Source: a bacterium (lineage in GTDB: Bacteria > Cyanobacteriota > Vampirovibrionia > Gastranaerophilales > Gastranaerophilaceae). Taken from it: a stretch of 64,000 nucleotides of DNA. Below are positions 1 to 64,000 of this stretch, in pieces (the first letter of the stretch is position 1; the number at the start of each line of letters is the position of its first letter). The notes beneath the pieces were generated by a model. The model made no database searches, was not told the origin of the DNA, and saw only the letters and a program-made list of their open reading frames with translations. The stretch lies in the NCBI GenBank assembly GCA_017467605.1, contig JAFUSQ010000060.1:1-64000 (forward strand), written 5' to 3'. Position numbers and translations under genes: made by a program.

Positions 1-459
1 ACTGAAATATGAACCTTTATTTTCAGTAACAATTAAATTATCTAAAGCATTATTTAATGTCTTTGTCATTCTTTCAAACCCTAAATCAAAAGATTTCTGT
101 CTGTATTTAGAGACAAAAACAGGTAATACAAGTGCTGATATTACCCCGACTATTACACAGGCTAATAAAACTTCGGTTAAAGTAAAGGCAGCATGGGAAG
201 CACCCCACCTAACCTCCCCCTCTGGGGAGGAACAATTTTTACACCCGTCATTGCGAGGAGCAAAGCGACGAAGCAATCCAGACTGCCTCCTCTCCTGTCC
301 TTCGGACACCCTCTCCCGTAGGGTGAGGGGAGCAACATTGTCACCGCAAGGGGCAAGGGAACTACATTTACCCCCACATTTACCCCTGTGCGATAGCACC
401 GTTATATTTTTCTTAGTGAACGTTTGTGAACTTAGAAAGTTACCGATTTTATTTTGCAT
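1..459 (-). CDS. Prepilin-like protein with long repeat-derived leader, cut by the window edge
   Basis: The reading frame is open from an ATG at 459 down to base 1, so the C-terminus lies outside the window. Residues 90-98 read AAFTLTEVL, a type III (type IV pilin-like) signal with Ala at -1, Phe at +1 and Glu at +5, followed by a hydrophobic helix (LACVIVGVISALVLPVF). The predicted leader is 91 residues, far longer than the usual 5-25. Most of it is a translation of dispersed repeats (WxxSLRSSQ-type, CSSPEGEVRWG, LTLRERV) that also occur in other frames elsewhere here. No stop interrupts the frame and no alternative ATG lies close to the motif. The gene is divergent from the XRE gene at 612. 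A subunit of a type IV pilus or pseudopilus is likely; the exact role is unknown. Confidence 0.75.
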   Translation of the reverse strand, partial: MQNKIGNFLSSQTFTKKNITVLSHRGKCGGKCSSLAPCGDNVAPLTLRERVSEGQERRQSGLLRRFAPRNDGCKNCSSPEGEVRWGASHAAFTLTEVLLACVIVGVISALVLPVFVSKYRQKSFDLGFERMTKTLNNALDNLIVTENKGSYFS

Positions 460-495
460 AACTATCTCTTAAATTTAGAATATTTCCCATTTATC

Positions 496-540
496 TTACC
501 TATGATTAATAATATAAACCTCATAGGTAATATTTGTCAA
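496..540 (-). promoter_or_regulatory. Prepilin promoter with 10-bp dyad operator (pair 1)
   Basis: On the minus strand TTGACA (540-535), an 18-nt spacer and TATATT (516-511) form a sigma-70-like promoter for the prepilin gene ending at base 1. A perfect 10-bp inverted repeat, TTACCTATGA (496-505) and TCATAGGTAA (521-530), brackets the -10 box. One arm lies in the spacer and the other just downstream of the -10. It is a plausible operator for the adjacent XRE protein; binding is inferred. Confidence 0.65.
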
Positions 541-611
541 TATTAATATATATAATATTTAGTTTTCTTGTGCAATACAAAATGTATTCTATTAATAGGA
601 AGGTTGAATAC

Positions 612-929
612 ATGGAGTTAAAGAAAAATTTTGGTTTAAGACTAAAAGAATTAAGAAAATCTAAAAATTGGACACAAGAACAACTTGCAGAGCTTGTCAG
701 CGTCGATACAAAACATATTTCATTTTTAGAAACAGGCCGTAATTTCCCTTCCGCTGATTTATTGGAAAAATTTAAAAATGTATTTGAAGTCGATTATAAA
801 GATATTTTTAATTTTAAATCTTACGGTTTAAACAAAAAAGACTACCAAAATCGAATAAATTCAATTTTAGATAATATGACAGAAAATCAAGTTTATTTTA
901 TATACAAAATGGTTTTAGAATTAAAATAA
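612..929 (+). CDS. XRE-family HTH regulator (pair 1)
   Basis: 105-residue protein with a Cro/C1-type helix-turn-helix in residues about 10-65 (LRLKELRKSKNWTQEQLAEL, then ISFLETGRNFPS) and a helical tail of about 40 residues that could dimerise. An upstream in-frame ATG exists at 534, but the AGGAAGG at 597-603 fits ATG 612 and the protein then begins like its relatives at 11908 and 30684. It is transcribed away from the prepilin gene at 459 with about 150 bp between them, so it probably represses or controls that promoter. Confidence 0.85.
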   Translation: MELKKNFGLRLKELRKSKNWTQEQLAELVSVDTKHISFLETGRNFPSADLLEKFKNVFEVDYKDIFNFKSYGLNKKDYQNRINSILDNMTENQVYFIYKMVLELK

Positions 930-939
930 AAAATATTTA

Positions 940-1794
940 TTATTTTAACAATATGTTGTCAATCAATCTTACTCCGCCAACCTTGCAAGCAATAAAAACT
1001 CTTGTCGAATCGTTTGCATTTTCAACTTCTTCCAAGTCGTTTTCATTCAGGAATTCAAGATATTCAAGTTCGTGATGCTCATCTAAAAATGAGTATGCCG
1101 TTTCTTTTAATGCATCTACATTTGTTATACCTTTTTGGTAGCATGCTTTGATGTTATTTAAAATTTTACTTAAAACAAGTGCGTGAACTTTATCCTCAGC
1201 AGATAAATATTTATTACGAGAACTTAGTGCAAGTCCTGAATCTTCCCTGATAATAGGACAAGGAACAATCTCAACAGGAATATTCAAATCTTTAACCATT
1301 TTTTTTATAATAATAAGTTGCTGAGCATCTTTTTGTCCAAAAAATGCAAAATCCGGCTGAACAATATTAAACAATTTGTTAACAACTGTACAAACTCCGT
1401 CAAAATGTCCAACTCGAGATTTTCCGCATAATTTGTTTACATAGAAAAACGGGGGAATAACGTACGTCAAAAAATCGTTTGTTCGCATTTGTCCATCTCC
1501 GTACATTTCATTTGGAGATGGTGCAAAAACTATATTAACACCTGCTTCATCACACATTTTATTGTCAGCTTCGAGAGTTCTCGGGTATTTATCTAAATCT
1601 TCTCCCGGACAAAACTGAATAGGATTAACAAAAACCGAAACTACAACTTTGTCACATTTTTCAACGGCTTTTTTAATAAGACTCAAATGTCCCGCATGCA
1701 AAGCTCCCATTGTAGGAACTAAACCAATGGTAAGTCCTTGTTTTTTCCATTCTTTTACTTGTTTTCTGACTTCTTCAATTTTATGTAACAACAT
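940..1794 (-). CDS. panC: Pantothenate synthetase PanC
   Basis: 284-residue protein of normal family length. It condenses pantoate and beta-alanine with ATP to give pantothenate in the cytoplasm. The nucleotidyl-transferase HxGH motif is visible as ALHAGH (H33, H36), preceded by GLVPTMG, and the later ATP-loop region SSRNKYLSA is present. Two bases separate it from the panB stop, so the two last steps of pantothenate synthesis are co-transcribed, with yvcK upstream. No panD is in the window. Confidence 0.96.
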   Translation of the reverse strand: MLLHKIEEVRKQVKEWKKQGLTIGLVPTMGALHAGHLSLIKKAVEKCDKVVVSVFVNPIQFCPGEDLDKYPRTLEADNKMCDEAGVNIVFAPSPNEMYGDGQMRTNDFLTYVIPPFFYVNKLCGKSRVGHFDGVCTVVNKLFNIVQPDFAFFGQKDAQQLIIIKKMVKDLNIPVEIVPCPIIREDSGLALSSRNKYLSAEDKVHALVLSKILNNIKACYQKGITNVDALKETAYSFLDEHHELEYLEFLNENDLEEVENANDSTRVFIACKVGGVRLIDNILLK

Positions 1795-1796
1795 AA

Positions 1797-2594
1797 TTAA
1801 TAAACCTCATTTTCGTTAGGGTAAACCCCGCTTTTAACATCTTCGTTAAACTGTTTTGCACAATTTAGTATTAATGATTTCATATCGGCATATTTTCGTG
1901 CAAATTTCGGGGTAAAATCCGAAAATTTACCGAAACAATCATCACAAACCATCACAAATCCGTCGCAAAATCTTCCTGCACCGCAAGATATAACAGGTAC
2001 AGAAACATTTTCTGTTATCATTTTTGCAACATTTTCCGGAGTCATTTCAAGTACAATCGAAAAAACTCCTGCTTTTTCAAGTTTTTTTGCCTGTTTTAAC
2101 AGTTCTTGTGCAGCTTCTTCTGTTTTACCCTGTATGAAATGTCCGCCTATAACATTCTGCGACTGCGGAGTAAACCCGATATGCCCCATAACAGGAACAC
2201 CCATATTTATTGTGCATTCGATAAGCTTTTCAATATAATCATTGCAGCCTTCGAGTTTTACCGCATTAGCTCCGAATTTGACCATATTTCCGATATTTTT
2301 TAAGGCTGATGGAATATCAATTGTATAGCTCATAAAAGGCATATCCGTAACAACCATTGCACGCTTAACACCTCTTGCAACGGCTTTTGTGAAGATTGAC
2401 ATTTCTTCACCCCCGATACTGTTAGTGCTTTCATATCCTAATGCTGTCATCGCAAGGCTATCACCGATTAATATTACATCAATGCCGGCTTCATCAAGAT
2501 ATTTTGCGGTTGAATAATCGTATGCCGTAAGCATTGAAATTTTTTCGCCATTATCTTTTAAATTTTTTAGTGTCCTTACTGAAACTTTTTTCAT
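1797..2594 (-). CDS. panB: 3-methyl-2-oxobutanoate hydroxymethyltransferase PanB
   Basis: 265 residues, the usual length for this TIM-barrel enzyme. It makes ketopantoate from alpha-ketoisovalerate and 5,10-methylene-THF. Metal- and substrate-binding motifs are visible: GDSLAM (D45), VVTDMPFMSY (D about 84), VKLEG and IVLEM (catalytic Glu region), then GAGRFCDG. It lies 6 bases after the YvcK-like gene and 2 bases before panC, all leftward, so one operon is likely. Confidence 0.96.
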   Translation of the reverse strand: MKKVSVRTLKNLKDNGEKISMLTAYDYSTAKYLDEAGIDVILIGDSLAMTALGYESTNSIGGEEMSIFTKAVARGVKRAMVVTDMPFMSYTIDIPSALKNIGNMVKFGANAVKLEGCNDYIEKLIECTINMGVPVMGHIGFTPQSQNVIGGHFIQGKTEEAAQELLKQAKKLEKAGVFSIVLEMTPENVAKMITENVSVPVISCGAGRFCDGFVMVCDDCFGKFSDFTPKFARKYADMKSLILNCAKQFNEDVKSGVYPNENEVY

Positions 2595-2600
2595 ATTGGA

Positions 2601-3893
2601 TTAAGCCCCTTTTTTGAACCAATAATATAAAGCTCTTGCCACTCTGGTTGAACTGTGTCTGACAAGTCCTTCTTTACTGTCTTGAATAAGTTTTTTGGCA
2701 AATATTTTGATACCCATTTTTTTAACTTCATCACTATCCAGTAAAACAGGATATGAATTTGATTGCTGATACTTATCTGCAAGGTTTTCCGGCAGATAGT
2801 CATTTACTAAAACAGCATCAACAATTTTGTTTGATCCGGCATGTTTTACCAATGCTTTTAAATGATCTGAAACTTTGTAATCATCAGTTTCTCCGGGTTG
2901 AGTCATAATGTTGCAAACATATATTTTTTTTGCTTTTGATTTAACAATTTCTTCTGAAATCTCTTTTATCAAAAGATTTGGTATAACACTTGTGTATAAG
3001 CTACCCGGGCCTAAAATAATTAATTCGGCATTTCTTATGGCTTGAATTACATCAGGTAAAGCTTTACAATTTTCAGGTTCCGTAAATAATCTTTTAATTT
3101 TGCCGTTAGCCTCCGGAATTGTAGATTCCCCATGAACAATCCTGCCATCTTCCATTTCAGCAACAAGCTTCATATCATCTAATGTTGCAGGCAAAACTCT
3201 ACCTCTTATTGATAAGACTTTTGAAGATGCTCTAACCGCTGAAACCATATCTCCGGTAATATCACACAGTGCAGTTATAAATAAATTTCCAAAGCTGTGA
3301 CCTTCTAATCCTTCTCCGTTATTAAATCTGTATTTAAACAGTTTATTAACCAGATCTTCATCATCAGCCAATGCCGTAATACAATGTCTAATATCTCCCG
3401 GAGGTAAAATTCCCAAATCTTCACGTAATCTGCCTGAACTTCCGCCGTCATCACCGACTGTTACAATTGCAGTTAAATTGTTTGTTATATTTTTAACACC
3501 GCTTAATAGCATTGACAATCCGGTTCCGCCTCCCACAGCGACAATTCTTGGACCTCTGTTTAATTTACGGCGTCTGTATAAATGTTCTAATAAAACATCA
3601 TTATCTCTATCTTCTTCCATATCAAGAATAGAAAGATTAGTCTTTTGCCAGCCTTTGAAAAATATTGCAGCACCAAACATTATAATACCAAAAGCCAGCC
3701 ACTCGGTTGAAATTTTTGTTGCTACTTTACTAATAAACTGCATAGTATTAAAAATCGGCTGCAAATCAAACAATATTAAAATTCCAACTGTCATCAATGC
3801 AGTTCCAAGCAGAATTAAGGCAAACCATCTTTTTACCTGTAATCCCGGTATTAACCACCCTGCTTGTTTTGGCATTTTTATCTTCTTCATCAT
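2601..3893 (-). CDS. YvcK/CofD-like protein with N-terminal membrane anchor
   Basis: 430 residues. The C-terminal about 320 residues are a CofD/YvcK-like fold with the nucleotide-sugar motif VAVGGGTG (about 119-125), TVGDDGGSSGRLR and PPGDIRHC. YvcK proteins bind UDP-GlcNAc and link central carbon flux to cell-wall synthesis and shape. Unlike the roughly 320-residue Bacillus protein, this one has two predicted membrane helices (about 23-41 and 65-80) followed by an acidic linker, a form known in cyanobacteria and other phyla. It starts the yvcK-panB-panC run. Confidence 0.85.
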   Translation of the reverse strand: MMKKIKMPKQAGWLIPGLQVKRWFALILLGTALMTVGILILFDLQPIFNTMQFISKVATKISTEWLAFGIIMFGAAIFFKGWQKTNLSILDMEEDRDNDVLLEHLYRRRKLNRGPRIVAVGGGTGLSMLLSGVKNITNNLTAIVTVGDDGGSSGRLREDLGILPPGDIRHCITALADDEDLVNKLFKYRFNNGEGLEGHSFGNLFITALCDITGDMVSAVRASSKVLSIRGRVLPATLDDMKLVAEMEDGRIVHGESTIPEANGKIKRLFTEPENCKALPDVIQAIRNAELIILGPGSLYTSVIPNLLIKEISEEIVKSKAKKIYVCNIMTQPGETDDYKVSDHLKALVKHAGSNKIVDAVLVNDYLPENLADKYQQSNSYPVLLDSDEVKKMGIKIFAKKLIQDSKEGLVRHSSTRVARALYYWFKKGA

Positions 3894-3929
3894 ATTTACA
3901 ACTTTCTGTTTTTTGCTATTAAATTAAAA

Positions 3930-3972
3930 ATCTTGTCATTCTAAACCTGATTCAGGATCTTAAAATTTTTAG
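3930..3972. repeat. Fragment of dispersed 'TCATTCTGAAC' repeat
   Basis: The gap between the yvcK-like gene and pxpA holds a degenerate copy of the repeat that also forms part of the prepilin leaders at about 6501-6562 and 11722-11752 (TCATTCT, AACCTGATTCAGGATCT, then AAAATTTTTAG). The palindromic core is weak here. Confidence 0.5.
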
Positions 3973-3978
3973 TTTATC

Positions 3979-4770
3979 TTACACCCAGCCTGATTTTAGC
4001 GCATTTTTATAATTATACGGCAACGGTTCAATTACTTCTCTTGCCTGAATTATCAATTCTTTAGCATTCGATAATTTATTTGAAAAATGTATAGAATCTG
4101 CTCTAACAATTGTTCTTTCGCCTACGTTATTAGGCAATTGAGAATTTTGCAAAAGCCCTTTTAATCTTTGGATTGACATTTCAGTATTTTCCAAATCCCT
4201 TGCTGAAAAATCTATGTTTCCATTAACGTCATACATTTTTTCAAGGTGAACTTCGTGTGCAACTTGAATGTTTTCTTCCTCCGCAACAGTGGCAAGAGTT
4301 TCACCTGTCGCTCCGTAATATACAAGCCATTGTGAACATTTTTTTATTGCTTTAGCAATAGTTCTTGAAAATTCTAAATCTTCCATAGCCTGACGATACA
4401 TTGCACCATGCGGTCTGACATGCTCAATTTCCATATTATAAGCTTTTGCAAATGTCATAATTGCGCCTACCTGATACATAACAAGAGCCTCTAACTCATC
4501 TTCATCAAGCTCCATTTGGCGATACCCGAATCCTTGAATATCATCAAAGCCAATATGAGCACCTACTACAATATTTTTTTCTTTTGCCTGCAGCAATGCT
4601 TCTTTTATCGTTAATGGATCTCCTGCGTGAAATCCGCAAGAAATATTAACAGAACTAACATAATCCAATAATCTTGACTCGGTACTGTTCTTATAAATCC
4701 CGAAACTTTGGGCTAAATCACAGTTAAAATCAATATTTTTAATACTTTTTCTCTCTAAAACATTTTGCAT
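3979..4770 (-). CDS. pxpA: LamB/YcsF family protein, 5-oxoprolinase subunit A-like
   Basis: 263 residues, family length about 250. Hallmarks are IDFNCDLAQSFG, VNISCGFHAGDP, VVGAHIGF and HVRPHGAMY. PxpA works with PxpB and PxpC to open 5-oxoproline to glutamate using ATP. PxpB and PxpC are not within the window, so the function is assigned from the family only. An ATG at 4770 gives an N-terminus of typical length. It is a single leftward gene; the 100 bp upstream is AT-rich. Confidence 0.85.
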   Translation of the reverse strand: MQNVLERKSIKNIDFNCDLAQSFGIYKNSTESRLLDYVSSVNISCGFHAGDPLTIKEALLQAKEKNIVVGAHIGFDDIQGFGYRQMELDEDELEALVMYQVGAIMTFAKAYNMEIEHVRPHGAMYRQAMEDLEFSRTIAKAIKKCSQWLVYYGATGETLATVAEEENIQVAHEVHLEKMYDVNGNIDFSARDLENTEMSIQRLKGLLQNSQLPNNVGERTIVRADSIHFSNKLSNAKELIIQAREVIEPLPYNYKNALKSGWV

Positions 4771-4871
4771 AATTAATTATCCCAATATAAATAAATCCTG
4801 ACTTGATTATACACAATCAAAAATATAAATCTATCTCTTTATATTTTCTTAATAGAAAGAAATTCAATAAC

Positions 4872-5030
4872 TTAATCTTCGTTAATAGAAAAATTTTGAG
4901 GCAATTCCTTTTCAACTTCAGCCATAAATTGTGAAATACTCATGCTAAATGCACCTGAAAGCTTGAATAAAGTCGTTAATTGAGGATCTTTAACTTCACG
5001 TTCCAAATCACTCAAAACAGAAACGGAAAA
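4872..5030 (-). pseudogene. 3' remnant of an XRE-family regulator
   Basis: An open frame of 52 codons without a start ends at 4872. Its translation (SDLEREVKDPQLTTLFKLSG, then FMAEVEKELPQNF and INED) matches the C-terminal half of the XRE gene at 38594-38881 (LEKGKRDVQITTLWRLAEA, EFVKEVEKNLPKNF, LTED). The N-terminal helices and the promoter region are missing, and a stop at 5031-5033 closes the frame on the upstream side. It faces an orphan leader on the plus strand, so it appears to be a decayed regulator/prepilin module. Confidence 0.7.
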
Positions 5031-5036
5031 TTAAAA

Positions 5037-5278
5037 ATGGAGGTAAGAGTAAATATGACAAGAATTACTCTGCCCCGATGGGGAGCACGAAATGCCAATA
5101 GAGAGTTAATTTGCTCGTATGGTTTAATGCAAAACTCTTGAGATACCATAATTGTACCCCTCCTAACCTCCCCCTCTGGGGAGGAAAAAATGTAAAATCT
5201 TCTGCCCCGATGGGGGAAGTGACACGAAGTGCCGAAGGGGAATAAACCCGTAGGGAAAGTTATGAAATTCTTCGGGAC
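5037..5278 (+). repeat. Orphan leader-like start followed by dispersed repeats
   Basis: ATGs at 5037 and 5055 open a frame of about 30 codons (starting MTRITLPRWGARNA from 5055) that stops without any FTLxE motif. It sits where a prepilin gene would lie beside the regulator remnant. The rest holds a CCTCCCC/GGGGAGG hairpin repeat (about 5160-5187), a 58-bp repeat (5201-5258: TCTGCCCCGATGGGG, CACGAAGTGCCGAAGGGG, CCCGTAGGGAAA) that recurs at 41756-41812, and a TTATGAAATTCTTCGG unit that recurs near 39463. No gene is supported here. Confidence 0.6.
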
Positions 5279-5307
5279 TTGATTTTAAAAATTCCTCATT
5301 ATATTAT
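5279..5307 (+). promoter_or_regulatory. Promoter of rpmE
   Basis: TTGATT (5279-5284), a 17-nt spacer and TATTAT (5302-5307) lie 59 bp upstream of the rpmE start. The short leader ends in a GAAGGAAAGAAGG ribosome-binding region. Confidence 0.6.
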
Positions 5308-5365
5308 CCTATTAGTCGAAAGTAAATAAGTTCAAGTTTGGAATCTTGAAGGAAAGAAGGTAAAA

Positions 5366-5569
5366 ATGAAAAACGGAATTCACCCTGATTATAAGAAAAC
5401 TACAATCAAGTGTGTTTGTGGAAACGAAATTGAAACAGGATCAGTAGTAGACGGTTTAACAGTTGAAATTTGCAACAACTGCCACCCATTCTACACAGGT
5501 CAACAAAAAATATTAGACTCTGAAGGCCGTGTTGAAAGATTCAACAAAAGATACGGTAAGAAAAACTAA
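5366..5569 (+). CDS. rpmE: 50S ribosomal protein L31
   Basis: 67 residues, normal for the zinc-binding (C+) form of L31. The four metal ligands are seen as CVC (C16, C18) and CNNC (C36, C39), with the MKNGIHPDY start typical of the family. It binds the large subunit near the central protuberance. Monocistronic: a promoter lies at 5279 and a strong terminator follows within 25 bases. The C+ type implies that zinc limitation could be buffered by a paralogue outside the window. Confidence 0.97.
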
Positions 5570-5590
5570 TATTTTTAATAGAATACTGAA

Positions 5591-5615
5591 AAGACCGCTT
5601 ATGCGGTCTTTTTTT
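5591..5615 (+). terminator. Rho-independent terminator of rpmE
   Basis: Perfect 8-bp stem AAGACCGC/GCGGTCTT with a TTAT loop, followed by a run of T (5609-5615). Confidence 0.92.
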
Positions 5616-5629
5616 ATGAAATTTAAAAA

Positions 5630-5683
5630 GTCAAATCTTCCGAGATTCCACACTACGCTTCTGTTTGACACGGAAGATTTGAC
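5630..5683. repeat. 13-bp inverted repeat hairpin
   Basis: GTCAAATCTTCCG (5630-5642) and CGGAAGATTTGAC (5671-5683) are perfect reverse complements with a 28-nt loop. There is no T tract, so it is not a classic terminator. It lies between rpmE and the 3' end of the convergent prepilin gene; role unknown. Confidence 0.6.
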
Positions 5684-5738
5684 CTTCTTAATGAAAAGTA
5701 ACGCAAGGTCCGCATTGCTATGCCGACAATAATCTCCC

Positions 5739-6719
5739 CTATTTCGCAGTATTCAGCACATATCTTGCGGCATTGGTTGCAGGTTCTACTGTACTATCAT
5801 GGAATATTACAGGATAAATATCTGTCATATGCTGTGCATCATTTTTTACTACACATTCCTGATAATTTTCATCACCTACCATTAAAGTATCACCATTTGA
5901 ACAGGTAACTTCTTTGTTTGGCTTGGTTGGTCCGTTTACATCTATCCAGCCCCAACAGGAACTTCCATAAAATTTTGCTATGGTTTCTCCGGGTTCTAGA
6001 TGGCAATTATCTGGATCCGGACTGAAATGCACCTCAGAACCGTCACTTAAGGTATAGTAAAAAGTTTCCTCAAAAACTCCATATGTACGTGACACGACAT
6101 CAGAATGATTATAACCATGGTCTGAAAAATTAAACCAACCATGATATGTACTTCCTGACAATGTAGCGTTAAATATCGCCCAAAATGAAGCTTCCGTTTC
6201 AGGGTGTGCTTCGCCAAACTTTGTCTGCGGAGTTGTAAGAAAGTTTACATTAGTATCGGCAAAATCAAAGCCATACTGAGCCTTTGACATCAAAGCTGCC
6301 TGAGATAATGTTGAAATTGTTTTCTTAAACTGACTTCTGAATTTATTGGCATTTGTATTCGCAATCAGTGTCGGTATAGTCATTGCTGCGACTACTCCGA
6401 TTACACCAAGTGTTATTAGGACCTCGGCGAGAGTGAATGCAACCTTCTTGCCCCCTCTCCCAAACCCTCTCCCACAAGGGGCGAGGGAACCAACGTTGTC
6501 ACCCTGAACTTTACAAAGCGAACCAAAAATTTTTAGATTCTGAATCAAGTTCAGAATGACAAAATTTTTGTGTGAGCCTGTATCCGTCGGCGCAGCCGTT
6601 AGGTGTTTCAGGGTCTTTTTTGAAATGGATTCCGAAACGAGTTCGGAATGACAAATTGTTTGTACCCCATCTAGTCTCCCCCTTGGAGAAGGAACATTTT
6701 TGATAACTTCTCTTTTCAT
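5739..6719 (-). CDS. Prepilin-like protein with 94-residue repeat-derived leader
   Basis: 326 residues. The cleavage motif is VAFTLAEVLITLGVIGVV with Phe at 95 (Ala at -1, Glu at +5), followed by a standard pilin helix and a Cys-containing globular domain with IDVNGPTKPNKE. The C-terminus (VEPATNAARYVLNTAK) is nearly the same as that of the prepilin at 30834. GAAAGGAAG stands just before the ATG at 6719, and no ATG, GTG or TTG occurs in frame close to the motif, so the leader appears to be truly translated. The leader contains SELVSESISKKTLK and ILNLIQNLKIFGSLCKVQGD, both translations of dispersed repeats. It is divergent from the XRE gene at 6838. Confidence 0.85.
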   Translation of the reverse strand: MKREVIKNVPSPRGRLDGVQTICHSELVSESISKKTLKHLTAAPTDTGSHKNFVILNLIQNLKIFGSLCKVQGDNVGSLAPCGRGFGRGGKKVAFTLAEVLITLGVIGVVAAMTIPTLIANTNANKFRSQFKKTISTLSQAALMSKAQYGFDFADTNVNFLTTPQTKFGEAHPETEASFWAIFNATLSGSTYHGWFNFSDHGYNHSDVVSRTYGVFEETFYYTLSDGSEVHFSPDPDNCHLEPGETIAKFYGSSCWGWIDVNGPTKPNKEVTCSNGDTLMVGDENYQECVVKNDAQHMTDIYPVIFHDSTVEPATNAARYVLNTAK

Positions 6720-6768
6720 AATAACTTCCTTTCTGTTTATAATCTTATTTAAAATTTAAAACATGTAT

Positions 6769-6797
6769 ATTATATCATACATTAATGTATATTTCAA
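6769..6797 (-). promoter_or_regulatory. Prepilin promoter with palindromic operator in the spacer (pair 2)
   Basis: Minus-strand TTGAAA (6797-6792), a 17-nt spacer and TATAAT (6774-6769) drive the prepilin gene starting at 6719. A perfect 12-bp palindrome, TACATTAATGTA (6778-6789), lies entirely inside the spacer, where a bound protein would block RNA polymerase. The neighbouring XRE protein is the obvious candidate ligand. Confidence 0.75.
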
Positions 6798-6837
6798 TAC
6801 GCTTTATAGTATATTAAATTGTTAATATCATTAATAA

Positions 6838-7059
6838 ATGAATTATGATGATTTTTGTAAGAATTTTGGGGTAAAATTAAAGTATTACAGGCTTTTTAAA
6901 AAGTTTACACAAGAACAGCTTGCCGAAAAACTTGAAGTAGATGCCCACTACATTAGTGATATTGAATGCGGGAGAAGAAATATAACATTTAAAACTCTTT
7001 GGAAACTTTCTAAAGCAATCGGAACAGATACTTACAAATTTTTTCAATTTGATAATTAA
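6838..7059 (+). CDS. Small XRE-family HTH regulator (pair 2)
   Basis: 73 residues, almost only the Cro/C1 HTH: LKYYRLFKKFTQEQLAEKL, then HYISDIECGRRNITFKTLWK. The ATG at 6838 is the only reasonable start. It has no clear Shine-Dalgarno sequence, so the message may be close to leaderless. It is divergent from the prepilin gene at 6719 across 118 bp containing the palindrome TACATTAATGTA. Confidence 0.85.
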   Translation: MNYDDFCKNFGVKLKYYRLFKKFTQEQLAEKLEVDAHYISDIECGRRNITFKTLWKLSKAIGTDTYKFFQFDN

Positions 7060-7070
7060 ATTTTATCCCT

Positions 7071-7099
7071 TTGCCATGACTTAAAATATCGTGTATCAT
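7071..7099 (+). promoter_or_regulatory. Promoter of thyX operon
   Basis: TTGCCA (7071-7076), 17 nt, TATCAT (7094-7099), followed by GGGAG just before the thyX ATG at 7125. Confidence 0.55.
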
Positions 7100-7124
7100 A
7101 TTCTAAAGATTTAGGGAGAATATT

Positions 7125-7844
7125 ATGGAAGAAAGAAACAATAAACCGGTTGTTAATTTAATTTCAAAGCCGGACAACATGTTAAAAACAATTTATACGG
7201 CATGCAGAACCTGCTATAGCGCGGATTATCCGATAAATATTTATCAAAGCACAGATGATGAAGAAAAAATGTTAAAGCTTATCAAAAGGGTTGTCGGTTC
7301 AGGGCACTATTCAACTATCGAACATATTCAAGTAAGTTTTGCCGTATCAAATGTATCAAGAGCATGCACTCACCAGCTTGTCAGACACAGACATATGTCT
7401 TTTTCTCAAAAATCGCAGCGCTATGTAAAAGAAAAAGGTCAATTTGATTATATAATTCCCCCAACCATTGATAAAAATCCTGAATTAAGAGAAAAATTTA
7501 TCAATTTTATGGGACAAATTTCAGAACAATATCAAGAATTTGTTGAAGCCGGAATTCCTGCAGAAGATGCCCGTTTTGTTATGCCAAATGCAGCAGCCAG
7601 TTCACTTGTTACAAGCTTAAATTTAAGAGAATTAATTCACCTTGCCAATTTGAGACTTTGCACAAGAGCACAATACGAAATCAGATGTCTTGTTAAAGGT
7701 ATGTGTGATGCCCTAATTGCAGAAGAACCTTGGTTAAAAGATTATCTTGTTCCAAAGTGCGAAAAATTAGGATTTTGTGATGAAGATAAATCATGCGGAC
7801 GAAAAATCACAAAAGATGAACTTTTCGAAAAGGCAGGATTGTAA
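7125..7844 (+). CDS. thyX: FAD-dependent thymidylate synthase ThyX
   Basis: 239 residues. The ThyX signature RHRHMSFSQKSQRY is at residues 87-100 (consensus RHRxxSxxxxSxRY), with HYSTIEH at 61-67. The enzyme methylates dUMP to dTMP with methylene-THF and reduced flavin, and does not need a classical dihydrofolate reductase to recycle its folate. It heads a tight rightward run; dtd starts immediately after its stop. Confidence 0.96.
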   Translation: MEERNNKPVVNLISKPDNMLKTIYTACRTCYSADYPINIYQSTDDEEKMLKLIKRVVGSGHYSTIEHIQVSFAVSNVSRACTHQLVRHRHMSFSQKSQRYVKEKGQFDYIIPPTIDKNPELREKFINFMGQISEQYQEFVEAGIPAEDARFVMPNAAASSLVTSLNLRELIHLANLRLCTRAQYEIRCLVKGMCDALIAEEPWLKDYLVPKCEKLGFCDEDKSCGRKITKDELFEKAGL

Positions 7845-8282
7845 TTGAAAGCATTAATTCAACGAGTTAAAAGAGCATCTGTATCAATTGAAGGCGAGCT
7901 TTTTTCTTCAATTGGTTTTGGACTGTTGGTATTCTTAGGGGTTGAAAAAGGCGACGAAAAAATCAATGCAGAAAAATTAGCTGAAAAACTGATTAATTTG
8001 CGCATTTTTGAAGACGCAAACGAGAAAATGAATTTGTCCTTAAAAGATGTAAAAGGAGAAATGCTTATTGTTTCTCAATTCACATTATGCGGAGATTGCA
8101 AAAAAGGTACACGCCCGAGTTTTGACAAATCAGCCCCACAAAACACAGCCAATGAACTCTATGAGTATTTTATTGAAAGAATAAAACAAAATCATATTCC
8201 GCTAAAAACAGGAAAATTCGGGGCTATGATGGAAGTTGAATTGATAAATGACGGACCTGTAACATTTATGGTTGAAAAGTAG
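7845..8282 (+). CDS. dtd: D-aminoacyl-tRNA deacylase
   Basis: 145 residues, the normal length. It starts with TTG directly after the thyX stop; the family N-terminus MKALIQRV confirms this start. The catalytic and chiral-proofreading motifs SQFTLCGD and NDGPVTF are both present (the second is the Gly-cisPro type motif). It removes D-amino acids mischarged on tRNA. It is presumably translationally coupled to thyX. Confidence 0.95.
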   Translation: MKALIQRVKRASVSIEGELFSSIGFGLLVFLGVEKGDEKINAEKLAEKLINLRIFEDANEKMNLSLKDVKGEMLIVSQFTLCGDCKKGTRPSFDKSAPQNTANELYEYFIERIKQNHIPLKTGKFGAMMEVELINDGPVTFMVEK

Positions 8283-8343
8283 CAACTCTATTTTTTTGTT
8301 ATATAATACTTTGTATAATAATTGAGTTGAAAGAGGTAAGGAT

Positions 8344-8688
8344 ATGAATACGGTAACTATAGTCGGCAGAGTAGGCAGAGATGCTTCAGAAGGTTTCAGA
8401 GCTTTTGATTCAGGTAAAATGAAAGCTAACTTTTCTATCGCAGTAAACAGATGGGATTCTAAAACAAAATCAGAAGTAACAGACTGGTTTAACATTGATA
8501 TTTGGGATAAACAAGCTGAATTTGCGGCAGAATACGTAAAAAAAGGCAGACTTGTTGCAATTGACGGGTCCATTGCAACAAACCGCTGGGTTGATAAAAC
8601 TACAGGAAGCGAAAAAGAATCATTTTATATAAGAGCAAACACAATAAAATTATTAGGCTCTAAAAGAGATGTTGAAGACGTAGCATAA
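8344..8688 (+). CDS. ssb: Single-stranded DNA-binding protein
   Basis: 114 residues with one OB-fold domain (MNTVTIVGRVGRDA, NFSIAVNR, WFNIDIWDKQAEFAAEYVKKG). It is shorter than the 150-180 residues of E. coli SSB and lacks the acidic DDDIPF-type tail that recruits partner proteins, like short cyanobacterial SSBs. A second, longer SSB may exist elsewhere. AAAGAGGTAAGG precedes the ATG. The final A of the stop overlaps the next ATG. Confidence 0.9.
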   Translation: MNTVTIVGRVGRDASEGFRAFDSGKMKANFSIAVNRWDSKTKSEVTDWFNIDIWDKQAEFAAEYVKKGRLVAIDGSIATNRWVDKTTGSEKESFYIRANTIKLLGSKRDVEDVA

Positions 8689-10001
8689 TGATTATAAATT
8701 CTAATACTGTCGGTATTATAGCAGATGATTTAACAGGTGCAAATGATACCGCATTACAATTCAAATTAAACGGCGCAGACACAAATATTTTACTAAATAC
8801 TGATATTGAGCCGATTACAAGCAATGCTCAAATGGCTTGGGCAATATCTACGGAATCAAGAAATATTTCGCCGCAAGAGGCTTTTGAAAAAGTTAAAAAT
8901 GCCGCAAAATATTTTGTAGATAAGGTAAATCCTGACTTTTTCTACAAAAAAATTGATTCTACAGTCAGAGGAAATATTGCCGTGGAAGTCTTGTCAATGC
9001 TTGAAGTTCTTGGTTGGGACGCCGCAATTGTCATGCCTGCATTCCCGCAGGAAGGAAGAACAACAGTCGGAGGATATCATCTTTTGAAAGGTATTCCGAT
9101 TGAACGCACAGAAATGGCAAGAGACCCGCATTCTCCTATATCTGAATCTCATTTACCGACTTTATTAAGGACCCAACTTGGCGAAAATCTCGAAGATTTG
9201 GTTGATAGCATTAAGTTAAAAACTATTATGGACGGAGCCGGTCCAATCCTAAAGAAAATAAATAAACTCGTAGAAAAAGGGGTTAAAATAATTGTTGCGG
9301 ATTCTGTTTCAACAACGGATTTAGAACAAATTGTTCTTGCTATGAGCAAATCTGACTACAAAATTTTACCTGTAGGAACGGCAGCAGCAGGAAAAGTTTT
9401 GAGTAATACATGGTTTTCCGACAATAATGAAAATGAAGTGCTGCCTGTTAAACTTCCTAAATTACCTAAATTTATCGTTTCCGGAAGTGCAACACAAATT
9501 ACCGCAAATCAAATTGACAAATTTGAACAAAGCGAAGAATACGAAGAAAACAGTCTTGTGATTGAATTGAATATGAACACAGTCCTTGCAGGAGTTCAAG
9601 AAGATTTAGTTAACAGGATTGTTTCAAATCTAACAAATGACAACATAGTTCTGGTACATACTTCAAAATTACTTGCTAATTTTAACGGATTTACGGAAGA
9701 TTCAATGGATTTGACAAAATCAGGTTTGGCAAATACCGTAACAGATTTTCTTGCAGAACTGTCACGCAGAGTTCTAACTAATAAAAAAGCTATTTTAATA
9801 ACACTTGGAGGAGAAACATCTTACAAATGCTGTAATTCAATCCAAGCAAATCAATTACAATTAATAGATGAAGTTTTACCTGCAATTGCACTTAGCAAAA
9901 ATGCCAATTCAGATCAATGGATTGTTACAAAATCAGGGAATTTAGGAAATACAAATACCTTGATTGAAATATTAAAATATTTTGAAAAACACGAAGAATA
10001 A
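8688..10001 (+). CDS. Four-carbon acid sugar kinase family protein (DUF1537)
   Basis: 437 residues. The N-terminal signature VGIIADDLTGANDTALQF and the C-terminal nucleotide-binding region (ILITLGGETSYKCCN, GNLGNTNTLIEIL) identify the DtnK/OtnK/DUF1537 family, which phosphorylates threonate, erythronate or related C4 acids at O4. It overlaps the ssb stop by one base and is followed one base later by a PdxA-family gene. The kinase-PdxA2 pairing is the known layout of threonate/erythronate catabolism; the exact substrate cannot be read from the sequence. Confidence 0.85.
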   Translation: MIINSNTVGIIADDLTGANDTALQFKLNGADTNILLNTDIEPITSNAQMAWAISTESRNISPQEAFEKVKNAAKYFVDKVNPDFFYKKIDSTVRGNIAVEVLSMLEVLGWDAAIVMPAFPQEGRTTVGGYHLLKGIPIERTEMARDPHSPISESHLPTLLRTQLGENLEDLVDSIKLKTIMDGAGPILKKINKLVEKGVKIIVADSVSTTDLEQIVLAMSKSDYKILPVGTAAAGKVLSNTWFSDNNENEVLPVKLPKLPKFIVSGSATQITANQIDKFEQSEEYEENSLVIELNMNTVLAGVQEDLVNRIVSNLTNDNIVLVHTSKLLANFNGFTEDSMDLTKSGLANTVTDFLAELSRRVLTNKKAILITLGGETSYKCCNSIQANQLQLIDEVLPAIALSKNANSDQWIVTKSGNLGNTNTLIEILKYFEKHEE

Positions 10002-10002
10002 T

Positions 10003-10920
10003 ATGGAAAAAATAGCAATTACAACAGGTGATCCAAACGGCATAGGGACTGAAATAACAATCAAGGCCCTAAATGAGCTTAATTTAGCCGAAGATAAAAT
10101 TGTACTGATATCCAACAAAAAAATTCTCAGCTGCTACGGTAAATTAAACAAAAATTATGAAATAATTGAAGTTCCGTATGATATAGAAAATATCAAACCG
10201 GGAGAAGTTACTAAAGAAGCCGGAGAGTTTTCTTTTTTGTCACTAAAAACAGTATGCAAGTTAAAGCCCAAAGCCATTGTTACCGCGCCTGTTGCAAAAA
10301 ATGCAATGCACCTTGCAGGCCATATTTTTAACGGACAAACAGAAGTTCTTCAAAAATATCTGGCTCACGACAGGCAGCTTGCTGAAATGCTCTTTGTTGC
10401 AAACGATTTTAGAGTTTTGTTGTTAACCCGTCATTGTCCACTCAAAGATATTTATTTGACAAAAGAAATTGTCGTAACAAAGATACAAAACCTGGTTGAA
10501 ACTTTTAAAAAGCAATTCCACATACAGAATCCAAAATTTGCACTATGCGGATTTAATCCTCACGCAGGAGAAAACGGGATTTTAGGCAGAGAAGAAACAG
10601 ATATTTTAATCCCTGCAGTTGAAGAATTAAAAAGACTTGGAGTAAATATCACAATGCCGTTGCCGTCTGATACTTTATTTATTAAAGCCGGTCAAAATTA
10701 TTTAAAAGAAAATCATCAAGAATTTGACTGCTATATTGCAAACTACCATGATCAAGGCTTAATTCCGATAAAAACAATTGCAGGAGAAAAAACCGTAAAT
10801 ATGACAATCGGACTTGATATAATAAGAACATCTCCGGGGCATGGAACAGCATTTGACATTGCAGGTAAAAACATTGCAAATCCAAACGGAATGATTGAAG
10901 CTATAAAAGCAGTTTTGTAA
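10003..10920 (+). CDS. PdxA-family 4-phospho-threonate / 4-hydroxythreonine-4-phosphate dehydrogenase
   Basis: 305 residues from ATG 10003; a TTG at 9982 also opens the frame, but MEKIAITTGDPNGIG is the usual PdxA start. Metal ligands and motifs include AGHIFNGQTE, CGFNPHAGENG, NYHDQGLIPIK and TSPGHGTAFDIAG. PdxA oxidises 4-phospho-hydroxy-threonine in vitamin B6 synthesis, while its paralogue PdxA2 oxidatively decarboxylates 4-phospho-threonate or erythronate. Direct linkage to the DUF1537 kinase favours PdxA2, but the sequence does not decide, and no pdxJ is nearby. Confidence 0.88.
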   Translation: MEKIAITTGDPNGIGTEITIKALNELNLAEDKIVLISNKKILSCYGKLNKNYEIIEVPYDIENIKPGEVTKEAGEFSFLSLKTVCKLKPKAIVTAPVAKNAMHLAGHIFNGQTEVLQKYLAHDRQLAEMLFVANDFRVLLLTRHCPLKDIYLTKEIVVTKIQNLVETFKKQFHIQNPKFALCGFNPHAGENGILGREETDILIPAVEELKRLGVNITMPLPSDTLFIKAGQNYLKENHQEFDCYIANYHDQGLIPIKTIAGEKTVNMTIGLDIIRTSPGHGTAFDIAGKNIANPNGMIEAIKAVL

Positions 10921-10921
10921 T

Positions 10922-11758
10922 TTATTTTAATCTTACTATACGCTTAAAATATTCTGTATCGTTCTTTGCTTTAACTGCACAGGATATTCCACTATAATAA
11001 TTATTTTTTTCAATGTTGCAGTATATATTTTCATCAGTATAAGCCGTACCAACATCACCCATTGGCCTTAACTCTCCATCAACAAATTCAAAAGTAAATA
11101 TATCAAATCCCCACCTATTTGGAAGCTTGTCAATACCATTTATATCAGTCGTAATATAAATTCCATGTGTTCCATCTGCTACATTTTCAAACATCAATAA
11201 AGTTCCGTCAGGCAGTACCAATTGTCCATCATTCATTATACCGAAATCAACCATGTTAACACCACTCATATTTTTAAAAATATCAGATGATGTTGTCTTT
11301 ATGCAATTTTTAATATCTCTGCCTGTTGGCCCGCAATCCTGAGTCCCTTTCAAATATCTTGCAAAAGTTTTGTAAAAAGAGCCATGAGAATAAGTTGAAG
11401 GGTCTAAAGAAACGTCATCTGCTTCCATTTGTTTAAAAACTTGTTGTAATACCGAATATATTTTAAAAAACTGCGTTCCCATTTTTCTTGCGTTGCTATC
11501 GCTTATCAAATTCGGAATAGTCATTGCTGCAACAACACCGATTATACCGATAGTTATGAGAATTTCTGCAAGGGTGAAAGCGACTCTGCCCATACGGGAA
11601 GCTCCCCAACTAGCCTGCGACTCGCTGGCACTCCCTGCACGCAGTCTCGCAAAAATCGTTCCTCGTTTGCTCGAACTTGTGTCCCCCATTTGGGAGGAAC
11701 AATATTTACCCCTATCACCCTGAACTTTACAAAGCGAACCAAAAATTTCTAAGCCCAT
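10922..11758 (-). CDS. Prepilin-like protein with about 60-residue repeat leader
   Basis: 278 residues from ATG 11758, chosen because TGAGG lies 9 nt upstream; an in-frame ATG at 11773 has no such site. The motif VAFTLAEILITIGIIGVV has Ala at -1 and Glu at +5. The leader contains EIFGSLCKVQGD and ARLRAGSASESQASWG, shared with other leaders. The globular part has a DINGIDKLPNRWGFDIFTF segment, the DxNG/PN.xGxDxFxF pattern also seen in the prepilin at 18806. Two Cys pairs could form disulfides. It is convergent with pdxA, one base apart, and divergent from the XRE gene at 11908. Confidence 0.83.
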   Translation of the reverse strand: MGLEIFGSLCKVQGDRGKYCSSQMGDTSSSKRGTIFARLRAGSASESQASWGASRMGRVAFTLAEILITIGIIGVVAAMTIPNLISDSNARKMGTQFFKIYSVLQQVFKQMEADDVSLDPSTYSHGSFYKTFARYLKGTQDCGPTGRDIKNCIKTTSSDIFKNMSGVNMVDFGIMNDGQLVLPDGTLLMFENVADGTHGIYITTDINGIDKLPNRWGFDIFTFEFVDGELRPMGDVGTAYTDENIYCNIEKNNYYSGISCAVKAKNDTEYFKRIVRLK

Positions 11759-11813
11759 AAAAATATACCTCATTTAACGATTTTTATCTAAATAGTGTCA
11801 TATTATATATTTT

Positions 11814-11842
11814 ATTATGCAATATTTGCATACTTTTGTCAA
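11814..11842 (-). promoter_or_regulatory. Prepilin promoter with 7-3-7 dyad operator in the spacer (pair 3)
   Basis: Minus-strand TTGACA (11842-11837), a 17-nt spacer and CATAAT (11819-11814). TATGCAA (11816-11822), TAT, TTGCATA (11826-11832) is a perfect dyad that covers the spacer and touches the -10. It is a candidate operator for the divergent XRE protein. Confidence 0.75.
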
Positions 11843-11907
11843 TATTTAGTTAAATAAAATTGTTTAAATACCCCGGGTAATATTTTAACCTGATATCGGG
11901 AAATAAG

Positions 11908-12225
11908 ATGACAGATACGAAGAAATATTTAGGAACAAGAATTCAAGAAATACGAAAACAAAAAGGCTTAAAACAATCAGAACTAGCCGAAATTGTTGAT
12001 ATTGACCCGAAACATATGAGTAAAATTGAATGCGGGAGATGTTTCCCTTCATTTGAATTACTTGATAAAATTGCAGAAGTTTTACAAAAACCGGTTTCTG
12101 ATTTTCTGAATACAGAACATCTTCAAAGCCGAAAACAATTGACAGAACAACTTGTTAAAAAATTAGAAGAAGCTTCTGATGAAAAATTTAAAACTGTATA
12201 TAAAATACTTAATGAAATATTATAA
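11908..12225 (+). CDS. XRE-family HTH regulator (pair 3)
   Basis: 105 residues, same length and layout as the regulator at 612: HTH in residues about 10-65 (IRKQKGLKQSELAEIV, HMSKIECGRCFPSFELL) plus a helical C-terminal tail. ATCGGGAAATAAG precedes the ATG. Its 3' end overlaps the convergent malQ gene by 6 bp. It is divergent from the prepilin at 11758. Confidence 0.87.
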   Translation: MTDTKKYLGTRIQEIRKQKGLKQSELAEIVDIDPKHMSKIECGRCFPSFELLDKIAEVLQKPVSDFLNTEHLQSRKQLTEQLVKKLEEASDEKFKTVYKILNEIL

Positions 12226-14178
12226 TTCTTTTTCTTTTAAGATTTTTTCATACTTATCGAGATTTAAGAGAATTTGTTCAGCTTCAAGATCTTTCTCATT
12301 AAGTTCTTCAGGAGAAACATTCAATTCTTTTGCACGTTTTAAAACGTTCATATCTGCTTTTGCTTGAACTGCTATTTTTAATATTTCCGGCATGTTAATC
12401 GCAGTTGGATTATCACTTGACAAATTCTGATAATAACTATCTTCATAATTTTGGTTTAATCGTAATTTCCAATTTGTATTGTTTTCACTTCCCCCTTTGT
12501 TGTAAGTTTTGTCAATTCCAAAAAAATCAGCGAATGATATTTGAATTTTTTTACAAGTCAAAAATAATTCTGCAAATTTTGCTTTTACCCATTCTTTATC
12601 ATTTTGGGCAATTCGTTGGCAAAATTCATCACGTTTTTGAGCTCTTTGCGGATTTGAATTTAAAAATCCTGCAAGATACAAAGGGTTCCAAGCATAATGA
12701 GATTTTATCCATTCTTTTTTTATCATTTTCATTGCCGGATCAGAATCGTGAGAACCGACTAATCCCCAATCATATTGATCTTGTGATTGTTCTGCTCTCA
12801 TATATTCCAATTGTGTTATTCCCGGTAGATGATTAATATCATGATAAATGTAATTAAATGTAGGGGTATCCGTACACAAATCCTCCCAAACAGGATAATT
12901 TTTTTCTATACCATGCTCCTTTAATGCAGGTATTATAATTTCATTTATAATTCTTTTATAGTTTCCATTTGGATCAACGTCATACATGTTGGAAATATTA
13001 TTTGCTCTAAATTTTGCTAAATCTACATGCCCGTCGTTTATTACAACAGAATTTTTGTCATAAATATAAGGATCTATTAGACCCAGCGCATGATCAATGC
13101 GTATATTATCAAAATCTTGAATAGCAGCTTCTAATTTTTTCTTCAGATAAATTCCGGCTTTACCAAGTGTGCCATCTGAATTGAACAATTTATTAGGGTC
13201 TAAAACCGGAATATCCCATAATTGAGGGCCATATTCTCCACCATCAGGACAACCCATTCTATAATCTTTTAAAAATAAGTCTTGATTAGCCCACTCATCT
13301 GCTTTTGAAAATCCTACAAGCAGGTCGCTTATGTATTTGAACCCTAATGATTTTCTGAATTTGGTATTGTTTTTCACCTGTTTATCGATTAAAAATTGTC
13401 CGAAAATGTATGCATCAAAATCATCTCTGGAACGATTTACTAATTGTTTATATCTATTAATTGCATTTGGATTATGGGCTTTTATTTCGTTAATTAGTTC
13501 CCTATCCTTTTTGTCCCATTTTAAAAAATCTTCTGTTGTATATATTTTTGCTAAAATATTAAATAAAGCTTCTTTATATACAATATCTCCCTTTTCTTTT
13601 TTAAATTGTTTAAATTCTTCATTCAATGCAAGCGCATTAGGATTACCTTCCGCAACTTTTTGTTTAAAGTTTTTATTTGCAATTTTTATACAATAATCGT
13701 AATTTGCAAAAGCTTCAGGAAAATTTGAATATGCATAATTCTGTCCGTTTGATTCAACTTTGTTAAAAACAGAGTTTAGAGTTTTAGGAGAAATAATATT
13801 GGCATATTCATCTTTTGTTAATTCATTGAAATCTAAAAAAAGATAATTTTTAGTAAATACTGTTGATTTATAAGGAGATATTTGTCCGGCATTACGAATA
13901 ACTCCAACAGGCCCTAATTGATTAGAATTAAAACCGTGAAGCATTTCAAAAGGAATAAGCATTGAAGCTGTTTTTCCGTATGGAGAACCGATTCCAATAT
14001 TCGGATTGTCTTCCGGGTAACTTGTACCATGAATTATCATTGCAACTTCTTCCGTACCGAGATAATCAAATGCCCTTTGTAAAGTATTCTCTCTGTAATC
14101 TCGTTCTTCGTCCGGTCTTAACCGACGTTCAAAAGAAAATATATTATTTTGATAATTACAAATTTTTCCTATCTGCAT
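12220..14178 (-). CDS. malQ: 4-alpha-glucanotransferase, GH77 family
   Basis: 652 residues, longer than typical bacterial amylomaltases (about 500-690). GH77 features seen are IRIDHALGL (nucleophile Asp near residue 362), PVWEDLCTDTPTF, a QYDWGLVGSHDSDP region with the conserved His-Asp pair, and an N-terminal IIHGTSYPEDNPNIGIGSPYG. It transfers maltooligosaccharide units between glucans, acting in maltodextrin or glycogen turnover. Identity is clear at motif level but divergence is high, so substrate preference is open. It stands alone, leftward, between an XRE gene and an acyl-activating enzyme. Confidence 0.78.
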   Translation of the reverse strand: MQIGKICNYQNNIFSFERRLRPDEERDYRENTLQRAFDYLGTEEVAMIIHGTSYPEDNPNIGIGSPYGKTASMLIPFEMLHGFNSNQLGPVGVIRNAGQISPYKSTVFTKNYLFLDFNELTKDEYANIISPKTLNSVFNKVESNGQNYAYSNFPEAFANYDYCIKIANKNFKQKVAEGNPNALALNEEFKQFKKEKGDIVYKEALFNILAKIYTTEDFLKWDKKDRELINEIKAHNPNAINRYKQLVNRSRDDFDAYIFGQFLIDKQVKNNTKFRKSLGFKYISDLLVGFSKADEWANQDLFLKDYRMGCPDGGEYGPQLWDIPVLDPNKLFNSDGTLGKAGIYLKKKLEAAIQDFDNIRIDHALGLIDPYIYDKNSVVINDGHVDLAKFRANNISNMYDVDPNGNYKRIINEIIIPALKEHGIEKNYPVWEDLCTDTPTFNYIYHDINHLPGITQLEYMRAEQSQDQYDWGLVGSHDSDPAMKMIKKEWIKSHYAWNPLYLAGFLNSNPQRAQKRDEFCQRIAQNDKEWVKAKFAELFLTCKKIQISFADFFGIDKTYNKGGSENNTNWKLRLNQNYEDSYYQNLSSDNPTAINMPEILKIAVQAKADMNVLKRAKELNVSPEELNEKDLEAEQILLNLDKYEKILKEKEL

Positions 14179-14331
14179 ATATAATCCCTAAGCATCAATA
14201 TCTTTATTGTAGTATAAATACACCTAAAAATTTTTTTTGCCCCGGGTTTTTAAAATTTTAATTTACATATTTACTTTTATTGATGTTTTTAGTAAAATAA
14301 CTATGTTTATTATTGGGATTGAGGTATCTAT

Positions 14332-16026
14332 ATGAAATATGAAAATGTATTTGCACTATTAGAAGAAATTACCATCAAAAATGGGGAAAAAGTATCACTC
14401 GGCATGAAAACTAAATGGGGTTGGAATGAGCTTACTTATAAGGGTTTAGGATTATTATCAAGGAGACTTGCCTGTCATCTTATTAATGATTTGCAAATTC
14501 CAAAGGGTGAAAAGCTTGCAATTTTATCAGAATCAAAACCTGAATACGGGGCATGTGTTTTTGGGTCTGTTCTGTCAGGGTTAACCACTGTTCCGCTTGA
14601 TAATAAACTTACAATTTATGAACTTGAATCAATCTTAACAAATTGTAACCCTGTAGTTTTGCTTACTTCAAACGCAAATTATCACAAAGCTCTTGAATTA
14701 AAAGAAAAAGTAACCTCAATTAAACATATTATTTTAATGGAAGCCTCATCTTATGAAAATACTGAAATTCAAAGTATTTATTCACTTCCTGAAATTTATG
14801 AAGCTAAATGGAGAAGACAACCGCTTAGCGCAACTGCATTTTTAATATATACATCAGGAACAACAGGAAATCCTAAAGGGGTTGAAGTTACATTTAAAAA
14901 TATGCTTGCTCAAATGCATGACCTTCGTCAAGCCCTTGAAATAATTTTACCAAGCGGTGAACCAATGAGAATGCTCTCTATTCTCCCTATGAACCACTTG
15001 TTTGAACTAACGGTAGGATTTTTTATATTCTTACACTACGGATATTCAATTTATTATCCGCAAAGTCTTAAACCTAAAGATATTATGGACGTCATGACTG
15101 AAAAGAAACTGAAATTCATGATTACCGTCCCAGCTTTCTTGAAACTTTTAAAGACTTCTATTGAATCAGAAATAAGCAAAAAATCACCGCTTATTCAAAT
15201 AATGTTCAAATTGTGCTACGAAGCAGCAAGATTTGTTCCGCTTAAACAAAGAAAATATTTATTCTCTCAAATCCATAAAAAATTCGGCGGTGAATTTTTC
15301 GGTTGTATTACAGGTGGCGCACCTTTAGATACTAAAGTAGGAAATTTCTTTGAAAGAATAGGTATAAAAGTTTACCAAGGTTATGGCCTGTCTGAAACCA
15401 GCCCTGTCGTCGCAGTAAACAGAGGTAAATATCAGGATATGAAATCCGTAGGTCAGGCACTTACATCTTTCGAAGTTAAAACTGATGAAAATACAGGAGA
15501 GCTAATGCTCAAAGGGCCTTCAATTATGAAAGGCTACTACAAACGTGAAGATTTGACATCAGAAGTTATTACACCGGACGGCTGGCTTCATACAGGCGAT
15601 ATCGCAACGGTTGATCCTAAAACAAAACTTATTTACATAACAGGCAGAATTAAAAACATGATTGTTCTATCAGGCGGTAAAAAAGTTTTCCCTGAAGAAA
15701 TTGAATCAGTTTTAGAACAAAGCACTAATTTCGCGGAAGTATGCGTTCTCGGTATGAAAAGAACTTTTGGAGAAAAAGACGGTTGTGAAGAAATCGCTGT
15801 TGTTATAGTCCCTGCACCTGATTACGCTTCTCAATTCTCTGAACGCGATAATCTTGAAGCAGCTATTCAAAATGAAGTTAAATATCTTTCTACAAGACTT
15901 GCACCATACAAAAGACCAATCAAAGTAATTGTAAGAACAGAAAATCTTCCTCGCACGACAACAAGAAAACTTAAACGAAACGAAATTAAAAAAATGCTGA
16001 GTGAACTTGAATTGGCAAAAGTTTAA
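14332..16026 (+). CDS. AMP-dependent acyl-CoA/acyl-ACP synthetase
   Basis: 564 residues. The ATP P-loop YTSGTTGNPKG is at 173-183, with GYGLSETSPV and GWLHTGD further on and TGRIKNMIVLSGGKKVFPEE near the C-terminal lid; the A10 lysine region is PRTTTRKLKRNEI. The family is long-chain fatty acid ligases (FadD/AAS-like), which activate fatty acids through an acyl-adenylate at the membrane. A stretch of aromatic and hydrophobic residues around 225-250 could contact the membrane. Monocistronic with a strong terminator after it. Confidence 0.85.
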   Translation: MKYENVFALLEEITIKNGEKVSLGMKTKWGWNELTYKGLGLLSRRLACHLINDLQIPKGEKLAILSESKPEYGACVFGSVLSGLTTVPLDNKLTIYELESILTNCNPVVLLTSNANYHKALELKEKVTSIKHIILMEASSYENTEIQSIYSLPEIYEAKWRRQPLSATAFLIYTSGTTGNPKGVEVTFKNMLAQMHDLRQALEIILPSGEPMRMLSILPMNHLFELTVGFFIFLHYGYSIYYPQSLKPKDIMDVMTEKKLKFMITVPAFLKLLKTSIESEISKKSPLIQIMFKLCYEAARFVPLKQRKYLFSQIHKKFGGEFFGCITGGAPLDTKVGNFFERIGIKVYQGYGLSETSPVVAVNRGKYQDMKSVGQALTSFEVKTDENTGELMLKGPSIMKGYYKREDLTSEVITPDGWLHTGDIATVDPKTKLIYITGRIKNMIVLSGGKKVFPEEIESVLEQSTNFAEVCVLGMKRTFGEKDGCEEIAVVIVPAPDYASQFSERDNLEAAIQNEVKYLSTRLAPYKRPIKVIVRTENLPRTTTRKLKRNEIKKMLSELELAKV

Positions 16027-16041
16027 TTTTACATATAATAG

Positions 16042-16079
16042 AAAGCGGAGCAATGTCATAATGACATTGCTCCGCTTTT
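16042..16079 (+). terminator. Strong bidirectional-type terminator hairpin
   Basis: An 18-bp nearly perfect stem (AAAGCGGAGCAATGTCAT with its complement) has a tiny loop and ends in TTTT. It closes the acyl-activating gene and also lies 3' of the minus-strand tRNA-Pro. Confidence 0.9.
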
Positions 16080-16085
16080 AAAATT

Positions 16086-16159
16086 TCGGGATGACAAGAT
16101 TCGAACTTGCGACCCCTGCGACCCGAACACAGTGCGCTACCAAGCTGCGCTACATCCCG
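16086..16159 (-). tRNA. tRNA-Pro (anticodon CGG)
   Basis: A 74-nt cloverleaf reads on the minus strand: acceptor CGGGATG/CATCCCG, D stem GCGC/GCGC, anticodon stem CTGTG/CGCAG with loop TTCGGGT (anticodon CGG), T arm GCAAG-TTCGAAT-CTTGT and discriminator A. CCA is not encoded. Confidence 0.93.
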
Positions 16160-16181
16160 AGGGGTTCCTATAGGATTACAC

Positions 16182-16470
16182 TATCACAAAATTATCATTT
16201 TGTGAAGTGCGCTACCACCTCTCGCAAAAACGATACTTAATCGTTTTCTTTATCTTGGATTTGCTCCACGCTCACAGAATTTCGTATCAGCGGCTTCACC
16301 GCAGTATACTCAATCTGTTCGCTATCCGGACTCGTTTCACTACGTCCGTCCGCAAATCCGCTCGACAGAGTGCTACATCCATAGGGGTAGGGGTAAATAA
16401 TATGGTACTTAACCATATCGTTTACTGTTATAATGTTATCACAAAACTTTTGTTTTGTGAAGTGAACTAT
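16182..16470. repeat. Segment flanked by 34-bp imperfect direct repeats, with tRNA-Pro fragments
   Basis: TATCACAAAAT...TTTTGTGAAGTG occurs at 16182-16215 and again at 16437-16470; each copy contains its own TCACAAAA/TTTTGTGA hairpin. Between them lies GC-richer sequence. It holds AGTGCGCTACCA (16205-16216) and GCTACATCC (16372-16380), which match the D-arm and acceptor parts of the adjacent tRNA-Pro but are about 155 bp apart. The remaining sequence contains small hairpins (CCGGACTCGTTTCAC and neighbours). No protein gene is supported from 16160 to 16554. Confidence 0.6.
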
Positions 16471-16554
16471 TTATGTAAAAAAATGTTAATATCTTAGCAA
16501 CATTTTTAATTTACGCATTTTATAAAAACGACATTTAATCAGGATTTATAAAGC

Positions 16555-16956
16555 ATGGACTATATAAAATGCGGTTACAAAATAGAAACCTCATGCGAAA
16601 ATGGCAAAACTAAAATATATGCCGGAAAAGCCAATGGATTTTATTTACCCAACAAAGAAACTACTATCGATAATGATGGTACAGTCACTATTGTTAGGAA
16701 ATATGAAAACGGCTTGACAGTTACAAGCAAAAAACAGGGAAAAACAGGAAAATTCAGAGTAACAAGGATTGCGACAAGAGAACTTACTCAACCTTTATAT
16801 GATGAAGAATCCTCTATACGCAAAGCTTCGAAAGGAATAGTACTCAGTGAAGAAACTATAAAAGCATTCGCTAAACTACCGGATAGATTAAAAGCTGTTT
16901 GTGAAAATTCGATAGAATATATTATTGAAAACGCAAGAAAGGCTATAAAACGATAA
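16555..16956 (+). CDS. Hypothetical protein, tandem paralogue A
   Basis: 133 residues, not recognised. The N-terminal two thirds look beta-rich (KIETSCENGKTKIYAG, GTVTIVRKYENGLTVTSKK), followed by KGKFRVTRI-like and a short helical tail (IKAFAKLPDRLKAVCENSIE). The next gene starts on the last base of its stop and has the same layout, including a GK.RVT.I segment and a tail ending LPPDLKETCKGIIK. No signal peptide or membrane helix. The two probably form a unit from a tandem duplication. Confidence 0.7.
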   Translation: MDYIKCGYKIETSCENGKTKIYAGKANGFYLPNKETTIDNDGTVTIVRKYENGLTVTSKKQGKTGKFRVTRIATRELTQPLYDEESSIRKASKGIVLSEETIKAFAKLPDRLKAVCENSIEYIIENARKAIKR

Positions 16957-17372
16957 TGGAAATATTTATATCAAGGAGTGGTAACTTAGAGACTAAAACC
17001 ATGCACTACCAAATTGCAGGTCAGGATAGGACATCTATTCATACCTATCGACCAGGGCATGAAGATGAAGCTCCGTGTACTTCCAGAGTAATTGAACAAA
17101 ATGGTGATGAATTTATTTCCAGTATTGATGAAAACGGATTATATGTTCGTAAAGAAAAAATTAAAGGGAAAATGAGAGTAACTGAAATAAATCAGCGAGG
17201 ACTTGTTCTTTACAAAGAATTATTTGGGAAACCCGGAGAACCTGATTTATCTAAAATATCACTCAATATTGAATCTATAAAATTATATAAAGATTTACCG
17301 CCGGACTTAAAAGAAACTTGTAAAGGGATTATTAAAATATTATCAGATATGGCATATAAAGCATTAAAATAA
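16956..17372 (+). CDS. Hypothetical protein, tandem paralogue B
   Basis: 138 residues, overlapping the previous stop by one base, so translation is coupled. It shares the central ENGLYV..KEKIKGKMRVTEI segment and the C-terminal LPPDLKETCKGIIKILSD helix with the upstream protein; overall similarity is modest, suggesting an old duplication. Function unknown. A hairpin follows at 17389. Confidence 0.7.
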   Translation: MEIFISRSGNLETKTMHYQIAGQDRTSIHTYRPGHEDEAPCTSRVIEQNGDEFISSIDENGLYVRKEKIKGKMRVTEINQRGLVLYKELFGKPGEPDLSKISLNIESIKLYKDLPPDLKETCKGIIKILSDMAYKALK

Positions 17373-17388
17373 TGCGTTATTAAGAGAA

Positions 17389-17418
17389 GCGGGGCGAACA
17401 ACAAGTTGTTCGCCCCGC
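17389..17418. terminator. Hairpin between convergent genes
   Basis: A perfect 14-bp stem GCGGGGCGAACAAC/GTTGTTCGCCCCGC with a 2-nt loop lies between the paralogue pair and the convergent ferritin-like gene. The T tract is weak, so it may work from both sides with modest efficiency. Confidence 0.65.
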
Positions 17419-17426
17419 CGCATTTA

Positions 17427-18722
17427 TTAAAATTCAAATTCTTTTTTATTTAAAATCTCATATTCTTCAACTGTTACGGTATCAGGTGCAAGAGCTTTTT
17501 CTTGCAGACCTTTTTTAAGAATTTTAGGTAATTTTTTCAGCAGTTCATCATCGGCAATTGCAATATCACGACATTTTTGAACAGATATTGCTCTAATTAC
17601 ATTTTCTGAAGGTGCACTTTCTTTTGATAAACCTTCTTGAATTTCATAACTTGCCCAATCAGCCGGCAATTCGTCTATATTAGCATAACCTTTATCACCG
17701 GTAAGCCTTTTATTTGTTTCTTTTTCCAAGATATCTTGAACATATTTCTTCTGAGATTCAAAATGATTTGGAACTACAATCTTTTCACCTATAACTTCTT
17801 CAGGGGCACGACCTTCGTGTTTTTCGAATAATTCTGCGCTTCTTTGAAGATGAGCTATTTCCATAGCTAAAAATTCTTCCCAGATAGAACGCATCATTTC
17901 ATCGACTTCATCTTCGTAACAAGTATAATAGTTACAAACCTCCATAAATTCATGAAGCAATAATTTTTCATATAAAGACTCTGTAGGATCAATTAAAGAT
18001 TCATACATATTTACGTGTTCTTCTTCGACGTCTTTAATTTCAGCATATGTTGCACGCAAATTTTGATTGCCATACTGCATACCATGTTCTGCGTAAAAAT
18101 TATGAGTTTGTTGTTCTGCCGCAACAAGAGTTAAAATATTAACTTTTGTTTGAGGAGAAGCACTTGTTTTATTATAAGGCTTGCGAAGTCTTATAATATT
18201 ACAATTGTGATGATGCTGCGTAGGTCGACCGATTAAAACATCAGTTTGAGATTGGACAATTGCATTAGGGCTAATACCATGTGTCATATATGCCCATTGA
18301 GCATATCGATACAAATGGTCAAAATCTTCTAAAAGCCCAAAATCATATGTTTCTTTTACATACGGATCGGGTTCATTTTGTGCAAGCCATGCGGTTAAAT
18401 CAACTGCAACTTGTTCATAGCCGAGAGTTGTTTCCAATACTGATTGATCACTTGGGGTTAACCAGTTTACGGTTGTTTGTTGTGCATCTTCAATTCTTTT
18501 AGTCATGGCAAGAAATTCTTTTACTTCTTCATCATCAGAAAATCTTGCAAAAGCATGTTTAAAATTCCACGCTTCAACTTCTATTCCGTTCATCAAAATT
18601 TGACGAGTCCTGCTATAACAATCGACCTCATTTTTATTAAATTTTCTCTTGGAAATATCCTGCCAAGTCCTAATTTGCTTATCTAAAGCAATACCTTTTT
18701 CTTTTAACGGATTAAATGTCAT
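17427..18722 (-). CDS. Ferritin-like (putative diiron) protein of unknown function
   Basis: 431 residues, strongly helical. Carboxylate/histidine patterns typical of diiron four-helix proteins are visible: AAEQQTHNFY (E203, H207), DVEEEHVNMYE (E233, H236), LLLHEFMEV (H257, E258) and AMEIAHLQ (E288, H291). This resembles ferritin-like/rubrerythrin-type folds but with extra domains at both ends: an N-terminal roughly 190-residue helical part with HHH at 170-172 and a charged C-terminal tail. No rubredoxin CxxC is present. Substrate or metal use is inferred. AAAGGAG precedes the ATG. Single gene, leftward. Confidence 0.6.
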   Translation of the reverse strand: MTFNPLKEKGIALDKQIRTWQDISKRKFNKNEVDCYSRTRQILMNGIEVEAWNFKHAFARFSDDEEVKEFLAMTKRIEDAQQTTVNWLTPSDQSVLETTLGYEQVAVDLTAWLAQNEPDPYVKETYDFGLLEDFDHLYRYAQWAYMTHGISPNAIVQSQTDVLIGRPTQHHHNCNIIRLRKPYNKTSASPQTKVNILTLVAAEQQTHNFYAEHGMQYGNQNLRATYAEIKDVEEEHVNMYESLIDPTESLYEKLLLHEFMEVCNYYTCYEDEVDEMMRSIWEEFLAMEIAHLQRSAELFEKHEGRAPEEVIGEKIVVPNHFESQKKYVQDILEKETNKRLTGDKGYANIDELPADWASYEIQEGLSKESAPSENVIRAISVQKCRDIAIADDELLKKLPKILKKGLQEKALAPDTVTVEEYEILNKKEFEF

Positions 18723-18805
18723 AAAATACTCCTTTCATAAATTTGATATATGAAAAGTGCAATAATTTAATCAGTCAATCCGGTTAGTAAAAAAACAGAC
18801 TAATA

Positions 18806-19510
18806 TTACCAACTGTTAGAAATATCCCGTTTTAAATAATCCATATTTCCTTTTTTTAAAATCCAGCCGGTACATAAAAACCCGTTAGACACATCAGATG
18901 AATTATAATCACATTTATAACTGCTAACAAAATCAATTGAAGTATCGTATGTTAAAAAAGCCTTGTCAGCAATTCGGAAACAAAAATAATCCATTCCGGC
19001 ACGATTTGGAGGTTTAGGACCATTTAAATCAATCATAAGATTCCCTGTCAAACCGTCAACAGTATTTCCGGCAGACCAAAACATAAAAGAGACTCCATTT
19101 ATCAACATACCTTGAGATACAGAAGTTCCATAAGCACCCGGTTGAAAAATAAAATCATTATCACCAAATAACGGCTTATATTTATCCTTTGAAAAACATT
19201 TATCAGAACCATTTTGACAAACCAAAGCTATTTTCATATGAGGTTTGAATATTTCAAACAAATTTTTCGCTCCGTCAATTGAATCTCTTTCTGCATTATT
19301 CCAACCTTCGGGAGTTCCATTTTCAACAATTGCAAGTTTATAAGCTTGATTAAATATAGAATAAGCTTCTTTTAATTTGTTCACAGTAATTTGTTCATTA
19401 ATTTTTGCAATAAGCGTGGGAATAGTCATCACAACAACAATCCCGATAATCCCCAAAGTTATCAGAACTTCTGCGAGAGTAAACCCATTTTTTAGTTTAG
19501 TATTTTTCAT
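18806..19510 (-). CDS. Prepilin-like protein with normal short leader (pair 4)
   Basis: 234 residues from ATG 19510, chosen because GGAG lies 6 nt upstream; in-frame ATGs at 19528 and 19522 lack a site. The leader has 9 residues (MKNTKLKNG), with GFTLAEVLITLGIIGIV following (Gly -1, Phe +1, Glu +5). The globular domain holds IDLNGPKPPNRAGMDYFCF, the shared DxNG...PNRxGxDxFxF pattern, and several Cys. A long N-terminal helix and no second membrane segment fit a type IV pilin or pseudopilin. It is divergent from the XRE gene at 19627. Confidence 0.88.
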   Translation of the reverse strand: MKNTKLKNGFTLAEVLITLGIIGIVVVMTIPTLIAKINEQITVNKLKEAYSIFNQAYKLAIVENGTPEGWNNAERDSIDGAKNLFEIFKPHMKIALVCQNGSDKCFSKDKYKPLFGDNDFIFQPGAYGTSVSQGMLINGVSFMFWSAGNTVDGLTGNLMIDLNGPKPPNRAGMDYFCFRIADKAFLTYDTSIDFVSSYKCDYNSSDVSNGFLCTGWILKKGNMDYLKRDISNSW

Positions 19511-19566
19511 AGCTTGCTCCATTTTCATAAAGATTTATTAAAAATAATATATCAAATTCATGTCAT

Positions 19567-19597
19567 TATATATCACAATTGACTCATTATGTCAATT
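19567..19597 (-). promoter_or_regulatory. Prepilin promoter with 7-7-7 dyad operator (pair 4)
   Basis: Minus-strand TTGACA (19595-19590), 17 nt, TATATA (19572-19567). A perfect dyad of AATTGAC (19577-19583) and GTCAATT (19591-19597), with a 7-nt centre, overlaps the -35 and half of the spacer. It is the likely target of the divergent XRE protein. Confidence 0.72.
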
Positions 19598-19626
19598 TAT
19601 TGAACCGAATGTTAAAATTAATAATT

Positions 19627-19824
19627 ATGATAAAAAATAAACTTTCAGCACTAATGGGAGCAAAACGAATAAAAATATATGAACTGCAAAAACTTTCAGG
19701 GATTAGCAGAAGCACTATTACAAGACTGTATTACGACAAAACAAATACAATAAGTCTTAATACTTTAGAAAACATATGTAAAGCTCTTGAATGCACCCCA
19801 AATGATTTATTTGAGATTATTTAA
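19627..19824 (+). CDS. Small XRE-family HTH regulator (pair 4)
   Basis: 65 residues from ATG 19627 (MIKNKLSALMGAKRIKIYEL), the normal start for YozG/XRE-type mini-regulators. A longer frame from 19579 would run across the promoter dyad. Residues 12-60 form the HTH (LQKLSGISRSTITRLYYDKT, TLENICKALECTPNDLFEI). It overlaps the convergent pnuC gene by 18 bp and is divergent from the prepilin at 19510. Confidence 0.85.
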   Translation: MIKNKLSALMGAKRIKIYELQKLSGISRSTITRLYYDKTNTISLNTLENICKALECTPNDLFEII

Positions 19825-20499
19825 TTCTTTTTTCCAGATATGTAAAAAATAAATCGCAAGAATAAAATAAGTTATCCACATTATTATGGTTGCAAAACAG
19901 TTTGAGCCGTTTAAATATGCATCAATCCACATTAGAGAAGAAACCCCGTTCACAATAAGCCACACATACCATTGTTCAATACAGCGTTTTACCGTTAAAA
20001 TTTGTCCGATAACAGAAAAAACTAAAGTAACAGAATCATAAACAGGACTTCTGTCATTCAAATGCAATAAAATTGAATAACATATAACAAAACCGACAAG
20101 AGCAGTAAATAAATATATAATGCGTTCTTTGTCTGTTAAACTTGTTTTAATTATTTCATTTGTACCGACTTTTAAATGCTTTTTCCATTTAAAAATACCT
20201 ATAATTTGCATCGGTAAAAAATATCCCGCATACAATGCTAAATTCCCATACAATTGATTTTTTAAAGAAATAAACGAATAACATAAAGTTCCTGCAAGAC
20301 CGAAAAAATAGCATGAAATTTTCCCTTTTCCTGCCAAAATCGTATAACTTATTCCACAAATTGCAGATATCAAGGCAATTTTATCGTCATTTATCACTAA
20401 TGAAATTATTATGATAAGTAAAATTTCGAGAGGAAATATTATTCGCTCAATTCTACCCCAACCGTTTAATTCTTTTTTTAAAATTTCTGAAAATTTCAT
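19807..20499 (-). CDS. pnuC: Nicotinamide riboside transporter PnuC family
   Basis: 230 residues with about seven predicted membrane helices. The family signature is RCIEQWYVWLIVNGVSSLMW with the substrate-binding Trp/Asn region, preceded by QILTVKRC. PnuC carries nicotinamide riboside (or a related B-vitamin precursor in PnuT/PnuX members) by facilitated diffusion. The vitamin is not fixed by sequence and no riboswitch was recognised upstream. Confidence 0.85.
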   Translation of the reverse strand: MKFSEILKKELNGWGRIERIIFPLEILLIIIISLVINDDKIALISAICGISYTILAGKGKISCYFFGLAGTLCYSFISLKNQLYGNLALYAGYFLPMQIIGIFKWKKHLKVGTNEIIKTSLTDKERIIYLFTALVGFVICYSILLHLNDRSPVYDSVTLVFSVIGQILTVKRCIEQWYVWLIVNGVSSLMWIDAYLNGSNCFATIIMWITYFILAIYFLHIWKKELNNLK

Positions 20500-20578
20500 T
20501 CATTACACATATTATATGAAAAATAAATTATAATAAATATTTACTTTTAAATATGTATGTTGTCTACTTGTTAGTAAG

Positions 20579-21586
20579 ATGAACGTTAGCCTGACAACTA
20601 AAATTTTGACAAACAAAGCCTTGTTAAAAGGTCTTGAAAAAATATCCGAACATGGAACATCATTTGCCGCCGGAACATCTCTTTTTATGTCTCTGAGCGT
20701 TCGTCCGCTTGCAATTTTTACAACTCCCGACACCGAAAAAGAAAATAAGCAATATGCCGCATCAAATTCAATATGCTCAGGTTTATTAAAATTTGCAATG
20801 GTTGAAGCAATTGCTCTGCCAATAGAAAATGCAGTCAAAAATATAGATAAAAATCCTGATAAATTTTTAAAATCTTCAACCATAAAAAATCTAACAAATA
20901 ATTCAAAAGATTTAGCCTCATCAAGAAGTTATAAACTTCTTACGCAGATGTTTAAATTAAGCTCCGGTTTGCTTACAGCGATACCAAAATCAATTCTGAC
21001 AATTGCATTTATCCCGATAATTATGGATAAACTTTTTCTAAGAAAAAAGAAAACAACTAAAATAGAAACACATCAAAATATTGAAATAACTAAACCAAAC
21101 AGTAATTTATATTTTACAGGAAATATTACCAATAAATTATCTAAAGGTATCGGAAAACTTTTGGATAATGAAAAACTACAAAAATTTGCAATAAAATTTC
21201 AAAATAATGATAAAGATATAGCAAAACATATGAGTGCAACAACAGACATTCTTTTGACCTCTACGGCCGTTTACCAAACCGACAAAAGTAAAAAAATCAA
21301 AGAAAACCGTAAAAAAGCCCTAATTTACAATAATATAATATCTACCGCAATTACAATCGCAGGCGGTTATGGAATTGATAAAATTATAAGCGGTAAAAAC
21401 GGAAAATTTATAGAGAAGTTTAAACAATTAAATGCTAAAGATCCAAAACTTGCAAAATATGTTGAAGGGATAAATATTCTGCGTCCTGCATTGATTTTTG
21501 CAGGTATTTATTATGGAATTCTGCCAATGTTCTCAACATATATGTCTGAAAAAATTGATAAATACATAGAAAAACATTCCAAATAA
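20579..21586 (+). CDS. Hypothetical membrane-associated protein
   Basis: 335 residues, not recognised. Hydrophobic stretches are at about 28-48 (GTSFAAGTSLFMSL), 136-152 (AIPKSILTIAFIPIIM), 255-268 and 305-320 (ALIFAGIYYGILPMF), separated by lysine-rich loops. It looks like a peripheral or polytopic inner membrane protein of a lineage-specific family. It starts at the ATG 20579 about 80 bp from the divergent pnuC start; no clear Shine-Dalgarno sequence. Confidence 0.65.
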   Translation: MNVSLTTKILTNKALLKGLEKISEHGTSFAAGTSLFMSLSVRPLAIFTTPDTEKENKQYAASNSICSGLLKFAMVEAIALPIENAVKNIDKNPDKFLKSSTIKNLTNNSKDLASSRSYKLLTQMFKLSSGLLTAIPKSILTIAFIPIIMDKLFLRKKKTTKIETHQNIEITKPNSNLYFTGNITNKLSKGIGKLLDNEKLQKFAIKFQNNDKDIAKHMSATTDILLTSTAVYQTDKSKKIKENRKKALIYNNIISTAITIAGGYGIDKIISGKNGKFIEKFKQLNAKDPKLAKYVEGINILRPALIFAGIYYGILPMFSTYMSEKIDKYIEKHSK

Positions 21587-21632
21587 TATAATTATATGAT
21601 TTCTAATAAAAAAATAATGCTAGAATTTATAT

Positions 21633-22061
21633 ATGAGTTGGTTTTTTAGAAGCAGACGCCGAGAATTTACAAAATTAGATGCTTATATATTGGGTGCTGT
21701 TCTTATTGTAATGTTTATAATGCATTTGTTTTCGCAGCAAGAATATATTCATTGTTTAAAAGGTGTCGGCTGCCGAGTTTATCAACAAGAAACCACTTTT
21801 TCTCCTAAAAAAATGACTCACAAATTTCAACCCGAAGATATTGTTTCTTATAAAACAAAAGAACAATACCATAGTGGTAAACATACTTCTCATTATACAT
21901 ATAGACCCATTCTTATGTTGAAAGACGGAACAGAAATTGAATTTGAAACATTCAATTGGAGACACCGCTCTGCAACCGATAAATTTATAGAAGATATAAA
22001 AACTAAAAGTAATTATAAAAAAAGTTCACCATCTTTACTATACAAACTTTTTAATGAGTAG
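21633..22061 (+). CDS. Hypothetical single-span membrane protein
   Basis: 142 residues with one membrane helix at about 18-35 (YILGAVLIVMFIMHLF) after a basic N-terminus (RSRRREF). The rest is soluble, with a PRILML/KDGTEIEFETFNWRHRS segment that resembles a small PH-like beta fold, but this is only an impression. It is convergent with the TolC-like gene (11-bp overlap). Confidence 0.6.
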   Translation: MSWFFRSRRREFTKLDAYILGAVLIVMFIMHLFSQQEYIHCLKGVGCRVYQQETTFSPKKMTHKFQPEDIVSYKTKEQYHSGKHTSHYTYRPILMLKDGTEIEFETFNWRHRSATDKFIEDIKTKSNYKKSSPSLLYKLFNE

Positions 22062-23550
22062 AATGTTTTTTCTTTGTTAAATGTTTAACTTCTTTTTCAT
22101 CACAACCCAGAGCTTCATTCAAGTGTTTAATAAGTTCTTCGGAGTGATAATGAACAGCATGATCTGATTTGTGGTGAATATCTACAATATGGTAATGCAT
22201 TGCTTCTTCTACTTGAATTAATGCAATATTATAATTATACAACGCTTCAACATAATTTGTCAGAGCATTTATATAATCCTTTCTTGCATCTTGTAATGAA
22301 GTATAATCAATTTGATTTGATTTATAAGAACTTTCTATCAAGTTTAAATTTTCAATAGCCTCACCAATAGCAAACTTTGTTACAGGAATTTGATTCTGAG
22401 CTTCTTCAACATTGTTAAATGCTCTTTTTACTTCAAAATACAAATCTTTTTTAAATAATTCTATTTCATTATCAGCCAAATTTAGCTGAGCATCAGCACC
22501 TTTTATACTGTGTTTTAATTCCATCAAATTAATATTAGAAGATAAATTTACTCCGACTTGCAGCCCGTTATTTGTTGATTGTGTATTTGTATTATTAAAT
22601 CCATACCCGACATTTGCGGTTAAATCGGGCAAATACATTCGTTTGATATATTTCAAAGATTGTTCCATTGCATACTTTGTATTTTCCAAAACTTTTAAAT
22701 CCGGACTGTTTGCGTACGCAATTTCTACTGCTTTATCCATTGGGAATGTAAAATTTTCCGGTTCAAATATATCATTAGCAGTTAAATTCTTATTATAGCT
22801 ATATTCGCCGGAATAAGTAAAAGTATGAGTACTTTCAACAGAATAATTCGGCTGGGAATCCAAATACATAGAATTATTTAAATCAATTTTAGCATTTTTG
22901 AGATTATTATTCGCAGTAAGATGCTTAACCTTTGCGTGGCTTAAATTAACTTTTGCAGTTGTCAAATCTTCTTTTTTTCTGTTTTGGGCTAATTTAACAA
23001 AACTCTCATTTATTTCAACATCTGTTTTTGCAATTTGCTCAAGTGCTTTTGCCCGAAGTAATGCATAGTATTTAAGCTTTACGTCAAATAATGTATGGCA
23101 CAAACTGTCCATAAATTCATATTCTGCACCAATTTTGTAAAATTCTTCCATTTTAATATAGGAAGTAGTTTTTCCAAAATTATATACCAGTTGGTTAACA
23201 GAAACCCCAACTTTGGGTAATTCCCTATAATGAGTATCATAAAAATTTTTGTTAGAATTATTTTCATTGTAAAATCCGACTCCCATATTTATAACAGGGA
23301 AAAACTGAGATTTTGCAATTCCTACGTTACTTTTTGCTAAATCAAGATTATATTTTTGCTTTTTAATTTTTGGACTATTTTTAAATGCAGTTGCAACACA
23401 ATCAATAACACTAAGGACGGATCCGTCCTTAATTTCCACATTCTTAAACAAATCCGAATGATCATGATCTTCTATTGCAAACGCATTTAAGCTTCCCATC
23501 TGCAAGGTAAATATAACAATAAGCAGACAGAACATTTTTCTCGTGTTCAT
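22051..23550 (-). CDS. TolC-family outer membrane channel with His-rich tail
   Basis: 499 residues: signal peptide about 1-25 (MNTRKMFCLLIVIFTLQMGS...AFA), then two helical hairpin repeats typical of TolC/OEP proteins (DLAKSNVGIAKSQFFPVINMGVG; DLTANVGYGFN; NQIPVTKFAIGEAIENLNLIE). Such proteins form trimeric outer-membrane exit ducts for efflux pumps or type I secretion. The mature N-terminus (EDHDHSD) and the last 50 residues (HYHIVDIHHKSDHAVHYH, KKKHSTH) are rich in histidine, unusual for TolC and suggestive of metal binding. No pump partner lies next to it; rfbA is 12 bp upstream. Confidence 0.82.
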   Translation of the reverse strand: MNTRKMFCLLIVIFTLQMGSLNAFAIEDHDHSDLFKNVEIKDGSVLSVIDCVATAFKNSPKIKKQKYNLDLAKSNVGIAKSQFFPVINMGVGFYNENNSNKNFYDTHYRELPKVGVSVNQLVYNFGKTTSYIKMEEFYKIGAEYEFMDSLCHTLFDVKLKYYALLRAKALEQIAKTDVEINESFVKLAQNRKKEDLTTAKVNLSHAKVKHLTANNNLKNAKIDLNNSMYLDSQPNYSVESTHTFTYSGEYSYNKNLTANDIFEPENFTFPMDKAVEIAYANSPDLKVLENTKYAMEQSLKYIKRMYLPDLTANVGYGFNNTNTQSTNNGLQVGVNLSSNINLMELKHSIKGADAQLNLADNEIELFKKDLYFEVKRAFNNVEEAQNQIPVTKFAIGEAIENLNLIESSYKSNQIDYTSLQDARKDYINALTNYVEALYNYNIALIQVEEAMHYHIVDIHHKSDHAVHYHSEELIKHLNEALGCDEKEVKHLTKKKHSTH

Positions 23551-23562
23551 ACAAAAATTATA

Positions 23563-24480
23563 TTACAACAAATTACTTTGTAAAGCTGACCTAACACCTT
23601 TACTGTTTTGTACATTTAAAGCAACTTCTCGAACATAATTATAGTATTCATTTTTATAACCAAAATTTTCAATATTACTAAGCATTTTTTCAGGAGAAAT
23701 AAAGCCATTAATCAAAGCAATTTCTTCCAAACAGGATATTTTTTCACCTTTGTTAAGCTCCATTGATTGTACAAAATTACTTGCCTGAAGCATTGAATCA
23801 TGAGTTCCGGTATCTAACCAAGCAAAACCTCTGCCTAAAATTTCTACGTTCAGTAAACCTTTTTCAAGATAAATTTTATTCAAATCAGTAATTTCTAATT
23901 CGCCGCGAGCTGAAGGGGTTAATTGTTTTGCATAATTACAAACGTTTTTATCGTAAAAATATAGACCGGTAACTGCATATGAAGATTTGGGAACAAGAGG
24001 TTTTTCTTCTAATGAAATAGCTTTTTTGTTAGCATCAAATTCAACAACCCCAAATCTTTCAGGATCTTTTACTCTATATCCGAAAACCGTTGCACCATTG
24101 TTATTTTTTATTGCATTTGTCATCAAGGTTGTAAAACCAAAGCCATGGAAAATGTTATCTCCAAGAATTAATGCAACTTCATCACCATTTATGAAATCTT
24201 CACCAACCAAAAGTGCATCAGCAATTCCCCTTTGTTCATATTGGATTTTATATTCAATATTCATTCCTAAATGAGAACCGTCCCCTAAAAGTTTTTTAAA
24301 ATTATCATGGTCAAGTTCATTTGTAATAATTAAAACATCTTTTATACCCGCAAGCATAAGAGTTGATAAAGGATAATAAATCATCGGCTTATCATAAATC
24401 GGCAGCAATATTTTAGAAATAGGCAAAGATGCCGGATATAATCTTGTTCCTGCGCCGGCTGCGAGTATAATACCTTTCAT
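23563..24480 (-). CDS. rfbA: Glucose-1-phosphate thymidylyltransferase
   Basis: 305 residues, the usual length. Nucleotide-binding GIILAAGAGTRLYPAS at the start, then YYPLSTLMLAGIKDVLIIT, LILGDNIFHG, EKPLVPKSSYAVTGLYFYD and FAWLDTGTHDSM identify RmlA/RfbA. It makes dTDP-glucose, the first step to dTDP-rhamnose for surface polysaccharide. The other rml genes are not adjacent. It reads leftward into the TolC-like gene. Confidence 0.95.
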   Translation of the reverse strand: MKGIILAAGAGTRLYPASLPISKILLPIYDKPMIYYPLSTLMLAGIKDVLIITNELDHDNFKKLLGDGSHLGMNIEYKIQYEQRGIADALLVGEDFINGDEVALILGDNIFHGFGFTTLMTNAIKNNNGATVFGYRVKDPERFGVVEFDANKKAISLEEKPLVPKSSYAVTGLYFYDKNVCNYAKQLTPSARGELEITDLNKIYLEKGLLNVEILGRGFAWLDTGTHDSMLQASNFVQSMELNKGEKISCLEEIALINGFISPEKMLSNIENFGYKNEYYNYVREVALNVQNSKGVRSALQSNLL

Positions 24481-24502
24481 AATTTTAAAAACTCCTTATA
24501 TT

Positions 24503-24575
24503 AGCTGATAGGGGGACTCGAACCCCCGACCTGCTGATTACGAATCAGCTGCTCTACCATCTGAGCCATATCAGC
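24503..24575 (-). tRNA. tRNA-Thr (anticodon CGT)
   Basis: A 73-nt cloverleaf on the minus strand: acceptor GCTGATA/TATCAGC, D stem GCTC/GAGC, anticodon stem GCTGA/TCAGC with loop TTCGTAA (anticodon CGT), T arm GGGGG-TTCGAGT-CCCCC. Discriminator U; CCA not encoded. It sits upstream of rfbA in the same direction. Confidence 0.94.
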
Positions 24576-24604
24576 TTATAATTTAATAGTAACATAAAAA
24601 TTTA

Positions 24605-25024
24605 TTATAATTCTATACTGCCTATTATTGCCAATATTACAAATATTTTTATGGCTATAATCAAAGAAATTCCTGCCAAAATAAACCATAATCGAACCCA
24701 AAATTTTTGAGCTTCGTTAAATTCTTCGATATTTTGCCATGGCTTAGCTTCCCAAGCCCATTTGTTTCCTGCTATCCCAAACCAGATACTAATTGCTAAA
24801 GGACCTATTACAGGAATAATACATGCCGGAAAATATAAAAGCGTAATGTATTTTTTATTTGTTACACCCCAAATCCAATTTAGCAAAAATGCTCCCCAGT
24901 TAAATCTTTTTAATTCATAAGGTAAATTATCATTTCCGCTATTTTGCCATTCACCGCAATACTGACATTTTATTGCATCAGACGGGATTTGGGCTTTGCA
25001 GTAATTACAAATTTTGTTTTCCAT
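24605..25024 (-). CDS. Zinc-ribbon small membrane protein
   Basis: 139 residues. The N-terminus is a double CxxC zinc ribbon (CNYCKAQI...CQYCGEW, residues about 6-27), then FNWGAFLLNWIWGV and two to three membrane helices (about 60-80, 110-135). Proteins of this shape (zinc ribbon plus DUF-type bundle) are common in Firmicutes and Gastranaerophilales but uncharacterised. A GGAG Shine-Dalgarno lies just upstream of the ATG at 25024. It follows an HTH gene in the same direction, 15 bp apart. Confidence 0.7.
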   Translation of the reverse strand: MENKICNYCKAQIPSDAIKCQYCGEWQNSGNDNLPYELKRFNWGAFLLNWIWGVTNKKYITLLYFPACIIPVIGPLAISIWFGIAGNKWAWEAKPWQNIEEFNEAQKFWVRLWFILAGISLIIAIKIFVILAIIGSIEL

Positions 25025-25039
25025 AGTTATACTCCTTAA

Positions 25040-25246
25040 CTACAATTCTTTAAAATCAATTTTATATCCAAAAATTTTAGCAATAGTTTCAAGTTCATTT
25101 ACATTAAGTGTACCACGAAGAAGTTTTGCATTAATACTACCCCGTGTATATTTTTTTCCTGTAACTTCCGTCATTTTAATCGCTAACTTTTCAAAAGTAG
25201 ATTGATTTATCGATAGCCAATACTTAATCACTGCCCTAACATTCAT
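25040..25246 (-). CDS. Small HTH-like regulator (pair 5)
   Basis: 68 residues. The pattern STFEKLAIKMTEVTGKKYTRGSINAKLLRG followed by NVNELETIAKIFGYKIDFKEL fits a helix-turn-helix of the XRE/Arc-like small-regulator type, but it differs from the other five regulators here, so the HTH call is moderate. It is divergent from the prepilin gene at 25365 across 118 bp with dyads, as in the other pairs. Confidence 0.6.
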   Translation of the reverse strand: MNVRAVIKYWLSINQSTFEKLAIKMTEVTGKKYTRGSINAKLLRGTLNVNELETIAKIFGYKIDFKEL

Positions 25247-25263
25247 ACCATAATTATAGATTA

Positions 25264-25338
25264 TTTGACTTTTGCAAAGTAGTCATTTATAATATGGCAT
25301 GTATTCGTATCATATAATACTTATAAGTACATTATAAT
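25264..25338 (+). promoter_or_regulatory. Prepilin promoter region with two dyads (pair 5)
   Basis: TATAAT at 25333-25338 is a good -10 for the prepilin gene (start 25365), but no good -35 box is seen. A perfect 12-bp palindrome, TACTTATAAGTA (25318-25329), lies in the window where the spacer would be. A second dyad with arms TGACT/AGTCA around TTTGCAAA lies at about 25266-25285, nearer the regulator gene. The missing -35 suggests activation rather than simple repression, but that is inference. Confidence 0.55.
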
Positions 25339-25364
25339 ACAATAGTGCATAAAAGGAGGTTTCT

Positions 25365-26075
25365 ATGCATAGAAAAAATGCATTTACATTATCAGAAATT
25401 TTAATAACAATCGGGATAATTGGAATTGTAAGTGCTCTAACTCTGCCCACACTTATGACAAAAATAAGAAAACGTACAGTAGAAACACAGTTAAAAAAGA
25501 CTTATGCAATGCTTGCTAACGCAGTCAAGCATGCAGAAAATGAATATGGTGTAGGTTTTGACATGCTGGAAGGGGTAAATCATTATTCATCAGAACAATC
25601 CGCACAAGTCTTTGATAAATACTTAACTCCACATTTGAGAATAAATTACAAATATTCTCTGGAAGATTGTGAAAAACTTGTTACAGTTTATGTTCAAAAC
25701 AACGATACTCCATTCAAGTCTACAACTCCTGCTTGCTATAGCTTATCAAACGGAGTTTCGATAGCTTACTTTGTAGGAAAACAGTCAAATATTTATTTTA
25801 ACTCTCTCTCTATATATCTAAATCCTAATTTTCAACATAAAATTGCCGGTCGAGATAGTTTTTCATTCGATATAGTCTCAGGAGATAACGGACTTTATAT
25901 AGGAAATGATGCTTATAAAAAATCAACAAGAGCAAAATTAATTCAGGATTGCGGGAAAAACGAATCAAGATTTGAAAACCCGTTAGGAATTCAAATTTCG
26001 CCTGCATCACCATGTTCAGAGCTTATTAGACGAGACGGGTGGAAAATTAATCCCGATTATCCTGTGAAATTTTAG
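25365..26075 (+). CDS. Prepilin-like protein with normal short leader (pair 5)
   Basis: 236 residues; leader of 6 residues (MHRKNA), then FTLSEILITIGIIGIVSALTLPTL (Ala -1, Glu +5). AAAAGGAGG precedes the ATG. Four or more Cys and a DSFSFDIVSGDNGLYIG segment in the globular part. No repeat inserts. It is divergent from the small regulator at 25246 and convergent, 2 bp apart, with rlmH. Confidence 0.88.
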   Translation: MHRKNAFTLSEILITIGIIGIVSALTLPTLMTKIRKRTVETQLKKTYAMLANAVKHAENEYGVGFDMLEGVNHYSSEQSAQVFDKYLTPHLRINYKYSLEDCEKLVTVYVQNNDTPFKSTTPACYSLSNGVSIAYFVGKQSNIYFNSLSIYLNPNFQHKIAGRDSFSFDIVSGDNGLYIGNDAYKKSTRAKLIQDCGKNESRFENPLGIQISPASPCSELIRRDGWKINPDYPVKF

Positions 26076-26077
26076 TT

Positions 26078-26563
26078 TTACTTATGATAAGTTTCACCTT
26101 TTATGATTTTAAAAGCTCTATAGATTTGTTCCACCAGAATCAGTCTTGCAAATTCATGCAAAAAAGTCATTTTTGACATACTCATTTTAAAATTTGCACG
26201 CTCAGATACATTTTTGCCAATTCCGTTAGATGAACCAATCACAAATATAACTTGACCGATACCACCATTTATTAAATTATTTATTTTATCCCCAAATTCA
26301 ACACTGGATAACTCTTTACCATTTATCTCCATTGTAATCACATAATCTTGAGGTTTAATATTTGCAAGAATTTTCTCCCCTTCTTCAAGTAATGCTTTTT
26401 CTACTAGGTTCTCATCTTTTATTTGAACAGGCTGAATTTCTAAAATTGATACCGCTGCATAAGGAGTAAGACGCTTTAGAAATTCATCAATACCGTTTTG
26501 CAAATATTTTTCTTTAATTTTCCCGAGTGCTATAATCTTAATTTTCAACTTTTGTATTATCAC
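26078..26563 (-). CDS. rlmH: 23S rRNA (pseudouridine-1915 N3)-methyltransferase
   Basis: 161 residues, SPOUT fold. The SAM-knot motif is IGSSNGIGK, and the conserved C-terminus is FLHEFARLILVEQIYRAFKIIKGETYHK. It methylates pseudouridine 1915 in helix 69. The start is GTG at 26563 or TTG at 26548; both overlap the end of mscS, so the two are probably coupled. Confidence 0.93.
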   Translation of the reverse strand: MIIQKLKIKIIALGKIKEKYLQNGIDEFLKRLTPYAAVSILEIQPVQIKDENLVEKALLEEGEKILANIKPQDYVITMEINGKELSSVEFGDKINNLINGGIGQVIFVIGSSNGIGKNVSERANFKMSMSKMTFLHEFARLILVEQIYRAFKIIKGETYHK

Positions 26564-27362
26564 TTTCTATATAAATTGAACGTGACGGGAACGCAAAATC
26601 AATATCAGCCTCTCTATATTTAGCAATAACCTGATTATAAAATTCTCCGCGGACTCTTAAAAATTTATCATAAGAACCGGACTTCACATACCCGCGAAAC
26701 CTTATATTTATGGAACTGTCACCAAGGTCATGAATTGCTATTGTAAATTCTTTATGAATATCTTTATGAGCAGCTGCAACTTCTTTCAATATATCTTGTG
26801 CAAGTTTTAATTTTTCATTGCTTGTTGAATATGTAACACCGAATGTTATATTCAAAAATCTTTTCTTTGCATTTGATACATTAGTTATAACAGCATTTGC
26901 CGCAACATTATTCGGAACTGTTATCAAAAAATGATCTAAATCCCTGATTTTTGTTGAACGAATATTTACATCTTCCACATAACCTTCAATTCCGTTGACT
27001 TTTACGTAATCACCGATTTTATAAACATGATCGGATAAAATAGAAATACTGCCAAAAACGTTTGCCAAAGTATCTTTAGCAGCCATACCAACTGCCAAAC
27101 CTCCGATTCCGAAACCCGCAATTATTGATGATACAGAGTAACCTTGACTTTGCAAAATTCCCGTTATTGCAATAAAGGCCAAGATAACCTTTAACAATTT
27201 CATAAGTATAGGAACAAATCTCAAAAGCGGTGAATTTGATTCTTCATTTTTTATTTTTTCTAATACTTTTTTATTAACAATATCTATAACCTTAAAACAG
27301 ACGTACAAAATTACGGCATTTATACCGACTGCGATTAAACCTTTTTGCAAATTTGTAAGCAT
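26538..27362 (-). CDS. MscS-family mechanosensitive channel
   Basis: 274 residues. N-terminal hydrophobic helices, then the MscS pore and beta domain: GFGIGGLAVGMAAKDTLANVFGS, IGDYVKVNGIEGYVEDVNIRSTKIRD, FLITVPNN. It opens under membrane tension to release osmolytes. A short form with about three membrane helices and a C-terminal alpha-beta region. Four-gene neighbourhood is not functionally linked; overlaps rlmH. Confidence 0.92.
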   Translation of the reverse strand: MLTNLQKGLIAVGINAVILYVCFKVIDIVNKKVLEKIKNEESNSPLLRFVPILMKLLKVILAFIAITGILQSQGYSVSSIIAGFGIGGLAVGMAAKDTLANVFGSISILSDHVYKIGDYVKVNGIEGYVEDVNIRSTKIRDLDHFLITVPNNVAANAVITNVSNAKKRFLNITFGVTYSTSNEKLKLAQDILKEVAAAHKDIHKEFTIAIHDLGDSSINIRFRGYVKSGSYDKFLRVRGEFYNQVIAKYREADIDFAFPSRSIYIESDNTKVEN

Positions 27363-27463
27363 TTTTATCCCTCGTTTTTCTAAATTATAAAATATAAACG
27401 TATTATGTAAATATTTTATGAAAAATTTTTCATGCCTGAAAAAATTTGCTAGAATGTATTATT

Positions 27464-29443
27464 ATGGATTTATTTAAGGGAAATGGTTTTAGGGTTGTAG
27501 TTATAATACTGTGCCTGCTTGGCGGTATGATGTTTGCCAAGTTATATCAGCCGTACGGAAAAACAATCCGAATATATAAACAAGCTTTGAAAGATTATAA
27601 CAACGGCAACTATTCAAATTCTTACTACCTTTTTTCAAAAATAAGTCATATATCACCTTTAAAACCGATTGCAATATATCGACAAGCAATGTGCGCAAGA
27701 GCCTTAGGCGACAAGCAATCCGAATTAAGACGCTATCAGCAATTATTTATGACATACCCTAAAAATAAATTAAGCAGTGAAGCAAAATATCAAGCCGGAC
27801 AATTACTTGTCGAAGATGACCCAAATCTCGCCTTAAAATACTTTAACTCAGTCGCAAAATCCAATATTGATGAAGATTATAAACTTGCAACAGAATACTA
27901 TATTGCAAGATTAAATGCTTCTAAAATGAGATATTCCAAGAAAAAAATAACTCTTGCTAAATTTGAACAAATTGAAAACTCATACAGAAAATATATTGAA
28001 GAAGCACCTGATGGCAGGTTAGCTCCAAATGTTGCAAATTCGTGGCTTAAATATAACCCTGATGCAAAATCTAAGGATAGAGTGCTTATTGCCGGAGCCT
28101 ATTACAATAGCAAAATGTATAAAGAAGCTAAAAATGTTCTCGCAGCCTCAAGAATAGAAGATAATTGGGCTATTAATGCATCTTTAGCTTACAAAGAAGG
28201 AGATTACAAAAAAACTAAAGAATTAACCGAAACAGGAGTTGAAAAATTTGGTGATAACGTTTCGGTAAGGGATTATAATCGTGCAGTTGATGATTATTTG
28301 AAAATTTTTGGTTCCGATAATTTGAAATATAATATGGAGCTTCTTTCTAAGGCAAAAGGGAGCAAAAAAGATTATATTTGGAATTTAAAATGTTCAAAAG
28401 TCGACACTAACAGTAAATATTCCTGCTATAAAGATTTATATTTAAACTTCCCAAACGGGGAATATGCAGAAAATGCAATTATTCAAGTATTTAAATATGA
28501 AATAAAAACAAAAAATTATGCAAGAGCAAAAGACATAGCAAAAGATTTTATTGAAAAATTTCCAAAATCCGAGCATATTCCATTGTGCTTATTCTGGTTG
28601 GGTAAAATTGAGCAAATATACTACGGAACGGGTGGTTATACGGAATATTTTCAAAAAGTTATAAACACATATCCTGATACTTATTACGCATACCGAGCTT
28701 TTTGGATTTTACAGGGATTACACTCCGCTACAATCAATACTGAACTTAATTATAAGCCTGTCGAATACCCATACAAATACCCATCAAAAAATGATATTTT
28801 GTACAATCTTATAACCGTACAAGATTATGATATGCTTGCTAAGTTGTCAAAAGATGATTTTATAAAAAGCTGGGTTGAATATCAAAAGGGGAATTATGCA
28901 ACTTCGCTTACCATCGCACGTGATGCAATGGATAAACTTGAAACTAAACCTCCAAAAACAGATTTGCGTTGGAGATTAGTTTACCCGCAAAATTTCTACA
29001 AACAAGTTAAAAACTATTCCGACCGATTTAAAAATAATGATGCACTTATGATGGCAATAATAAAAGCCGAAAGCTCATTTAATACAGATGCACAAAGCAG
29101 TGTCGGAGCGATAGGCTTAATGCAATTAATGCCGTCAACTGCGCACGAAATCGGAGATAAACACAGTATTAAATTTAATACAAGTTATTTGTTTAACCCT
29201 GAATTAAATATAAAACTCGGGAATCTTTATTACTCAACGTTAAAAGAAATGCTTGATAATAAAGAGGTTTCAGCAATTGCCGCATATAATGGAGGAATCG
29301 GCACCGTTACACGTTGGAAATCAACATTAAAATATACCGATACAGATGAGTTTGTCGAACAAATTCCATATGAAGAAACAAAAAATTATGTAGAAAAAGT
29401 ATTTAAAAACTACTGGAACTATACAAGAATTTACCAAAAGTAA
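27464..29443 (+). CDS. Lytic murein transglycosylase with TPR-like N-terminal region
   Basis: 659 residues from ATG 27464 (an upstream TTG at 27446 is also in frame). An N-terminal helix (VVVIILCLLGGMMFAKL) anchors or exports the protein. Residues about 30-500 form a superhelical TPR-like region as in E. coli Slt70. The C-terminal SLT domain starts near 525: IIKAESSFNTDAQSSVGAIGLMQLMPSTA, with catalytic Glu about 536, then AIAAYNGGIGTV. It cuts glycan strands with 1,6-anhydro ring formation in the periplasm. Confidence 0.9.
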   Translation: MDLFKGNGFRVVVIILCLLGGMMFAKLYQPYGKTIRIYKQALKDYNNGNYSNSYYLFSKISHISPLKPIAIYRQAMCARALGDKQSELRRYQQLFMTYPKNKLSSEAKYQAGQLLVEDDPNLALKYFNSVAKSNIDEDYKLATEYYIARLNASKMRYSKKKITLAKFEQIENSYRKYIEEAPDGRLAPNVANSWLKYNPDAKSKDRVLIAGAYYNSKMYKEAKNVLAASRIEDNWAINASLAYKEGDYKKTKELTETGVEKFGDNVSVRDYNRAVDDYLKIFGSDNLKYNMELLSKAKGSKKDYIWNLKCSKVDTNSKYSCYKDLYLNFPNGEYAENAIIQVFKYEIKTKNYARAKDIAKDFIEKFPKSEHIPLCLFWLGKIEQIYYGTGGYTEYFQKVINTYPDTYYAYRAFWILQGLHSATINTELNYKPVEYPYKYPSKNDILYNLITVQDYDMLAKLSKDDFIKSWVEYQKGNYATSLTIARDAMDKLETKPPKTDLRWRLVYPQNFYKQVKNYSDRFKNNDALMMAIIKAESSFNTDAQSSVGAIGLMQLMPSTAHEIGDKHSIKFNTSYLFNPELNIKLGNLYYSTLKEMLDNKEVSAIAAYNGGIGTVTRWKSTLKYTDTDEFVEQIPYEETKNYVEKVFKNYWNYTRIYQK

Positions 29444-29499
29444 TAAAAATCATACTTTTGGGCTATTACACAGAAGCATAAAATGGTAGAATAAAAAAC

Positions 29500-30366
29500 A
29501 TGAAAAAGATTTTAATTATACTTTCAGCACTATTAATAAATTTAATCTTAGCAAACCCGAGTCATGCAATTAAAATTGGTTTGCTTACCCAAGTTGACGA
29601 AGCCGGAATAGGCACAAATGTTAACGGCAGAATGATTGATGTAAATACAAATAAAACTGTTTGCACATCAGATGCTATGAAAGGTTACGTTCTTGTTCCT
29701 TATAAAAATGAAATCGCAATCAAAAGCGGCGGTCATTATTATACTTTAGGAACAGGTGCAATAGTTTTAAGAACAGATAAAGAAGGTTATGTAAGCACAA
29801 AAGGAAGATGGTATCGCGGTAAATTAATGGTTAAAAATTCCGGAGGAAAACTTACCGTTATAAATGATATAGATTTGGAAAGCTATATAAAAGGTGTAGT
29901 TCCATCTGAGATGCCTGCAAGCTGGGAATACGAAGCTTTAAAAGCTCAAGCGATTGCAGCAAGGAGCTTTGCTCTGGCAAATTTAGGCAAACAATCAAAA
30001 TGGGGCTATGATTTAAAAGATAATACCGAAGATCAGGCATACGGCGGAGCATCTTCAGAAACAAATATTACAAACAAAGCCGTTGATGAAACTCATGGGC
30101 TTGTTCTTACATATGACATGAAAATAATTTCTGCGTATTATTCAGCATCAGCAGGCGGAATGACTTCAAATTCAATTTGGGGCGGTTATGTGCCATACTT
30201 GCATTCGGTTCCTTCATTTGATGACAACGTTCAGAAAAAAGGTCATGGCGTAGGTATGTCTCAACATGGTGCTAATAACCTTGCAAAACAAGGTTATAAT
30301 GCATACCAAATTCTTCAATACTTTTACCAAAATGTAAAATTTGCGAAATTAAATAATGAAACTTAA
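29500..30366 (+). CDS. SpoIID/LytB-domain protein, probable peptidoglycan hydrolase or activator
   Basis: 288 residues with a signal peptide (about 1-23, ending SHA). The SpoIID domain follows: IDLESYIKGVVPSEMPASWEYEALKAQAIAARSFAL, YYSASAGGMTSNS and the C-terminal GHGVGMSQHGANNLAKQG. In Bacillus SpoIID is a lytic transglycosylase on denuded glycan; outside spore formers related proteins occur in cyanobacteria with unknown wall function. It follows the SLT enzyme by 57 bp, same direction, so both may act on the wall. Confidence 0.87.
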   Translation: MKKILIILSALLINLILANPSHAIKIGLLTQVDEAGIGTNVNGRMIDVNTNKTVCTSDAMKGYVLVPYKNEIAIKSGGHYYTLGTGAIVLRTDKEGYVSTKGRWYRGKLMVKNSGGKLTVINDIDLESYIKGVVPSEMPASWEYEALKAQAIAARSFALANLGKQSKWGYDLKDNTEDQAYGGASSETNITNKAVDETHGLVLTYDMKIISAYYSASAGGMTSNSIWGGYVPYLHSVPSFDDNVQKKGHGVGMSQHGANNLAKQGYNAYQILQYFYQNVKFAKLNNET

Positions 30367-30369
30367 ATT

Positions 30370-30684
30370 TTAGCCGTTTATAGTTTTGACAAACTTGTAT
30401 ATTAAAAGAGTTAATTCCTTATTGTCATTGATAATAGCCGTTAACTCTTTTTTTATATCTTCAAAATCTTTAATATGTTCAAAAGTAAACAATTCAGAAA
30501 CTTTTACATTCAATATTTGAGCTATTCTTTCGATATTTTCAGGTTTAGGATAAGATACACCGTTTTCAATTCTCCAATAATTTGCAGGATTCATATCTAA
30601 TTTTTCGGCAATATACTCCTGAGAGAAATTCTTTAACTCTCTCAATTCTTTTATTCTAATCCCCAATTGTTTCTTCAAATCCAT
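30370..30684 (-). CDS. XRE-family HTH regulator (pair 6)
   Basis: 104 residues, same layout as the regulators at 612 and 11908: RIKELRELKNFSQEYIAEKL, NYWRIENGVSYPKPENIERI, then a helical tail. It is convergent with the SpoIID gene (3 bp apart) and divergent from the prepilin at 30834 across about 150 bp carrying the promoter dyad. Confidence 0.87.
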   Translation of the reverse strand: MDLKKQLGIRIKELRELKNFSQEYIAEKLDMNPANYWRIENGVSYPKPENIERIAQILNVKVSELFTFEHIKDFEDIKKELTAIINDNKELTLLIYKFVKTING

Positions 30685-30749
30685 ACAAATATTATGGACT
30701 AAATTTTACATTCCTATTACTGTATATTATACATATAAATTTATTAATC

Positions 30750-30778
30750 TTGACATAATACGCATGTATTGATAATAT
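30750..30778 (+). promoter_or_regulatory. Prepilin promoter with dyad in the spacer (pair 6)
   Basis: TTGACA (30750-30755), 17 nt, TAATAT (30773-30778). AATAC (30757-30761), GCAT, GTATT (30766-30770) forms a dyad inside the spacer, as in pairs 2, 3 and 4 but with a different sequence. Confidence 0.7.
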
Positions 30779-30833
30779 AATTTACATTAAAAACGAACAA
30801 AATTTGTATAACATACATAGAAAGGAGAAATTT

Positions 30834-31937
30834 ATGAAAAATATTGAGAGATTCTTTGGGGGTAAATATAATGACAATGAGCTTAATCGCAAAACTAATC
30901 CCACTCAGAATGACGAGTCATGTCATTACGAGCACTGCGAAGCAATGCGTAGTAATCCCCCACAAAATTTAAATGGGATTGCTTCGTCACTCGTTACACT
31001 CGTTCCTCGCAATGACATGCAAGTTTCGCAAGGAATTGCGATTGCGATGGAGGTAAATAAAAGAAATTTAAAAGTCCATACATTTACTCCTCCGCGCAAT
31101 GACGAATTATGTCATTCCGAACTCGTTTCGGAATCCATTTCAAAAAAGACCCTGAAACAAGTTCAGGGTGACAAAAATAGGAAAGCCGCCTTCACTCTCA
31201 CCGAAGGTCCTCGCCGGACGGGGTACACTGCTACAATTTTTGGCAAGACTCCACGACTACTGCGCTCCGCGGGGTTTACGCTCGCGGAAGTGCTGATAAC
31301 AATCGGCATAATCGGGGTTGTTGCGGCATTGACTATACCAACATTGATGGCGAATGTAAAAGGTATACGAAACCGCACACAATTTAAGAAAACAATTTCA
31401 ACTCTCCATCAAGCAGTAAGAATGAATAAAGTTGAATATGAATATGACTTCTCTAATACAGACTGTAAGTCAAGTTGTGGATCTAATACATGCCCAACAG
31501 AATTTATTTTTGATGATATTTTTACAAAAAATTTGAAAAGCGTCTCTTGTAGTAGTGATTATTTAGATGATTTATATTCATACTCCGGAACAACTATAAA
31601 TGATTTGTATTATTCAAACATACATACTCTTGCAGATGGTTCTTTATTCGTACCTGTCGAGGGAGCAGGTGGAGCATGTTCAAAATCAGCAGGAGAATCA
31701 CTTAATGATTTTCTTGAAAATAAATATGACTTATGCACAGGGGTAATAGATATAAACGGCGCAGCAGGCCCCAATAAAGAAGTTGAATGTTCTAATGACA
31801 CAACGGCATATAAACCGGATAATCCTTGCATTGTTAAAAATTCTGATATAACAGATATTTTCCCTGTCGTTTTTCATGATGATATTGTAGAACCTGCAAC
31901 AAATGCGGCAAAGTATGTTCTCAATACTGCAAAATAA
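30834..31937 (+). CDS. Prepilin-like protein with a 147-residue leader and doubled cleavage motif
   Basis: 367 residues from ATG 30834, which has AAAGGAG 6 nt upstream; an upstream in-frame codon at 30804 has none. The true motif GFTLAEVLITIGIIGVV has Phe at 148. A partial copy, AAFTLTEG, stands at 118-125, 28 residues earlier. The leader is packed with dispersed repeats (HYEHCEAMRSNPP, IASSLVTLVPRND, SELVSESISKKTLK). The C-terminus (VEPATNAAKYVLNTAK) and IDINGAAGPNKE match the prepilin at 5739. If translated as seen, processing must cope with a 147-residue pre-sequence. HU follows. Confidence 0.82.
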   Translation: MKNIERFFGGKYNDNELNRKTNPTQNDESCHYEHCEAMRSNPPQNLNGIASSLVTLVPRNDMQVSQGIAIAMEVNKRNLKVHTFTPPRNDELCHSELVSESISKKTLKQVQGDKNRKAAFTLTEGPRRTGYTATIFGKTPRLLRSAGFTLAEVLITIGIIGVVAALTIPTLMANVKGIRNRTQFKKTISTLHQAVRMNKVEYEYDFSNTDCKSSCGSNTCPTEFIFDDIFTKNLKSVSCSSDYLDDLYSYSGTTINDLYYSNIHTLADGSLFVPVEGAGGACSKSAGESLNDFLENKYDLCTGVIDINGAAGPNKEVECSNDTTAYKPDNPCIVKNSDITDIFPVVFHDDIVEPATNAAKYVLNTAK

Positions 31938-32009
31938 GCGTTTTTTATTAAAAAATACGTCAAATTAAGCTCATATTTTAGTTTTTCTAAAAAATATGCA
32001 CCAAAACCC

Positions 32010-32038
32010 TTGACAGGATTAAAAAAAAATGTTATAAC
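32010..32038 (+). promoter_or_regulatory. Promoter of HU gene
   Basis: Near-consensus TTGACA (32010-32015), exactly 17 nt including an A9 tract, TATAAC (32033-32038). It fits the high expression expected for HU. Confidence 0.85.
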
Positions 32039-32109
32039 GAGTTTGTCGATTACACAATTACTGCGGAATAATGGTTAGAGTCCGTAGTTTAGGAAGAAGG
32101 AGGTTCGTA

Positions 32110-32382
32110 ATGAACAAAGAAGAATTAGTAAAAGAAGTATCAAAAAAAGCAAAAACATCTCAAAAAGCAACTGCTGACATTTTATCAGCTACTTTAGAAA
32201 TCATTGAAAAAACAGTTTCTAAAGGTAAAAAAGTTACTTTAGTTGGCTTCGGAACTTTTGAAGCTCGCAAAAGAGCTGCTAGAACAGGCAGAAACCCTCA
32301 AACAGGTGCAGCTTTGAAAATTGCTGCTAAAACTGTTCCGGCTTTTTCTGCGGGTAAAAAATTCAAAGAACTTGTTAAGTAA
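32110..32382 (+). CDS. hup: HU-family DNA-binding protein
   Basis: 90 residues from ATG 32110, chosen for AAGGAGG just upstream and the normal HU length; a longer frame from 32071 overlaps the leader. Features: MNKEELVKEVSKKAKTSQ, TLVGFGTFEARKRAARTGRNPQTG (the DNA-minor-groove arm with the intercalating Pro), FSAGKKFKELVK. A nucleoid-associated dimer. It has its own promoter and terminator. Confidence 0.96.
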   Translation: MNKEELVKEVSKKAKTSQKATADILSATLEIIEKTVSKGKKVTLVGFGTFEARKRAARTGRNPQTGAALKIAAKTVPAFSAGKKFKELVK

Positions 32383-32407
32383 TTTTATTTACTTAATTGT
32401 TAGATTT

Positions 32408-32443
32408 AGAGGCGCAAATCTGAAAGGTTTGCGCCTCTATTTT
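32408..32443 (+). terminator. Terminator of HU gene
   Basis: 11-bp stem AGAGGCGCAAA/TTTGCGCCTCT with a 9-nt loop, then ATTTTAT. Confidence 0.85.
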
Positions 32444-32547
32444 ATCCAAGTTATCTATTTGTAATTAGGTAACTTATCTTCCTCTTGAATACAGACTTTT
32501 TTCGTGTTATTATCCTATCATTGATAGTATAAATGGAGAGGTAGGAT

Positions 32548-33228
32548 ATGAAAAGTTCGACAATAAGAAGATCTACATTGTCAAAAGAATCGATGGAAGT
32601 TATTGAAAATTTAGCTAAAGAACAAGAAAATGACGGTTCTTTAGGTGAATATATCAGACCTGAAGATGCAGTTCAAGAAAAAGAATCTGATTTTGCATCT
32701 AAAGCTCAAGAAATTGATTTATTATGGCAGAATTTTAAAACAACGCAATTTACTTCAAATTCTCCAAGCGCATATATTTTAATGGGATTCATAGCAGGAG
32801 TTGTAACCACTTTAATTTTTGCTTTTTGTTTGAATATTTACATGTCAAAATACGGTTCTGCAAATCTTTTTATAAATAAACCTGTTAAAGAAGAACAAAC
32901 AATTGAACAAAAAGCTCAACTTGAACAGGAAGAAACAGACAATCAAGCCGTTATTCCTACTGATGAAGAAACTCAAGTTCAAGAAGAAGCACAACAAACT
33001 GAACAACAAGTTGAAAGTTCAAATGAAAATGAGTCTGTTCAACAAAATATTGACACTTCTAAAATGAAAAAATATAAAATTAAAAGCGGTGATACAGGGG
33101 AAAGTATTATAAAACATTTTTATGGTGCTTACACACCTGAACGTGCAGAACAAATTATTAAAGTTAATAATTTAAAAAATCTTGATAGGATTAATATTGA
33201 TCAGGAATTATTAATCCCAATGCCATAG
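32548..33228 (+). CDS. LysM-domain membrane protein
   Basis: 226 residues. A cytoplasmic N-terminus of about 75 residues, one membrane helix (about 77-97, YILMGFIAGVVTTLIFAFCL), a Gln/Glu-rich linker (about 105-170) and a C-terminal LysM domain (KYKIKSGDTGESIIKHFYG...INIDQELLIPMP). LysM binds peptidoglycan, so this tethers the inner membrane to the wall. AGAGGTAGG precedes the ATG. A GH13 gene starts 14 bp later, so a short operon. Confidence 0.82.
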   Translation: MKSSTIRRSTLSKESMEVIENLAKEQENDGSLGEYIRPEDAVQEKESDFASKAQEIDLLWQNFKTTQFTSNSPSAYILMGFIAGVVTTLIFAFCLNIYMSKYGSANLFINKPVKEEQTIEQKAQLEQEETDNQAVIPTDEETQVQEEAQQTEQQVESSNENESVQQNIDTSKMKKYKIKSGDTGESIIKHFYGAYTPERAEQIIKVNNLKNLDRINIDQELLIPMP

Positions 33229-33241
33229 AGGGGCTTTTATT

Positions 33242-34783
33242 ATGAAATTAAAGAAATTAGTACCATTAGCTGCTGCTTTGTTGTGTTTTAATACATCAAC
33301 CGCTTTTGGAAATGATCTTGTTTGGAAAAATGATTTGCGAACAAGATTTCTTAATAACGAAACAGTTATTATGGAAATAAATATACGCTCTTTTAATTCT
33401 AAAGACTTAAACGGAGACGGATTTATCCAAGAAAATCTTGGGGAAACAAGAGGGACTTTTCTCAATGCAATTGACAGATTAGATGAACTGAAAAATTTGG
33501 GAGTGAATACTTTACATATATTGCCGATTACTCCAAGCGGAAAATTAAAAGCTCTCGGAACAGCAGGGAGTCTATATGCAATTTCAGCTTTCGATTCTTT
33601 GAGTGAAGATTTGTATGATAAGAATTCGAAACTGACATTAGATGAACAAGCAAAAAAATTCATACAAGAAGCACACAAAAAAAATATAAGAATTATCGTT
33701 GACGTACCGGCTTGCGGTTCATATGATTTATATCTGGAAAGGCCTGATTTATTCGCTTCTACCTCATCGGGAGAACCCGTTGTACCTTCTGATTGGACTG
33801 ATGTCAGACTATTATCTGCCGGAACAGAGGATAAAATTGATCCTAATGTATACAGTCTTTACAAAGATTTTGTCAAATACATGATTGAGCTTGGAGTTGA
33901 CGGCATTCGAGCAGATGTTGCCCATTCAAAAACTGCGGCTTTTTGGAAAGAATTAATATCTTTTTCAAGAGAAAAAGACCCTGAATTCATGTGGCTGGCT
34001 GAATCATCAGAATCCTGGCATGACCCGATATCTCCATATGCAGTATTTACACCATACGATAAACTTTTAGAAGCAGGATTTGACGGATATTATGGTTCTT
34101 TTTCAAATCTAAAAAATTGGAAAACCTCAAAAGAGTTTTACACTCAAATAAAGTATACTCTTGATGAAACAAAAAAGTTTAGCAATAAAAAAAGTGTTAT
34201 AGGGGCTTTTACAACACATGATGAAGTTAGTCCGATTCTTCTGAAAGGTCCGCAGTTGAGTGATATGATTATTTGGTTAAATTCAACTTTACCCGTAAAT
34301 TCATACTATGTAGACGGGTTTCAAACCGGAGATGATTACTATTACAAAAATGGGAACAAGCTTGCACCTGAATCCAATACTGATGACGATATTTATTTTA
34401 CACACAACGGACAAATAGATATATTCAATCTATCAAGAAAACCCGAGGGAAATAATACAGATTTGAAAAATAGTTTTTTATTAGGTAATAATGTTAAAAA
34501 CAGTATTTTACCTGTCTTAAATACCGGTTCTTTTACCCTCCTGAAAACCAATAATCAGCACATATTTGCGTACATGTTTTCTAATAATTCCAAAAAAGTT
34601 ATTACTATTGGAAATTTAGATTTTGAAAGCTGTGAAAAAACAATTGTGAGAGTTCCAAAATTCAACCCTAAGAAAAATAAACTTCTTCCGATAAAAATAT
34701 CAGAAATGCCTGAAATAAAAATCGGGAAATTAATAATGAATTTAAAAGCGGGAGAAATAACTGTTTTTATAATTAACGATTAA
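33242..34783 (+). CDS. Secreted GH13 (alpha-amylase-like) protein
   Basis: 513 residues with a signal peptide (about 1-22). The GH13 barrel is recognisable: GVNTLHILPITPSG, region II GVDGIRADVAHS (nucleophile D225), region III FMWLAESSES (E254) and region IV FTTHDEVSP (D327), so all three catalytic acids appear present. Region I reads VDVPACGSYDLY, lacking the usual NH. Likely cleaves or rearranges alpha-glucans in the periplasm or outside; exact specificity unknown. It overlaps the convergent CFeSP-like gene by 11 bp. Confidence 0.78.
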   Translation: MKLKKLVPLAAALLCFNTSTAFGNDLVWKNDLRTRFLNNETVIMEINIRSFNSKDLNGDGFIQENLGETRGTFLNAIDRLDELKNLGVNTLHILPITPSGKLKALGTAGSLYAISAFDSLSEDLYDKNSKLTLDEQAKKFIQEAHKKNIRIIVDVPACGSYDLYLERPDLFASTSSGEPVVPSDWTDVRLLSAGTEDKIDPNVYSLYKDFVKYMIELGVDGIRADVAHSKTAAFWKELISFSREKDPEFMWLAESSESWHDPISPYAVFTPYDKLLEAGFDGYYGSFSNLKNWKTSKEFYTQIKYTLDETKKFSNKKSVIGAFTTHDEVSPILLKGPQLSDMIIWLNSTLPVNSYYVDGFQTGDDYYYKNGNKLAPESNTDDDIYFTHNGQIDIFNLSRKPEGNNTDLKNSFLLGNNVKNSILPVLNTGSFTLLKTNNQHIFAYMFSNNSKKVITIGNLDFESCEKTIVRVPKFNPKKNKLLPIKISEMPEIKIGKLIMNLKAGEITVFIIND

Positions 34784-35921
34784 TGTTTTTTATAAACTCT
34801 CTGATTTCGGAAGCTTCATTTGTTCCAACAATAAATTCAAAATCCGAAACAGCTTGCTGCAACTCAGGAATAATATGAGCCAAAAGCCCCGGAATAATTA
34901 TTTTTCTGGTATTTATCTTTTCTCTTATTTTTAACTTATCAATAGTTTTTGAAACAATATTTGCCGTAAATTTTTCGGCAGACCAAGCTGTTAAAACACT
35001 CATTCCATCTGCAGGTATAACAATCAGATACGAAGGAATATTTACCCCTTCAAGCTCATTTGCAACTGCGAAAAATGTTAACGCAAAATTTGTTGTCAAA
35101 AATATTATTGAATTTCTGTCAGGAGAATTAAATTCATATAAATCAGATTCAACTTGAAGCGGTTTTTGCGGATTTGTATAAATATTTTGTCGTAGTCTTA
35201 ATATTGTTGAAAACAAAGCTTCTTCGAAGGTTTCAAAAACAAGCATATTTGCATATTTACATATATAAAAACTCGCATGTGTTGTAAGTTCATATAAATT
35301 TTCGGATTTCAGCCAAACACAAACAGGTTTTGAACAGGCTTCATCTTTGTCAACAATTGCTCTTGTTCTGGTCGTTATAAGATAATCTTTTGTTTCATAA
35401 AAATCATTATCAGTAAATGTATTGATTTCAAAATTTTTATAATCTTCGAAAGAAATAATTTCAATTGAGATTTTATCCTTTAAGTTATTTATATCAATTT
35501 TTTGACTGTTTTTTAGAATGATTAAATCAATTTTTAATATTTCATTGACTCCTTTAATCTCAAAATCAGATATTCTTTTTATTTCATTATCAAAATCAGG
35601 AATATTGCAATCAAGACAAATTGCAAGGACAGTTCGATTTATAAAAGTTTTTTCATGGCGATATAAAACATTTTCTCCGCCTATAGTTAAACTTCCTATT
35701 TTGACAGTATTTTGAGGGTGCTTAATATTTTGAAAATATAAATTTTTTAATTCTTCTTTTATATACGGACATTTTTCAATCTCAATATTTTGTTTTGCAA
35801 GCTTTAGAGCAAAAGCCATACAAGTAGGGCAGCCGCATTGTTTGCAGTTTGTATGCTCTGTTTTTTTAGCCGCCGGAAGGTATTTAAATATTTGAAGTCC
35901 TGTCATTTCCATACTATGCAA
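34773..35921 (-). CDS. Corrinoid/iron-sulfur protein large-subunit-like (AcsC/CdhE family)
   Basis: 382 residues against about 440-450 for AcsC. An N-terminal 4Fe-4S motif (CKQCGCPTCMAFALKLAKQ), IGGENVLYRHEKTF, LRQNIYTNPQKPLQV, and a C-terminal B12-domain-like segment (IPADGMSVLTAWSAEKFTANIV, RKIIIPGLLAHIIPELQ, VGTNEASEI) match the gamma subunit of the methyl-transferring corrinoid protein of the Wood-Ljungdahl pathway. The central TIM-barrel half is shortened and divergent. It is paired with an AcsD/CdhD-like gene (8-bp overlap), but no CO dehydrogenase, acetyl-CoA synthase or methyltransferase gene is in the window. Confidence 0.75.
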   Translation of the reverse strand: MHSMEMTGLQIFKYLPAAKKTEHTNCKQCGCPTCMAFALKLAKQNIEIEKCPYIKEELKNLYFQNIKHPQNTVKIGSLTIGGENVLYRHEKTFINRTVLAICLDCNIPDFDNEIKRISDFEIKGVNEILKIDLIILKNSQKIDINNLKDKISIEIISFEDYKNFEINTFTDNDFYETKDYLITTRTRAIVDKDEACSKPVCVWLKSENLYELTTHASFYICKYANMLVFETFEEALFSTILRLRQNIYTNPQKPLQVESDLYEFNSPDRNSIIFLTTNFALTFFAVANELEGVNIPSYLIVIPADGMSVLTAWSAEKFTANIVSKTIDKLKIREKINTRKIIIPGLLAHIIPELQQAVSDFEFIVGTNEASEIREFIKNINR

Positions 35922-36504
35922 TTCCTTTCAAATATTTAATATTTTCAGGGTAGTGAACAACAACAATATTAGCACCTGCTGAGATAACTCCTGTACAAGC
36001 ACATAATTCAATCATTTTTGCCCTTTTATCCAAACTTCCCCAGCTATTTGTGAAATCATTAGATTTTGCTTCTTTTGTCTTGAGAGCTTCTGTTGAAGCA
36101 TCTGTAAATATTGGAAAATTTAGGAATTTATCATCTTTTTCTAATTTGATTTTCTCCATTATGCTGAATCCGTATTCATAACCGTAACCCAGCCCGCCAA
36201 TATCTGTATTCATTATAATTTTATCATGAGGTAATCCCATTTCAATTGCTAAAATATTGAGTTCTTTAGCAAGATTTATATCTATAGGGCTTTTCAGAAC
36301 GGCATAATGCTCATGTTTTATTACATGCGGAATTATTTGCTTGTAATTCCTTTCGGTAATATTAGCAATGATACAATTCTTCTTATTCAGCCGATTTATG
36401 ATTTCAGGAATAAGTAATTTGTCTGTTTCTTCATCATCTGAACCAATGAATAATAAAGGTTTTGTTATATTTTCTAAATTTTTAAAGAAAATATCTTTTG
36501 GCAA
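35914..36504 (-). CDS. Corrinoid/iron-sulfur protein small-subunit-like (AcsD/CdhD family)
   Basis: At least 196 residues from the TTG at 36504; the family is usually 310 or more. Conserved blocks are KPLLFIGSDDEETDK, YAVLKSPIDINLAKELN, GLGYGYEYGFSIMEKIKL and CACTGVISAGANIVVVHYPE, all matching CdhD/AcsD. The frame stays open upstream to 36634, and the extra codons (ICNDCDIVGFRIEE) look like genuine family sequence. Yet no ATG, GTG or TTG occurs there, only ATT or ATA. The real start may be a rare codon, or translation may be coupled to ftsH, whose stop is at 36624. Confidence 0.7.
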   Translation of the reverse strand: MPKDIFFKNLENITKPLLFIGSDDEETDKLLIPEIINRLNKKNCIIANITERNYKQIIPHVIKHEHYAVLKSPIDINLAKELNILAIEMGLPHDKIIMNTDIGGLGYGYEYGFSIMEKIKLEKDDKFLNFPIFTDASTEALKTKEAKSNDFTNSWGSLDKRAKMIELCACTGVISAGANIVVVHYPENIKYLKGIA

Positions 36505-36623
36505 ATTGTTTTCTTCAATCCTAAATCCGACTATATCACAATCATTACAAATAGCTAAATCCGAAGGGTTTACCTCCGGATTATCAATATTTATAACTTG
36601 AGCAAATTTAACTGTGTTAATAT

Positions 36624-38522
36624 TTACCCCCGTTCACGCTTCACTGTTTCCATAATTTCTTCAAATTCTTTTTCGTCTATAGTTTCTTTTTCAAGAAGTT
36701 CTTTTGAAATTCTTTCTAACATATCGCGATTTTCAGACAAAAGTCTTTTGGCAAGTTCATATCTTTCATCAATAATGCTTTTTATTTCTTGATCAATTTC
36801 ATAAGCAACTTGTTCGGAGTAATCTCTTTGATGTCCGAAATCTCTGCCCATAAACACATTTTCTTGATTTTTCCCGTAAGCCATAGTACCTAATTTTTCA
36901 GACATACCCCAAGCTGTAACCATTTTTCGGGCTATATTTGTAACATGGATTAAATCTTGGCTGGCCCCTGTACTTACTTTTTCTGTACCGTAAACAAGTT
37001 CTTCGGCAGCGCGTCCGCCAAGCCCTGAAGTTATTTCTGCCAAGAGTTTTGCTTTACTTGTGTAAACACTTTCATCTTTTGGTCTTGACCAAGTTACCCC
37101 ACCTGCAAAGCCTCTTGGAATAATAGATACTTTATGCAGTTCATTTCCGTCAGGAACAAGTTTATGTAAAAGAGCATGTCCGACTTCGTGATAAGAAGTT
37201 AATTCCCTATCTGCATCCGTTAAGACTCTGCTTTTCTTTTCAATACCTGCAATGACTCTGTCAATTGATTCATCAACATCAAGCATAGTAATTTTATCCT
37301 GATTTTTTCTTGCAGCTAAAAGAGCTGATTCATTTAACAAATTCTGTAAATCTGCACCTGTAAAGCCGGGGGTTCTTTTTGCAAGAATTTTTAAATCTAC
37401 ATCTTTATCTAATTTTTTATTTTTTGCGTGAACTTCAAGGATTTGCTCTCTACCCTTAACATCAGGTGCATTGATATATATTTGCCTGTCAAAACGTCCG
37501 GGTCTTAATAGAGCGTTATCCAGAATATCCGGTCTGTTTGTTGCTGCAATTACAATAATATTTGTATTGACGTCAAATCCGTCCATTTCAACCAATAATT
37601 GGTTAAGAGTTTGTTCGCGTTCATCATGTCCGCCGCCCAATCCTGCACCACGCTGACGTCCGACGGCATCAATTTCATCAATAAATATAATACAAGGCTG
37701 GTGTTTTTTTGCTTGTTCAAACAGATCTCTGACACGGCTTGCACCAACTCCGACAAACATTTCAACAAAATCTGACCCTGAAATAGAGAAAAACGGAACA
37801 CTTGCTTCTCCTGCAACAGCTTTAGCCATAAGAGTTTTACCGGTTCCTGGAGGTCCGACAAGCAAAACACCTTTTGGAATTTTTGCACCCAATTTCATAT
37901 ATTTTTCGCCATGTTTTAAGAAATCAACAATTTCTTCAAGCTCTTTCTTTTCCTCATCAATACCTGCAACATCTTTAAATGTAGTCTTAACCTTATTATC
38001 CAAAAGCATTTTAGCTTTGCTTTTACCAAAGGACATTGCCTGAGTTCCGCCGGCCTGAATAGCTTTTGCCATTAAACCCAGAGAAATTATTGCAAAAATA
38101 ATTATTACAAAAGTTCCGATATTACCTGCGAGTTGATTACTTTCAGCAGTTTTTTTAACTGTAATATCAGCCCCGGACTCATTTAATTTAGTCATCAATT
38201 CTTCATCTTGAGTCGGTATTTGAACTTTAAATTGTTTTAATGGTGCTTGCGAGTTTTCATTGGCAGGAGTCAAAAACGGAGATACCGTATTTTTTGAATT
38301 TTCATTCTTTTCCTGCGCTGGCTGCTCTTTAGGAACAGCAATCACCATATCGTCATATTTTTCAATCTTAGAAAACTCTTTATTTTCTAATTTTTGAATA
38401 AAATTTGAGTAAGAAATTTCAGAAGTATCAGTATTAGTTCCTGACATAAAAATAGTCGAAATAAAGACCATTACAACAATAGCCAGAATTACATACATAC
38501 CTGCAGATTGACTTTTATTCAT
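36624..38522 (-). CDS. ftsH: ATP-dependent zinc metalloprotease FtsH
   Basis: 632 residues. Two membrane helices (about 9-26 and 134-152) flank a periplasmic domain that is enlarged by a low-complexity part ([13 protein letters not shown]...). AAA domain with Walker A GPPGTGKT (223-230), Walker B IIFIDEID and [20 protein letters not shown]; zinc site HEVGH (445-449). It degrades membrane and regulatory proteins as a hexamer. The CFeSP-like genes follow in the same direction. Confidence 0.97.
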
Positions 38523-38593
38523 TTAAATAACCTTTCCAAAATACTAAACTGTTTTAATTAAATTATATCGTAAAAAGGTTAAAATGGAAATAA

Positions 38594-38881
38594 TTAATCT
38601 TCTGTTAATTTAAAATTTTTGGGTAAATTCTTCTCAACTTCTTTTACGAATTCTGAAAAAGTATTACACCCCAAAGCCTCTGCAAGACGCCAAAGAGTTG
38701 TAATTTGTACATCACGTTTACCTTTTTCAAGTTTTGCAAGTGAAGTATTTGGAATGTCATATTCATAGCTCAGAAGTAAAATCCCTTTGTTTATAATTTT
38801 ACGTTTTTGAGCAACAACATCTCCTATTGCCTTTAATAATAACTCTTTTTTTTGCTCGTTCGACTTGCTTTTAACTTCCAT
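38594..38881 (-). CDS. XRE-family HTH regulator (pair 7)
   Basis: 95 residues from ATG 38881; a frame from 38923 would cross the divergent promoter. HTH: VVAQKRKIINKGILLLSYEY, then DIPNTSLAKLEKGKRDVQITTLWRLAEALG; C-terminus EFVKEVEKNLPKNFKLTED. The pseudogene at 4872 is a decayed relative. It is divergent from a prepilin leader that lacks a pilin body. Confidence 0.85.
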   Translation of the reverse strand: MEVKSKSNEQKKELLLKAIGDVVAQKRKIINKGILLLSYEYDIPNTSLAKLEKGKRDVQITTLWRLAEALGCNTFSEFVKEVEKNLPKNFKLTED

Positions 38882-38882
38882 G

Positions 38883-38911
38883 TTGATAATTTTATCAGAA
38901 TATGTTATATT
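38883..38911 (+). promoter_or_regulatory. Promoter of orphan leader with 6-2-6 dyad (pair 7)
   Basis: TTGATA (38883-38888), 17 nt, TATATT (38906-38911). The dyad TGATAATTTTATCA (38884-38897) covers the -35 and the first part of the spacer. Promoter and operator survive although the prepilin body downstream is missing. Confidence 0.6.
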
Positions 38912-38973
38912 ATGTATAGACACATGACTACAGGTATTAATATATAGCTACATGTATATACAGAAAGGAAGTT

Positions 38974-39177
38974 ATGATGAAAAGAGAAGTTACTAAAAAT
39001 GTTCCCTCTCCAAGGGGGAATAAAAATTCCTCCCCAGATGGGGACACTAGCTCGAGCAAACGAGGAACGAGTTTTGCGAGACTGCGTGCAGGGAGAATCA
39101 GCGAGTCGCAGGCAAGGTGGGGTGCTTCCCGTAAGGGAAAAGACTGGATTGCTTCGTCGCTTCGCTCCTCGCAATGA
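38974..39177 (+). pseudogene. Orphan prepilin leader without pilin body
   Basis: From ATG 38974, with GAAAGGAAG upstream, the frame reads MMKREVTKNVPSPRG, then ARLRAGRISESQARWGASRKG, then WIASSLRSSQ and a stop at 39177. The start, ribosome site and first 13 residues match the prepilin at 6719 (MKREVIKNVPSPRG). No FTLxE motif follows. It is either a relic left after loss of the pilin domain or a bare leader still under control of the divergent XRE gene. Confidence 0.65.
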
Positions 39178-39510
39178 CATTTACGATTTATTAATTTGTG
39201 CTTTAGCACCGTATTGGACTTAACGGTCTTATCGGTCTTATCGGACTTTGAACAATATTGAGATTCTTCGGGCTTCGCCCTCTGAATGACATGCTGTCCC
39301 CTCTCCCCAACCCTCTCCCGCAGGGCGAGGGTGTAAAATGTTCCTCCCCGGAGGGGGAGGCCAGGTGGGGTGCATTCATGTCATTCCGAACTCGATTCGG
39401 AATCTATTTTAATATAGACCCTGAACCAAATTCAGGGTGACATACCCGCGAATATCGTAAAGTTATGAAATTCTTCGGTCACTACGTTCCCTCAGAATGA
39501 CAAACCCCTC
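39178..39510. repeat. Cluster of dispersed repeats
   Basis: Contains a unit shared with 41827-41953 (GACTTAACGGTCTTATCGG, GATTCTTCGGGCTTCGCCCTC), CCCTCTCCC...GGGCGAGGG, CCTCCCCGGAGGGGGAGG, and the TCATTCCGAACTCGATTCGG / ACCCTGAACCAAATTCAGGG palindrome pair that forms SELVSE and KVQGD in prepilin leaders. The ORFs here on both strands are repeat translations, not genes. Confidence 0.75.
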
Positions 39511-39541
39511 TCTTATTTTTCTATGTTCAATCTACTTATCC

Positions 39542-41635
39542 TTAGTTAGAGAACATTGTGAAGGTTTTTTCAATACTCTTTGATATCAAGCCTTTTACAG
39601 TATCATATTCTGTTGACAATGCTGAAATTTCTGCATCTAACTGTTTTGTTTCAAAATCAATCTTGTCTTCTTTATATGTTAATTCAGCTTTCTTAGATGC
39701 AAATTCAGCTTCTGCCCTTGCTATTGCATCAGTATCGGATACTTCTTCCATATAGCCTGTTTCATTATATCTAGTTTGATAATAATATCCGTCAGCATTC
39801 AAAGAACTCATTGAATAACGTCCGTCTTTCAGCGCACTTTCCAAATATTCATTGTCATCAAGTGCGGCATCTTCTCTCCAGCCATGTTCTAAGATATTAT
39901 TATAAAGTTGGTCAAAGAAGTCGGCAGATTTTCTGTCAGCTGCAGTTATTGCATTCGGATCAGTCTGTGCAATATACTGATACCCGACATTATCCGTTAC
40001 ATAAACTGATGTATCCACAGCTTTACCAACAACATAGCTTGAACTCATACCGTATAATAAGTTGTCATAGTAAGTTAAAAATGCAGACATCATATTTGAC
40101 AAACTTACACCGTTGGTTGAATAATCTGTTTTGGATATTTTAGTATTTCCTGTACCAATTCTATTATAATTTTGTGCATTCAAGTATACAGAGTTTTCTG
40201 TCATTGCAGTTGAACTTGTTCTGGAACCGTTATTTATAGCATTTTTTGCTCTTAAAAATGTTCCGACAACCATTTCATATGCAAATTCCAATGCTTTTGA
40301 TGAAGCGTCATCAACATTTAGACCTTGTCCTGACATATCCGTATAAGGTGAATAACCTAAAACTTTTGTCAATGAAGCAAATAAACTTTTTACCTGTTTT
40401 GCAAAATCTTCAGTTGATTTACCCACGTTCATCAAAACTACATCACCTGACAGAATATCTCCTAAAGTTAAATCAGCTATTTCACTTTCATAGTGATTAA
40501 TAATCCCGTTTTTAACAAGTGTATATTGATTATTAGTTAATGAATTGGAAGTTGTGTTGAATATATTTTGTTTTGAATAATCAAGCTCTTCAAACTCTTT
40601 GGTTTGTCCGTTTGCATCAATATATGTAAGAGAACTGTTGTAATTGTTATAATCGTTTTCTAATTGAGCTTGTACCGCTGCAATAACGTCATCTTTTTTA
40701 ATTGATGTAATATTACCGTCTGAATCAACAACATATTCAATACCTAAATCATTTTGCTTTATAAATTGGTTCATAACCTGAGTTGCGTTACCAAGCAAAG
40801 TTTCAAGTCTTGTTACCTCAGATTGGTTAGGTGTTGATTTATTTTTTTCGTTATTTAAATCTCTGCTTAATTGGTTAATAATATCGGTATTCAAAATACC
40901 TAATTTAGCATCATCTTTTAATCCTTGCAAACGAGCTAATTCTGCATCTTTTTCAGCCTTAGTAATTTGTTTTTCGGTATCTGTTATAAGTAATTGGCTC
41001 CAGTCAACTTTCTGCTGCCCGATTGCTTCACTCATAACTAACTCAGACAAAGTAATAGTTTCAGCACCGCTCTTATTAATCGGTTCTGCACCCATACCTG
41101 CAGCAGGGTTCCAATTTACACCTGTAGTATTATCTATTGCAACACCCGCAGAATTTGTTTTGATACCGGCATATAAACCTTTTGAATCACCAACAACGTC
41201 CATTGTGGTTGTAATAGCATTTGTAGTATTAACAGTTACAATACCTTCCCCGCATAGAGCCGCAATAAATTTATCACGAGATGTTTGAGAACCGATACCG
41301 CCGGATTTTGGAATTCCTGCAGCTTTTGCAGCTATTGCAAATTGGTTATTCAAAACAACTGCACCTGAGCGTGAAGTTATCAAATAAGGGTTAAAATCAT
41401 TCATAGCAGAAGGTGTCATCAACAACGCATATGACAAACCGTAATCTCTGCTGGTTGCATCATTTGACCAAATTAATTTGGTAGCATTCATAGCGGAAGC
41501 ATACTCATTAGAAATGTCAGATAACTGATTTGTTATCTCAAGCTTACGCTGAGCCAATTCTGTTGATCTGTATTCACAATTAGCCTTTCTTGCCGTTATA
41601 CATAAAAATCTAGCTTGTGAAGCTGCCAATCCCAT
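39542..41635 (-). CDS. Large flagellin-shaped protein of unknown function
   Basis: 697 residues, no signal peptide or membrane helix. The N-terminus is MGLAASQARFLCITARKANC followed by a helical region (ELAQRKLEITNQLSDISNEY); the C-terminal about 70 residues are a long helix (AEFASKKAELTYKEDKIDFE ... LISKSIEKTFTMFSN). The middle is Thr/Asn/Ser-rich with few Cys. Helical termini around a polar centre are the architecture of flagellin and hook-associated proteins, but no flagellin motif is recognised. I infer an exported filament or appendage protein using a non-Sec route. TACGAAAAAAATGGG start is clear; repeats flank both sides. Confidence 0.6.
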   Translation of the reverse strand: MGLAASQARFLCITARKANCEYRSTELAQRKLEITNQLSDISNEYASAMNATKLIWSNDATSRDYGLSYALLMTPSAMNDFNPYLITSRSGAVVLNNQFAIAAKAAGIPKSGGIGSQTSRDKFIAALCGEGIVTVNTTNAITTTMDVVGDSKGLYAGIKTNSAGVAIDNTTGVNWNPAAGMGAEPINKSGAETITLSELVMSEAIGQQKVDWSQLLITDTEKQITKAEKDAELARLQGLKDDAKLGILNTDIINQLSRDLNNEKNKSTPNQSEVTRLETLLGNATQVMNQFIKQNDLGIEYVVDSDGNITSIKKDDVIAAVQAQLENDYNNYNSSLTYIDANGQTKEFEELDYSKQNIFNTTSNSLTNNQYTLVKNGIINHYESEIADLTLGDILSGDVVLMNVGKSTEDFAKQVKSLFASLTKVLGYSPYTDMSGQGLNVDDASSKALEFAYEMVVGTFLRAKNAINNGSRTSSTAMTENSVYLNAQNYNRIGTGNTKISKTDYSTNGVSLSNMMSAFLTYYDNLLYGMSSSYVVGKAVDTSVYVTDNVGYQYIAQTDPNAITAADRKSADFFDQLYNNILEHGWREDAALDDNEYLESALKDGRYSMSSLNADGYYYQTRYNETGYMEEVSDTDAIARAEAEFASKKAELTYKEDKIDFETKQLDAEISALSTEYDTVKGLISKSIEKTFTMFSN

Positions 41636-41755
41636 TTTTTTCGTAATCCTTTCGACATGAGGTCATTTGTTGCTTAATCATGTCTACGGCATTTATAGCG
41701 GGAAACTTTAGATATTTTTAAATGTTTTGTAATATTTTGTAACAATTGCTATTGT

Positions 41756-41953
41756 TCTGCCCCGATTTGGGGAGCGGCACAAAGTGCCGAAGGGGAATTA
41801 TCCCGTAGGGAAATAAAAAGTAAGTAATAAGACCGATAAGAGCGTTAAATCCAATACGGTGCAAAGCACAGATTAATAGACTGTAACGGACTTGCCAACT
41901 TATCGGTCTTAACGGACTTTGAACTATATTGTGATTCTTCGGGCTTTGCCCTC
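41756..41953. repeat. Two dispersed repeat units in tandem
   Basis: 41756-41812 is a copy of the 58-bp unit at 5201-5258 (CTGCCCCGAT, GGCACAAAGTGCCGAAGGGG, CCCGTAGGGAAA, with its own GGCAC/GTGCC hairpin). 41827-41953 holds AATAAGACCGATAAGAGCG ... GTAACGGACTTGCCAACTTA, TCTTAACGGACTTTGAAC and GATTCTTCGGGCTTTGCCCTC, shared with 39190-39285 and 44151-44240. The gap 41636-41959 otherwise contains only AT-rich leader of the gene at 41635. Confidence 0.75.
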
Positions 41954-41959
41954 ATGCCC

Positions 41960-42529
41960 TTACTTTATCTCCACATACGCATATGCATTAAATTCCATTG
42001 AGCCATACATTATTTTTATTTTATAATCACCGTCAGGCTCCCATTTTATAAATAAAATTTCATCTTCTCCAAAATCTTCGGTTGTTTCTGCTGCAGGAAT
42101 TTGTGCCATTAAAAACTGAGCCTGATAAAAATTTAATGTAATTTTGTTTCCGTTTTTTTCACCTTTTACCTGATAGTGTCCAACAGGCAAAATTCCTTCC
42201 CCAACTAACAATTCAACAGGTAAACAAATAACCGGTAAACTGTCTTTATCCCCAATTTGCTCATTTATAATCTCGGTTTCATTACTCTGTCTGAATTCTT
42301 CACCTTTTGGAGTGTTTTTTTTCTTTAACTTTTTATTCTTTTTTTCTTCAAGTTTTTTAACAGTTTTTTCAAAATCTTCATCTGTTATATTTTTGTCCTG
42401 ACCGTAAAAATCCTGACTCGAGTTCCAATTATCCCACAAATCGCCATTTGAAGGCAAATCTATATCTCCGGCTTTAACCGGCAATGTTAAAAATAACAAC
42501 GATATTAATAGACTGAAAAAATACTTCAT
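41960..42529 (-). CDS. Secreted hypothetical protein
   Basis: 189 residues with a signal peptide (about 1-20, MKYFFSLLISLLFLTLPVKAG). A lysine-rich segment (about 57-75) links to a C-terminal beta-rich domain (LPVGHYQVKGEKNGNKITLNF, FIKWEPDGDYKIKIMYGS). Not recognised; probably periplasmic. Confidence 0.72.
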   Translation of the reverse strand: MKYFFSLLISLLFLTLPVKAGDIDLPSNGDLWDNWNSSQDFYGQDKNITDEDFEKTVKKLEEKKNKKLKKKNTPKGEEFRQSNETEIINEQIGDKDSLPVICLPVELLVGEGILPVGHYQVKGEKNGNKITLNFYQAQFLMAQIPAAETTEDFGEDEILFIKWEPDGDYKIKIMYGSMEFNAYAYVEIK

Positions 42530-42581
42530 ATTAGTATACTAATAATTTTTATCCGAAAGTAAACCAAACAGATAGATGAAA

Positions 42582-43913
42582 TTAAATTTGTTCCGCAGGT
42601 TCATTTTTAACTATAAGAAGTTTTGTAATTCTTGCTCCGTCAATTTCTTTTACCGTAAATGTAAAATCACCATACTTAACAACATCATCAAGTTGTGCAA
42701 TACGTCCGAGTTCTTTTACAACAAGCCCTGCAATAGTATCTACATCTTCATCTTCCATGTTTTCTTCAGGAATATCAAAATATTGCGCAAACTCATCCAG
42801 TCTCATCATTGCATTTGCTAAATAATGATTTGGTTTGATTTCTTTTATATCAAACTCGACTTCTTCATCAAATTCGTCCTGAACATCTCCAAAAATTTCT
42901 TCCATAACATCTTCAAGAGTAATAATTCCTGAAGTTCCGCCAAATTCATCAACAACAATTGCCATTTGACCCTTATTCTTTTTAAACTCTCGGACCAAAT
43001 TGTCCATTGTAATTGTTTCCGGAACTAACATAACTTTTCGTTGAAGCTTTTCAATAGGACAAACTTCATCTTTTAAAGAAAGTGAATATAAATCTTTTAC
43101 ATGAATTAAGCCCGTAATATGATCAATATCGCCGTCATAAACCGGATATCTTGTATATTGATTTTCCATAGCCATTTTATTCAATTCGTCAAACGGCATA
43201 TCAATAGGAACACAAACCATATCCGTTCTTGGTATCATAACTTCTCGCGCAGTTAAATCCGAAAAGTTAAATACATTATGAATCATATCTTTTTCTGTCT
43301 CGTTAAGAACACCTTCATCATAACTTGTATCAACCAGCAAGTCCAAGTCCTCAATTGTATGAACAACTCTTGCAGAACTGATAGGAACTCTTAATAACTT
43401 CAATATTCCATTACAAGATTTGTTTAAAACCCAAACAAACGGTTTTGAAATCGTCATAAACAAATCCATAGGTTTTGCAACATATAATGAAATTCTTTCA
43501 GGATACTGCAGGGCAATACATTTCGGCACTTGTTCGCCTATCACAACATGCAAAAAAGTAACAATAATAAATGCAAAAATTGCAGTTACGGGCGCAACAT
43601 ATATTTGCGCAGACGGGAATTGCTCTAAAAGAGGAGTAACCATTCTCTCAACTGTCGGAGAACCAAACCAACCAATACCGATACTTGCAATTGTTACACC
43701 AACCTGAACTGCGGCAATAAAGAAATTCATATCTTCCAAAGCCTTTAAGGCAAGTTTTGCATCAACGTTACCGTCTTTTGTAAGCTGCTCAATTTTTGCA
43801 CGTCTTGAACGTACAATAGCAAATTCGGCAGCCACAAAAAAAGCGTTTACAAGTAATAGAATAAAAACTATAAACCAATTGGAAATAATTATTCCCAGAC
43901 TCGACTCACTCAT
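42582..43913 (-). CDS. CNNM/CorC (hemolysin C-like) transporter family protein
   Basis: 443 residues: CNNM membrane domain (about 1-190, with VGVTIASIGIGWFGSPTVER and VIGEQVPKCIALQ), a CBS pair (about 215-335, MIPRTDMVCVPIDMPFDEL, TGLIHVKDLYSL, KNKGQMAIVVDEFGGTSGIITLEDVMEEIFG) and a C-terminal CorC_HlyC domain. This family exports or regulates Mg2+/Co2+. Typical full length; single leftward gene. Confidence 0.93.
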   Translation of the reverse strand: MSESSLGIIISNWFIVFILLLVNAFFVAAEFAIVRSRRAKIEQLTKDGNVDAKLALKALEDMNFFIAAVQVGVTIASIGIGWFGSPTVERMVTPLLEQFPSAQIYVAPVTAIFAFIIVTFLHVVIGEQVPKCIALQYPERISLYVAKPMDLFMTISKPFVWVLNKSCNGILKLLRVPISSARVVHTIEDLDLLVDTSYDEGVLNETEKDMIHNVFNFSDLTAREVMIPRTDMVCVPIDMPFDELNKMAMENQYTRYPVYDGDIDHITGLIHVKDLYSLSLKDEVCPIEKLQRKVMLVPETITMDNLVREFKKNKGQMAIVVDEFGGTSGIITLEDVMEEIFGDVQDEFDEEVEFDIKEIKPNHYLANAMMRLDEFAQYFDIPEENMEDEDVDTIAGLVVKELGRIAQLDDVVKYGDFTFTVKEIDGARITKLLIVKNEPAEQI

Positions 43914-43980
43914 TATTAATTTTTTTCCTCTGTTTTACAAAACCAATTATAATATCCTAATGAAAAAATGTAAAGTCGAA

Positions 43981-44140
43981 GGGGTAAATGTTGCCGCCAA
44001 TTACTTTAAATCTCCACAAATTATTGCAGAGGGGGGTAAATGTTGCCGCCAATTACCTTAAATCTCCACAAATTATTGCAGGGGGAGTAAATGTTGTTAC
44101 GAACTGCCTAAAATTTCACAAATAGCTGCAGAAGCGGGAA
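43981..44140. repeat. Three tandem 51-52 bp repeats
   Basis: GGGGTAAATGTTGCCGCCAA ... AAATCTCCACAAATTATTGCAG starts at 43981, 44033 and (degenerate) 44084. A small frame from the ATG at 43961 runs into the first copies. No gene is supported. The third copy is eroded, so the array is old. Confidence 0.8.
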
Positions 44141-44150
44141 GTCAGGAATA

Positions 44151-44240
44151 AGACCGCTAAGACCAATACCGAGCTAAAGCACAGATTAATAAATCGTAAC
44201 GGACTTGCCAACTTAGCAGACTTAACGGCCTTTCTAACTT
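44151..44240. repeat. Dispersed repeat unit
   Basis: AATAAGACCGCTAAGACCAA ... GTAACGGACTTGCCAACTTA is a third copy of the unit at 41827. It lies just beyond the last gene of the virion cluster. Confidence 0.7.
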
Positions 44241-44250
44241 TTACGCTTAT

Positions 44251-44478
44251 TCACTTTAAAATCAAACAGTCATAAATTTTATCAATTTTATCTTTCATAT
44301 CAATGAATTGACTTTTCAAATCATTAAAACTGTTTATTGTCGTAAATCTGTTTTCAACGTCTTTTATAATTTCTCTATGTTTCTTCTCAAGTTGTTCCGG
44401 GGTGACAACAATTCTTTCTTGAATTAAGAACATTAGAACAACGACAATCACAGGTGCATAATTTACAAATATATCCAT
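44251..44478 (-). CDS. Small membrane protein at the end of the virion cluster
   Basis: 75 residues: an N-terminal membrane helix (about 5-20, YAPVIVVVLMFLIQ) and a long charged coiled-coil tail (QLEKKHREIIKDVENRF ... IDMKDKIDKIYDCLI). It lies 45 bp after terL in the same direction, with a GGAG ribosome site. The shape fits a small phage lysis-associated (spanin- or holin-like) protein, but there is no family match. Confidence 0.6.
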   Translation of the reverse strand: MDIFVNYAPVIVVVLMFLIQERIVVTPEQLEKKHREIIKDVENRFTTINSFNDLKSQFIDMKDKIDKIYDCLILK

Positions 44479-44523
44479 AGGATTTTATATTCTCCTTTCT
44501 GATTATAAAATTTATCTCTATCC

Positions 44524-45813
44524 CTACAATACTATCGGCCAATAAAAATCAACAAGATATGATGCAGCATCAAACGGGTGTGATAAAAATTTTAACTCTT
44601 TTGTTTGTTTAATTTGGGTATAGGTCGGAATATCAATTTTTGAAGAACCTTCAATATATCTAAGATTATAGATGTTATACAAAAGTTTTTCACATTTTGG
44701 GGAAATGTATAAATTTATTTCTCCGTCAGCATTTTTTACCTTTGCGTTAAATGCCGCAATTCTGTTTTTTATCGGAGGGTTAAATGATTTTATTTTAATC
44801 TCAACATCATACCCGTAGGCTTCAAGTTTACGCTTTATTATGACGTAATTCGTATATTCGCTCGTGCAGCTTCTGTTATCTCCTGATGCATCACCATTGA
44901 TAATAACTTTCCCTTTATGGTCAGGATAACGATTATGAAATTCTTCGCAAGTTTTTGCAGTCGTTGTATTTTCTAAAACCAATTCATCAAAATAAAAAAC
45001 TTTATCCTCAGTTTTATGCGCCAGCACCCAGGCCATAGGATCTACGTTGAAATCGCAGCTTATATGAACATCTAAATCTTTCTGATATGTAATATCCCGA
45101 ACATTTTCGTCAGTAAAATCTTTCACTACAAGATTTGTATTATAATTTCCGATTTGCCCCAAAACAAAAATATCATAGTAATCTTTATCATATAACTTTT
45201 TCAGTTCATCACAAAACCCTTGAGGTAAGTATATGTTTTGAGTGGTTGGAGCACAAATCAAACGATAATTAGGAGCTGATTTTTTATAAAAAGTTTCATA
45301 AATCCAACCTTTTTGAATTTCCGGATTTGTATGACCAAAAATCCTGTAAGTAAAGTTATACCAGCAGGCACGCTTTTTTTGACGCATTCTTGCCAGAAGC
45401 ATTTTGAATGTATCATAAGGAATATCAGACATTTCTTCAATTTCAACAAAACCTAAATTGAGAGATTTTAATTTATTTGGCTCATCAAAATGTCTAAATA
45501 AAATTTGTGAACCGTTTTTAAATATTAATTTTTGTTCAGAACTAATCCACTTATAGTCTTTCCCCTCGAGAAACCCCATATTTTCAAGATGCTCATAATA
45601 AGTTTTTAAGGTAGTATCTCTTACAAGGGTATATGTTTGAGCTCCAACAAGTCCGATTATTCCGGGGAATTTTAATGCAAGAAGAATACCCAGCAGGGCT
45701 CCGGCAAAAGTTTTGCCGGAACCATACCCGCCCTGGTATACTGCGACGTCCAGGGAATAACTGTGAGGAATTTCTAAGAATTCTCGTTGTGCATTCAGTA
45801 ATTTGTATTTCAT
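44524..45813 (-). CDS. Phage terminase large subunit
   Basis: 429 residues. ATPase Walker A GGYGSGKT (28-35), Walker B LGFVEIEE (about 121-128), and a nuclease domain with HISCDFNVDP (Asp about 255) and IINGDASGDNR. It packages DNA into a prohead. Complete and uninterrupted; the nuclease acids are present, so packaging may still work. Follows the portal gene. Confidence 0.92.
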   Translation of the reverse strand: MKYKLLNAQREFLEIPHSYSLDVAVYQGGYGSGKTFAGALLGILLALKFPGIIGLVGAQTYTLVRDTTLKTYYEHLENMGFLEGKDYKWISSEQKLIFKNGSQILFRHFDEPNKLKSLNLGFVEIEEMSDIPYDTFKMLLARMRQKKRACWYNFTYRIFGHTNPEIQKGWIYETFYKKSAPNYRLICAPTTQNIYLPQGFCDELKKLYDKDYYDIFVLGQIGNYNTNLVVKDFTDENVRDITYQKDLDVHISCDFNVDPMAWVLAHKTEDKVFYFDELVLENTTTAKTCEEFHNRYPDHKGKVIINGDASGDNRSCTSEYTNYVIIKRKLEAYGYDVEIKIKSFNPPIKNRIAAFNAKVKNADGEINLYISPKCEKLLYNIYNLRYIEGSSKIDIPTYTQIKQTKELKFLSHPFDAASYLVDFYWPIVL

Positions 45814-45825
45814 TTCTAACTCTCT

Positions 45826-47484
45826 TTAAAGATTTTCACTATTATTTTCAGAAGTTAAAAAATTGTTTGCATTTTCAATGCCGTATTGCTCCATTGCGAA
45901 TTTGAAGCATTCAAGCCAATCAATACGTTTAGCTACAACATCTATTTGAGTAAACGATTGAATTAAATCAAATAATTCTTTCATTCGACTTTTTCTCTCA
46001 AATCCTGCTTTTCTGTCACCATAACGATAGATATAATTTGAATTTCTTACCTTATCATCTATTTCAACAAGAAAAATACGTCCCCTATCATTTGCAAGAA
46101 TAGCCTGCTTACCTAATTTGAAATTTGAAATAATTTCAGCAGTTTTTTCTACCATAGGAACAATAACTTTTCTGTTTATTGCTTCTAAAATCATATTCAA
46201 TCGAGCTTCTTGACCACTTACGGAGTAATTTATTTCTGTTGCTGTTCTATCAAAATTTTGAATATTTCCTGTCATATTTTTGAAAATACCGGTTGCACTT
46301 TCGATTGTAGATTTAAAGTAATTTAAGAAATCCCACCCCTGCATTGCTTTATCAAATGAAATAGGAGCAGGAGGATTTGTCATAAGAGAGGCATCATATT
46401 CTATAATTTTCCCCGGTCTGACATCTTGCTCACCTTTAAAACAACCTTTCGGTGCTAAATATGGAGGATTCATCATCAATGCCAATGCATCTAACTGTTT
46501 GTTTAAAATAGTTGAGGAAATATTGTTTAAAATTAGTGCTACTCTGAGAGGTGAAATTCCGCGTCCTGTTGCCGGACATTCAATAATATTTGCGTGAATA
46601 AAAGGATTTATAACAAACGGATTATCTTCACAACGGATTAAGACATTTCTGCCCGCAACAACAATAAGCTTATTTTTTAATATTTCACCGCTTGGTAACT
46701 CAATATCACCCCAGTATTCCAATACTTCAAGCTTGTTTTCATAAGTCCCTAATTGATTTTTTTTTGATTTCTTTGCCAACACTCCTTTCAACATTTCCAA
46801 TTTTTCTGCATTCAATAAATTGTTTGATTTATTAGATTTTATTTCATCAAATGTTTGATAAGTTCTGTAAATTTTCGCACAGGAATCCCAATTTCCGGCT
46901 TCAGTTCTATCAAAAACAAAATCTTCATAATTGATAAATTTAACCTTCGCATTGTCATAAATTACTTTATCTTCAACAACAAAAGCCCCTTCAATATCTT
47001 TTTCAACCTGTTCTTTCAAAGAAACTGCTCTTCTTGTTTTACGGGTTTTAGTTTCCCATCCGACAAAAAGCGTAACTTCTCCTGTTTCTACAACAGAATC
47101 AATAATTTTTTCCATTTCATTTTCAATCTTCATGGCTTCAAAAGTATTAACAAGCATTGCTTTTTGTTTATTTGCAAATTTCTGAGTTTCAAAATCAGTT
47201 CCCTCAACATCAAACATACCATCAGGGTGTGAATACAAATTTTGAACCAAATGAGACTTTAATGTTTGAGCCAGCTCATAAATATCAGGTAATTGAATTC
47301 GACAATCCCAAGCGTTAACTTTTGGGATATCAGCATCATAGATTGAATATTTTACAAGCCTGTTATCAGATAACTGAGAACTTCTTGCATCATCATAGTA
47401 ATCATATTTTTGAATTATGTTATTAAGAAGATATTGTTCTTCAACATAACCTAGTTTTTGTTTGTCCGTAATTATATTTTCCAT
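45826..47484 (-). CDS. Phage portal protein
   Basis: 552 residues. Helical N-terminus, then a region around 300-400 with ATGRGISPLRVALILNNISS, NPPYLAPKGCFKG and GQEARLNMILEAINRKV typical of podovirus/P22-like portals of about 500-700 residues. It forms the dodecameric ring at the head vertex. It lies between the GNAT gene and terL. Confidence 0.85.
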   Translation of the reverse strand: MENIITDKQKLGYVEEQYLLNNIIQKYDYYDDARSSQLSDNRLVKYSIYDADIPKVNAWDCRIQLPDIYELAQTLKSHLVQNLYSHPDGMFDVEGTDFETQKFANKQKAMLVNTFEAMKIENEMEKIIDSVVETGEVTLFVGWETKTRKTRRAVSLKEQVEKDIEGAFVVEDKVIYDNAKVKFINYEDFVFDRTEAGNWDSCAKIYRTYQTFDEIKSNKSNNLLNAEKLEMLKGVLAKKSKKNQLGTYENKLEVLEYWGDIELPSGEILKNKLIVVAGRNVLIRCEDNPFVINPFIHANIIECPATGRGISPLRVALILNNISSTILNKQLDALALMMNPPYLAPKGCFKGEQDVRPGKIIEYDASLMTNPPAPISFDKAMQGWDFLNYFKSTIESATGIFKNMTGNIQNFDRTATEINYSVSGQEARLNMILEAINRKVIVPMVEKTAEIISNFKLGKQAILANDRGRIFLVEIDDKVRNSNYIYRYGDRKAGFERKSRMKELFDLIQSFTQIDVVAKRIDWLECFKFAMEQYGIENANNFLTSENNSENL

Positions 47485-47494
47485 ATTTACCTCG

Positions 47495-48007
47495 TTAATC
47501 TTTGTAATAATAATTTCTGTACAATGCGTACACTTCTATATCCTGCATTTTTCCAAAACGTAATGTTTCATTTTTTAATAGAGATTCATAAACAAATCCG
47601 GTATCTTTTAAAATTTTTCTTACCCTGAAGTTGTCAGGATAGATTTGTGCCTTGATTTTGTGCAAACCTAATTCATCAAAACACTTTTTAAAGAAAAACT
47701 TTGCACTAAAACGGATAAAATTACCCCAAGCCTTTTTATCAAAACATACTGTCAATTCTGCACTGTATAAATCTTTCTCGTTACCGATGAAATTATCCAG
47801 ATACGCAAAACCCATAAAATTATCCTTATTATCCGAGACAACCCAAAAGAAATGAGTTTGATAAAGTAATTTATTTAAACAATCGCCAGTGAGAAAAAAG
47901 TCGTCTAACAGATATTTGGAATATTTATCAAAGCATTTTTTGATATCGGGGAGAAAGTGCAAAGTCAGTAGAGGATTTTCATCTGAAAGTTTTATAAAAT
48001 TAAACAT
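47495..48007 (-). CDS. GNAT-family acetyltransferase in the virion cluster
   Basis: 170 residues. The beta-alpha core FWVVSDNKDNFMGFAYLDNF, AELTVCFDKKAWGN and IKAQIYPDNFRVRKILKDTGFVYES gives the GNAT fold, acetyl-CoA loop included. Located between a small gene and the portal gene, same strand, 10 bp from portal. Phage-borne GNATs may modify host or capsid proteins, or be unrelated cargo. Confidence 0.78.
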   Translation of the reverse strand: MFNFIKLSDENPLLTLHFLPDIKKCFDKYSKYLLDDFFLTGDCLNKLLYQTHFFWVVSDNKDNFMGFAYLDNFIGNEKDLYSAELTVCFDKKAWGNFIRFSAKFFFKKCFDELGLHKIKAQIYPDNFRVRKILKDTGFVYESLLKNETLRFGKMQDIEVYALYRNYYYKD

Positions 48008-48013
48008 TTTTGT

Positions 48014-48367
48014 CTAAATCCTGACTTTTACAAATTTTACATAACTATTCCCGCTGACAAAAGAGTCTGTTTCGCCTGCTAATAGTTTTATTCTGTCAGA
48101 ATTCTGAATACCAAGATACCCTTCTGCCTGAAGCCCGTTTATATAGGATTTTGTCTTGCTGTCTTTGTTAATAACTTCAAATGTAGCTGCTTTTGAAAAA
48201 AGTTTATCATTAGGTACTTCCTTTATTTCAGTAATAAACTTTTTGTCAGAATTTGAAGAAGATTTTTCTAATTCAGCATTAAATTCCTGTTCAATTTTTG
48301 CTTTAACCATTTTTTCGTATTCTTCTCCATTTAGGAGTATTTGTTCTATATCTTTATTTTCTTTCAT
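48014..48367 (-). CDS. Hypothetical virion-cluster protein
   Basis: 117 residues from ATG 48367, with AAAGG 10 nt upstream; an in-frame ATG at 48385 abuts the previous stop. N-terminal coiled helix (NGEEYEKMVKAKIEQEFNAEL), C-terminal beta part. No recognised family; position between terS and GNAT. Confidence 0.6.
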   Translation of the reverse strand: MKENKDIEQILLNGEEYEKMVKAKIEQEFNAELEKSSSNSDKKFITEIKEVPNDKLFSKAATFEVINKDSKTKSYINGLQAEGYLGIQNSDRIKLLAGETDSFVSGNSYVKFVKVRI

Positions 48368-48388
48368 AAAATCTTTACCTTTCATGCA

Positions 48389-48823
48389 TTAAATTTTTTC
48401 GTCATCAAGATTCGCAATAGTAATAATTTTAGCTTCATGATATTCTTCTTCACTCTGTTGATTAGTAAAACCTAAGTATTTACATAAAGCTTCCAGAGCT
48501 TTAAGACCCGCCGAAGAATCTCTTAACTTTTTCTTGCCGGTATAATTACCTTCTTTATCTAAAATATCTTCTTGTTCTAAAGAGAATTCAGCGATTTGTA
48601 AAAGTTTTTGTATAACGTAGCCTTTTTGAACACTTAAAGAATCAATCTGGGACTTTAACTGAGTTTTAATTTCTTGAACAATATAATCTTTTTTTAATAA
48701 TTCTGCAGAAAAATTTTTTAAATCTTTGCATTTATAACCTGATTTTTTTGCGGAAGCTTCACCGTCAAGTGTCCTTATATACTCTGTTACGAACCTTTTT
48801 TGTTGTTGTGTTATTTGTTTCAT
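48389..48823 (-). CDS. Phage terminase small subunit-like protein
   Basis: 144 residues. ITQQQKRFVTEYIRTLDGEASAKKSGY is the HTH start typical of terminase small subunits, followed by a helical oligomerisation region and an acidic tail. It recognises DNA for packaging. Family call from motif and position, 4 genes before terL in the direction of transcription. Confidence 0.8.
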   Translation of the reverse strand: MKQITQQQKRFVTEYIRTLDGEASAKKSGYKCKDLKNFSAELLKKDYIVQEIKTQLKSQIDSLSVQKGYVIQKLLQIAEFSLEQEDILDKEGNYTGKKKLRDSSAGLKALEALCKYLGFTNQQSEEEYHEAKIITIANLDDEKI

Positions 48824-48846
48824 CTTGTTACATTTCTTATAATAAT

Positions 48847-48947
48847 TTGTATTTTTTGCGAATAATTTGTATAATAAACATGCTATTTATATTTCGGCTA
48901 GTGTAAATCTTAACAGGGGGGAATGAAAACGACTTCCTGTTTTTTTT
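48847..48947 (+). ncRNA. Candidate small RNA antisense to the virion operon
   Basis: Plus-strand TTGTAT (48847-48852), 17 nt, TATAAT (48870-48875), with a predicted start near 48882. A terminator-like hairpin AACAGG/CCTGTT (48912-48917/48936-48941) is followed by T7. The implied transcript is about 66 nt. The promoter overlaps two direct copies of AATAATTTGTAT (48841 and 48861), 20 bp apart. Neighbouring genes on both sides are on the minus strand, so this promoter serves no other gene. Expression is unproven. Confidence 0.45.
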
Positions 48948-48951
48948 GCCC

Positions 48952-49590
48952 TTATCGTCTGAAGATATTTACTACCGGAGCATTTAAAACAGATGCCGAA
49001 GTCTTTGATTTCAGATTAGACAAAGCTTCTTTATACATGCTCAGCCAATACGAAAATTTGAAATATTGAGGATTTGCCTTTAATCTCAAGCATGTTCCAT
49101 ACACCAATAATTGTTCGGCAAAAGGCATAGGAATAAGTGATGTATCATCAGCATTTTCCATATCAGTTTTTTCTTGACTATTCGCATCAATTACACAATT
49201 TTTGGTAAAATAAATTATATCAACAGTCTTTTCTTCATTAAATTTTGGGAACAACAAATTTTGAGCAAGACTTGAATATGTACAGGCTTTTGCTTTTCCT
49301 GAAACAAAAGGCTCCACGTTATCACAGAAATCATATCTTTGTCCGTCAATAAAAAGATATAATATTCGCCCGTTCACAGTATTTAAGATTTCTGTCGTAT
49401 TTGCAGGTAAAGTCAAATTTGTACGTCTTAATAAAAAATTCCAGCCTTCAATATTACAAATTTCCTTATTTATAACATTTACAATAGTTTTAATTCTTTT
49501 GTGGTCATTTTTTACAAGTTCAGAAAACGCATTCACCTGTCTATAATTCAATTCAAGTAAACATTTATTTATAATTTCTAAATAATTCAT
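48952..49590 (-). CDS. Head-tail adaptor-like virion protein
   Basis: 212 residues from ATG 49590, with GGAG 5 nt before; a frame from 49620 lacks a site. IINKCLLELNYRQVNAFSEL, ICNIEGWNFLLRRTNLTL and ILYLFIDGQRYDF resemble podoviral adaptor/tail accessory proteins (P22 gp4-like). Fits its place between capsid genes and terminase genes. Family call is by pattern only. Confidence 0.65.
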   Translation of the reverse strand: MNYLEIINKCLLELNYRQVNAFSELVKNDHKRIKTIVNVINKEICNIEGWNFLLRRTNLTLPANTTEILNTVNGRILYLFIDGQRYDFCDNVEPFVSGKAKACTYSSLAQNLLFPKFNEEKTVDIIYFTKNCVIDANSQEKTDMENADDTSLIPMPFAEQLLVYGTCLRLKANPQYFKFSYWLSMYKEALSNLKSKTSASVLNAPVVNIFRR

Positions 49591-49669
49591 CATATCTCCT
49601 TTTTTTGAAATGCCGAACAAGAAATAAAATTTATTCCTTGTCCGGACAAATCATTTGAATTTAACCAAA

Positions 49670-50338
49670 CTATTTGATTAAGCCTTGTTTCAACTGTGCC
49701 ATAATCATTTTTTCATTCTTGGCAAATTCGTCACCACTCATATTGCCGATTTCCTCACGAGTAAAAATCCTATCCATTTTATTGTCCGATGGAGCATTTT
49801 GAGCATAAGCCGTCAACTTGCTCTTGGCAATCGTGTTCTCGTCATTCAATGATTTCTCGTAAGCTGTTTTCTTCAAATAGTTTTCAACTGCTGAATTTTC
49901 TATAACTTCAACGAGTTTAGCTATTTTGTCTATTTCATCTTTATCCATATCAAATCCTTTAATATAATTCAGGATTTCACCTCTTGCTTCACCGTCAAAA
50001 AATCCCGGACGTTCTTGATTGAACAAAGTCATAGGATCCTGAGCGGCAGCAGGTTCTTGAACAGGTTGAGTTTGATTATTTTGCATAACAGATTCTTTGT
50101 ACGCATTAATTTGTTGGGCTTTAGCAACTAATTTTTGTAACAGATATTGTCCTTGATTTTGAGTAATTACATTATTTTGTACAAGGTTTCTGACATGTTC
50201 AACATCAGCCCCTATTGCTTGTTCAAGCTGGTAAAATACGTCTTTATATTCTAATGAATTTGCCTGTGGACTTACGGCAGGCGATGAAACAGCATTGTTT
50301 AATTCTTGCGGAAAACTTCCGCCAACATAATTTTGCAT
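49670..50338 (-). CDS. Scaffold-like virion protein
   Basis: 222 residues, charged and helical with low-complexity Gln/Ala/Pro regions (NNQTQPVQEPAAAQDPM) and a C-terminal basic tail (MIMAQLKQGLIK). Size, composition and position next to the major capsid gene suggest an internal scaffolding protein. No motif proves it. Confidence 0.55.
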   Translation of the reverse strand: MQNYVGGSFPQELNNAVSSPAVSPQANSLEYKDVFYQLEQAIGADVEHVRNLVQNNVITQNQGQYLLQKLVAKAQQINAYKESVMQNNQTQPVQEPAAAQDPMTLFNQERPGFFDGEARGEILNYIKGFDMDKDEIDKIAKLVEVIENSAVENYLKKTAYEKSLNDENTIAKSKLTAYAQNAPSDNKMDRIFTREEIGNMSGDEFAKNEKMIMAQLKQGLIK

Positions 50339-50343
50339 AAAAT

Positions 50344-50595
50344 TTATACTCCTTCCGATTTTGACAAAGATTTCATATAACTAACGGAAATTTCGACTAC
50401 ATCATCTATAAAGCTCGATAGAAAAATTGAAATAATATTCCTTACAAATCCGGAAAACGGAAGATTTTTAACAATATATTCAATAGCAAGTTTTTTCTTT
50501 TCTTGTCCTGCTCCGGAACCAAGCTCATCTTCTGCAACCAAAACCGCATTCTTTGCCAATTCTTTTATTTGATTTTTTATATTTGAAAACATAAT
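50344..50595 (-). CDS. Small virion-cluster protein, possibly holin-like
   Basis: 83 residues from the ATG at 50595, which follows a GGAG site; a frame from 50652 is longer but lacks one. The C-terminal half has an amphipathic/hydrophobic segment (FSGFVRNIISIFLSSFIDDVVEI). Position between capsid and scaffold genes is unusual for a holin, so the role is uncertain. Confidence 0.5.
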   Translation of the reverse strand: MMFSNIKNQIKELAKNAVLVAEDELGSGAGQEKKKLAIEYIVKNLPFSGFVRNIISIFLSSFIDDVVEISVSYMKSLSKSEGV

Positions 50596-50665
50596 ATCTC
50601 CTGTTGTTTTAATTGCACTCTCAACCCTAAAATTTATGAATTGAGAGTACAATTATGGAAAAAGA

Positions 50666-51523
50666 CTATTCTCCGACAGTACAAATCAATTTAGCTAAAG
50701 CTTTTGGCTGAACTGCTTTTGCGCCGTATAAATACAAACCTCTAACCAAATCAGAGAAGCTGTCTTTATCTCTTAAGCTTTCAATTTTAGCAAGCTGAGA
50801 TGCGAAGGTAATTGCATTATTAGTACCTGCTAAAACGTAGTATTTATCATCAACATCTGTCAAGTTAGTGCTTACTAATACGTCCATGCCTGCAATTCTG
50901 CCGATTGAACCTTCTCTTAAAGTTTCATCAGCAACTTTGTATGCTGAAATAAATTCAGGAGATTGTAATAAATAAGCTTCGATAGTCGGATTAATTACAA
51001 CCCAAGGACGAACACCTGCTTGAACTGCATCAGAATTTTTTAATGCCAATGATAATTTTACAAAATTTTCATAAATTGTTGATTTATCAAGTTCAATTGG
51101 AGCAGCTTCCGTACCAATTGTATTTGCACTTACAACATTTGTATGCAAACCAAGTAAATATGAATCTTGAACTTCTTCAATCGCTTTTTTTGCATTAGCC
51201 AAATGAGCTTCCATAATATCAGAATTTGATTGAGCTTGAGAAACATCATCTATTTTGAATGCAAAAAATTTCTTTTGGTCAATAACCAAATCTTGAGATG
51301 TCGGGGTTAAAGTATCATAAGTAATACTGCTTGATGTTAAAGTAGAAACAGAAACTTCTGCAGGTGTAATGATTTTAACGGTATCACCTTGATTTTTGAT
51401 ATCGCCTTCCCAATTTCTGTTAACGCATTGAAGCATTACACAATTTTTTTCCAACATTTGATTTAACTTTTGGCTCCAAATTTGAGGTACAAAAGCTGAA
51501 TAACCCGGTGTTTGACTTGTCAT
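50666..51523 (-). CDS. Major capsid protein
   Basis: 285 residues. VPQIWSQKLNQMLEKNCVML, QGDTVKIITPAEVSVSTLTS, FKIDDVSQAQSNSDIMEAHL and a C-terminal YLYGAKAVQPKALAKLICTV are typical of HK97-fold, P22-coat-like major capsid proteins. AAGGGAAAG before ATG supports high translation. Central gene of the cluster; no disruptions. Confidence 0.85.
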   Translation of the reverse strand: MTSQTPGYSAFVPQIWSQKLNQMLEKNCVMLQCVNRNWEGDIKNQGDTVKIITPAEVSVSTLTSSSITYDTLTPTSQDLVIDQKKFFAFKIDDVSQAQSNSDIMEAHLANAKKAIEEVQDSYLLGLHTNVVSANTIGTEAAPIELDKSTIYENFVKLSLALKNSDAVQAGVRPWVVINPTIEAYLLQSPEFISAYKVADETLREGSIGRIAGMDVLVSTNLTDVDDKYYVLAGTNNAITFASQLAKIESLRDKDSFSDLVRGLYLYGAKAVQPKALAKLICTVGE

Positions 51524-51580
51524 TTTCTTTCCCTTTCTTGTTTTATTACTGTCAACATTTTATGAGTGGTGATTTTTAAA

Positions 51581-53107
51581 TTAATCATCGTTATATATTT
51601 CTCTGAATTGGAGTCCGATAATTGCACAGTTTTCGGTAATATCAGAGCCTTCGATACATAATTGAATTGAATAATTACTTCCGCAAATCTCGGCTTTTTC
51701 CACAGTATTTGTTGAAATAGGCCATACAGGAACTTCATTATTTTCTGTTGCCCAACAACTTAAGACATCATCATCAGAACTATCATCAGATGCCCAGACA
51801 AAATGGCTTAAATGTTTTGCATAAATCAATTCATAATCATCACAGTATTCACTGTCATAATCTTTATAAACAGAAAACTTAAACTTGTTATCGTGAATAT
51901 CATCAAGTACAAAATAAAATTCATCAACCAATTTTCTGTGAAGAACATTTCCCAAGGACAAAAATGGGGATTTCCACATAAAATCTATTGCCTGTCCGTC
52001 AAATGTTTGTCCGTAATCTTCACGATAAATTTTCCCGTTGCTATCGGCAGATACTACATAAGTATCAAATGCACAAGCAGTTGTAATATTTTGAGGGACA
52101 ACACGCTTATACCAAGCGTAATTAAGATAATCGTTAATCCAAATTGTATGGTAGTATTCATCATCAAAATATGGAAAAAAATACCATACTTGATGCTTTT
52201 CGGGATAATGAACAACAAATGAATTTTTTATTCTTGAAATATCAAATTGTTCAAATTCTTTTTTTATATTCAAAGAAATTTCAGACCCTAAACGAATTTG
52301 GTTCAATTCTCCAACTTGTTCGAGAGCATAAATACCGTTACTTAAGAAAAACTGTTTGTTATCAACATTTGCAATTGCACCTCTGGCAAATGCACCTTTA
52401 TCCGCAAATAAAGTAATTGCAAAATCATTCGGATTAGAACCGGAAAGCAAATATACTCTTTCTTTTTTATAAACGGCAAGATAATCCTTATAATTATTCA
52501 TTGTTACAATCTCAGCAGTATCGGTATGAAAATCGTTAATATATCCGGCATCATCTTGAGTTGTAAAATCGTTATAAGTACCAAGAGCGGAATAATATAT
52601 TGTAGAATTTTTGGAACACCACAAGCGACCTTTATAAATAGCTATACTGTCAGGATAAACAGGATTATTATCTGAATCGTTTAGATTACAAAGTTCTACA
52701 TCATAATTTGCATTATTTTTGATATAAAACATTTCGTCGGATTCAGTTGCAACAACCATACCGTACAAAAACGGGGTCATAATAACATTAGTTCCTGAAA
52801 TCGTTTTATCTAATAAAATCAACTCCTCATCAGATTTGGAATAAATATAAATTTTTCCTGAAACAGTTGTTATAACAAGTTTATACTTTCCTTGAGCTTC
52901 CATCGAACACATTGCAGTAATTTCTTCTTCCTCAGGAAGTTCCACTAATAATGTATTACCTTTTTGTTTAATTATCCCTTTGTTATTGTATAACTCAACA
53001 TTTTTAGAATCTGCCCAACAAATGACTCGAGGATTGATTCCGAGTTCGGTTTTTGTTGTAGCCTGATTAATTCCGCCTGATAAGTCAAAGTAATTAACAT
53101 CTGCCAT
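51581..53107 (-). CDS. Beta-propeller-like tail hub protein
   Basis: 508 residues, mainly beta. Repeated short strands (KYKLVITTVSGKIYIYSKSD, NYKDYLAVYKKERVYLLSGS, DTYVVSADSNGKIYREDYGQ) imply a six- or seven-bladed propeller like the P22 gp10 hub and its podoviral relatives. An N-terminal FDLSGGINQATTKTELGINP is shared by such tail proteins. It lies between the amidase and major capsid genes. Confidence 0.7.
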   Translation of the reverse strand: MADVNYFDLSGGINQATTKTELGINPRVICWADSKNVELYNNKGIIKQKGNTLLVELPEEEEITAMCSMEAQGKYKLVITTVSGKIYIYSKSDEELILLDKTISGTNVIMTPFLYGMVVATESDEMFYIKNNANYDVELCNLNDSDNNPVYPDSIAIYKGRLWCSKNSTIYYSALGTYNDFTTQDDAGYINDFHTDTAEIVTMNNYKDYLAVYKKERVYLLSGSNPNDFAITLFADKGAFARGAIANVDNKQFFLSNGIYALEQVGELNQIRLGSEISLNIKKEFEQFDISRIKNSFVVHYPEKHQVWYFFPYFDDEYYHTIWINDYLNYAWYKRVVPQNITTACAFDTYVVSADSNGKIYREDYGQTFDGQAIDFMWKSPFLSLGNVLHRKLVDEFYFVLDDIHDNKFKFSVYKDYDSEYCDDYELIYAKHLSHFVWASDDSSDDDVLSCWATENNEVPVWPISTNTVEKAEICGSNYSIQLCIEGSDITENCAIIGLQFREIYNDD

Positions 53108-53119
53108 AAATTTAACCCC

Positions 53120-53611
53120 TTATAAATTTTCTTTGTACCAACGAACTTTTGAACGTATAAAACTTCCCGCTTCATTCTTCCCAACCCAGGAATATGGTGG
53201 GATAAAAGTTATATCAATTTTTCCAAAACTTGATGTTTTGACATTTGCCTGCCCGAATTCATAATGAGTAAGAACAGTATCTTTAGTGATTTCCAAATTG
53301 TATTTTTTACACAACTCAGCTACAAATTTCATACAAGCTTCAAACTGAATTTTTGTAATCGGATAATCTCCGTGAAACGATGGAGAACGATAGCCGCACA
53401 TACCGCAAAGGCATACACCAACAGAGCCGGTATTTCCTCCTCCTGTGTGCGGGGCATATTTACCGTCTGAACAGTTGTCGTTATCCTCAGGTTTATAAAA
53501 TCCTGTATGAATATTCCCTTCTGCATCAATCAGATAATGATAATACTGTTTTTCAAAATTACTCGGGTAATATTTGCCTGCGCTCCAATGCAAAATTATT
53601 CTTCTAACCAT
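53120..53611 (-). CDS. N-acetylmuramoyl-L-alanine amidase (phage endolysin-like)
   Basis: 163 residues, Amidase_2/PGRP fold: IILHWSAG (zinc His 8), GGGNTGSVGVCLCGM, LTHYEFG (second zinc His), and GKIDITFIPP in place of the usual K.DPG ligand. It cuts the amide bond between MurNAc and L-Ala. No signal peptide or holin-linked segment; probably the lysis enzyme of the cluster. Divergence of the last motif could alter activity. Confidence 0.8.
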   Translation of the reverse strand: MVRRIILHWSAGKYYPSNFEKQYYHYLIDAEGNIHTGFYKPEDNDNCSDGKYAPHTGGGNTGSVGVCLCGMCGYRSPSFHGDYPITKIQFEACMKFVAELCKKYNLEITKDTVLTHYEFGQANVKTSSFGKIDITFIPPYSWVGKNEAGSFIRSKVRWYKENL

Positions 53612-53618
53612 AAATACC

Positions 53619-53822
53619 TCATATCATTTTCAAATTTGGGTGAGCCTGCATGTATATAGCCACAGCATTTGCACGATTTCTTGCATTTAATTTGGAAAAT
53701 ATTGAGTATATATGTGTTTGTACGGTTCTTGATGACATTTGCAGTTTATATGAAATTTCTTTATCAGAGTAACCGCGAGCTATTAAAGTTAATATTTCAA
53801 GCTTTCTTGGAGATAGCTTCAT
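53619..53822 (-). CDS. LuxR/GerE-type single-domain regulator
   Basis: 67 residues from ATG 53822, supported by AAGGGG upstream; an in-frame codon at 53843 lies before that site. Almost only the GerE HTH: LSPRKLEILTLIARGYSDKEISYKLQMSSRTVQTHIYSIFSKL. No receiver or ligand domain, so control must be by abundance or a partner. It is the first gene of the virion cluster, 7 bp ahead of the amidase, with a dyad upstream at 53872. Confidence 0.85.
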   Translation of the reverse strand: MKLSPRKLEILTLIARGYSDKEISYKLQMSSRTVQTHIYSIFSKLNARNRANAVAIYMQAHPNLKMI

Positions 53823-53871
53823 TAAAATGCCCCTTCTAGTCAAGCAATCTGGTTTTATATTTTCATGTTAG

Positions 53872-53891
53872 CATTAGCCATCTGGCTAATG
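53872..53891 (-). promoter_or_regulatory. 20-bp dyad upstream of the LuxR-type gene
   Basis: CATTAGCCA, TC, TGGCTAATG is a perfect 9-2-9 inverted repeat of the size bound by LuxR/GerE dimers, about 50 bp upstream of the regulator start. Autoregulation of the virion operon is a reasonable inference. Confidence 0.6.
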
Positions 53892-53910
53892 TTTAATGAT
53901 ATCTCCGCAA

Positions 53911-53965
53911 AAAAATAGAGGGGGCGAGTAAGTTCTAAATATGCCCGTAAAAATTTAACCCCCTC
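53911..53965 (-). terminator. Possible attenuator/terminator in the virion-operon leader
   Basis: On the minus strand GAGGGGG (53965-53959) pairs with CCCCCTC (53924-53918) across a 34-nt loop, and TATTTTTTTG follows. A terminator here, ahead of the LuxR-type gene, could act as an attenuator or end a small leader RNA. Confidence 0.5.
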
Positions 53966-54165
53966 ATAACGTTTAGTTGTGGAGTAAACGATATATAGGA
54001 TTGGGAGGGTAGAGTTTCCAATATTAAATTAGAATAGCTTTAATCTCGAAATCTTTTAAATATTATTTTTTGTAAAGTATTTCATAAACACACTTCCTAT
54101 TTATTTCCCTTCGACCAAAATTTGACTTCTGACCGATTACATTCTTAGTATAGATGTTTTTTTGA

Positions 54166-54208
54166 ATAAAAAAAGTCCGCAGTTATACTTAAGTAAAAAT
54201 ACGGACTT
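54166..54208 (-). terminator. Minus-strand terminator between the virion cluster and histidine kinase
   Basis: AAGTCCG (54208-54202) and CGGACTT (54179-54173) form a stem followed by seven T on the minus strand; inside the loop is the palindrome TACTTAAGTA. No gene precedes it on that strand within the window, so it ends an unknown short or antisense transcript. The 500-bp gap 53844-54344 otherwise holds a minus-strand TATACT -10-like box (54153-54148) and a 9-codon frame with AGGAAG before it, near 54090. Confidence 0.6.
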
Positions 54209-54344
54209 GACAATCGGCATAAACTTTACTGCATGGAACATTTGCAGTTTAAAAAGCTCACAATCTTAATAATTTTTTACAGTGCAAATTTTTAAAAATT
54301 ATTTAATAAGTTGCCAAAATTTTTACTCATCATAGAATAAAATT

Positions 54345-56063
54345 ATGGGGAGTATTTTATTAATATCGGAAAATGACGAAAATTTTTCCGCATATAAGAG
54401 TATCTTTGACAACAAAAATTACAATTTCAATTCCTGCTGCAACACTACATCTATTTATGATTTGATTGAAATTGCCCCGATTGACGTTGTTATCATTGAC
54501 GATAGACTTGAAAATTTAAATCTTCTTTTAACAATAAAAAAAATAAAATCTAAAATTGAAAATGTTCAAATATTATTACTTACAAATGGGAATCATATTG
54601 AAGATGATATTTCAAAATATGTTAACGGATATATTTTAGATAACTTTTCAACGGATTTAATAGTATCAATTGTTGATACACATTTGAAAGATAAAGAAAA
54701 AGCCGATGTTTTATCTGCAAAGAACAAAGAACTTGCTGACAGTTTATACAGATTAAATGTTCTTTACGGAACAAGTTCACAGTTTGCCGGAACACTTGAT
54801 ACGAAAAAACTTCTTTCTTACATGATTGAAGGACTTGATAAATCTTTGAGTTTTGATTTAACCTGCACAATTTCGTTTGGTTTTGAAAACGAACCTGTAC
54901 TGATAATTAACTCTTTATACGATATTTCCGAAGAACTTATGAGCGCATTAAAACTACGGGCAATTCTAAATTACAAATCGCTTTTTGAAAATAATCAAGC
55001 ACCTTTTGAAATTGATGACAAAAATTTGAAAATAATAAAAAATATAAAAAATCCAAACAACAAATTTACTTTTACAATCTTTCAATATGACAATATGTTT
55101 GCACCGATTGATTTGGGAGATAACTTCTTCGGTTGTATAGAAATTTTCAAAGAACACCCGTTCACAACAGATGATGCAACATATTTTCAGACAATAGTAA
55201 GTCAGGTTTCTTTACCGTTAAAAAGTGCCGGTCTATACAAAGAAATTATCAAAAAAAATGAAGAACTTGAAAAACTTGAACGAATAAAATCAGAATTTAT
55301 TTCTATTGTCTCGCACGAATTGAGAACCCCGCTGACTCCGATAAAAAATGCCCTTAGTATTTTAGCAAGCGGAAGATGCGGAGAATTAAGTGAAAACGCT
55401 TCAAAATTTATTGACATGGCAAAAAGAAATGTTGAAAATCTAACAAATATCATAAATGATATTCTGGATATCAATAAAATTGAAGCCGGTAAAATGGATT
55501 TTAATTATAAATCAATGAATATCCATACTGTAATTGAAAACGTTAAAAATAACTTTGATTGTGTTGCCAAAGAACATAACATAACATTTACTGCAATCGA
55601 AGAAGAAAAACTTCCAAATATATATGCAGATTCTCAAAGACTCGGACAAGTACTTACCAATCTTGTTTCAAATGCAATCAAATTCACCCCTGAAGGAAAA
55701 TCTGTCACAATTAAATCTGAATTAAAAAATGCCTCTGATATCTCAGCAAATCAATATTTTGAAGATGAATTAAAAACTCTTAACGGAAATTATATCATAG
55801 TAAGTGTTGAAGATGAAGGTATCGGAATTAAAGAAGAAAATTTACTAAAAGCATTTGACAAATTCACTCAAATTGAAAATTCATTATCAAGAAAAGTTGG
55901 CGGAACAGGCTTGGGATTACCTATTGCAAAACAACTTATTAAAGCTCACAAAGGAACAATTTGGTGCGATAGCGAAGAAAATAAAGGTTCAAAATTTCAC
56001 TTTGCACTTCCGGTATCAACAGATACAATAGAAGGAAAAACCATTCAGAAAGAATTAATATAA
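54345..56063 (+). CDS. Hybrid sensor histidine kinase (receiver-GAF-HisKA-HATPase)
   Basis: 572 residues. A receiver-like N-terminal domain (1-120; VVIIDDR with the phospho-acceptor region altered), a coiled linker, a GAF-like domain (about 140-300), HisKA with VSHELRTPL (H324), and HATPase with NAIKFTPEG, VEDEGIGIKEE and GGTGLGLPIAKQL. No membrane helix, so it senses a cytoplasmic signal. It overlaps dxr by one base, but a separate output regulator is not adjacent. Confidence 0.9.
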   Translation: MGSILLISENDENFSAYKSIFDNKNYNFNSCCNTTSIYDLIEIAPIDVVIIDDRLENLNLLLTIKKIKSKIENVQILLLTNGNHIEDDISKYVNGYILDNFSTDLIVSIVDTHLKDKEKADVLSAKNKELADSLYRLNVLYGTSSQFAGTLDTKKLLSYMIEGLDKSLSFDLTCTISFGFENEPVLIINSLYDISEELMSALKLRAILNYKSLFENNQAPFEIDDKNLKIIKNIKNPNNKFTFTIFQYDNMFAPIDLGDNFFGCIEIFKEHPFTTDDATYFQTIVSQVSLPLKSAGLYKEIIKKNEELEKLERIKSEFISIVSHELRTPLTPIKNALSILASGRCGELSENASKFIDMAKRNVENLTNIINDILDINKIEAGKMDFNYKSMNIHTVIENVKNNFDCVAKEHNITFTAIEEEKLPNIYADSQRLGQVLTNLVSNAIKFTPEGKSVTIKSELKNASDISANQYFEDELKTLNGNYIIVSVEDEGIGIKEENLLKAFDKFTQIENSLSRKVGGTGLGLPIAKQLIKAHKGTIWCDSEENKGSKFHFALPVSTDTIEGKTIQKELI

Positions 56064-57181
56064 TGACAAATAAAAAAAGAAAAATAAGCATACTCGGTTC
56101 AACAGGTTCAATCGGCAGACAAGCACTTGAAGTAATAGAAAAATTACAAGACAGATTTGAAATAATTGCTCTGACAGCAGGATCAAATTACGAACTTTTG
56201 AATAAACAAATCACAAAATTCAAACCTAAATACGCTTATTGCAATTCCCCTGAAAATATAGTAGGGGCAAAATATTTACCGCTTGACGAGATATGCTCTA
56301 ATCAAGAAAACGATATCATACTCGTTGCAGTATCAGGGAAAATCGGATTAAAACCAACTCTAAAAGCTATTCAAAACGGAATAGATATAGCACTTGCAAA
56401 TAAAGAAACTCTTGTTATGGCAGGAGATATCGTTATGCAAAAAGCCAAACAAGCTGGAGTAAAAATTATCCCCGTAGATAGCGAACATTGTGCAATCCAT
56501 CAATGCATAAAAGATATTTCGCAAGTTGAAAAATTAATAATAACAGCAAGCGGCGGTCCGTTTTTACGAAAAACAATTCAAGAAATAAAACAAGCAACAG
56601 TAAAAGAAGCTTTAGCACACCCCCGTTGGAATATGGGAAAAAAAATTACTGTTGATTCTGCAACTTTGATGAATAAAGGCTTGGAAGTAATTGAAGCACA
56701 TCATTTGTTTAATATGCCTTATGACAAAATTGATGTAGTAATTCACCCTCAAAGTATTGTCCATTCCGCAATTGAATATAAAGACGGAAGTGTTATCGCT
56801 CAACTTGGCTTGCCAAGCATGCATATACCTATTCAATACGCGATAACATATCCTGAACGTTTTGAAGGCATAAAATCAAAAAGCTTTAGTTTTTCTGAAA
56901 TTGCACATCTTGATTTTGAAAAACCTGATTTGGATAAATTCCCGACACTTAATCTTGCCTTTAATGCCGGCAAAACAGGCGGAAGTGCAACAGTTTGTCT
57001 TAATGCTGCAAATGAAGAAGCCGTATTTGCATTTTTAAATGAAAAAATAAATCTTTTTGATATTTACACAATTACAGAAAAAATTGTTTCTGAACATGAT
57101 GTTATAAAAAATCCCAATATAGACGAAATATTTGACATTGACAAAGAAATTAGAATAAAAACAAACGAATTAATTAAATAA
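56063..57181 (+). CDS. dxr: 1-deoxy-D-xylulose 5-phosphate reductoisomerase
   Basis: 372 residues, normal length. NADPH motif GSTGSIG (12-18), metal and substrate residues in VDSEHCAIHQC, ITASGGPF, HPRWNMGKKITVDSATLMNKGLE and HPQSIVHS. Second step of the MEP isoprenoid pathway. It starts within the stop of the kinase gene (TAATG), so coupled. Confidence 0.97.
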   Translation: MTNKKRKISILGSTGSIGRQALEVIEKLQDRFEIIALTAGSNYELLNKQITKFKPKYAYCNSPENIVGAKYLPLDEICSNQENDIILVAVSGKIGLKPTLKAIQNGIDIALANKETLVMAGDIVMQKAKQAGVKIIPVDSEHCAIHQCIKDISQVEKLIITASGGPFLRKTIQEIKQATVKEALAHPRWNMGKKITVDSATLMNKGLEVIEAHHLFNMPYDKIDVVIHPQSIVHSAIEYKDGSVIAQLGLPSMHIPIQYAITYPERFEGIKSKSFSFSEIAHLDFEKPDLDKFPTLNLAFNAGKTGGSATVCLNAANEEAVFAFLNEKINLFDIYTITEKIVSEHDVIKNPNIDEIFDIDKEIRIKTNELIK

Positions 57182-57244
57182 TCATTTGTAGTTTTTCAGA
57201 TTTACATAATGTAAAGAATTTTTGTCATAATAGTGCCTTTTGTG

Positions 57245-57261
57245 CTATAGTAATACTATAG
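57245..57261 (+). promoter_or_regulatory. Dyad overlapping the gyrB promoter
   Basis: CTATAGT, AAT, ACTATAG is a perfect 7-3-7 inverted repeat just upstream of gyrB. A promoter TTGTCA, 18 nt, TATAGT places the dyad over the -10 box, so a binding protein or local DNA cruciform could affect gyrB expression. Confidence 0.5.
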
Positions 57262-57273
57262 AGAATAGATTAG

Positions 57274-59820
<2,547 letters not shown>

Positions 59821-59851
59821 AAAAAAGGTGAGATAAACTCTCACCTTTTTT
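59821..59851. terminator. Bidirectional terminator between gyrB and prfB
   Basis: A perfect stem AAAAAAGGTGAGA/TCTCACCTTTTTT with a 5-nt loop has A-tract and T-tract on its sides, serving both convergent genes. Confidence 0.93.
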
Positions 59852-59852
59852 A

Positions 59853-60936
59853 TTAAATCATACGGAGGTAACTTTCTATAAATTCATCTATTTCGCCATC
59901 AAGTACGGCATCAACATTACCTTCTTCATAACCTGTTCTATGATCTTTTACCATTTTGTAAGGGTGTAAGACATAAGAACGGATTTGTGAACCAAAATTT
60001 ATATCGACATTTTCACCTTTTAATTCTGACATTTTTTGTTCATATTCCGCTTCTTTTATTGCTAACAATTTTGATACAAGAATTTGCATGGCATATTCTT
60101 TATTTTGAAGCTGAGAACGTTCTTGTTGACACTTAACAACAATTCCTGTCGGTTTATGCAAAATTCTGACCGCAGTTTCTACTTTATTAACATTTTGCCC
60201 GCCTGCACCACCTGAACGCATCGTCGTAATTTCCAAATCATCAGGCGGGATAATTATTGTCTTTTCAAAATCTTCAATTATAGGAGATACTTCAACTGAT
60301 GCAAAACTTGTCTGACGTTTTCCATTCGCATTAAAAGGTGAAATTCTTACAAGACGATGTACACCTTTTTCAGCTTTTGAATAGCCGAATGCATATCTGC
60401 CTGAAATTTTTATTGTAGCGGATTTTATACCTGCTTCATCACCGTCAAGTTTATCAAGCAGGTCGAATTTCCAACCGCGTTTTTCTACCCAGCGCAAATA
60501 CATTCTAAGAAGCATACTTGCCCAATCTTGTGCATCTGTTCCTCCGGCGCCGGCATTTATGGTTAAAATTGCATCGGCATTATCATATTCACCAGACAAC
60601 ATTTGTTCAAGTTCAAATTTTTCCAGTTCTTTTTCGACTAATTGTATTTGTTTATAACTTTCAGTTATTAAATCTTCATCAGATAAATCCAGTGCAATTT
60701 GACAATCTTCAACTACAGACTCCCATCTGCTCAACTTATTTAATATTTCTTTTTTATCTTTAATCTCTTGACCAAGTTTTGATGCTTTTTCACTATCTGA
60801 CCATATCTGTGGATTTTGCATTTGCTGCTCAAGTTCAGCCAGATTTCTATTTAATTTTTCAGGGTCAAAGGCACTCCTTTATTTTTAACAATCCCGTTAT
60901 AAATAAATTTAATTCCTGCTTTAATTCCGTCTCCAT
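59853..60936 (-). CDS. prfB: Peptide chain release factor 2 with programmed +1 frameshift
   Basis: From ATG 60936 the zero frame has 23 codons, ending KECL then TGA at 60867-60865. The sequence AGGAG, TGC, CTTTGAC is the classic RF2 autoregulatory site. A +1 shift at CTT gives [22 protein letters not shown] and continues to the stop at 59853, total 360 residues. The catalytic GGQ is in [15 protein letters not shown], and [18 protein letters not shown] belongs to the codon-recognition part. Annotators who use only the ATG at 60821 will miss the first 38 residues. Confidence 0.97.
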
Positions 60937-61020
60937 ACTAATATTGTACACTAAAAAAGTTTACTTGCAATTAAGGTTAATATGTTATAATTTGAAGATA
61001 TAAGAGAGAGTTTTAACATA

Positions 61021-61806
61021 ATGGAAATTCTAAAGTATCTACAACGACTATATTCATCAAAGCAAGCTATTTGGAACCATATAACTCTGTTTTCTGTTAT
61101 CGGGATAATGGTTATTATGTTGAATAATGTTTTTGCAGCTTGGGGAAATGCCGTTTTGATATCTTTTTTTTCTGTTCCGCCATCAACTAATTTGGAATTG
61201 GCATTGGATTGTGCTTTCGGATTACTGATTTTGCTATTTCTTTTTGCTTACGAATATAAATTTATAAATAAAATTATGAATGAAGATATAGTAGAACTTC
61301 CGGATTTAAATATAGAAACATTCGGAATATTTTTTAAAATTCTGCCATTGTTTATAATATGGCAAATATATTTTATAATAATTGCCTTATGCGGGACATT
61401 TATTTGTATAAAAATCAATAACACTTCTATTTCATATATTTTCGCCTCAATTATGTTGTGTATAACTCCGTTTATTTCTATGATATTCACAGAATTTTCC
61501 AAAGATTTTAAATTTAAAAAAGAATATTTTAATCCGTTTTATATATTTAAATTTTTAGATAAAACACTCTCAGATGTAATTATTTTGTTTTTGGATTTAT
61601 GTATTGTAATGATAATTCCTGCTTGTATTTTTTATCTGATTTTTGATTACGCAGGGTCAATAAAATCCGAAACCATAAAATTAGGAACATATTTGGGTAC
61701 AACATGCCTGTCAGTTTATACCGGGTTTATAATGAAATACTTATATTGCGCAGGAATTGCACATACAGTTAAAACAAGATTTTCCGAAAAAAAAGCTATT
61801 GATTAA
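61021..61806 (+). CDS. Hypothetical polytopic membrane protein
   Basis: 261 residues with about six predicted helices (around 22-40, 61-80, 105-128, 135-160, 187-210, 220-240), short charged loops and a basic N-terminus (YLQRLYSSKQAIWNH). No family recognised; similar to DUF-type YesK/YIP-like proteins in shape only. GAGAGAG precedes ATG. It overlaps the next gene convergently by 11 bp. Confidence 0.7.
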   Translation: MEILKYLQRLYSSKQAIWNHITLFSVIGIMVIMLNNVFAAWGNAVLISFFSVPPSTNLELALDCAFGLLILLFLFAYEYKFINKIMNEDIVELPDLNIETFGIFFKILPLFIIWQIYFIIIALCGTFICIKINNTSISYIFASIMLCITPFISMIFTEFSKDFKFKKEYFNPFYIFKFLDKTLSDVIILFLDLCIVMIIPACIFYLIFDYAGSIKSETIKLGTYLGTTCLSVYTGFIMKYLYCAGIAHTVKTRFSEKKAID

Positions 61807-63283
61807 TAATTTGAATTCTTCCATCATCATAAATTTCAACGGGCTCTTTTGATTTTTGAAGAATTGCAATTACACATTTTGTTGCGTCAAAATCATATTT
61901 TTCGAGAGTTCTTTCCGGTTGATTTAAATTTTTAAATCCATCATTTCCGAGTGCACAATAATCATTAAGAACTGTTGTATAGAATTTATCTGATCTCGGA
62001 TTATTTATGTCTATTTGGGTTTCCTGTCCAAATTTATCAACAAATGACATAGATTTTAATTTCCCATTTTCCGTAACAGTATACTTGAGTCCAGAAGTGT
62101 AAAAAATGCCGGGTTTGTTGGCAATATTAGTGAAAGATTTTGATGCAAGTTTTACTGCTTCAACTAAATCTTTCTCACTATAACTCATTCTATACAATTT
62201 ATTTTTAAAAGGTAGAATATCGGTTAATATTCTTGAATCAACTTTACCCGGTTCAAAATAACCTCTGATATTCGGAGAAGGTAATATAACCACATCACAA
62301 TCCAAATCTTTTCTTATACAATCTGTAATAAAGTATGCATGCGGATTTGGTTCAATTAAATCTTTTGTTAACGGAGGAGGTGCAGATTTAACATAGCCAT
62401 ATGTTTCTCTTGCCCCAAATATTTTATCAAAAACATATTTTGCAGGAGCATAACGCCTGAAATTTCTTGTATATCCAACATTATTTTGGACTTTTTTAAT
62501 TATCCCGTTATCATCAAATTCAAGATTTAAAACTCCAAAATTTTTGCCGTCTCTGCCGGCTTGAGTAATAATTACAGGTTCTCCTGATTTTGAATAAACA
62601 AGATTTTTACCTTCTTGTATATCTACAATTAAATCGTGTGAGTGTCCGCCTAATATTACGTCAATTCCTTGAGTTTGACTTGCTAAAATTTTGTCTAACG
62701 TATAACCCAGATGAGATACAACAATAATCTTATTTACCCCCTGTTTTTGGAGTTTTTCAACCTCATCTTGAACATTTTCAATAGTTTCTTTCACCTTGCT
62801 AACTTCTATATCTCTTTGGATTACCCCAACTTTAGAACGCTTAAATAAATCAATTGGTGAAGTTCCTATAATACCGTATTTATGCCCGTTTTTTTCTTCA
62901 ATAACGGAAGATTTTATAACACTATTCCAAGGATTTCGAGGGTTTACCTTTACATTTGCCGCTAACAAATTGTATGGGATTAGCGGCAGAACGGTTCCAA
63001 TTTTTTCCTGCATATCATATTCATGATTACCAACCGCAGATGCACAAACACCTATCATTTTTTGAAACATAACAGCAAGTTGATTTGTCTTAAAATCTTC
63101 CCCTATCATAATATCGCCGGACGATAACTTAAAAGTATCTACGTCCGGCCTATATTTGTATTTTGCATCAAATGCATTTGATGCTGTAATTGTTCGTTCC
63201 ATGTTTATTGATTTTCCATGGTAATCGTTTATATAAAAAATACTCGTATTAATATTATTAGTCTGGTTTATCGGATTTATCAT
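61796..63283 (-). CDS. 5'-nucleotidase/UshA-like metallophosphatase
   Basis: 495 residues. Calcineurin-like motifs: YINDYHG, LSSGDIMIG, AVGNHEYD, VVSHLGY, GGHSHDL, then a C-terminal 5'-nucleotidase domain (about 330-495; NPHAYFITDCIRKDLDCDVVILPS, FYTSGLKYTV). No signal peptide is visible, unlike UshA, so a cytoplasmic or non-classically exported form. Hydrolyses nucleotides or related phosphoesters; substrate unknown. Confidence 0.85.
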   Translation of the reverse strand: MINPINQTNNINTSIFYINDYHGKSINMERTITASNAFDAKYKYRPDVDTFKLSSGDIMIGEDFKTNQLAVMFQKMIGVCASAVGNHEYDMQEKIGTVLPLIPYNLLAANVKVNPRNPWNSVIKSSVIEEKNGHKYGIIGTSPIDLFKRSKVGVIQRDIEVSKVKETIENVQDEVEKLQKQGVNKIIVVSHLGYTLDKILASQTQGIDVILGGHSHDLIVDIQEGKNLVYSKSGEPVIITQAGRDGKNFGVLNLEFDDNGIIKKVQNNVGYTRNFRRYAPAKYVFDKIFGARETYGYVKSAPPPLTKDLIEPNPHAYFITDCIRKDLDCDVVILPSPNIRGYFEPGKVDSRILTDILPFKNKLYRMSYSEKDLVEAVKLASKSFTNIANKPGIFYTSGLKYTVTENGKLKSMSFVDKFGQETQIDINNPRSDKFYTTVLNDYCALGNDGFKNLNQPERTLEKYDFDATKCVIAILQKSKEPVEIYDDGRIQIINQ

Positions 63284-63366
63284 TTTTTAATAAGTCCCTT
63301 TAGCATGAAACCATATAAAGATTTTTTTTGACTAATGTTATATACTTTTTTTTACAAATTTTAACT

Positions 63367-63597
63367 TTAAAAACGCATAATCTGCACATTCCATTCTTTA
63401 GCAAGAGTATCGTAAATCTCATTAATTTTGTCTGTAACTTCTAACAGTATAATTCCATTATTTAGACATTTATATTCGCCTATATTGTGTAAACCTATTC
63501 TGGTTCTTATAATACAACCGTATTTAGTTAAAATTTCTTGAAATTTAACGGCTTCTTCTATTCTGTTATCTAGACTTACACCGATAATTGCACTCAT
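63367..63597 (-). CDS. TM1266-like small ACT-fold protein
   Basis: 76 residues: MSAIIGVSLDNRIEEAVKFQ, ILTKYGCIIRTRIGL and a C-terminal IILLEVTDKINEIYDTLAK. Matches in layout the family named 'iron-only hydrogenase system regulator' (TM1266), with a ferredoxin-like/ACT fold. No hydrogenase gene lies in this window. GGAG precedes the ATG. Confidence 0.6.
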   Translation of the reverse strand: MSAIIGVSLDNRIEEAVKFQEILTKYGCIIRTRIGLHNIGEYKCLNNGIILLEVTDKINEIYDTLAKEWNVQIMRF

Positions 63598-63636
63598 GTT
63601 TTACTCCTTTATAAAAACATAACCGCTATTAAAGCA

Positions 63637-63666
63637 AAAAATAATACCCTTACGGGTATTATTTTT
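63637..63666. terminator. Bidirectional hairpin terminator
   Basis: Perfect 13-bp stem AAAAATAATACCC/GGGTATTATTTTT with a TTAC loop and flanking A and T tracts, between the partial gene at the right edge and the TM1266-like gene. Confidence 0.88.
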
Positions 63667-63687
63667 GTTAAATGAATTTAGTGATAA

Positions 63688-64000
63688 TTACTCAATATCG
63701 AGATTATCGGTAGCTTGAAGCTGTTTTTTTCTGAGATTATGCATTACCGCATCTACTAACAACTCATAAGATTTCATATTTTCAATATTAGGAAATTCTT
63801 CTTTGAGTTGGGCTCTGACCATTGCTTCCAGCTCTAGGTCGTCAGAAATCGATTTTAGATTTTCCACACCGCTTACTGTTTCCAAATATTCAGTAGTGCT
63901 TTTATCTAATGTATTTTTACTTGAAAATGAAAGCCAACGAAATTTCGGGCTGATATTTTCTTTTAACTTTTTTACTACTTTTAAATTTTTTATTCGGTCA
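63688..64000 (-). CDS. Hypothetical protein, 5' end outside the window
   Basis: The frame is open from 63688 through the right edge (at least 103 codons). The visible C-terminus includes KFRWLSFSSKNTL, ELEAMVRAQLKEEFPNIENM, YELLVDAVMHNLRKKQLQAT. A TTG near 63885 is not a convincing start because the open frame runs past it. Soluble, mixed charged; no family recognised. Confidence 0.6.
   Translation of the reverse strand, partial: DRIKNLKVVKKLKENISPKFRWLSFSSKNTLDKSTTEYLETVSGVENLKSISDDLELEAMVRAQLKEEFPNIENMKSYELLVDAVMHNLRKKQLQATDNLDIE

Follow-up and report, generated by a model that had tools for sequence, protein, structure and literature searches.

Only few gene transfer agent (GTA) lineages are known, and the well-studied ones belong mostly to the Alphaproteobacteria. 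There, GTAs of the RcGTA type are inherited vertically, possess one main structural cluster and involve lysis of the producer cell (in part described in PMC11841831, in part general background). RcGTA is siphovirus-like. A different GTA has been described for the gut anaerobe Faecalibacterium prausnitzii. This FpGTA is encoded by a compact operon of ~10 kb comprising the genes for the small and large terminase (TerS, TerL), portal, scaffold, major capsid protein (MCP) and short-tail proteins (PMC12946183, Nat Commun 2026). It was present in 12 of 12 Faecalibacterium genomes examined and is probably podovirus-like, and particles (~40 nm), their DNA (~8.5-9 kb) and proteomic data have been described (PMC12946183).

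The window analysed here, a stretch of 64,000 nt, originates from a Gastranaerophilales (Melainabacteria-type) gut bacterium and carries between positions 44251 and 53843 an intact cluster of 13 virion, packaging and lysis genes (~9.6 kb, all on the minus strand). We regard this cluster as a likely case of an independently domesticated, short-tailed GTA, although particles, packaging of host DNA and transfer are inferred. Like FpGTA it is a compact operon of the same kinds of genes in a gut bacterium. However, the host of FpGTA is a Firmicute, its lysis and receptor-binding genes lie in a second operon, whereas holin and amidase genes are part of the main cluster here, and the particle, DNA and proteomic evidence available for FpGTA does not exist for the Gastranaerophilales cluster. 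The FpGTA paper (PMC12946183) mentions neither Gastranaerophilales nor cyanobacteria. Like the RcGTA-type GTAs it is passed on vertically with the host, has its structural genes in one main cluster and, as an inference, lyses the producer, but it differs by its podovirus-type nozzle and by a TerS with an HTH-like region; no homology is claimed.

Similarities to P22/T7-type phages concern the nozzle fold (P22 gp10, T7 gp12, cyanophage Pam1), the T7-type portal family (Head-tail_con) and the phage major-head-protein families. In contrast to these phages, the cluster is fixed in the chromosome and has no replication, integration or regulatory module, and no tailspike or needle was found in it. 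Prophages and phages of Gastranaerophilales (TerL 53-64% identical; second copies in genomes G142 and G309; IMG/VR contigs of 35-47 kb) encode a homologous TerL, MCP or portal, and amidase, but they are mostly sporadic extra copies, differ in gene order or lie on larger contigs. The second copies in G142 and G309 are only ~41% (MCP) and 28-30% (portal) identical to the cluster's proteins. Prophage-like copies within the family (56-64% terL identity) are likewise mostly sporadic extras with a different content.

Gene content of the cluster

The first gene of the operon (53619-53819, possible ORF start at 53843; minus strand, as all genes below) encodes a LuxR/GerE-type protein consisting of an HTH domain only (Pfam GerE, 8.3e-18). 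Its position is conserved in relatives, and it is the fastest-evolving gene of the cluster (dN/dS 0.43). Upstream of luxR lies a conserved 14-bp box, GGAAATATTATTAA (window copy GGAGATATCATTAA, 53893-53906, minus strand), which, if up to 3 mismatches are allowed, is present in 54 of the 59 regions upstream of luxR versus 8.6% of shuffles, mostly 68-86 nt before the gene. The box is likely an operator or promoter element, while the regulatory scheme as such is inferred. In a clade with a divided cluster (see below) it was not found upstream of terL, where another promoter-like region is conserved.

The following gene encodes an Amidase_2 endolysin for lysis (53120-53611; Pfam 9.5e-14; phrog_5867 endolysin 4.9e-30; dN/dS 0.13). 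Next to it lies the gene for a 508-aa protein (51581-53107; phrog_5107 5.7e-17, phrog_3287 1.8e-15; dN/dS 0.08), a beta-propeller hub whose AF2 model (pLDDT 82.6) has podovirus nozzles as best PDB matches, namely the Pa223 tail (E 9e-18), P22 gp10 (7e-15) and those of the cyanophages Pan3 and Pam1. The model thus predicts a P22-type tail nozzle, and the particle would therefore be short-tailed. The MCP (50666-51523) belongs to the 'major head protein' family phrog_267 (1.2e-51; dN/dS 0.11) and is followed by a holin-like membrane protein (50344-50595; phrog_6918 lysis 3.5e-7, Holin_LLH 2.7e-5). A 222-aa protein (49670-50338; dN/dS 0.29), whose gene keeps its position in relatives, is a probable scaffold; this is inferred from the proximity of the capsid gene and from composition, and HMM searches gave no family match. 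The head-to-tail adaptor or tail protein (48952-49593; phrog_6013 8.5e-9; dN/dS 0.14), TerS (48389-48823; Terminase_2 3e-14, profile positions 2-135 of 141) and a conserved 123-aa protein (48014-48385) come next. The role of the latter is unknown, and its model reached a pLDDT of 83.6, yet there was no fold match at E<=0.001. The remaining genes encode a GNAT-family acetyltransferase (47495-48007; Acetyltransf_3 3.2e-9), the portal protein (45826-47484; phrog_332 1.9e-27, phrog_1216 1.6e-17, Head-tail_con 2.1e-7; dN/dS 0.06), TerL (44524-45813; Terminase_3 2.6e-19, phrog_2 2e-31; dN/dS 0.036) and a 75-aa small membrane protein (44251-44478) that is only weakly BhlA-holin-like (Holin_BhlA, E 0.048) and whose gene adjoins terL even in split clusters.

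Gene content and intactness of the cluster are thereby shown. TerL has intact ATPase and nuclease motifs (GGYGSGKT, Walker B EE, CDFNVDP, NGDASGDN, HPFDAASY), which hardly vary among the 75 homologues compared. Host genes flank the cluster, with a histidine kinase (HK), dxr, gyrB (a name given from sequence alone) and RF on one side and CNNM/CorC and FtsH on the other. A phage integrase (PF00589) is absent from the window's contig, C45, and all 9 matches in the genome lie on other contigs. No flanking direct repeats that could form an att pair were found around the cluster. Neither a replication nor a repressor gene was found on the contig, replication genes being judged only from the ORF content of the flanks. 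Within the cluster, no tail fibre, spike or needle was found and no receptor-binding protein was identified.

These results bear on a preliminary description of the locus. Its ORFs, all of them at the coordinates given and on the minus strand, the reversed, terminase-last gene order, the intact terL motifs and the absence of att repeats all held, and the absence of integrase, repressor and replication genes held for the cluster's contig. It had overlooked the holin-like protein, the 123-aa ORF and a small-RNA gene on the plus strand.

In known GTAs, no DNA-binding domain is detectable in the small terminase (PMC11841831), whereas TerS of the cluster appears to keep such a region, since the Terminase_2 match spans it. 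Within the genus, the HTH segment is the least conserved and fastest-evolving part of TerS, with a mean pairwise identity of 50% versus 86% for the oligomerisation segment. The HTH-like region looks retained, though far less conserved than the remainder; this is an inference from the protein sequence, without binding data.

Distribution, inheritance and selection

All compared genomes are draft assemblies. Both terL and the capsid gene are present in 45 of the 46 species of the host genus, nearly always as single copies, and in 26 of them the cluster is collinear and divergent from the same adjoining histidine-kinase gene. The cluster occurs in 16-17 genera; outside the host genus, it was found with a terL identity of 73-82% in 15 genera. 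Several genera lack the cluster and repeated losses are therefore required; on the host tree, only 6 changes are needed for presence and absence and only 1 for the separation of portal and terL.

The cluster was inherited vertically and co-diverged with its host. Cluster and host rpoB/C trees agree overall (Mantel r 0.78) and within the genus (r 0.83), with 0 of 9999 permutations as high in both cases, and among the other genera (r 0.46; 13 of 9999 permutations as high). The overall range given for the cluster against the host tree is 0.72-0.83, and there are no conflicting splits at support >=90. In one host subclade the cluster is divided over two chromosomal loci, at two internal contig positions, and the retention of both halves after the split is shown. 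Equally shown is the loss in a single species: in G001, the sole genus member without the cluster, the orthologous site still carries HK-dxr and a relic of the cluster, 225 bp long and 84% identical. An assembly gap can be rejected here, as the locus with HK-dxr and relic is assembled.

The cluster is also under purifying selection. Every gene has a median dN/dS clearly below 1, and the values of the core virion genes (0.04-0.11) indicate strong constraint, which is highest for TerL and portal. For the majority of pairs dS approaches saturation; the analysis was restricted to those with pS<0.60. Purifying selection by itself would also be compatible with an active phage.

The checks proposed in the preliminary description thus gave an orthologous location in 26 species and intact genes under purifying selection, and strain-specific presence, which it had named as a refutation, came out opposite at the species level.

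The GTA reading and its rivals

A GTA should be encoded in the chromosome by clustered genes of tailed-phage type for structure and packaging, should be inherited vertically with its host over long times and under purifying selection, and should lack linked replication and integration genes. The cluster fulfils all of this. In the scheme that we propose, a short-tailed (P22/T7-type) phage would have been captured once, by an ancestor of a large Gastranaerophilaceae clade, and pared down to a cluster of 13 particle genes, which the host has kept and passed on vertically. A host-controlled promoter with the conserved box upstream of luxR would turn the operon on, the capsid protein would assemble on the scaffold together with the portal, TerS and TerL would package chromosomal DNA of the host into the heads, adaptor and nozzle would seal each head with a short tail, and holin and amidase would lyse the producer. 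It is inferred that particles are produced, that they package host DNA at random or nearly so and that this DNA reaches recipient cells; the regulatory scheme is an inference as well. The domestication suggested earlier is strongly supported and the GTA-like particle supported, its host-DNA cargo remaining an inference.

A bolder reading is an independent short-tailed GTA in a non-photosynthetic cyanobacterial lineage, possibly the first of the phylum, kept across the radiation of the family and with an embedded small RNA that might also regulate particle production; we offer it tentatively, as the balance tips against it. In the open PMC subset, we found no paper combining Gastranaerophilales and 'gene transfer agent', nor the latter term in papers on Melainabacteria or Vampirovibrio. 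If a GTA is indeed maintained through many genera of this mostly uncultured gut clade, it would be an additional independent domestication, would suggest repeated selection for host-run DNA transfer and would offer a way of exchanging genes to bacteria that are hardly accessible to experiments. Its costs and benefits can be tested directly, since G001 has deleted the cluster, one clade has split it, and sister species differ in whether they have it.

The best surviving alternative, though an unlikely one, is a domesticated particle other than a GTA, with a capsid and short tail that package one specific DNA through recognition by TerS, or that kill or deliver to neighbours. The evidence for domestication would be identical, TerS has a recognisable HTH region, no receptor-binding protein is known, and the operon conserves a GNAT as well as the 123-aa protein of unknown role. 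Against this, the strongest constraint rests on TerL and portal, an indication of DNA packaging, the HTH is what evolves fastest in TerS, and no candidate for a specific cargo is known. Even less probable is a device for anti-phage interference or immunity, in which capsid and terminase parts hijack incoming phages. Related phages and prophages (TerL 53-64% identical) do occur in the same hosts, but a complete set of assembly and lysis genes, unneeded for interference, is conserved and there is no satellite integration or replication module.

An ordinary or decaying prophage is practically ruled out, and for the genus it is refuted at the species level. Most genes have phage homologues, but distribution (45 of 46 species), synteny and the host-congruent tree lead us to reject it, together with purifying selection, the lack of an integrase or att site on contig and flanks, and the maintenance of both loci in the split clade. 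Of the 'podovirus-like remnant' considered earlier, the remnant part is not supported. The 'bacteriocin-like' alternative is less likely because the cluster retains terminase, portal and capsid in intact form, and a tailocin or capsid-less bacteriocin, defined by tail genes without capsid and terminase, does not fit a cluster with capsid, portal and both terminase subunits intact. Passive retention owing to the small-RNA gene, which is ultraconserved between the adaptor and TerS genes of type-A clusters, can be all but dismissed. In G001 the virion genes were deleted while the small RNA stayed, so that nothing compels the cluster to be retained with it. Moreover, purifying selection acts on the proteins themselves, and terL of the split clade moved off the small RNA and is still conserved.

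The embedded small-RNA gene

The small-RNA gene (48878-48947, plus strand) is an antisense host gene and not part of the virion. It consists of an invariant core and a terminator hairpin and is preceded by a promoter-like element read from the sequence (TTGTAT-17 nt-TATAAT; 48847-48875, plus strand). A comparison with Rfam gave no identity, every match having E>2. The gene, ultraconserved and situated inside the operon, is thus a new one. Conservation of the adaptor-TerS spacer as a pac site was considered and rejected in favour of the small RNA, because the element, present almost always once per genome, also occurs in genera without the cluster and has a promoter-like element of its own as well as terminators that are exchangeable. 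It was detected in 219 of 288 genomes of the family, cluster-less ones included. The -10 element TATAAT is found in the copies of other genera, and TACAAT in several g24 genomes.

Gene content and surroundings of the cluster

The region at 44251-53843 on the minus strand encodes, in transcription order, a LuxR-type HTH protein, an amidase, a 508-aa propeller protein (nozzle), the major capsid protein (MCP), a holin-like protein, a 222-aa scaffold-like protein, an adaptor/tail protein, the small terminase subunit TerS, a 123-aa protein of unknown function, a GNAT protein, the portal, the large terminase subunit TerL and a 75-aa membrane protein (m75). The compact one-strand virion cluster proposed in the preliminary description was thus confirmed; the gene list given there did not include the holin, the ORF of the 123-aa protein or a small-RNA gene on the plus strand. 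The absence of an integrase, also claimed there, held for this contig, since all nine phage-integrase matches in the host genome lie elsewhere. Both flanks consist of ordinary host genes, and a search for att-like repeats flanking the cluster found none.

A 52-bp tandem duplication (96%) is located at 43981-44084, between the CNNM gene and the cluster end. The 697-aa protein encoded at 39542-41635 on the minus strand belongs to a multi-copy family (MGLAASQARF...) with conserved ends and a variable middle, a layout which, judged by eye, is flagellin-like. Homologs are found near terL in many genera and accompany terL in the clade with a split cluster.

Distribution within the order

Homologous loci are present in MAGs of Candidatus Gastranaerophilales/Melainabacteria, many of them from guts and rumens. 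Within the genus, terL (78-89% identity for full-length matches, with few exceptions in single copy) and the MCP gene were each detected in 45 of 46 species, the missing species being G001 in both cases. Two terL copies with equal scores occur on one short contig of species G014 (locus L151; C12:565-1851 and 4208-5494), possibly a tandem duplication or an assembly artefact. In the whole family, 175 of 288 genomes have a terL match and 165, counting weak matches, an MCP match.

A close version of the cluster (type A; terL identity of 73-82%) exists in 15 other genera (g7, g9, g10, g13, g14, g15, g17, g20, g22, g23, g25, g27, g30, g35 and g38) and, by MCP only, in g11. A rearranged and more distant version, A-prime, was found in g37 (L315) and in many genomes of g36 (among them L313 and L314), with the order m75-terL-portal-terS-scaffold-MCP-GNAT-adaptor-nozzle-amidase-luxR; the amidase had no match in L315. 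The sister clade g24/g29/g34/g40 is devoid of the type-A cluster; a more distant TerL (~57%) is present in most of its genomes checked and a weakly similar MCP in many. Related MCPs (44-59% identity) also occur in three further families of the order, f3, f5 and f6 (G317, G318, G323, G325, G329, G333). The closest MCP of an annotated phage, with 43% identity, is that of Microcystis phage MaAM05 (MW495066.1: 212675-213478; 274-kb record). In the sister clade g24/g29/g34/g40, G084 (L338/L377/L378) and G149 (L379/L380) have homologs of portal, nozzle and amidase near these genes in a looser and larger region, type B, which might represent another gene transfer agent or a prophage family.

Vertical inheritance, splitting and loss

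It is very likely that the cluster is domesticated and vertically inherited. Gene order is constant within the genus wherever assembled, and in 26 species luxR is divergent from the same histidine-kinase gene, at most 1.3 kb away. A host tree (rpoB with a portion of rpoC; 65 genomes) and a cluster tree (seven concatenated proteins, 40 genomes) agree, with Mantel r values of 0.78 (all), 0.72 (main clade) and 0.83 (genus), never reached in 9999 permutations. For the other genera r was 0.46, a value that 13 of 9999 permutations reached. The trees show no conflicting splits at support ≥ 90 and three at ≥ 80. The median pairwise dN/dS (pairs with pS < 0.60 only) was 0.036 for TerL, 0.064 for the portal, 0.076 for the nozzle, 0.085 for the membrane protein, 0.109 for MCP, 0.113 for TerS, 0.126 for the amidase, 0.143 for the adaptor, 0.225 for GNAT, 0.268 for the holin, 0.294 for the scaffold, 0.307 for the 123-aa protein and 0.429 for LuxR, compared to 0.052 and 0.100 for the neighboring host genes HK (the histidine kinase) and CNNM. 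Internal stops are rare; those not at a C-terminus concern codon 16-18 of the portal gene in G031 and G040, close to the N-terminus and possibly reflecting a start-site difference, and codon 80 of the G165 amidase (L329), where an in-frame stop might reflect a pseudogene or an assembly error.

IMG/VR contigs listed as viral (L031-L052), with 75-89% identical terL, also carry this collinear cluster, and several contain host genes such as CNNM; these contigs are probably miscalled chromosomal fragments. Purifying selection by itself would also be compatible with a phage; together with location and tree congruence it supports domestication.

The cluster is not always contiguous. The portal adjoins terL in 30 species of the genus. 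In six others (G005, G021-G024, G027), 9-16 kb upstream of terL contain no portal and 3.4-4.8 kb downstream of the portal no terL, so the cluster is physically split here, with both halves kept. G020 shows a consistent pattern, but its portal lies just 0.6 kb from a contig end. A single change on the host tree accounts for its six split species (G005, G020-G024). At the orthologous site of G001, with HK (82% identity) and dxr (78%), no cluster gene was found besides a 225-bp piece directly beside HK/dxr, 84% identical to 48818-49042, and therefore loss by deletion is the most likely explanation.

Predicted particle type, regulation and the embedded small RNA

A function as gene transfer agent (GTA) explains the cluster best, but has not been shown. 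Among described systems, FpGTA of Faecalibacterium (PMC12946183) comes closest: it resembles the cluster in size and gene content, and its tail, too, is presumed to be short. Within the literature searched, we found no GTA reported for this lineage. Modelled with AlphaFold2 (pLDDT 82.6), the 508-aa protein resembles the nozzles of podoviruses, with matches to the Pa223 tail (E 9e-18), Vibrio phage VP1, cyanophage Pan3, P22 gp10 and T7 gp12, and from this fold and the portal family a short-tailed particle is predicted. None of the cluster genes was recognized as encoding a tail fibre, spike or needle. The motifs of TerL are almost invariant among 75 homologs. The Terminase_2 match of TerS takes in the HTH region, whereas the small terminases of known GTAs have no detectable DNA-binding domain (PMC11841831). 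It is mainly this differing appearance that keeps us from firmly classifying the cluster as a GTA, although the DNA-binding segment is the least constrained part of TerS (mean pairwise identity in the genus of 50% for residues 23-56 versus 86% for residues 67-121).

In 54 of 59 clusters, luxR is preceded by a 14-bp box, GGAAATATTATTAA, mostly at a distance of 68-86 nt, as against 8.6% of shuffled sequences that contain it; the box may point to a common regulator. It was not found upstream of terL in the split clade, where terL has its own conserved promoter-like region.

The ultraconserved small-RNA gene (48878-48947, plus strand, about 70 nt) lies between TerS and adaptor, antisense to the operon, and comprises a promoter-like element (TTGTAT-17-TATAAT), a core that hardly varies, CTATTTATATTTCGGCTAGTGTAAA, and a hairpin that serves as terminator. 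Its transcription is inferred from these elements and from conservation. It has no Rfam match and is new to Rfam. With up to 2 mismatches allowed, the core is present in 219 of 288 genomes of the family and 32 of 41 genera, almost always as one copy; the reversed pattern, used as a control, gave zero matches in the listed genomes. Since the small RNA also exists amid host genes in cluster-less genera and is what G001 kept, it is a host RNA around which the type-A operon lies. A control of the particle by this RNA is possible, though not shown. Variants are also found in g24 and g41, and species G150 retains the core with a different hairpin as terminator.
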